A stretch of DNA of 24,787 bases, taken from IMG/VR virus record IMGVR_UViG_3300009156_000080, positions 1-24,787 of that record; one strand, written 5' to 3'. The DNA is from a virus. The notes beneath the pieces were generated by a model. It worked only from the letters and a program-made list of their open reading frames with translations. It was not told the origin of the DNA and ran no database searches. Position numbers and translations under genes: made by a program. Position 1 is the first letter of the stretch; the number at the start of each line of letters is the position of its first letter. Shown here one piece after another: positions 1 to 24,787 of the stretch.

Positions 1-1134
1 AGCCGCACCGGCGCCGCCGAGTAGCTCGACGCGGCCCTTGTCCGCAAGCTCTTTCAGCTTCGCCGTGACCATCTTCCCGGTGATGATCGGCGGCCCCTTG
101 TCGGGGTAGCCCATGGCCGTTTGGAGGCGCCGCCCTAGCTCTTGGGGGGTCAGCCCCGCCCCGTACTCCTTGATGAGGAGGTCCTCGATGGGCGGGTGGT
201 TAAGCCGCATCTGCGCGCCCTCCCGCTTATCATAGGCCTCCTTGCGGTACTCGGCCGAGCGCTTCTTGGGGTCGAACCGGCCGGGCGTCTCGGGGATGAT
301 CTCCTTCCGGGGGTCCTTCCCGCCGTGGGTGCCCTCGATGATGGGGACCTCGCCCTCAGCGGGCTTCGCACCCTTCTTCTTTGGCACCGCGCCGAAGACC
401 CCGACCTCCTTCTCGCCAGCGTTGTGCTTCATCCACAGCCGCCACGCCGCCGCGCTGTCGGCCGCCTCCATCATCTGGGGGCTGTCCGCCACCTTGGCAA
501 GGCGATCCACTGCGGGGTGGGAGCCCGCCTCTTTCGCGCCCTTCGCTGCCGCCCGGGCCCCGCCCTGGATGCCCTGCATCTCCGCGACGACCGCCTCTAG
601 CTCTGCCTTGAACTCGGCCGGGGCCGCCTGCTTCATCTGCGCGACGTGCTCGGGCGCGCTCGGGGCGGGCTTCCCTCGGAAGGCCGCGCCCTCGCCCGCG
701 AAGCCGCCCTTGGCCGCGCGGAAGGTCGAGCCGCCGATGACGGGGAGGATGGCGGTGAGGGCGTCGCCTGGATTGTGCTCGCCCGGGGGTGCGTTGGCCA
801 CGCGGGAGGCCGCTTCGACGGGGAGCCGCACCGCCTGCTCGGCCAGCTGCGACGCCCCCACGAAGGGGTTCGGCGCCTCCTCGTTCGGGAAGGGCGTGTT
901 GGGGATGGTCGGGCGCGAGTAGATGGTGCTCTGCTGCCCCGGGTCCCCCGAGTAGGTCTTCCCCAGCCAGTCGAAGAGGGCCTTGAAACCTCGCACGGAG
1001 GCGAGGGAGCCGGGGTCCTTCACCATCCGCTCCATCGTCTCGATGCGCGGGTTCTGACGCAGCTGGGCCATCGTCTCCTCCGCCACGGTGGGCGGGGCAG
1101 GCTCGGCGGTGATCGCGTCGAAGGGGTTGGCCAT
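1..1134 (-). CDS. Putative internal virion (ejection) protein, 3'-truncated by window edge
   Basis: I translated this frame by hand from the ATG at 1134. It stays open for 378 codons to the first base of the window, so the stop codon is missing. The start overlaps the TGA of the upstream 906-aa gene by one base (TGATG), as expected for coupled translation. The protein begins MANPFDAIT, recalling the MANPFSYIT start of the 686-aa gene two positions upstream. It is rich in Ala, Gly, Pro and Lys, with helical stretches around residues 180-250. The last 60 visible residues (HPPIEDLL, LTPQELGRRL, then KLKELADKGRVELL) have the look of a small winged-helix module. I recognise no family. Its position after two other large late proteins suggests a third ejected or internal virion protein (inference); a DNA-binding role is also possible. 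Confidence 0.7.
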   Translation of the reverse strand, partial: MANPFDAITAEPAPPTVAEETMAQLRQNPRIETMERMVKDPGSLASVRGFKALFDWLGKTYSGDPGQQSTIYSRPTIPNTPFPNEEAPNPFVGASQLAEQAVRLPVEAASRVANAPPGEHNPGDALTAILPVIGGSTFRAAKGGFAGEGAAFRGKPAPSAPEHVAQMKQAAPAEFKAELEAVVAEMQGIQGGARAAAKGAKEAGSHPAVDRLAKVADSPQMMEAADSAAAWRLWMKHNAGEKEVGVFGAVPKKKGAKPAEGEVPIIEGTHGGKDPRKEIIPETPGRFDPKKRSAEYRKEAYDKREGAQMRLNHPPIEDLLIKEYGAGLTPQELGRRLQTAMGYPDKGPPIITGKMVTAKLKELADKGRVELLGGAGAA

Positions 1135-3854
1135 CAGCGTGACTGCGGGACCTGCGGCCCCTCCTCCTGCTCGCGCTTGTACCGGAGCATGTAGTCCTTC
1201 ATGCTCTTATTGTAGGTCATCTCCTGGAGGGTGTTGAAGGCCCTGATCTTCTTGAGGAACTGGTAGGACTCGGTGATGTTCTCCGGGAGCCGCGTCATCA
1301 GGATGGACTCGGCAGCCGGGTCATAGACGGCGGCCGACATCAGCGCCATCGGGTTGGACACTTGGTAGATCGACTCCAGGATCGCGTTCGCCTTGCGGCC
1401 GAAGACGGCCGGGTAACGCAGCTGTCCGTACCCACCGCCCGGGGAGGCGGCGGCGGCGAGATGGCCGCCCCAGTTGGCGAGGACGCCCGAGATGGCGCCC
1501 AGGACGCTCCTCACCGGCCCCTTGGCGATCTCTAGGTCCTGCTGCTTGGCGGCGGCAGCTGCGGTCAGGATGCGCTCGACCCGGGCGAGGCCGTCCTCAC
1601 CCCAGGCCGCCTCATAGGCGCCCCTCATGCGGGTGTTCGCCAGCTTCGTCATCGCGTTCTCGGGCGAGGTGGAGTTGGCGATGAGGTGGTCCATCATCGC
1701 GCGGCCGAGGCCCTTCACGGCGTCCTCGTCGCGGGTCCCGTCCTTCAGCTTCATCCCGACGATGAGGCGGCGGACCTCCTCGGTGGGCTTGGGGTTGGCG
1801 AGGAGGTTCGCAACCGCCTCGTCGGGGTTCTTCCGGTCGTGGTACTGCGCGAAGGTGCCGCGCTCCCACTCCCGCTTCTGCGTGATGATCTTCTCGTTCT
1901 TCGAGACGGTGTCCTTGATGTCCGAGTAGGCGCGGGTCCACAGCTCGATGTCGCGCTTGACCCGGTTGAACCACGCGGCCCCACCCTTGGCGGCAGCCTC
2001 CTGCGCCTTCTCGGGGGTGCCATACTGCGCGAGGGCGGCCTGCTCGGCGGCGCCGAGGAACTCAGAGCGGATCGCTTGGTCCGCCGCCGTCAGCATATCC
2101 TTCGTCCCCTCGGGCTGATTGGAGCCCACGAAGCGGCCCGTCTTGGGGTCGTAGTAGCCCGGCCTGACGGTGGTGGCGCTGCTCTTGCCGAACTCGTCGA
2201 TGTGGTAGTCCGTCCCCGCTTTCGGGAGCGGGCCGCCAGCCTCAACGACGGCGGGCATCCCACCCGGCTTGGAGAGGAGGAAACGCGCGGCGTCCTCGGG
2301 GCGGACTCGCTCGGTGGACTGGTGGTCCAGCCCCAGTAGCTGCCCGATGGGGCCCCGGGTGAAGCGGTCGTTCAGCTGCTTGGTGAGGTTGGAGGCGAAG
2401 CGCCAGCCATCGACGTGGTCGCCGAGCGAGTTCTCCATATCCTTGAAGATGGCGTCCTCTAGGACCTGGAGGCGCTCACCTAGGTGCTGGTTCGCGGGGG
2501 TGCCCGTGACCGGGTTCGCCTTCGTCCCCCAGCGCAGGTCCTGAATGGTGCGGCGAAACTCGTTCAGCTGCTTGAAGGTGGGCTTATTGACGTGGAGGTT
2601 GCCGCTATCGAAGGCCTCCATCCCGAGCAGGTTCCGCAGGTCGTTGAGGATGGCGATGGGCTTATTTTGAAGAGGAATTTTGGTGTCGTTCAGCATCGCC
2701 TCGACGGCGTTCGCCGTCTCGTTCGGGACGATAGGGAGGTTGGGGACGCGGTCGTAGGCCTCCTTCTGGATCGCGCGGGCCTGGTCCTTCACGATGGAGA
2801 TGCGGTGCTGCAGCTCGGCCCCGTACTTCGCCGGGTCGTCGCCCGCCCGCAGTTTCGCCCCGACTGCGGCGACGTTCTCCGTCAGCTCGCGGTCCATAGC
2901 GGTGAGGGTGCGCTGGAGCATCTCGCCCGCGCGGGCGCGTGCGATCTCGGGGTCTGCGAGGGGGGAGATGACCGGCTCGCTGCGGGGCCTGATGGAGGGG
3001 CGCTCGGCGCGGGGGATGACCCGCATCTTCGTGCCCGCGTAGGTGGATGCGATGGCCCCCGCCATGCCACCCTTGAACTCACCCAGCGTCTTGCCCGTCT
3101 CGGCGATGACGCCCTGCGTGGTGGGGTCGTCGGTCAGCATGGGGCCGAGGATGTTGCCGCCCGTCTCGCCCAGGTTGCCGCCGACCGGGATACCGACCGA
3201 GGCGCCACCGGCGCCGACCGCCGTCGTCATGGGCTTCTCGATAGCGGCGCGGCCCATCTGCGTGCCCATCTCGGCGATGGGGGCCATGAAGGGGCCGCCC
3301 TCAGCGACGGGGGCGATGGGGCCGGGGCCACGGTTGAAGCCCGGCTGCATGATGGGCTCGCCGATGGTGGCCTGCGTGGGGGCTACGCGGGAGGGGGCCG
3401 CCATGGTGGGCGCGGCAGCGCGAAGGGCGCCGAAGAAGAGCGCCTGGCGGAAGCCCTCCTCGCCGATCTTCTGCAGGAGTCCCTCGGCCTCGCCCGAGTA
3501 GGTCTTCACCCCGAAGGCCTTGAAGGCCTTCCGCACGGAGTCCATCGCGTTCCCGGGGTTGTCCAGGAAGTCCATCTTCGCGTAGGACATCGCCTCGTTC
3601 ACCATCTCGACGGGGAGCCCCATCGTGTTGGCGAACTGGGTGTTGAACCCCTCCAGGACGGGGGAGAAGGTGCTCTTGATGGCGCGGTAGGGCGGGAGCT
3701 GGCTGAGGAGCTGATCGGGCGCGTGGGTGACCTTCCCGATCAGCTCCATCGCGCGGGTGCCTGCAGTCGGGCGCGCAGCCTCCGTCTCCTGGCGGACGAT
3801 GTCCTCCAGGGTCGGGCGGTTCTCCTCGATGATCTCTTCTAGGGTCTTGGCCAT
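1134..3854 (-). CDS. Large internal virion (ejection) protein candidate
   Basis: This is a 906-aa protein, coupled to both neighbours: its ATG overlaps the upstream stop (TAATG) and its own TGA overlaps the next ATG. The N-terminal ~130 residues are helical and charged. Roughly residues 140-280 are Gly/Ala/Pro-rich and weakly hydrophobic, with runs such as GAGGASVGIPVGGN, as often seen in membrane-active phage ejection proteins. The C-terminal 600 residues are long, mostly helical and rich in Arg, Glu and Gln. I see no catalytic motif; in particular I cannot point to a transglycosylase active site. Size, composition and position downstream of the tail and lysis genes fit the internal proteins that podoviruses inject with their DNA (family knowledge). 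The specific role is inference. Confidence 0.75.
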   Translation of the reverse strand: MAKTLEEIIEENRPTLEDIVRQETEAARPTAGTRAMELIGKVTHAPDQLLSQLPPYRAIKSTFSPVLEGFNTQFANTMGLPVEMVNEAMSYAKMDFLDNPGNAMDSVRKAFKAFGVKTYSGEAEGLLQKIGEEGFRQALFFGALRAAAPTMAAPSRVAPTQATIGEPIMQPGFNRGPGPIAPVAEGGPFMAPIAEMGTQMGRAAIEKPMTTAVGAGGASVGIPVGGNLGETGGNILGPMLTDDPTTQGVIAETGKTLGEFKGGMAGAIASTYAGTKMRVIPRAERPSIRPRSEPVISPLADPEIARARAGEMLQRTLTAMDRELTENVAAVGAKLRAGDDPAKYGAELQHRISIVKDQARAIQKEAYDRVPNLPIVPNETANAVEAMLNDTKIPLQNKPIAILNDLRNLLGMEAFDSGNLHVNKPTFKQLNEFRRTIQDLRWGTKANPVTGTPANQHLGERLQVLEDAIFKDMENSLGDHVDGWRFASNLTKQLNDRFTRGPIGQLLGLDHQSTERVRPEDAARFLLSKPGGMPAVVEAGGPLPKAGTDYHIDEFGKSSATTVRPGYYDPKTGRFVGSNQPEGTKDMLTAADQAIRSEFLGAAEQAALAQYGTPEKAQEAAAKGGAAWFNRVKRDIELWTRAYSDIKDTVSKNEKIITQKREWERGTFAQYHDRKNPDEAVANLLANPKPTEEVRRLIVGMKLKDGTRDEDAVKGLGRAMMDHLIANSTSPENAMTKLANTRMRGAYEAAWGEDGLARVERILTAAAAAKQQDLEIAKGPVRSVLGAISGVLANWGGHLAAAASPGGGYGQLRYPAVFGRKANAILESIYQVSNPMALMSAAVYDPAAESILMTRLPENITESYQFLKKIRAFNTLQEMTYNKSMKDYMLRYKREQEEGPQVPQSR

Positions 3855-5914
3855 TACTGCGGGGGCCCCTGCGGGTTCTTCTTCAGGTCCTTCGCCTTAG
3901 CCTCTTCGATGGCGAGCAGCTCCTTAGCGCGGGCGAGGATCGCGTCGTGGACGGCGCGATCCTTCATCTTCGTCCCGCCCGCCTCCGAGTAGAACTTCTC
4001 AAGGGCCTGGCGATCCATCTTCTGGATCGCTTCCAGCTGCGGCGCGGCCGCCTTGTCCTCTGGGGTGAGGGTCCCCGGCGGGGCCACGCTGCGGGTCGGC
4101 GGCGGGGTCGGGGTGATCCTATCCTGGAACTCCTTCGCGCTCTTCCGTCCGCCCTCGATGATGTCCCTCATGGGCGGGAGCGACTTGAAGATGTTGGGGA
4201 CGCCATTGTCGTAGTAGTCCTTCGCCTGGGCCCGCATGTTGTCCATGTCGGGGAGGGTGGCGAGGTACTGGTCGATCTCCTCCACCTTCTGCTCCAGCTT
4301 CGCGCGACGGGGGCTGTTCGCGGGCAGGCGGGGCAGGTTGTCGCTGTTCTTCTGGTTCAGGATGGTGTTGAGACGGTTGCGCTCCTGCATGAAGATGTCG
4401 TGCGCAGCCATCGCGCGGTTGAGCGCGGACGAGGGGTTGTCGTCCAGGCGCAGCCGGGAGGCGAGCATGGCGCTGCGGAGTTTCGCGTCCTCCTTCAGCT
4501 CGCGGCCGTCCTTCAGGAGGTCGGTGATGGCGTGGTCCATCACCACCAGGGCGTCCTGCTTGGCGCTCATATCCGCGTTGTAGCGGGAGAGGTGGCCGAA
4601 CTGCCCGAGGGCTCGGCCGATGGCGGTCACGCCACCAGCGCCAAAGCCAGCCGCGTCGAACATGCCAGAGGGGTTCTGGAGGAGCTTCTTCCTCGCGTCC
4701 CACGGCTCGACGGGGTTCCGCGCGTTCGGGGGCGGGAGGGGGTTCTGCGGCGTGCCCTGGGGCGGCCCGCCGAAGGGGAGGGGGGCGGGCGGCTGGACGA
4801 TGGGGGTGCCCTGGGGCGTGGTCGGCCCAGGCGGGGGCGTCGCCCCGGGCGGCAGCGAGGACCCAGGCTGGGTGAAAGCGGGCCTCGGCGGGATGCCCGG
4901 GACAGTGGGACCCGGCCCAGGCGGTGGAGTGGGCGCAGGCGTCCCAGGGACGGGCGCTGGCGGGGGAACGGGCGCCGGGGGCGGGGTGGGTGCGGGCGGC
5001 GCAGGAGGCGCGCCAGGGACCGGCCCAGGCGGCGGAGGCGTGGCGCCAGGGACGCCCATCGAGGGCGGGCCGGGGAGGGGGGTGATGCCACCCGCCTCAG
5101 CGACGCCTTTCCAGAGAATTTCCGGCTTCCCGGGGTCCGTGTAGTCCAGGATCATGGCCACGGTGGTGCCGTTCCCGAGGGGGATATTAACCTCCTTCAG
5201 GGAGCCCGCGATCATCTTATCGCGCGTCTCCGGGGTGGCCTTCCCTGCCTGGATGAGGCGCTGCCAGGCCTGCTCCTTATCGGAGTCGGTCTTCGGCGCC
5301 CGAACGGCACCCTGGGCGAGGGCCAGCCTCGCGAGGTCCGCGTCCGTCCGCTTCATGAGCCACTCATAGGTCTGGATGTGAGCCTCGGGGTTGGCGATGC
5401 CCCTCCCGATCTGCTGGCCGGTCTGCGGGTCCTCCGTGACGGCCCTGCCGCCAGCCGGGATGATGACCGACTTGGACGGACGCTGGGTGGCCTCCGACAT
5501 CGACTTGACGAGGGTCTGCATCACGTCGGGCGGGACGCGGTGCATCTCGCCCAGGATGGCGGGGTCCGAGAAGGCCCTCTTGAACGTCTGATAGGGCTGC
5601 TCGTCCTCGTTCTCGTCGCGCAGCTGGTTGACCCGCTTGATGATGCGGTTCTGCGCGTCCATGTTGAGGCGGCGCTCCCCCTCGGCCATGTTCTTGTTCT
5701 CACCGATGTACTTCGCCCCGATCTGGTCGGCGGTCGGGGTGCCCATGATCTTGTCGAAGAGGCCGATCAGGCCGCTGTCATAGGCTTGCCGCTCGATGGG
5801 ATAGCCGCTGCCCGTGGACATTCCAGGCAGCGGGGTCGGGACAGCCATCGGCTGCTCCGGCTCCGGGGTCGTAATTCCCATCATATCGGTGATGTAGGAG
5901 AAGGGGTTGGCCAT
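3854..5914 (-). CDS. Internal virion protein candidate with a long proline-rich linker
   Basis: This is a 686-aa protein with three parts. Residues 1-275 are mostly helical and polar. Residues about 278-403 are dominated by Pro, Gly and Ala (PPPPGPVPG, PTPPPAPVPP repeats). Residues 404-686 are again helical, charged and possibly coiled coil. The gene starts four bases after the TAA of the 280-aa gene (taa-gcc-ATG) and its stop overlaps the next ATG. A GGGA lies about 11 bases before the ATG, a weak ribosome site, so coupling probably matters. The layout of two globular or helical ends with a flexible tether is consistent with a structural or ejected protein, but I do not recognise a named family. 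No membrane helix or enzyme motif is visible. Confidence 0.75.
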   Translation of the reverse strand: MANPFSYITDMMGITTPEPEQPMAVPTPLPGMSTGSGYPIERQAYDSGLIGLFDKIMGTPTADQIGAKYIGENKNMAEGERRLNMDAQNRIIKRVNQLRDENEDEQPYQTFKRAFSDPAILGEMHRVPPDVMQTLVKSMSEATQRPSKSVIIPAGGRAVTEDPQTGQQIGRGIANPEAHIQTYEWLMKRTDADLARLALAQGAVRAPKTDSDKEQAWQRLIQAGKATPETRDKMIAGSLKEVNIPLGNGTTVAMILDYTDPGKPEILWKGVAEAGGITPLPGPPSMGVPGATPPPPGPVPGAPPAPPAPTPPPAPVPPPAPVPGTPAPTPPPGPGPTVPGIPPRPAFTQPGSSLPPGATPPPGPTTPQGTPIVQPPAPLPFGGPPQGTPQNPLPPPNARNPVEPWDARKKLLQNPSGMFDAAGFGAGGVTAIGRALGQFGHLSRYNADMSAKQDALVVMDHAITDLLKDGRELKEDAKLRSAMLASRLRLDDNPSSALNRAMAAHDIFMQERNRLNTILNQKNSDNLPRLPANSPRRAKLEQKVEEIDQYLATLPDMDNMRAQAKDYYDNGVPNIFKSLPPMRDIIEGGRKSAKEFQDRITPTPPPTRSVAPPGTLTPEDKAAAPQLEAIQKMDRQALEKFYSEAGGTKMKDRAVHDAILARAKELLAIEEAKAKDLKKNPQGPPQ
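4706..5083 (-). repeat. Proline-rich low-complexity segment inside the 686-aa gene
   Basis: About 126 codons encode an irregular Pro/Gly/Ala tract made of PP, PG and PAP units. The plus strand over this stretch is a run of GGGGGC and GGCGGG words. It is in frame and flanked by ordinary coding sequence, so it is a protein linker and not an intergenic repeat. The units are too degenerate to define a fixed period by eye. Confidence 0.8.
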
Positions 5915-5917
5915 GGC

Positions 5918-6760
5918 TTACGCGATCCCAGGCACCTTCGGCATGGAGCCGAGGCCCTTTCCGAGGTTACCAATCGCGTTCAGGACGCCCGTCTCGGAGG
6001 TGCCCGAGCTGGTCGAACGCTGCTGGTTGGCGATGTTCGGGGAGGTGATCCCGGCCATCATCTGCAGAGCCGCCATGAGCGACTCGATGCGCTTGTTGTG
6101 CGTCCCGAGGCCCAGCTCTACGTTCGAGTTGTCAATGGCGCGCGGGAGCGACTGGGCGGTGAGGTTCTTCACCATCCCATCCAGGTCTGCCTGGGAGAGC
6201 TGGACAGCGTTCTGCTGCAGCTGTCTTCCTTGGGTGAACTGCTCGTTCCCCATCTTCGTGGCGATGTCGCCGATCATGTTCTGGGCGCCCTCAATGGCGA
6301 TGTTTCCCGCGCGGTCGAACGCGGAGCTTCCCCGGGGGCCCGTGGAGTGGCCGCCCATGAGGAACTGCGAGGGGACGCCTCGGGAGAGGGTGCGCTGGAG
6401 GCCCTGGAGGGTGGGCCGCTGGGCCGCTTCGACGGCGGCCGTGAAGAAGGGGTTACCCCCCGGTTGGCCCGGGAGATACTTCCCCTCCATGCTATCCTGT
6501 AGGTACTGGCGCCGGGTCGGGTCGAACGCCCCCTGTTCCATCCCCGCTAGGGCTCGGTTCTCCGCCGCGCCGGCTGGTCCGAACCGGCCGCTGAACTCCG
6601 GTGCGCCACCGCTCCTGTATAGCTCTTGCAGTGTGGCGCCGAACTCCGGTCGGAGGCTCGCGAACGGGTTGAGGTCTACCGGGTTGCTGACTGACTCGGA
6701 CTTCTGCTCGCTGCCGCCGAACATCGTCCTGCTGATCTTGTCCACGCTTGGGCTCCACAT
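5918..6760 (-). CDS. Virion-type protein of unknown function
   Basis: As called the product is 280 aa, beginning MWSPSVDKISRT; an alternative start is the ATG at 6724 (MFGGSEQKSES, 268 aa). Neither has a strong ribosome site (GAG 5 bases before the first, AGGA 2 bases before the second). High G/C at third positions begins right at the first ATG, which favours the longer form. The N-terminus, rich in Ser, Gly and Gln and followed by LQELYRSGGAPEFSG, resembles a recurrent phage structural protein lacking a known function. The rest is Gln/Ala/Met-rich and probably helical (QFTQGRQLQQNAVQLSQ, MAALQMMAGI). The C-terminus is Gly/Pro-rich. The first 269 bases overlap the 3' end of the gene before it. 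It likely belongs to the virion or its internal core (inference). Confidence 0.75.
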   Translation of the reverse strand: MWSPSVDKISRTMFGGSEQKSESVSNPVDLNPFASLRPEFGATLQELYRSGGAPEFSGRFGPAGAAENRALAGMEQGAFDPTRRQYLQDSMEGKYLPGQPGGNPFFTAAVEAAQRPTLQGLQRTLSRGVPSQFLMGGHSTGPRGSSAFDRAGNIAIEGAQNMIGDIATKMGNEQFTQGRQLQQNAVQLSQADLDGMVKNLTAQSLPRAIDNSNVELGLGTHNKRIESLMAALQMMAGITSPNIANQQRSTSSGTSETGVLNAIGNLGKGLGSMPKVPGIA

Positions 6761-7169
6761 TGAACTCGAAGAGGGAGACTTTCCGGGTTACGGGGCCCAC
6801 GGACTGGTAGGCCCTGAGCCAGACTGCGTCATCCCGGCCAGTGTCATTCCCGGCCACGACCCTAGTATAGCCCCTCTCTTGGAGGAAGGCTACCATGGCT
6901 GAAATGAGGGCATTTCGGGCCTCCGTACCCCTATGGGGCAGGCCGACCACCTGGGCGCGGTCAGTCAGGCCAATCTCTGGGAGGGCCAGGATCAGCAGGC
7001 CATCCAGGGCCGACTTCGTCCGTCCCGCCGCCCAAACGACGGCCTTGCCCTCTTGAACGTCCGCCACCAGACGAAGCCACTTCCCGGCGTCTGGCGTCCA
7101 CTTCTCCAGCCACCGCACTACCTCCGGTAGCCCGAAGGCCAGGGGGTTCTCGATCTTTCCCGTCACCAT
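6492..7169 (-). CDS. Possible GNAT-like acetyltransferase-fold protein with a doubtful C-terminal tail
   Basis: The 225-aa frame starts with ATG at 7169, seven bases after a good GGAG. Residues 1-141 look like a real domain: alternating hydrophobic strands (LRLVADV, KAVVWAAG, GLLILAL, AQVVGLP), then RGTEARNALISAMVAFLQERG followed by strands ending VSLFEFNV. The strand-helix order and the Gly-rich turn before the long helix recall the N-acetyltransferase (GNAT) fold found in some phage virion proteins, but I see no unambiguous acetyl-CoA motif, so this is tentative. From about residue 145 the codons lose their G/C third-position bias and the product becomes Arg/Pro/Gln-rich, exactly where the next gene starts in the +1 frame. 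The last 75-80 residues are therefore probably an overprinted tail or the result of a frame error. Confidence 0.55.
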   Translation of the reverse strand: MVTGKIENPLAFGLPEVVRWLEKWTPDAGKWLRLVADVQEGKAVVWAAGRTKSALDGLLILALPEIGLTDRAQVVGLPHRGTEARNALISAMVAFLQERGYTRVVAGNDTGRDDAVWLRAYQSVGPVTRKVSLFEFNVEPKRGQDQQDDVRRQRAEVRVSQQPGRPQPVREPPTGVRRHTARAIQERWRTGVQRPVRTSRRGGEPSPSGDGTGGVRPDPAPVPTG

Positions 7170-7185
7170 GTCCCATCTCCTAGTG

Positions 7186-7207
7186 GGGGCGAGGTCTCCC
7201 TCGCCCC
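7186..7207 (-). promoter_or_regulatory. GC-rich hairpin in the gap after the lysozyme/holin-like gene's upstream neighbour start
   Basis: Bases 7186-7194 (ggggcgagg) are perfectly complementary to 7199-7207 (cctcgcccc), leaving a tctc tetraloop. The hairpin fills most of the 44-base gap between the lysozyme stop (7214) and the 225-aa gene ATG (7169). On the transcript strand the stem is followed at once by CACTAGGAG, whose GGAG is the ribosome site for the next gene. There is no U tract, so a classical terminator is unlikely. An mRNA-stability, processing or translation-tuning element fits better. Confidence 0.6.
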
Positions 7208-7213
7208 TCTCGG

Positions 7214-7480
7214 TTACGCCTTCTGCTTCGCCATCAGGTTCGGCAGCTCCTTCATTACCTCGTTCGCAGCCGCCATGAGGACAGCCATGAGGAGGTTCTT
7301 GAGGAAGCGGTCCATCGTGCCATCCGAGGGCGGCTGGGGCACCGGCACGACGGGCACCGGGATGATGGGCGGCTGCACTACCGGGGGCGGTAGGGGCTGG
7401 CCGGGCTGCTGCTGGGCGACGCTCGTCATGACAGCCTGGAGGACCTGAGCGATCAGGGGCAGGAAGAGTGCGAAGTTCAT
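7214..7480 (-). CDS. Possible nested in-frame holin-like product from an internal start
   Basis: Inside the lysozyme gene, in the same frame, an ATG at 7480 is preceded by AAGGA at a seven-base spacing (7488-7492). That is better than many true gene starts in this window. Initiation there would give an 88-aa protein. Residues 2-22 (NFALFLPLIAQVLQAVMTSV) are hydrophobic enough to sit in a membrane, a Pro-rich spacer covers residues 28-52, and the basic amphipathic C-terminus ends in KQKA. Size and layout are in the range of phage holins. The full-length fusion would then be the second product of the same frame. This is inferred from the ribosome site and hydropathy only. Confidence 0.45.
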   Translation of the reverse strand: MNFALFLPLIAQVLQAVMTSVAQQQPGQPLPPPVVQPPIIPVPVVPVPQPPSDGTMDRFLKNLLMAVLMAAANEVMKELPNLMAKQKA

Positions 7481-8350
7481 GCTAGGTTCCTTCTCGGTTA
7501 CTACTGGTACTGGGGGTGGAGGTGCCGGACGGGGGGTCTCAGGATCGGCGCCACTCGGCACATAGCGTCCATCCTTATAGGCGGTTACGAGCATATTGTC
7601 GAGCTTGTTGGCCAGCCACCAGATGATGGCGGCCATCCCCACCATGGCGATAGCGGCCCCGATGTTGAAGAGGGTCTGCGTATCGGTGGCTGCGGTGCCT
7701 CCAGCCCAGGCGGCGACGCCGGCAATGGTGCCCTTTGCGGCCAGCCTGACCCGGTCCAGGAGGACCAGCTGGGTGCTCTCCTCCCTGACCTTCGTCTCGC
7801 CAGCCAGCTCCATGAGGCGGAGGTAGATGGGGACGCAGCCAACCTGCTGGTCCACCGCCTGGGGGTCATAGACGCCATCGCTGACGTACTTCCCCTGGAC
7901 GTAGATGTTGGTCCCGGACCAGACATAGGGGGAGGGCCGCCCCATATTGGCGTAGCCGAACCCGTTGAAGGTCTCCCACTTGTAGCACATCATCTCGAAG
8001 GTCCAGTTGACCTTCGACCAGCCCATGATGGCGATGGCGTCCAGGGCGGACTCTTCCCAGGTCGCGAAGGGGCCCCGGCCAGCTGGGACGATGGTGGTCC
8101 GTTGGCCCGTCCCGACGATGCGCTGCCCGTTGTGGAGGACGCCCTTGAAATCGCCGTTACACTCACGGTAGTGGGCTACCGCGATCCAGCCCCAGGGGAC
8201 GCCCGTCTGCCGCTCAATCGCCTGGTAGCGCTCCTTCCCCGCCAGGAGGGTCCTGGCGGCGCGGTCAATCGCGCCCTGCCACTCGGGCTTTACCTGGGCG
8301 ATCTTGAGCCAACTCGCGTAGCGAGGGCCCATGTACTCGAAAGTAGCCAT
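7214..8350 (-). CDS. Endolysin (muramidase-like) fused to holin-like membrane segments
   Basis: This is a 378-aa protein. GGAG lies seven bases before the ATG, which is one base past the upstream stop. Residues about 20-180 resemble a phage/proteobacterial lysozyme family: WGWIAVAHYRECNGDF, then LHNGQ, PFATWEESALDA, NGFGY, SPYVWSGT and GKYVSDG. Glu63 in the HYRECN motif is the likely catalytic acid. Residues 227-250 form a convincing membrane helix (LFNIGAAIAMVGMAAIIWWL). A Pro-rich stretch (270-283) follows, then a second hydrophobic segment at 292-312, another Pro-rich spacer, and an amphipathic C-terminus (MDRFLKNLLMAVLMAAANEV). There is no signal peptide. The protein would degrade peptidoglycan while tethered in the inner membrane, or combine lysozyme and holin roles in one chain (inference). 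No separate holin or spanin gene is recognisable nearby. Confidence 0.85.
   Translation of the reverse strand: MATFEYMGPRYASWLKIAQVKPEWQGAIDRAARTLLAGKERYQAIERQTGVPWGWIAVAHYRECNGDFKGVLHNGQRIVGTGQRTTIVPAGRGPFATWEESALDAIAIMGWSKVNWTFEMMCYKWETFNGFGYANMGRPSPYVWSGTNIYVQGKYVSDGVYDPQAVDQQVGCVPIYLRLMELAGETKVREESTQLVLLDRVRLAAKGTIAGVAAWAGGTAATDTQTLFNIGAAIAMVGMAAIIWWLANKLDNMLVTAYKDGRYVPSGADPETPRPAPPPPVPVVTEKEPSMNFALFLPLIAQVLQAVMTSVAQQQPGQPLPPPVVQPPIIPVPVVPVPQPPSDGTMDRFLKNLLMAVLMAAANEVMKELPNLMAKQKA
7488..7492 (-). promoter_or_regulatory. Internal Shine-Dalgarno (AAGGA) for the nested start
   Basis: The transcript strand reads GAGAAGGAACCTAGCATG. The AAGGA core is seven bases from the ATG, near-ideal spacing, although it lies deep inside an open frame. 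It encodes ordinary residues (EKEPS), so it could be coincidental. Confidence 0.45.
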
Positions 8351-8351
8351 A

Positions 8352-8597
8352 TCACGTCTCCGTCTTAGCTATAGCGTCCTTTAGTTCGGCGAGGGTCAGG
8401 CCGATAGAGGCCAGCTTCTCATCGAGCGTCTTCTCCTTCTCGACCGGCTTCGCGTCGGGCTCGGCCACTTCGCCCTTGGCGAGGGCTTCCGCAACCACCT
8501 CGACCGTGACTAGATGCGACTCCTGCGCGCCCGAGCTGTGCTCTCGGACCGCCACTCGGCGGGTTTCGTCCGTGTACTTCCAAGGTCCCCAGGTCAT
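8352..8597 (-). CDS. Small charged protein of unknown function between fibre and lysozyme
   Basis: This is an 81-aa protein. The ATG overlaps the tail-fibre stop (ATGA) and has GGAG at seven bases. The first half contains W/Y/T/R residues suggesting small beta strands (WGPWKYTDETRRVAV). The second half is Glu/Lys/Ala-rich and probably helical (KTLDEKLASIGLTLAELKDA). There is no membrane segment, lipobox or signal peptide, so I see no basis for calling it a spanin or holin. By position it might be a fibre-associated or assembly factor, but the function is unknown. Confidence 0.7.
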   Translation of the reverse strand: MTWGPWKYTDETRRVAVREHSSGAQESHLVTVEVVAEALAKGEVAEPDAKPVEKEKTLDEKLASIGLTLAELKDAIAKTET

Positions 8598-11302
8598 AGC
8601 TCAGCTCCCGTTGCGACAAGGAAGGCGTTAGCGTTCTCTCCGTAGATGGCCGCGTGGTGCCCTGCGGTGAGGGAGGACGCGCCGCTGCCGTTGAGCTGCA
8701 CGAGCAGCCCCGTGGCGGTGTTGAAGGACAGGCCGGTGTAGGCCCGCAGGGTAGAGGTGGCGTCAAGCACGGAGAAGTCGGTCGCGGCGCTCACGGTGGC
8801 GCCGGTGGGTACGATACGCGGCGGGCAGTAGAACATGAAGTAGTGCCCGGCCGAGGAGCTGGAGGTGGCCTGGCCGCCGCCCGACCAGCCGTTCATGTTG
8901 CCAGCCGGCCATGCCGGGAGGAAGCGCTGGCAGAGGACCGACTCGTGCGCGTATGGGCGGTGCTCGAAGGGGGTCGCGGAGACGCCCGGCTCCAGCTGGC
9001 ACTCCGTAATGTAGAGGAAGTCGCCGAGCGTCGTGTCCGTCACGTCCGACCAGATCATGACCATGATGTTCTTGGTCGAGGCCGTGTCGATGGTCGCCGT
9101 GACGGAGTAGGTGGCGAACGAGGTAGTCAGGTTGAGGTTGGCGGGCGTGTTCTCGTAGGTGTAGTTCGACTTGAGGGTCGGGTTCGTGCCCTCCACGTTC
9201 CATGCCGAGATGGGGTCGGTCTGCGTCCCATCCGCCGTGGAAGACCAGGAGACAATCGCGGCCTTGACGTTGTCCAGCTTCGTCGTGGAGGAAACCTTCG
9301 CCTTAAAGCTGAAGGTAACCTGCTGGGTGCCACTCAGGAGGGCCGGGCAGTCCCGCGACTCGATGACCTGGACGATGCCGAACTTGAGGTTGACCGTTTC
9401 GACATCGAGCGCGAGGGAGTACTTCCCACCAGTCGGAACGGTGGCGGTGTTCTGCGAGACGTCCACCACGTCGTTGCCGTCCGAGATGATGCGCCAGCGG
9501 TCCAGCAGGATCGCCGCGTCGTTGTTCGGGAACACCGAAGTGGACTCGAAGGGGCCCGCGCCGCGCCCGGCAACGGCCATGGCGCCGTTGTGGAGGAAGT
9601 TGCGGTAGCCAGCCAGCTGCCCCAGGTTCAGGTTCGTGAAGGCGCCGGTCGAGGGCGAGGTGTTGCCGATGGCTCCGGGCGTGCTGAAGCGGGCCGCCTT
9701 GACGATAGCAGAGAGGGCCGAGGAGCCATCGGTGTAGGTCCAATCGAGGTCGCCCGTGGCCTCCGTAGCGACAAGGATAGCGCCCACTGCGTCCTCCACC
9801 GCCTCGGTGAAGTCGGAGACATCCGCCGCGACGATGGCCAGATAAGACTTCGCGTTGGCGGCCGAGAGCTGCTTGACGAGGTTGCCCGTCACGCCGTCCC
9901 ACCCGACGATGGTGTTGTTCGTCACCGCCGCGCTGGGGCCGCGCACTGCGTCGTCCGTCCCGGCGACGGTGCCGGGCCAGGTCGTCCCGGCATCCTCCTT
10001 ATAGGCGTCGGAGATGAGGAAGCGCTGGCCAGTGATGCCCGTGCCTGCGCCTGCGCCGTCGAAGGTGATCGCGACGCCACCGGTGGAGACTACGGCGCCC
10101 TTCTGGATGTTCAGGTAGTAGTCCATCGCCAGCCCACCGGCGATGTAGTGCGTGGAGAAGAGGTTGACGCGGCTGTTCTTGAAGGCCTGCACGCCCTGCG
10201 AGAAGGAGCCGATGGTGTAGTTCTTGGCCGCTTCGTTGATGCCGCCGCCGTTGTCGGTCGCCTGGCGCTGGATCGAGAGCGGCCCGTAGGTGATCTCGCG
10301 CGGGTCGATGATCCCACCCTGGCTGATCTTGATGCCGATGCAGCCCGCGAAGCCCCCGTTGTAGAGGTAGACGTTGCGGAGGTCGATGATGTTATTGTCC
10401 GTCGCGAAGACGCAGGTCTGCGAGGCGCCCGTCGCGGCGATGATGGTGGTGACGATCTTCCCGTTGCTCACCCAGGCGTTGGTGAAGGTCGAGCCCTGGA
10501 GGTCAATCGCCGAGTTGGAGATGACCGTGATGGTCCAGACGGGGTTCGCGTCGGTGTTGTTCGCCTCGGTCGTGCCGACCGTCTCGCGGATACACACCTT
10601 GAAGCCCGTCGCGAGGCCAGCCGCGATGGCGGCGGTGAAGTCGCCCGAGACGCGGATCAGGCCCGAGCCGTTGTTGGCCATCCCCGTGGCGGAGATGGTC
10701 GGGAAGCCCTGGAAGTTGACGTAGGAGGTTCCCACCCAGGGGTGAGCGACCGTGAATGGCGCGTAGGTCCCCGGCTGGATATTGACGGTCGGCTTGATAT
10801 TCCCCACGTCGAAGTAGGTTGCGAGCCAGGAGAAAGCGCCCGCAGGGGTGAGCCAGGCGCCGCCTGCCGTGTCCGCCTGTCCGTTGTTCGAGTTGTTCCC
10901 GTCCACCCTCACGTAGAAGGGGGTGAGGGAAACTTGCCGCTGGCGATACGCGGTGCTGGTGATGGACAGCTTCTCGGAGTCCACCTCGGCGATGGCCGCC
11001 TGCACGTCGGTCGCAGCGATGCCGCCCGTGGGGGAGAAGGAGATCGCGCTCGCGTCGTGGGCATCCACGAGGTCGGCGAGGTGGGCCGTGATGTCGCCAT
11101 CCAGTTCCGTGATTGCGGCCTGGACGGTGGTGGCGGAGATGGTCCCAGCGGGGGTGTTGGAGATGGCGCTGGCGGCGTGGGCCGCGACGGTGTCAACGAT
11201 ATGCGCAGTCAGGTCCGCATCGTCGGCCGGGGTGTAGCCCAGGACTTCGATGATGAGCGCCTCGGTGACGTCAATGGTCCGTAGGAAGAGATACTCGGTC
11301 AC
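8594..11302 (-). CDS. Tail fibre / tailspike protein with predicted beta-helix region
   Basis: This 902-aa protein starts with GTG at 11302, overlapping the upstream TGA (GTGA), with GGAG about eight bases ahead. Residues 30-110 contain two copies of a ~36-residue unit (DAHDASAIS...ATDVQAAIAEVD) typical of phage fibre shafts. Residues ~130-420 begin YVRVDGNNSNNGQ and continue with WLTPAGAFSWL and VNIQPGTY, as in pectate-lyase-like beta-helix tailspikes, rich in Asn, Gly and Thr. Around 490-530 lies a DAVGAILV...LDWTY module shared with the 365-aa fibre gene. From about 575 (NFLHNGAMAVAGRG) to the end it resembles the C-terminal carbohydrate-binding part of many phage fibres, including CQLEPG..TPFEHRPY. 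It most likely recognises or depolymerises a host surface glycan. Catalytic residues cannot be assigned by eye. Confidence 0.85.
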   Translation of the reverse strand: MTEYLFLRTIDVTEALIIEVLGYTPADDADLTAHIVDTVAAHAASAISNTPAGTISATTVQAAITELDGDITAHLADLVDAHDASAISFSPTGGIAATDVQAAIAEVDSEKLSITSTAYRQRQVSLTPFYVRVDGNNSNNGQADTAGGAWLTPAGAFSWLATYFDVGNIKPTVNIQPGTYAPFTVAHPWVGTSYVNFQGFPTISATGMANNGSGLIRVSGDFTAAIAAGLATGFKVCIRETVGTTEANNTDANPVWTITVISNSAIDLQGSTFTNAWVSNGKIVTTIIAATGASQTCVFATDNNIIDLRNVYLYNGGFAGCIGIKISQGGIIDPREITYGPLSIQRQATDNGGGINEAAKNYTIGSFSQGVQAFKNSRVNLFSTHYIAGGLAMDYYLNIQKGAVVSTGGVAITFDGAGAGTGITGQRFLISDAYKEDAGTTWPGTVAGTDDAVRGPSAAVTNNTIVGWDGVTGNLVKQLSAANAKSYLAIVAADVSDFTEAVEDAVGAILVATEATGDLDWTYTDGSSALSAIVKAARFSTPGAIGNTSPSTGAFTNLNLGQLAGYRNFLHNGAMAVAGRGAGPFESTSVFPNNDAAILLDRWRIISDGNDVVDVSQNTATVPTGGKYSLALDVETVNLKFGIVQVIESRDCPALLSGTQQVTFSFKAKVSSTTKLDNVKAAIVSWSSTADGTQTDPISAWNVEGTNPTLKSNYTYENTPANLNLTTSFATYSVTATIDTASTKNIMVMIWSDVTDTTLGDFLYITECQLEPGVSATPFEHRPYAHESVLCQRFLPAWPAGNMNGWSGGGQATSSSSAGHYFMFYCPPRIVPTGATVSAATDFSVLDATSTLRAYTGLSFNTATGLLVQLNGSGASSLTAGHHAAIYGENANAFLVATGAEL

Positions 11303-11697
11303 GTCTCAACTCCAAGCCCGACTTGCCAGCCCAGGGTGTCCCCCTCGTTGGTCCAACCGCCCCGGGTCATCTCCAGGGAGTAGGCGGTAGTTCCACGTCG
11401 GGTCATAACCCGGGCGTTATCCCGGTCAGTCGTAGCCAGCCCATAGTCTACCATCTCGTAGCCAATCCGGCCACCCCGGATGAGAAGGCGGATAGTCCCG
11501 TGCCCCCAGTCCACCGTGGGCCCGTCATACGGCCCCCAGCGCTGGACTTCGCCCCGGATGGCGAAGGGCAGGGTGACGTCGCTTACCGCCCAGCGGTTGT
11601 CCGACTGGCGGTGGGTCAGGGTCCACCACGTCCCGTCCGCGCGGTCCTGCATCTGGATCACGGGTGGGAGGGGCGGAACTCTCAGTGTGCGGGGCAT
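11299..11697 (-). CDS. Unknown beta-rich protein between the two fibre genes
   Basis: This is a 132-aa protein. I chose the ATG at 11697 (MPRTLRVPPLPP) because it overlaps the upstream stop as TGATG; an upstream in-frame start at 11706 would only lengthen the overlap. The sequence alternates polar and hydrophobic residues with many Trp, Arg and Gly (TWWTLTHRQSDNRW, YDGPTVDWGHGTIRLLIRGG), consistent with a compact beta sheet fold. It has no Cys, signal or membrane segment. Its place between two fibre genes suggests a small tail, fibre-attachment or chaperone-type protein. No family is recognised. Confidence 0.7.
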   Translation of the reverse strand: MPRTLRVPPLPPVIQMQDRADGTWWTLTHRQSDNRWAVSDVTLPFAIRGEVQRWGPYDGPTVDWGHGTIRLLIRGGRIGYEMVDYGLATTDRDNARVMTRRGTTAYSLEMTRGGWTNEGDTLGWQVGLGVET

Positions 11698-12794
11698 CAC
11701 TTCCACCCATACACGCGGTAGAAGCCCGAGGCGATGTTGCCCGAGCTGAAAGCAAGGCGGATGCCCGTACAGTCCTGGGCCGTCTCGTTCGAGCCGCCGC
11801 CGAAGGTAGACATCCCCGTAGGCGTGGCCGCGTTGGAGATGTAGTAGCCCTGGTGACTGATCCTGGGCCAGACGCCCGTCTTCTGGAACCCGAGCAGGAG
11901 GATTTTCGAGTTGATCCCCTCAGCCGCGCCGTTGCCGATCATGGCGCCGCCCGTGGTGGAGCTGATGGGGATGGCCGTGTCCGAGCCGCTGAAGGCACCG
12001 AAGCCCGAGCCGGTCGCGTCATCGTTGGCGAAGCTGATGTGGTTGTAGCCGGTCGCGATCCAGGTCGAGCCGTTGTCCGTGGAGAACTGGACGCGGAGGT
12101 TCACGCCGTCCGTCGCGGGGAGGAAGGAGTACAGGTGAATTTCAATCGACTCCGAGCCGGTGAAGGCGCCCAGGGCGATGTCCAGCGTGGCCGCGTTCGA
12201 GACGGAGCCAGAGGCGAGCAGCGCGACGCCGGGGTTGTCGCCCGAGGCGGCACCGGTGATACGCCCATCCGCGTCTACAACGACTGAGGAGGGGTTCGTG
12301 TAGGTGCCCGGGGTGACGGAGGTGGCGGCCAGCTCACTGGTGCCAATCGCGTTCGCCTTGATGTGGACGGCGTCGATGGAGTCGTCCTTCACGACGGCTG
12401 TGATGGAGGGGACCGAGTCGTCGTAGGTGAAGTCAATCGTGGATGAGTCGACTAGGATGGTCCCCACTGCGTCCTGGGCCTGCTCGGTGACCTCGCTGGG
12501 GGTCGGCGCAGGGACCCACGCGGCGCCGTTCGAGTAGACCATCCGCTGGAGGGTCTCGTCGTAGAGGGTCTCGCCCTCGTGCTCGGAGGCGGGCGGGAGG
12601 TCGGCCGTGGGGACGGGCTGGAGGGGGAGAGGGGCCTGCATCGGCTCGGTCCCGTCGAGCATGAAGGAGTTGTTCAGCCGAGTGGCGTGCTCGGTCTGCG
12701 TGCGGAGGTTGGCGAGCGCCTGGCCCGCCATCGTCTTGGCGATCTCCTCCCCGGCCCGTCCCTGGTTCGGGGAGATGAGGACTTTATTGGCCAC
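11697..12794 (-). CDS. Tail fibre / virion appendage protein
   Basis: The product is about 365 aa. I favour the GTG at 12794 (VANKVLISPNQ) because GAGGAG lies immediately upstream (AGGAG-CCGA-GTG), while the earlier GTG at 12806 overlaps that site. The gene overlaps the end of the 64-aa gene slightly. Residues 1-90 are a helical attachment-like region with DETLQRMVYSNGAAWVP, a motif common in phage fibres. Residues ~95-130 hold EQAQDAVGTILVDSSTIDFTY, the module shared with the 902-aa fibre. Then come NAIGTSELA and VVVDADGRITGA shaft-like repeats. The last 190 residues form a Ser/Gly/Thr-rich beta domain (VQFSTDNGSTWIATGYNH) probably responsible for surface or glycan binding. A second receptor-binding or accessory fibre is the likely role. 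Confidence 0.8.
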   Translation of the reverse strand: MANKVLISPNQGRAGEEIAKTMAGQALANLRTQTEHATRLNNSFMLDGTEPMQAPLPLQPVPTADLPPASEHEGETLYDETLQRMVYSNGAAWVPAPTPSEVTEQAQDAVGTILVDSSTIDFTYDDSVPSITAVVKDDSIDAVHIKANAIGTSELAATSVTPGTYTNPSSVVVDADGRITGAASGDNPGVALLASGSVSNAATLDIALGAFTGSESIEIHLYSFLPATDGVNLRVQFSTDNGSTWIATGYNHISFANDDATGSGFGAFSGSDTAIPISSTTGGAMIGNGAAEGINSKILLLGFQKTGVWPRISHQGYYISNAATPTGMSTFGGGSNETAQDCTGIRLAFSSGNIASGFYRVYGWK

Positions 12795-12978
12795 TCGGCT
12801 CCTCACATACGTGGTTGCGCAGCTTCGAGGGGGTGCCCTTCACCGTCTTCTTGCACTTCCGGCAGTGCCCGACCCAAGTGAGCCGGGAGTTCTCCTCAAT
12901 CATTCGGGCTCGCGCCTGGGGGCTGGCGCCGTAGCGGCGGCCCACGGCGATAGCGGCGCGCTTCATCTCTCTCGTCAT
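12784..12978 (-). CDS. Small basic zinc-finger-like protein
   Basis: This is a 64-aa protein whose ATG overlaps the TGA of the nozzle gene (ATGA). The N-terminal half is Arg/Lys/Ala-rich and helical. The C-terminal half carries CRKC at residues 39-42 and HVC at about 55-58, giving a CxxC-x12-HxxC arrangement that could bind one zinc ion. Small zinc-finger proteins inside tail operons are usually unassigned. Nucleic-acid binding or a structural metal site in the virion are both possible. The function is unknown. Confidence 0.7.
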   Translation of the reverse strand: MTREMKRAAIAVGRRYGASPQARARMIEENSRLTWVGHCRKCKKTVKGTPSKLRNHVCEEPSGQ

Positions 12979-14807
12979 CGCATCCCTCCCTGTCTGATGT
13001 CATTGTCCCACCCCGAGATGGTCCACGGCTCACCGTCCGTCCCAAACTGGTTCTCGAAGAAGCGCCCGCGCCGGTAGTGGACGGTGAAGTGCCGCCCTTC
13101 GGGCAGGGTGGTGTCGAACTCCTGCGTGTCCACGATGGTGGCGGGCCCTGCGGCGTGGTCCATCATCCTGACCGTCACGTCCAGGGTCTGGTTCAGCTGC
13201 TCGGCGAAGGGGTAGGTGCGGGTCAGGAGGTTGCGTTCGCGCCCGGAGCCGGTCGCGCGCCGCCCACTGCGCACGTAGCTGGGCAGGAAGTCCCCGTCGC
13301 CGGTCTGGATGGTGTTGATCTTCCACAGCGTCCCGTCCGCGTCGCCCATGAGGTTGAGGGGGAAGGCGGTGAAGAGCTGCGAGTCGTTCCACCGGATCAC
13401 CATTTGGTCCCACGTCTCGGTGATGTCGTCCCAGGTCAGGGCGCCCTGAACCGTGCCGGTCCCCGGCGTCAGGAAGGGGAAGTCACGGCGGGAGAAGGGG
13501 GTCGGGGTCTTGTCGCCCACCTCCTCCAGGTAGTGCTCGGTGAAGGCCTGTTCGGGCGGGGCATCCTCGTCGCCCACCCCGGCGTCCGAGGTGAGGGGGA
13601 TGGCCCAGATCAGCTCGCCGTTCTCCTCGTCGAAGTGGTGGAAGCCGAAGTGCTGCCGCGCGGCGTCGCGGGTGCGGAGCACCTCGCGCCAGACCTGCTG
13701 GTTGACCGTCGAGAGGGTCACGCCGTCGAAGAGGTACTGCGCGTCGGCGCCGATGAACTCGTGGTAGTCGCCGAAGTCGGCCACCAGTCGGCCCGCCAGG
13801 GGGCCCACGCCCTCGCCTGCCTCGCGGAAGATGAAGATGAGCGGGTCGCCCACGAACTGGCAGAGGGTGACGTGGTCGCGGGAGTAGAAGACGAGGTTGT
13901 CCCCCATGTCTTCGACCTCCAGGATTTCAAACACGCCATCGTTCACGCGGAACTGCTCGCTGAGGCCCGTCCCGTCGTCGCCCGCGTTGAGGGGCTGGCC
14001 CGCATCCGAGTTAATCATCCCGGTCGGCAGCGACTCACCCCCATAGGTGAGGTTCGCGTAGATCATCATGTTCTTGTAGACGAACAGCTGCTTGCAGAGG
14101 AAGTTCATCCCACTCTGCTCGACTAGCTGGGTGGCGCTGCCGTCCCAGGTATGGACGAACTCGGCCCCGTTGGTGAGGAAGAAGAGGTCATCACCCACTC
14201 CGCCGAGCCCGTCGTCGGGGGCGGTGAAGGTCGCGCTGTCCCAGAAGTCGGTGATGTCGCCCGTGAAGGTGCGGCGGATGGTGTACACGGCGCCCGCGCC
14301 CAGGGCCGCACCCGCGTCAGCGGTGAGGGTGAGATGGGTGTTGTCCGTGACGGTGTCGATCTCCCACCAGACGGCGGAGAGGGAGCGCTGTGAGGCGTTC
14401 CCGAAGTGGATCATGTCCCCCGCCTTGATACCGGCCGTGGTCCAGGCCGTGCCCGTCCCAGTCACGACGGTCGGGTTCGCGCCGTCATGCGCGACGGTCC
14501 CGGTCGAGTAGCGGCGGTTCAGGTAGAGGGCGGTGTCGTTCTCCGGGTCGTACTCATAGACGTTCTTGGTGGTGGCGATGACCTGCTTCTGGGCGGCGGA
14601 CCTAATGTAGAACGTGTCGATCAGCATGATGGGGTCCACGAAGTCAATCGCGGAGTGCTCCTGCCACCCCAGGTTGACGTTCCCAACCTTCCCCTGCTTG
14701 ATGCGGAAGTTGCGGCCGTCCTGCAGGCCCCGCGAGGGGACCATCAGGGCGTCCAGGCCGTAGTAGAGGCCCAGGTTCGGGTTAATTACTGCGCTGCTCT
14801 TGGCCAT
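12975..14807 (-). CDS. Tail nozzle / DNA-stabilisation type protein (beta-rich)
   Basis: The product is 610 aa from the ATG at 14807 (MAKSSAVINPNLGLYYG). A GTG two codons upstream (14813) is an alternative. The sequence is rich in short beta repeats: PNLGLYYGLDALMVPSRGLQ at the start, then blade-like units with TYGGESLPTGMI, DNLVFYSRDHVTLCQF and EFIGADAQYLFDGVTL. This pattern of a long beta-propeller with a conserved early 'N...G.....P...L.DG.N' motif is characteristic of podovirus tail nozzle and P22-type packaged-DNA stabilisation proteins (family knowledge). A tail tube or tape measure is absent, and the adaptor gene lies three genes upstream, which supports a stubby tail built from this protein. 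The exact family needs a profile search; the assignment is probable, not certain. Confidence 0.7.
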   Translation of the reverse strand: MAKSSAVINPNLGLYYGLDALMVPSRGLQDGRNFRIKQGKVGNVNLGWQEHSAIDFVDPIMLIDTFYIRSAAQKQVIATTKNVYEYDPENDTALYLNRRYSTGTVAHDGANPTVVTGTGTAWTTAGIKAGDMIHFGNASQRSLSAVWWEIDTVTDNTHLTLTADAGAALGAGAVYTIRRTFTGDITDFWDSATFTAPDDGLGGVGDDLFFLTNGAEFVHTWDGSATQLVEQSGMNFLCKQLFVYKNMMIYANLTYGGESLPTGMINSDAGQPLNAGDDGTGLSEQFRVNDGVFEILEVEDMGDNLVFYSRDHVTLCQFVGDPLIFIFREAGEGVGPLAGRLVADFGDYHEFIGADAQYLFDGVTLSTVNQQVWREVLRTRDAARQHFGFHHFDEENGELIWAIPLTSDAGVGDEDAPPEQAFTEHYLEEVGDKTPTPFSRRDFPFLTPGTGTVQGALTWDDITETWDQMVIRWNDSQLFTAFPLNLMGDADGTLWKINTIQTGDGDFLPSYVRSGRRATGSGRERNLLTRTYPFAEQLNQTLDVTVRMMDHAAGPATIVDTQEFDTTLPEGRHFTVHYRRGRFFENQFGTDGEPWTISGWDNDIRQGGMR

Positions 14808-15189
14808 CTTCACAGGTCACTCGGTAAGGGGGCAGCATCGGGTCGCCCGTGCCCTCCCCGATCAGCTTCATCGGTTCGGGTGGGGGCAGCGCGCGGTTCC
14901 TCGCCGCTGCGAGCTGGACGATCAGCTGCCCCATCGCCTCCTTCATCGCGTTGAACTCGTTCCGCATCTCCTGCGTCGAGACGGTCAGGGCGTCAAGCCG
15001 GGCGTTCGCCACGCCGCCGATCATAATGGGCCACGCCATGGCGCAGTCCCACTCGATCTTCGTCTTCCCGGCGCGGGTGACCTCCATCTCCCGCCAGAAG
15101 ACGCACGATTGGCACGCCTTGGGATGGGAGCAGTCCCGCTTCGCGAGTTGGCAGTATTGGCCCTTGGGGCCCGCTGGTTTTCCCGTCAT
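14782..15189 (-). CDS. Cys-rich phage protein (possible metal-binding)
   Basis: The product is 135 aa from the ATG at 15189, with AAGG seven bases upstream. A GTG at 15195 overlapping the previous stop (GTGA) is an alternative start. Counted from the ATG, Cys13, Cys20, Cys26, Cys29 and Cys49 sit in the first 50 residues: CQLAKRDC, ACQSC, then EWDCAMAW. The same order of cysteines, ending in E-W-x-C-(A/S)-x-A-W and followed by a helical MRNEF segment, occurs in a widespread small phage protein beside the tail genes of short-tailed phages (recalled family knowledge). The cysteines probably hold a zinc ion or iron-sulphur centre. The 3' end overlaps the start of the nozzle gene. The function is unknown. 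Confidence 0.7.
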   Translation of the reverse strand: MTGKPAGPKGQYCQLAKRDCSHPKACQSCVFWREMEVTRAGKTKIEWDCAMAWPIMIGGVANARLDALTVSTQEMRNEFNAMKEAMGQLIVQLAAARNRALPPPEPMKLIGEGTGDPMLPPYRVTCEDGQEQRSN

Positions 15190-15191
15190 TG

Positions 15192-15881
15192 TCACGCCTT
15201 CGTTGCTAGCACCACGTCTACGAACTTCACGTCAAAGTCCATCGCCGTCGAGGACCCGCCCAGGGCGGCGGTGACGGCCGTCTCATTCCCCACGACCGAG
15301 GCGGTGGAGAGGACGCAGACCGGGCCACCACCCGAGCCTGACGCCGTACCCTGCGAGGGCAGGGAGACGGACAGAGAGGTGACGACGGTCTCGGAGAGGG
15401 CGAGGGCGGCGGCGGGTAGGTTGGCCTGGACGATGGTCCGCGCTGCGAAGGCGGTCTCGAAGGCGGCCGTGCCGCCCGTGGGGCCCACGCTGCCGGTAGT
15501 GCAGCGGATGGCCGCGTCCTGGTAGGCTGCGTCGGTGACCTTGGTCCAGCCTGCGGGCGGAGTGGTCTGGCCGAAGAGCATCTTGGTCCCGGATGGGAAC
15601 TCCGGGCCGATGGACAGCCACGTTACGGGGCCGATGCCGGTGACGAAGCGGAACTTCCCCAGCGTCGTGTCATACGCGACAGACCCCACGACCCAGGTGG
15701 AGTCGCCGTCGATGTTCACGGTGGTGTCCGCGACGAACTCGTGGTGGCCCGTGTTCGAGTGCTCGAAGAGCAGCCACGACTCGATGATCTCGCGGAAGGT
15801 GCGTTCTTGGTTGGGGAAGATGGAGACGACCCCGGTGTCTTCCGGGAGCGTCTCATTCGGGGTAAAGGGCGGGCTGCTCAT
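15192..15881 (-). CDS. Phage tail-collar type protein
   Basis: This is a 229-aa protein starting with ATG at 15881. The ribosome site AGAGGA is eight bases away and lies in the loop side of a hairpin. Residues ~20-45 (TFREIIESWLLFEHSNTGHHEF) and ~60-90 form a lead-in seen in many phage collar proteins. The hallmark is PSGTKMLFGQTTPPAGWTKV around residues 95-115, followed by the RCTTGSVGPTGGTAAFETAF turn-rich block, which match the tail-collar domain order. The C-terminus (DFDVKFVDVVLATK) is the usual closing strand. It probably forms or decorates the tail tip or collar next to the adaptor and nozzle. There is no enzyme motif. Confidence 0.8.
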   Translation of the reverse strand: MSSPPFTPNETLPEDTGVVSIFPNQERTFREIIESWLLFEHSNTGHHEFVADTTVNIDGDSTWVVGSVAYDTTLGKFRFVTGIGPVTWLSIGPEFPSGTKMLFGQTTPPAGWTKVTDAAYQDAAIRCTTGSVGPTGGTAAFETAFAARTIVQANLPAAALALSETVVTSLSVSLPSQGTASGSGGGPVCVLSTASVVGNETAVTAALGGSSTAMDFDVKFVDVVLATKA

Positions 15882-15882
15882 G

Positions 15883-15908
15883 CTGGGGGTCCTCTAGTGG
15901 GCCCCCAG
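15883..15908 (-). promoter_or_regulatory. Hairpin that encloses the ribosome site of the tail-collar gene
   Basis: Bases 15883-15892 (ctgggggtcc) pair with 15899-15908 (gggcccccag), with one G-U pair and a six-base loop. On the transcript strand the loop and the downstream arm contain AGAGGA, the only good Shine-Dalgarno for the ATG at 15881. The stem would therefore partly hide the ribosome site. It sits in the 39-base gap after the adaptor gene. Confidence 0.6.
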
Positions 15909-15920
15909 TCTAGCACGAAC

Positions 15921-16700
15921 TCATCGGGTGAAGAAAGGGTCCCTGCGATGGGTGTGCCGGGCCGCAAAAGCGTCGGTATGGGGGATAAGCGTCTGTACGC
16001 GGCTGATCTGGAGCCGCTTGTCCCGCCCGATGACCTCGTTGAGCTTCTCGGCCGCCCGCTGGGTCCAGACGGTGGCCCGCTCCTCGTCCTCGTTCGTGAA
16101 GAACCCATATGCGGTCGCCTGCATGATGAGCCACTCCTCGGCGTTGACCGTGAACCAGTTCGTGTCGCCGCTGGCCGAGAGGGCGGTTAGGTACTTCCAG
16201 TAGGGGATCACGATGCGGTACTCGCCCGCATCTGAGTTGGCATAGAGGGAGAGGCCGTCCGAGAGGGGCCACACCTCGAAGTTCGAGGAGCCCGCCTCGT
16301 CGGAGGGTTCGCTGCGGAGGATGATCTGGGGCGGCCCGATGACGGTCTCGTCCTCGTTCTCGCCACCGGCATCGGTCGGGATGTCCGCCTCGACGGAGGC
16401 GCGGCCGTAGCCCACCTGCAGCTCCTGGGTGTCCCCAGAGGCGTGGATCATATATGGACCCACGCCGTTGACGGGGTCCAGCCTGAACTCCTTAAAGTTC
16501 GATGGGACGGCGGCCAGCACCCGGGTGTCCGGCTGCGTGATGAGCACGTCCGTCTTCGCCTTCATAACCTCGAAGTTATGCCGCGTCTGCAGCGTCTTCA
16601 GCGCCCGGTTGAGATAGGTCCCAATCAGCGCCTGGACGGCAGTCGGCACGTCGATGAGGTTGGTGGCTACTTCCGTCTGTAGCTCAGAGTAGGTGGCCAT
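15921..16700 (-). CDS. Head-to-tail adaptor protein (SU10-adaptor-like)
   Basis: This is a 259-aa protein starting MATYSELQTEVATNLIDVPT. An N-terminal helical hairpin (LIGTYLNRALKTLQTRHNFE) is followed by beta strands (FKEFRLDPVNGVGP, IILRSEPSD, FEVWPLSDG, YRIVIPYWKYL) and a C-terminal helical segment (WLIMQATAYGFFTNEDEERA, then TQRAAEKLNEVIGRDKRL). This order and the opening sequence match the podovirus adaptor family that binds beneath the portal and closes the filled head (family knowledge). No strong Shine-Dalgarno precedes the ATG. Its start lies three bases after the stop of the +1 frame of the previous gene, so translation may be coupled to that frame. Confidence 0.8.
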   Translation of the reverse strand: MATYSELQTEVATNLIDVPTAVQALIGTYLNRALKTLQTRHNFEVMKAKTDVLITQPDTRVLAAVPSNFKEFRLDPVNGVGPYMIHASGDTQELQVGYGRASVEADIPTDAGGENEDETVIGPPQIILRSEPSDEAGSSNFEVWPLSDGLSLYANSDAGEYRIVIPYWKYLTALSASGDTNWFTVNAEEWLIMQATAYGFFTNEDEERATVWTQRAAEKLNEVIGRDKRLQISRVQTLIPHTDAFAARHTHRRDPFFTR

Positions 16701-16716
16701 GGGCTATCCGCCTGCC

Positions 16717-17232
16717 TCAGTTGGTCCGAAGAGGGGTAGCTCCTCCAGCTCGAAGTCCTCCTCGAACTCCAGCTCCAGCAGGAGTCTCCGGCTTCGCCCG
16801 GGCCTGGGCCTGCTGCGTCTCCGACAGGATAATCGAGTCGAGTACCTTCTCGGCCATTTCGAGTGTGAGAACGACGCCCTGGGTAAGAACATTGCCGTCC
16901 GGGTCCTTCACCTGATGCCGACCAGAGGTCAGCGCCACGATCTGATACCCGCCCTTCTCCTTGACGACGGTCATCTTGTCCATCGTCTCAGTGGCCAGGA
17001 GTTCGGCATCCACTGCCCTGGCTGCGGCCGACAGCGCCTCCTTACGGCGCCGTTGAATGGCGAAGCGGACGACATCGAAGCCGGCCATCTTCGCAATTTC
17101 CTCACCCACCTCGTGCCCGTGGGCGTTGAGGTAGACGCCGGGGGTGTCCCGGTACATGAAGACGTCCATACCCAGGGCCGGTGCGGTCCTGATGAAGACG
17201 CCTCTGTCGTAGTCGATCTTTCGGTCTGCCAT
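16717..17232 (-). CDS. Unknown structural-block protein with probable +1 frameshift near its C-terminus
   Basis: As read, this is a 171-aa protein with GGAG nine bases before the ATG. The first ~148 residues look like a genuine helix-rich domain (DVFMYRDTPGVYLNAHGHEV, AGFDVVRFAIQRRRKEALSAA, LTSGRHQVKDPDGNVLTQGV). After residues AKPE the codons suddenly end in A or T, giving a Gly/Ala/Arg tail. The +1 frame from the same point keeps the G/C-ending codon bias and encodes LLLELEFEEDFELEELPLFG, then TEAGG, stopping at 16704 just before the adaptor ATG. The authentic product is therefore likely ~174 aa with an acidic tail. The cause may be a base deletion, a sequencing error or programmed frameshifting. 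The function is not recognised. Confidence 0.65.
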   Translation of the reverse strand: MADRKIDYDRGVFIRTAPALGMDVFMYRDTPGVYLNAHGHEVGEEIAKMAGFDVVRFAIQRRRKEALSAAARAVDAELLATETMDKMTVVKEKGGYQIVALTSGRHQVKDPDGNVLTQGVVLTLEMAEKVLDSIILSETQQAQARAKPETPAGAGVRGGLRAGGATPLRTN

Positions 17233-17249
17233 GGTTCCCGTCTCCTTCG

Positions 17250-17567
17250 TTACTCGGTAGCGCGGCCCTTCCGGCGCTTGCGCGGGGAGCGGGTCACAAC
17301 CGCCACCGCGTCGTCCAGGACCTCGCCGACAGTCGAGCCCGAGCCCGGCTTCATCTCGGCGATGACCTCAGCCACGGTCGGGGGCTCCTCGGCGCCGTGG
17401 TAGATGTAGCCCTTATCAAGGTCCACCTGCTTCGAGTCCCAGCCACACTTTCCGCACACCCACGGGGCAGTGCGAACTCGGCTGTCGCCCGAGAGGAGCA
17501 CGAAGGGAGCCTCACAGCCACCGAGGCGGCAGTTGGGGCAGTCCTTATAGGCATACGCGGTCATCAT
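17250..17567 (-). CDS. Small zinc-ribbon protein
   Basis: This is a 105-aa protein. The ATG overlaps the upstream TAA (TAATGATG), and a second ATG follows directly. GGAG lies 12 bases upstream, inside the previous gene. Cys10-x2-Cys13 (CPNC) and Cys38-x2-Cys41 (CGKC, followed by GW) form a four-cysteine zinc ribbon separated by a strand segment APFVLLSGDSRV. The middle is acidic, and the C-terminus is basic (RSPRKRRKGR). Such ribbons in phage structural operons are usually of unknown role. Nucleic-acid binding or a metal-stabilised virion part are possibilities. Confidence 0.7.
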   Translation of the reverse strand: MMTAYAYKDCPNCRLGGCEAPFVLLSGDSRVRTAPWVCGKCGWDSKQVDLDKGYIYHGAEEPPTVAEVIAEMKPGSGSTVGEVLDDAVAVVTRSPRKRRKGRATE

Positions 17568-18286
17568 TAGGTGATCTTTCTCCAGCGGAAGGTGATGGTC
17601 CCAGTGAAGAGGAGCGGCGCCACCGCAGTGACGTCATCCCAGGCATCGGCCGCGTTAAGGAAGAGATCGTGCGATAGGCCGCCGGAAGCCTTGATCCAGT
17701 TGCCGCCGTGGATGGTCTCCAGCATCCCCTTCGCCACTACGGTGGTGCCGAGCAGGTCGGGGATGACTGCGGTGCCACCAATCATACCGCCAGCAGCGCC
17801 ACCGTCGATGTAGTCTTCCATCGTGGTGGAGAGGGTGGCGACCGCGCCGGTGCCGATGGTGGAGCCGACGCCGTACTCCGGGGTCTGCGAGGTATCGTCA
17901 ACGGCGGCGGAGAAGACACCCGCGATGACCATGTCGTTCACGAAGATGTCACCGGCCGGGAAGGTGTAGAACTTGGCGCCAATCGCGAGAGAGGCGTTGT
18001 CGGCGATGTCCCCCAGCGAGAAGTTGGTCATCACCAGCTTGGTGTTGTGGAAGTCGTCCGAGCCGCTCTCCGTCGCGACCGTGGTCGAGGAGGTGGTGAC
18101 GGTGCCGACGCCGCTGTCCACGACGAGGGACGGGGCGTTCGGGATGACTAGGCCGGTGCTGCCGAAGAGGTTGTTCAGCATCAGCTGGCGCCGCTGGGCG
18201 GGGGTCAGGTTCCCGCCTGCGGTCTGCAGGTTCTCGGCCAGCTCATCGAGGTGGCGGTGCTTTGCAAAACTGCCGTAGAGAGCCAT
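17567..18286 (-). CDS. Virion-type protein of unknown function downstream of capsid
   Basis: The product is 239 aa. I chose the ATG at 18286 (MALYGSFAKHRHLDELAENL) because AGGAG lies seven bases upstream. The longer frame to 18325 would run through a hairpin and add an unlikely Arg/Pro leader. The first 45 residues are helical. The rest is Gly/Thr/Ala/Val-rich beta structure (VGTVTTSSTTVATESGSD, FYTFPAGDIFVNDMVIAG) ending LLFTGTITFRWRKI. It shows no cysteine motif or membrane helix. Placement straight after the capsid-proximal genes and the beta-rich character suggest a head or decoration component. I cannot name a family. Confidence 0.7.
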   Translation of the reverse strand: MALYGSFAKHRHLDELAENLQTAGGNLTPAQRRQLMLNNLFGSTGLVIPNAPSLVVDSGVGTVTTSSTTVATESGSDDFHNTKLVMTNFSLGDIADNASLAIGAKFYTFPAGDIFVNDMVIAGVFSAAVDDTSQTPEYGVGSTIGTGAVATLSTTMEDYIDGGAAGGMIGGTAVIPDLLGTTVVAKGMLETIHGGNWIKASGGLSHDLFLNAADAWDDVTAVAPLLFTGTITFRWRKIT

Positions 18287-18303
18287 TCGTGTTCTCCTAA
18301 GTG

Positions 18304-18323
18304 GAGGGGGCTTCCGCCCCCTC
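18304..18323 (-). terminator. GC-rich hairpin between two post-capsid genes
   Basis: Bases 18304-18311 (gagggggc) pair perfectly with 18316-18323 (gccccctc) around a ttcc tetraloop (GGAA on the transcript, a very stable GNRA-type loop). On the transcript the stem is followed by CACTTAGGAG, which contains the ribosome site of the 239-aa gene. There is no U tract, so termination would be weak. The element may mainly protect the 3' end of the abundant upstream capsid message. Confidence 0.5.
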
Positions 18324-18330
18324 ACTCAGA

Positions 18331-18903
18331 TCAGGTCGCATCGTTCGAGGTGTCGCGGGTGTAGTTCACCAGACGCGCGGTTCCTGCGAAGCCAGCGTGG
18401 ATGTACTCCACCCAGCTGATGACCGCGCCGCTGTCCGCCTCGGCGTTCGTGTCGAGGGTCATCGCGAAGGACTGGCCCGGCAGGATGAGCCAAGCGTAGT
18501 CGTTCGTGATGGGCGGGGTGATGTTCGAGTTCGGGGCCTCGAACCGGCGAGCACGACCCTGCGTGGCAGAGTAGTCCTCGGCCGTCTCACCGTCGCTATC
18601 GACGATGGCGCACACCTTGTAGACACCAGTTCCGGCCGCGAGGTTGGAGGCGTTAGCCGCCAGCATCGTAAACACACCCAGGGTCACAGCGTTTGAAGAG
18701 CTGCCCAGAACGGGACGCCGGCTCAGAGTTGCAGTGAGCGCGACGCTGTTGTCAGGGTTGACGGCGGTCGTGGCGATGATGCCGACCTTGGTGATGATGA
18801 CCGGCTGCGCGAAGACGAACTCGGCTACCGCGCCTGCGGAGTCGATGTTCGGCGTGTCGGCGGCGGACACCTGGAAGTACTGCTGGATCAGATCGTGGCT
18901 CAT
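18331..18903 (-). CDS. Virion-type protein directly after the major capsid gene
   Basis: This is a 190-aa protein with GGAG eight bases before the ATG. It is almost entirely predicted beta structure rich in Ala, Thr, Val and Ser (FVFAQPVIITKVGIIATTAV, NSVALTATLSRRPVLGSSS, VYKVCAIVDSDGE). It has one cysteine and no membrane helix. It follows the capsid gene after a 24-base gap with its own strong ribosome site, as decoration or head-fibre proteins often do. I recognise no specific family, so the role is positional inference only. Confidence 0.7.
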   Translation of the reverse strand: MSHDLIQQYFQVSAADTPNIDSAGAVAEFVFAQPVIITKVGIIATTAVNPDNSVALTATLSRRPVLGSSSNAVTLGVFTMLAANASNLAAGTGVYKVCAIVDSDGETAEDYSATQGRARRFEAPNSNITPPITNDYAWLILPGQSFAMTLDTNAEADSGAVISWVEYIHAGFAGTARLVNYTRDTSNDAT

Positions 18904-18927
18904 TTCAATTTCTCCTTAACGACCGGA

Positions 18928-19854
18928 TCAGGTCGAGGCCAGGTGGACGACGCGGGCCATCGTCGGGCGCTCCCAGACGAGGAAGGCCTCGATGGTGCCG
19001 ACCCAACCAACCTCACGGAAGGTGCCCAGCTCCTCGGGCATGCCCGTGCGGATTTCCGGGTCCATGATCTTCACCAGACCACCCGCGTCGGCGCCGAAGA
19101 AGACGCCATCGCCAGTCGTGGTCGAGGAGCCGATCAGGTCCGCGAGAGCGTCAGTGTGGTTGCTCTCGTAGAGGTCGAACCCTTCGAGGTTGGAGGCCAG
19201 CTTGCCCGTGACGAGGGGGTCCTTCGTGGACGGGGCGAACCAGTCCTTGTAGGTCTCGTCGTTCTTCAGTCCGCGAGCAGCGCGGGTGGACAGGATGCCC
19301 ACGTAGCGGCCGTTCTTGAACTTCGGGCACTTCAGGTCGCCGTGCAGACGGTCGTGGATGCGCCGAAGGTCTTGTACCTCCAGGTTGCGGTTCGAGAGGG
19401 AGTCGGCGGTGCCGTCCGTCACGAACTCACCACCGGTGGACAGTGGGGTGTACTTCAGCGGGGTCAGCTTGAGGGCCGAGGCGCACATCGCGTCCATGGT
19501 CAGAGTGATCTGATCGCGGAGGGTCTGCTGGATCGGGTCCATCAGATTGAAGTGCGTCAGGTGGGTCTCGAACTCGGTCACAGGGACCTTGTAGCCCCAC
19601 TGGCTCACGGAGACCTGCTTGGTCTCGATGGCCGGGCGACCACTGGGCAGCCTCTCCGTCTCGGAGACGCGACCGGCGAGCGGCAGCTTGAGGACACGAG
19701 TGATGGTGACGGTGTCACCCTTCTTCTTACCGAAGCCGGGTTCCGCGCGCATGAACTTCATGAACTGCGTGTCCGCAATGGCTTCACGCCGAATGTCCGA
19801 GGACAGAGCGTGGTTGCGGTAGGTGCCGGTCGGGGCGTCGAAAGTCCAGGACAT
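18928..19854 (-). CDS. Major capsid protein (HK97-fold, N4 gp56-like)
   Basis: This is a 308-aa protein with AGGAG nine bases before the ATG. After a short N-arm it runs GKKKGDTVTITRVLKLPLAG, ETKQVSVSQWGYKVPVTEF, then a long helix-forming stretch DPIQQTLRDQITLTMDAMCA. This is the order of E-loop, strand and spine helix in the N4 gp56-type capsid family (family knowledge). Later segments ILSTRAARGLKNDETYKDWF, GFDLYESNHTD and GVFFGADAGGLVKIMDPE match the P-domain and A-domain pattern. The C-terminus is short. The gene sits after the scaffold, where a podovirus capsid gene is expected. It assembles the icosahedral shell. Length is at the low end of the family and no cleaved N-terminal domain is evident. 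Confidence 0.85.
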   Translation of the reverse strand: MSWTFDAPTGTYRNHALSSDIRREAIADTQFMKFMRAEPGFGKKKGDTVTITRVLKLPLAGRVSETERLPSGRPAIETKQVSVSQWGYKVPVTEFETHLTHFNLMDPIQQTLRDQITLTMDAMCASALKLTPLKYTPLSTGGEFVTDGTADSLSNRNLEVQDLRRIHDRLHGDLKCPKFKNGRYVGILSTRAARGLKNDETYKDWFAPSTKDPLVTGKLASNLEGFDLYESNHTDALADLIGSSTTTGDGVFFGADAGGLVKIMDPEIRTGMPEELGTFREVGWVGTIEAFLVWERPTMARVVHLAST

Positions 19855-19920
19855 TGAGAGTCGCTCCTAGTTACCAGTTCCCGCCGGTTCAGTCACAATC
19901 GCACCACTTCACGTAGCTTG

Positions 19921-20274
19921 TCAAGCACCCCGGCGCGGAGAGGGGGCACTGACGCCAAACTGATGAGCCGCACCATTCAGCGGCTCGTAGCGGTAAAGGG
20001 TCCGTTCCCCCTTGACGGTGAGGATGGTCCCCACTGCGAGGATACGGACGGCCATCGGCCGGGCGAGCATCCCGCAGCCCGGGTAGGCTGAGACGGCTTC
20101 GGCCCGGTCCCCTTGGTCGGCGAGGTCAGTGAAGCCCGCCGCCTCGTCCAGGGTATCGCAAACTAGACCGGCCCGGAGGATGGCCTGCTCGGCGAAGACC
20201 GTCTCCTCGGCCCGGGCGGAGAAGGCTGAGATGGCCCAGAGTAGGGCGCCGAGTGCGAGGGCGATAGCCTTCAT
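19921..20274 (-). CDS. Small exported protein of unknown function
   Basis: The product is 117 aa from the ATG at 20274, which has GGAG six bases upstream. An upstream in-frame start (20358) would pass through two hairpins and hide the signal peptide. The N-terminus MKAIALALGALLWAISAFSA followed by RAEETV is a textbook Sec signal peptide, with likely cleavage after ARA. The mature part is ~95 residues with two cysteines (LVCDTLDE and YPGCGML) that could form a disulphide in the periplasm, then strands AVRILAVGTILTVKGERTLY. It resembles small periplasmic proteins of proteobacteria more than virion parts, although it lies between scaffold and capsid. It could be a host-acquired 'moron' gene, perhaps acting on the envelope during infection (inference). 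Confidence 0.7.
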   Translation of the reverse strand: MKAIALALGALLWAISAFSARAEETVFAEQAILRAGLVCDTLDEAAGFTDLADQGDRAEAVSAYPGCGMLARPMAVRILAVGTILTVKGERTLYRYEPLNGAAHQFGVSAPSPRRGA

Positions 20275-20291
20275 TGCGGTCTCCAAATTAT

Positions 20292-20323
20292 GGAGGGGGC
20301 GGCGACGGGGAACCGCCCCCTCC
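20292..20323 (-). terminator. Strong hairpin (11-bp stem) before the exported-protein gene
   Basis: Bases 20292-20302 (ggagggggcgg) are perfectly complementary to 20313-20323 (ccgccccctcc), with a ten-base loop. On the transcript the stem is followed by ATAATTT, a short A/U run, then the GGAG ribosome site. This could be a weak intrinsic terminator or attenuator between scaffold and the exported protein, or an RNA-processing site. Confidence 0.55.
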
Positions 20324-20330
20324 GAGGTCA

Positions 20331-20349
20331 GCCCGGATTGACGCCGGGC
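20331..20349 (-). promoter_or_regulatory. Second hairpin just upstream of the stronger one
   Basis: Bases 20331-20336 (gcccgg) pair with 20344-20349 (ccgggc) around a seven-base loop. Together with the neighbouring 11-bp stem it forms a tandem pair in the 96-base gap after the scaffold stop. No promoter is evident in the gap. Confidence 0.4.
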
Positions 20350-20370
20350 ATCCCTCATCTCGTGGGGCGG

Positions 20371-21183
20371 TTAGAAGATGCCCATTTTCCTCTGGATGGC
20401 GTGGAGGTCCTCGATCATGCCGGGGCCCTCGTTCTCTGCCGATCTGCGTTGACTGTAGCGGCCGCCAGACTCCTGGCCGCCGAAGGTGGCGACGGCGCGG
20501 CCGTCGTCCTCATTGGGGTCGGTCTGGCGCTGGCCACGGCGCTCGCCCGGCTCTCGCCGGTCGCCGTCAACCACGGCGCCGTAGCGGTCATTCAGCTGCT
20601 TCGCTACGTCCGCGTAGAAGGCCTCGGTGTTCTGGAACATGTACTTCTGCGGGTCGATCCCCTTGGCGATGGCGTCTTGTGTAACACGAACTGCTACAGT
20701 CTCGACCAGCTCGGGATACTCGGCCCATTCTGAGTGCTGCTTGGTGAAGCCCTGCCAGAGCCGCTCCGAGGCGCCTTCGCCCTGGAACTTCTGGGTCACC
20801 TCTTGGCGCACTGCCTCGGCCTGAGCCTGCATCGCCGCGTTGATGCGGATGGCCAGCTCAGTGTTGTACTTGTCTTTGTCTTCGAGGGGGTCGGGGAGGC
20901 CGGTGGGGTCGAACTTGACGTCTTTCGCCGCTACTCGGGTCTGGGTTTGCGCCGGCGCAGCCGGCGCCGCATAGGGGCCCCTGGCGCGGGCCTCCTCAAG
21001 GGAGCCCTCCAGGCGGGAAATACGCTCGATGAGGGCTGCGTTGTCCACTTCCGTCTTCTGGGCTGGAGTGGCGGGGGTTCCGTCGTTGAGGGAGCGTCCG
21101 TGACGCTCGAAATGGGCGAAGATGTCCCCGCCCGACTCGGTTTCGGCCGCTGGTTGGCGGCGCCTGGTCGTCACTCGTGCCAT
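20371..21183 (-). CDS. Capsid scaffolding protein
   Basis: This is a 270-aa protein with GGAGAG about eight bases before the ATG. Composition is classic scaffold: very polar, rich in Glu, Gln, Arg and Ala, no cysteine, no hydrophobic core. A Pro/Ala linker (AAPAAPAQTQTRVAAKD) separates two helical parts: residues ~50-68 (LIERISRLEGSLEEARARG) and ~108-190 (ELAIRINAAMQAQAEAVRQE). Residues 205-250 are disordered and charged, and the last 15 form a helix (MIEDLHAIQRKMGIF) like the coat-binding tail of phage scaffolds. It lies after the portal and shortly before the capsid gene. It guides procapsid assembly and is then released. No protease domain is present. Confidence 0.8.
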   Translation of the reverse strand: MARVTTRRRQPAAETESGGDIFAHFERHGRSLNDGTPATPAQKTEVDNAALIERISRLEGSLEEARARGPYAAPAAPAQTQTRVAAKDVKFDPTGLPDPLEDKDKYNTELAIRINAAMQAQAEAVRQEVTQKFQGEGASERLWQGFTKQHSEWAEYPELVETVAVRVTQDAIAKGIDPQKYMFQNTEAFYADVAKQLNDRYGAVVDGDRREPGERRGQRQTDPNEDDGRAVATFGGQESGGRYSQRRSAENEGPGMIEDLHAIQRKMGIF

Positions 21184-21274
21184 TATCTCGTCTCTCCGTC
21201 AGTTTGGGCCTACCCGAGGGCCGCCGTGCGCGGGGCGCAGGCAGAGGAAAGGGCCCCCGGGCAGGAATTGGACC
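21184..21274. other. 91-base noncoding gap before the scaffold gene
   Basis: This is one of the two longest gaps in the window. It holds the scaffold ribosome site and short GC-rich self-complementary words (for example gggccc), but no hairpin as strong as those elsewhere and no promoter I can recognise. Confidence 0.4.
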
Positions 21275-21562
21275 TTACGACGCGCCAGGGGGTGGCGTCA
21301 ATAGGGGTGCGAGCCTTGCAGCGGTCCCCTGGGCGGCCCTTTCCCGGCTCCCCAGGCGGGAAAGCAGCTTCTCATTGGCCAGATACTCCATCCAAAGGGC
21401 CAGGGCGAGGTCCCCGGTGAGGGTCCCGTTGGTCTGGTGGGACTTGGCGCGGGCCACTACGGCCTGCTGCATCTTCCCAATGGCGTCTTCGATATAGGGG
21501 AGCATCCCCTGGAAGCGCGCCAAGTGGGCGACTTCCCCAATTTCCCGTGCTTCTTGGGTCAT
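21275..21562 (-). CDS. Small helical protein after portal
   Basis: This is a 95-aa protein beginning MTQEAREIGEVAHLARFQGM. Its ATG at 21562 overlaps the portal TGA (ATGA), so it is translationally coupled; a longer frame starting inside the portal gene is not credible. It is predicted to be helical to about residue 75 (YIEDAIGKMQQAVVARAKSH, LALALWMEYLANEKLLSRLG), with a Pro-rich tail. It has no cysteine, membrane segment or signal. Small helical proteins in this position are common between portal and scaffold genes and usually lack a known role. It may assist portal or procapsid assembly. Confidence 0.7.
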   Translation of the reverse strand: MTQEAREIGEVAHLARFQGMLPYIEDAIGKMQQAVVARAKSHQTNGTLTGDLALALWMEYLANEKLLSRLGSRERAAQGTAARLAPLLTPPPGAS

Positions 21563-23403
21563 TCCCGTCCGATCCCTAGTGACTGCACCACCTGTTGCAT
21601 CTCCGGGGCGGCCCCGCCAGGGGCCTCCGGGGCGCCTTCGCCCGGGGGAACCCCCTGGGCACCGAGGGCCTGCTGCTGGGCGGCCTGGAAGGCCTGCGCC
21701 GTCTGCTGCATCATCGCCTCGCGCTGGGACATCGTCACCTTGGTGATGTCGATGTCGGACAGTTTGAAGAGCAGTTTGATGAACTTCCCGAGGTCTACCT
21801 GCTTCATGAACTCCCCGAGCAGCTCGGGCGACTGGGAGAGGAAGCTCATCAGCTGCAGGAGGGACTTGAGCATGCGCGACTTCTGGATCATCGAGCTGAT
21901 GCCATGCGCCTGGAAGGTCATCGGGCGGCTGGCCAGCTCCCTCCGACGCGACATCAGCACCCCGAACAGGTCCTCCCCGCACGCCGCCTTGAGCATCGGG
22001 TCATTCGGGCTCATGTGCTGGAGGCCCGTCTTCCAAACCAGGTCGAGTTGCGGGTTGAGCACCCTGGCCTCGACGGTCTGCGCGATGCTGCGGATGACGG
22101 CGCTGCTCGACTCCTGCGTCTGGCTGATCTCCGTCGCGCTCGTCCGACCCTTCGGGGCGAAGCCACCCAGCCCGATCTCATTCTGGTTGGCTGCCTCGGT
22201 CAGCTCCTTCTTGATGGTCTGCCAGACCGCCATCGCATCGGGGCCCATCGTGCCCAGGTCGATGCTCTTCATAAAGTCCTCGGGACGGTTGCCGTCCTCC
22301 AGGTGGAAAAGCTTGTTCGGCGTCATGCCGCCCGCGAGCTGGGTGGGGTCCGAGAGCATCGCCGGGACCACCGCGTAGGCCTTCATCGTGCTCATCTGGA
22401 CGGCGTCCAGGATGAGGTTGGTCAGCATGTTCAGGGTCTGGGCCAGGGAGCCGAAGTCCTCCATGTAGGTTCGGCCGTAGACGGAGAGGGGCGTGATGAT
22501 GAGGGGCGAGTAGGTCAGCCAATCGCGCCCGTGCCAATTGGGGTTCTTCTCCGGCCCACGGATGAGGTACTGGCCGTTCCCCACCACCATCAAAGCGTCC
22601 TTCGCGAGCACTTTCCCCGAGGAGTCCACGACGGTCGCGAGGTACTCGTCCATCGTGATGGGCGTTCGGGTGCTGGTCTGGCCCGCGCCGTGGCCGGTCA
22701 GGTCCTGCTTCTGCCGCTCGCTGTCAAGCTCGATGTGGGAAACCATCTGGTCGATGGCTTCCATGTTGTAGATGGGGTCGCCCTTCTTGTCCTTCTGCAG
22801 GGCCATCGACCGCAGCTCGTGCTTGTCCAGCTCGATACGGCGAATTCTGTACAGGTTCCGATAAGTGGGGTCGAGCCAGACGTTGCGCGGGTCCACCGTC
22901 TCGATAGCGACCCGCCCGTACTTGCCATAACTGGCGTCCCAGCGGGTGACCGACGAGCACGCCATCAGCGCGCCCATCTTGATCTGCTCCTCGAAGACGG
23001 CCGGGAAGCCCAGACAGGTGCCCATCTGGTTGCGGCCCGTCATGGAGAGCCAGCAGTCATTCATGCGCTTGACGGCTTGGGTCAGGTCCCCCTCAACATC
23101 GGCCGGATCGTCGATGGAGTAGAAGCCGTCTGGGCCCGTGACCAGCGCCTCCTTCAGCGCGGCCGCGAAGCGGTCCACGAAAGCAGGCACTTCCGGGAGG
23201 ACCTCCTTCGCCTGCCACGAGGCCTTCTTCGAGTTGTCGAAGCGGCTCCAGTAGAGGTGGAGGTTCTGGGTCCATTTATCGTCCCTGGGGTTCAGGCCGC
23301 CCTTCCGGGCGTTGTCCGCCTCTTGGAAGTACCCCTTCAGGACCGGGACGATCTTGTCCTGGTTCTCAATAGTAGGCCCCTGGAGGGGCTTCTCGTCCGC
23401 CAT
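21559..23403 (-). CDS. Portal protein
   Basis: This 614-aa product is within the usual size range for podovirus portals. AAGGGG lies eight bases before the ATG. Visible features are an N-terminal helical region, a wing with FEEQIKMGALMACSSVT, the strand-turn VETVDPRNVWLDPT-like segment at residues ~168-180, which is highly typical of portals, a central stem region (YGRTYMEDFGSLAQTLNMLT), and a clip/crown with TSATEISQTQESSSAVIRSI. The C-terminus is Gln/Ala-rich (AQAFQAAQQQALGAQG), a barrel-like or disordered tail. The dodecameric ring at one capsid vertex receives the terminase and later the adaptor. Its place between terminase and scaffold agrees. Confidence 0.9.
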   Translation of the reverse strand: MADEKPLQGPTIENQDKIVPVLKGYFQEADNARKGGLNPRDDKWTQNLHLYWSRFDNSKKASWQAKEVLPEVPAFVDRFAAALKEALVTGPDGFYSIDDPADVEGDLTQAVKRMNDCWLSMTGRNQMGTCLGFPAVFEEQIKMGALMACSSVTRWDASYGKYGRVAIETVDPRNVWLDPTYRNLYRIRRIELDKHELRSMALQKDKKGDPIYNMEAIDQMVSHIELDSERQKQDLTGHGAGQTSTRTPITMDEYLATVVDSSGKVLAKDALMVVGNGQYLIRGPEKNPNWHGRDWLTYSPLIITPLSVYGRTYMEDFGSLAQTLNMLTNLILDAVQMSTMKAYAVVPAMLSDPTQLAGGMTPNKLFHLEDGNRPEDFMKSIDLGTMGPDAMAVWQTIKKELTEAANQNEIGLGGFAPKGRTSATEISQTQESSSAVIRSIAQTVEARVLNPQLDLVWKTGLQHMSPNDPMLKAACGEDLFGVLMSRRRELASRPMTFQAHGISSMIQKSRMLKSLLQLMSFLSQSPELLGEFMKQVDLGKFIKLLFKLSDIDITKVTMSQREAMMQQTAQAFQAAQQQALGAQGVPPGEGAPEAPGGAAPEMQQVVQSLGIGRE

Positions 23404-23414
23404 TGGGGGACCCC

Positions 23415-23801
23415 TTAGTCGCGCATCGCGACGAGTAGCATGGTGACGGCGGAGTTAGTGCCGCCAGAGGTGCTCATGCGGTAGAAGCGGAAAGCGTCAT
23501 CGAGCACCTTCCCGGCCCCTGCGGCCGTGAACGAGGCGGCGTCGGGCGTACCCGCAATTGCGATGGCTGCGGCCATCCTGCAGGTGACGAAGTTGGTCCC
23601 GTCGTTGCTGCCCTGGAGGACGGCGGTGGCCGAGCCGAAGGTGCCCCCCACCTGGAGCGACATCGAGCCCGGCTTGATGCGGGACATACAGACCTGGCCG
23701 CCCGTGGCGACACCGTTGAGGGCGCCGGCCCAGCTAGCGACGAGGTAACCGTCGTCCGTCTTGGTGAGGGTCGGCTTGGGGGTGGTAGCTGCGTCGGCCA
23801 T
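23415..23801 (-). CDS. Small beta-rich protein between terminase and portal
   Basis: This is a 128-aa protein whose ATG overlaps the terminase stop (TAATG), with GGAG ten bases upstream. The sequence is Ala/Gly/Thr-rich beta structure. A VLQGSNDGTNFVTC segment around residues 62-75 recalls the LQGSxDGxxW strand-turn of discoidin-like and phage head-decoration domains. An FRFYRMSTSGGTN strand follows near the C-terminus. There is no membrane helix or signal. Similar small proteins are found beside terminase and portal in several phages and are thought to decorate the capsid, but I cannot name this one with confidence. Confidence 0.7.
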   Translation of the reverse strand: MADAATTPKPTLTKTDDGYLVASWAGALNGVATGGQVCMSRIKPGSMSLQVGGTFGSATAVLQGSNDGTNFVTCRMAAAIAIAGTPDAASFTAAGAGKVLDDAFRFYRMSTSGGTNSAVTMLLVAMRD

Positions 23802-24787
23802 TAGAGTGGTGCTCCGTGTGCGGGTGGCGTCCAGAGGGCCGGAACGCGCTTTCCTATGATGGGCTGAGGGGCCTCTCGGTCAAAGTAACCTCCCGCCGCG
23901 CCTTTGTCCAGCCCCAAGGCGCCTTTGGCGCCTTGGGAGCGGCCCATTGGGTAGAGGATGGCAGCGCCGTAGCCGCAGGCGTCGCCAGGATGCGAGTGGA
24001 TGTTCTTCACCGGCTCGCCCGAGGTGATGCCGCCCCGGCTCACATGGAAGTAGTAGCCGCCCCTCAGCGCGTGCCAGACGGAGGCGCAGCGCTCGCGGTC
24101 CACCTGGATCATCCCTCGGCCGCCCACAGTGCGGGTCAGGGCGGCCTGGAGTGGGTCCAGCCGCTCCCTCAGCTTGACTGGGCCGCTGCGCCAGGTTCCG
24201 CCGAGCAGCTGCTTGACGGCCCGCACCGCACTACGGCTCGTGCTCGTTTGCTCGCGGGTGAGCCCTGCGGGGTCTCCGATATGCTTAAGCTCACAGCGGA
24301 GTCCCTTGTATCGCTCCGTCCAGAGGGGCTTGACCCAGTTGAGAATGAGTTCCTCGACGCCAACGCCATCTCCAACCATGGCGTCCAGAAAGTTCCAATG
24401 GCCCAGCGGCGTCCTCTGCGTAAGTATGCAGGTCGGGTTGTGTCCGAAGTCCCATAGTGCGTAAACATCCAGACGCGGGAGTGGAGTGAGTCCCAACGAT
24501 AGATGGAGTTTGTCGGACCATTGCGGCGTACACGCCTTGCCAATCTGCTGGAAGCCGAACTCGCCTTCGACGAAACGGCGGACGAGGTCGGGTCGGTGGG
24601 CCCAGAGCTTCCGAAGCTCGGCGTAGTAGGAGGCGGGGAGGTGGAGGGAGTTCTCAGGAAGCTGAGGCTGCCAAACTTTGAACTGAGGATCGCCAGGGGC
24701 GACAAAGCGTCGATAAGTCCAATGAGCTTCATCTGGGTTGTTCTCCGCTAGTTTCGCGCTGTACCACTTCATGTGGGGCTGCCGCAG
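23801..24787 (-). CDS. Terminase large subunit, C-terminal part (5' end beyond window)
   Basis: The frame is open to the right edge (five codons precede the first ATG at 24772), so the gene is truncated. The N-terminal ATPase domain lies outside the window. The visible ~328 residues start at the end of the ATPase domain, with NNPDEAHWTYRRF (a conserved terminase segment). The nuclease domain follows, with acidic residues expected for metal binding at ALWDFGHN (Asp108 counted from the internal Met), HIGDPAG (Asp167) and HPGDACGYG (Asp264). This RNase H-like nuclease cuts concatemeric phage DNA while the ATPase drives it through the portal encoded just downstream. The Gly/Pro-rich C-terminus is probably the portal-contacting tail. 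Confidence 0.9.
   Translation of the reverse strand: MRQPHMKWYSAKLAENNPDEAHWTYRRFVAPGDPQFKVWQPQLPENSLHLPASYYAELRKLWAHRPDLVRRFVEGEFGFQQIGKACTPQWSDKLHLSLGLTPLPRLDVYALWDFGHNPTCILTQRTPLGHWNFLDAMVGDGVGVEELILNWVKPLWTERYKGLRCELKHIGDPAGLTREQTSTSRSAVRAVKQLLGGTWRSGPVKLRERLDPLQAALTRTVGGRGMIQVDRERCASVWHALRGGYYFHVSRGGITSGEPVKNIHSHPGDACGYGAAILYPMGRSQGAKGALGLDKGAAGGYFDREAPQPIIGKRVPALWTPPAHGAPL

Follow-up and report, generated by a model that had tools for sequence, protein, structure and literature searches.

A single open reading frame in a metagenomic genome fragment of an uncultured, soil-type phage encodes a lysozyme-like domain, a membrane helix, proline-rich linkers and C-terminal helices in one polypeptide of 378 amino acids, and within it an in-frame ATG preceded by a Shine-Dalgarno-like AAGGA stands at the place where, in sister phages, the lysozyme gene ends and a separate membrane gene begins. 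The frame is fused in the same way in a second phage, which retains both the ATG and its ribosome-binding site, and the 88 codons that begin with the ATG are under purifying selection (60% amino acid identity between the two phages, dN 0.34, dS 0.95). On the whole, we lean towards an account in which the gene encodes an endolysin, arose by fusion at a gene boundary, kept the old second start and yields two lysis proteins.

Layout of the reading frame and its lysozyme-like domain

The stretch of DNA analyzed, referred to here as the window, is IMG/VR record IMGVR_UViG_3300009156_000080 (24,787 bases), a genome fragment with genes on the minus strand in a T7-like order from terminase through tail to internal proteins and with a portal gene that matches PHROG 332. 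The fused frame runs on the minus strand from an ATG at 8350 to 7214, which agrees with an initial annotation made from the sequence, to which the strand is added here. Its catalytic domain, residues 1–190 (7781–8350), was modeled confidently by AlphaFold (mean pLDDT 95.3) and carries a candidate catalytic acid, Glu63 (codon 8162–8164), in the motif HxRE[C/S], here HYREC; this glutamate, already singled out in the initial annotation, is invariant among 46 members of the family. A helix at residues 193–218 (7697–7774, pLDDT about 61–71) lies between the domain and a longer AlphaFold helix at 224–259 (7574–7681) that includes the membrane segment, located by hydropathy at 226–250 (peak 1.88) and previously placed at 227–250. 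This helix after the catalytic domain is conserved in the relatives L085, L089 and L090 discussed below, in support of the earlier reading of the protein as a membrane-tethered lysozyme. Downstream of it are a first proline-rich linker (residues 266–290, 7481–7555), a helix at 297–312 (FLPLIAQVL..., 7415–7462) with a second hydrophobic peak at 293–311, a second proline-rich linker evident from the sequence (residues 314–341, 7328–7411) and a C-terminal helix at 345–377 (7220–7318); both spacers and the additional hydrophobic segment had been described correctly, as had the AAGGA (7488–7492) seven nucleotides before the in-frame ATG of Met291 (7478–7480). The nested frame opened by this ATG (7214–7480) encodes 88 amino acids and has its stop codon in common with the fused frame.

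Two neighboring genes on the minus strand served as position markers in the relatives, a tail fibre gene upstream (8594–11302; PHROG 4492 tail fibre, E 2.7e-26) and a gene of the METGRIENPLAFG family downstream (6492–7169), which is 55–77% identical in L085, L089 and L090 and has the same place in every relative. An acetyltransferase label for the downstream gene was dropped, as the gene is without any family match. This gene (7169–6492) overlaps the next one (6760–5918, minus) by 269 nucleotides (6492–6760) in a different frame, with a similarly long overlap of about 210–310 nucleotides in L085, L089 and L090; the overlapping tail keeps similar motifs (NRHEPVQG, ERWRPGVQRPVR), and the other frame alone may account for this. 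Elsewhere in the window, an open reading frame of 117 amino acids (19921–20274, minus) between the capsid and scaffold genes has a signal-peptide-like start, MKAIALALGALLWAISAFSARAEE, and looks secreted; it has no family match and no counterpart in the same gap of L085.

The fused protein matched none of the Pfam, PHROGs or NCBIfam models, curated endolysin models included, its domain matched no solved structure by sequence, and when the full protein or the domain was used as a single query against viral and bacterial contigs, no relatives were returned. A tblastn match (44%) to a 'peptidoglycan-binding protein' of Bradyrhizobium phage ppBjS10J-1 was therefore used as a bridge, and through it a lysozyme family was reached that is present on more than 100 viral contigs without a match to any Pfam or PHROG model. 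Its members have the N-terminal domain in common and differ in their C-termini, which consist of a peptidoglycan-binding domain, a proline-rich linker with a short hydrophobic tail, or a membrane helix, and relatives of the domain occur fused to PG_binding_1 or to CHAP. The best PDB fold matches of the domain were goose-type lysozyme (GH23), FlgJ (GH73) and lytic transglycosylases, all weak (TM about 0.41, E at least 0.6), and nearly all of the matches were lysozyme-superfamily enzymes. Given this fold and the invariant glutamate, we take the domain to be that of a divergent lysozyme-superfamily endolysin, presumably able to cleave peptidoglycan, which would be held at the inner membrane by the helix that follows. 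A Gram-negative host is suggested by the Bradyrhizobium relatives and by the tethering of the lysozyme to the membrane. In two other loci, L086 (15580–16989) and L111 (3524–4870), a CHAP-like hydrolase domain precedes the lysozyme domain in one open reading frame, giving CHAP–lysozyme–TM proteins.

The gene boundary in related phages

Close relatives of the window phage were found via the neighboring tail protein. The nearest complete one, L085 on contig G001, has a fused frame of 367 amino acids (14867–15970) that is 70% identical over its full length and contains no internal stop. Its nested start, Met286, reads AAAGGAGCCTGAT-ATG-AAC as against GAGAAGGAACCTAGC-ATG-AAC in the window, with AAAGGAG six nucleotides before the ATG. 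L084 breaks off before the nested site, as does L086 at its contig end, and the window and L085 are the two complete fused examples. The initial annotation had made its case depend on relatives keeping the internal ATG and ribosome site, and the only other complete fused example retains both.

In L089 and L090, which are about 50% identical and have the same neighbors on both sides, the lysozyme frame stops at the homologous place, corresponding to the first proline-rich linker of the window protein. Eleven nucleotides before that stop codon begins a separate membrane gene with a good ribosome site, encoding a protein of 134–137 amino acids with three hydrophobic segments. At the other contig end, in G002, the lysozyme stop and the start that follows overlap in ATGA; the sequence before it, GAGGAGCCGAA, aligns with AAGGAACCTAGC of the window. 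The separate lysozymes end in ...GITGEKDGLA (L089), ...KTEEKVDGTP (L090) and ...PDEEEPK (G002), and the nested ATG of the window occupies the same place as the start of the membrane gene in these three phages. The membrane proteins encoded in L089, L090 and G002 are homologues of one another, L111 has the same gene order with a homologous membrane gene, and this three-helix protein is a probable holin. A counterpart of the separate gene is absent from the window and from G001 in any frame. Also in this group, the G002 homologue of the window tail protein at 14813–12975 has an in-frame insertion of ~640 nucleotides near codon 111 (L086, 10328–10963).

From this comparison, the window frame appears to join two genes in frame where they used to meet, with the second start retained. 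In a tree of the lysozymes, the window and L085 stand beside L089 and L090 (support 99/93), among phages with the separate gene; the tree is rooted only at its midpoint, and the direction of change is therefore one that we infer. Because the two fused examples sit among phages with a separate gene, the simplest history would be one in which the genes were separate first and fused later, with an unrelated segment taking the place of the old membrane protein. In the ancestor, a three-helix membrane protein, probably a holin, would have been encoded by a gene of its own whose start overlapped the end of the lysozyme frame. On the branch leading to the window and L085, this gene would have been replaced by an unrelated segment of 80–90 codons in the lysozyme frame, and with no intervening stop the two cistrons would have become one open reading frame that retained the old start signal, AAGGA(G) and ATG.

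The initial annotation recognized no other holin in the window, which holds within the 24.8-kb fragment, and proposed that the single frame may supply the lysis functions. The latter proposal was not supported: the window is incomplete, and two further candidates are present on G001. One is a C-tail-anchored late protein of 122 amino acids with a strong ribosome site (L105, 1696–2061), a holin candidate; the other, of 75 amino acids (L106, 6595–6819), has an N-terminal membrane helix and a coiled coil, with weak Rz-like spanin scores (E 0.06–0.1). In the fused frame itself, neither a lipobox nor an Rz-like partner stood out on reading. As the window is a fragment and its relative's genome has other membrane genes, the fused frame cannot be called the only holin. 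Another gene beyond the window, such as that for the 122-amino-acid protein, may be the real holin and the fused tail an accessory, which would be compatible with either one or two products from the fused frame. This protein has a C-terminal membrane segment and is absent from the sister phages that have the three-helix gene, and its gene lies directly after the one matching the left end of the window, which stops short of that position. Against it, the protein has no family match and the window phage's own genome is not covered there; we regard this alternative as a real possibility, although on the improbable side.

The nested start and the C-terminal segment

Of the 197 internal in-frame ATGs that the window contains, the nested site ranked 30th by pairing with the anti-Shine-Dalgarno sequence alone, and Shine-Dalgarno strength alone was accordingly rejected as proof of a nested start. 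A home-made start score modeled on RBS calculators, combining pairing, spacing and mRNA folding, was adopted after this pairing-only result. Scored in this way, the nested site came first among 20 candidate starts in the window frame, by 10 kcal/mol, and first among 17 in L085, by 7.6 kcal/mol, where it equaled the frame's own start and narrowly missed the outlier fence. The weaker L085 score was not reached by any of 139 other internal ATGs in window genes, and among 40 lysozyme frames of the family, the window and L085 had the largest gaps to the runner-up, the window's being the best internal site.

Synonymous recoding revealed no Shine-Dalgarno excess. The motif follows largely from the peptide KEP-x-M (P = 0.94 in the window, 0.43 in L085), which, given the codon use of this phage, nearly always spells a good Shine-Dalgarno sequence, and the nucleotides alone are therefore no independent proof of selection for a ribosome site; the mRNA was unusually open in the window (P 0.01) and not in L085. 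Position and conservation carry the argument for a nested start instead, as KEP-x-MN is conserved while the rest of the linker drifts and lies where the sister phages' gene starts, and internal initiation at the nested ATG is likely on these grounds. In L131 (3947–4867) and L135 (3947–4849), the lysozyme is followed by an in-frame hydrophobic tail of 128–133 amino acids, possibly another fusion of a lysozyme with a membrane protein, and a Shine-Dalgarno sequence, GATAGGAG, stands upstream of an internal ATG at codon 176 (Met176). This ATG falls within the lysozyme domain and is outscored as an internal start, and these loci were therefore not counted in support as a second fused case.

The 88-amino-acid segment matched nothing except its counterpart in L085, with no holin or other family match in Pfam, PHROGs or NCBIfam, and homology with the displaced membrane protein was rejected (hhalign probability 0.4%). 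It is only moderately hydrophobic in the window, and its two helices, at 297–312 and 345–377, were modeled by AlphaFold with low to moderate confidence. The hydrophobic peak falls in the first helix in the window (293–311) and in the second in L085 (337–355): the first segment is amphipathic in L085 and, by hydropathy, not a membrane helix, and the C-terminal one is a clear membrane-type segment in L085 (FLKNLLTAVLVAAAAVVI) and weaker in the window. These observations did not support the holin proposed in the initial annotation. The segment could be a small holin or holin-like membrane protein or merely a membrane-active tail, and a true holin role for it is doubtful.

Only the full-length protein may be made, with its C-terminal helices and linkers forming the membrane-active tail of an endolysin and the nested ATG a relic of the former gene boundary. 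In many members of the family the C-terminus does consist of a proline-rich linker with a tail of hydrophobic or amphipathic character, such as SIGAFIASIFAAIFKRK, and the Shine-Dalgarno sequence, ordinary in strength, follows from the peptide; yet the tail starts exactly at the sister phages' gene start, and neither fused frame has a better internal start than the nested site. This reading is on the improbable side, a little more so than a holin elsewhere. An unremarkable extension of the frame with an accidental Shine-Dalgarno sequence and ATG is very improbable: 30 of the 197 internal ATGs in the window pair as well with the anti-Shine-Dalgarno sequence, but conservation of the site in L085 and its placement at the sister phages' gene start largely refute chance. 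An error of sequencing or assembly that erased the boundary between two genes, whether a stop codon or a frameshift, conceivable in metagenomic contigs, is the least probable of all, given that two contigs from different records, with proteins 70% identical, are both fused without a stop and lack the displaced gene.

Under the preferred account, two products would most likely be made, a membrane-tethered lysozyme of 378 amino acids with extra helices and a membrane-active protein of 88 amino acids from the nested start, the latter triggering or assisting lysis. Counting against it are the restriction of complete fused examples to two, the unrelatedness of the tail to the displaced protein, the absence of a holin family match, the ordinary pairing that the KEP peptide explains and the L085 mRNA, which is not unusually open. 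A stronger version, in which one gene of Gram-negative type provides both a tethered lysozyme and, from a leftover nested ATG, a separately made holin that has the stop codon and membrane module in common with it and can co-assemble with it, is unlikely.

Comparison with known endolysins

Several known systems resemble parts of this arrangement. Endolysins of the Enc34 type (PHA02564; Enc34 ORF39, M4Lys) have a C-terminal two-helix membrane domain (PMC8943055) and, like the fused frame, place an N-terminal domain of the lysozyme superfamily (GH23/GH73 related) before a membrane helix that is itself preceded by a second helix, in a Gram-negative-type phage. Enc34 differs in that its holin and spanin are encoded separately, and neither a nested start nor an extension at the C-terminus is described for it (PMC8943055); its endolysin was matched neither by sequence among solved structures nor among the fold matches listed. 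LysAP of phage AP1, a C-terminal SAR-type endolysin, requires its C-terminal membrane domain for lysis and has its holin gene adjacent (PMC8879335). It is like the fused frame in being an endolysin with a C-terminal membrane domain, whereas its holin is a separate gene. In TpeE of Clostridium sporogenes, a natural holin–endolysin fusion (PMC9527704), both functions are likewise joined in one polypeptide, but the holin comes first and no nested start is described, while the window tail is C-terminal and only putatively a holin.

Endolysins made as two polypeptides from in-frame internal starts are known from CTP1L (PMC4777826) and from a survey (PMC9430671), and the nested reading proposed here is similar in that one gene would give two in-frame products with a common stop codon. 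The surveyed phages infect Gram-positive hosts, Gram-negative phages having been excluded as unlikely (PMC9430671), and CTP1L has a cell-wall-binding subunit as its short product, whereas here that product would be a membrane protein. Membrane-tethered endolysins and nested-start endolysins are thus both known already. The literature searched yielded no report of their combination, a lysis gene of Gram-negative type in which a lysozyme–TM protein continues in frame into a further membrane segment and the second start survives. The natural series from separate, overlapping genes (G002, L089, L090 and L111) to the fused frame (the window and L085) offers a test of lysis gene merger and of second-start use. 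If the account is true, the nested-start endolysins, known from phages with Gram-positive hosts, would come to include a lysozyme that is tethered to the membrane and belongs to a phage of Gram-negative type.
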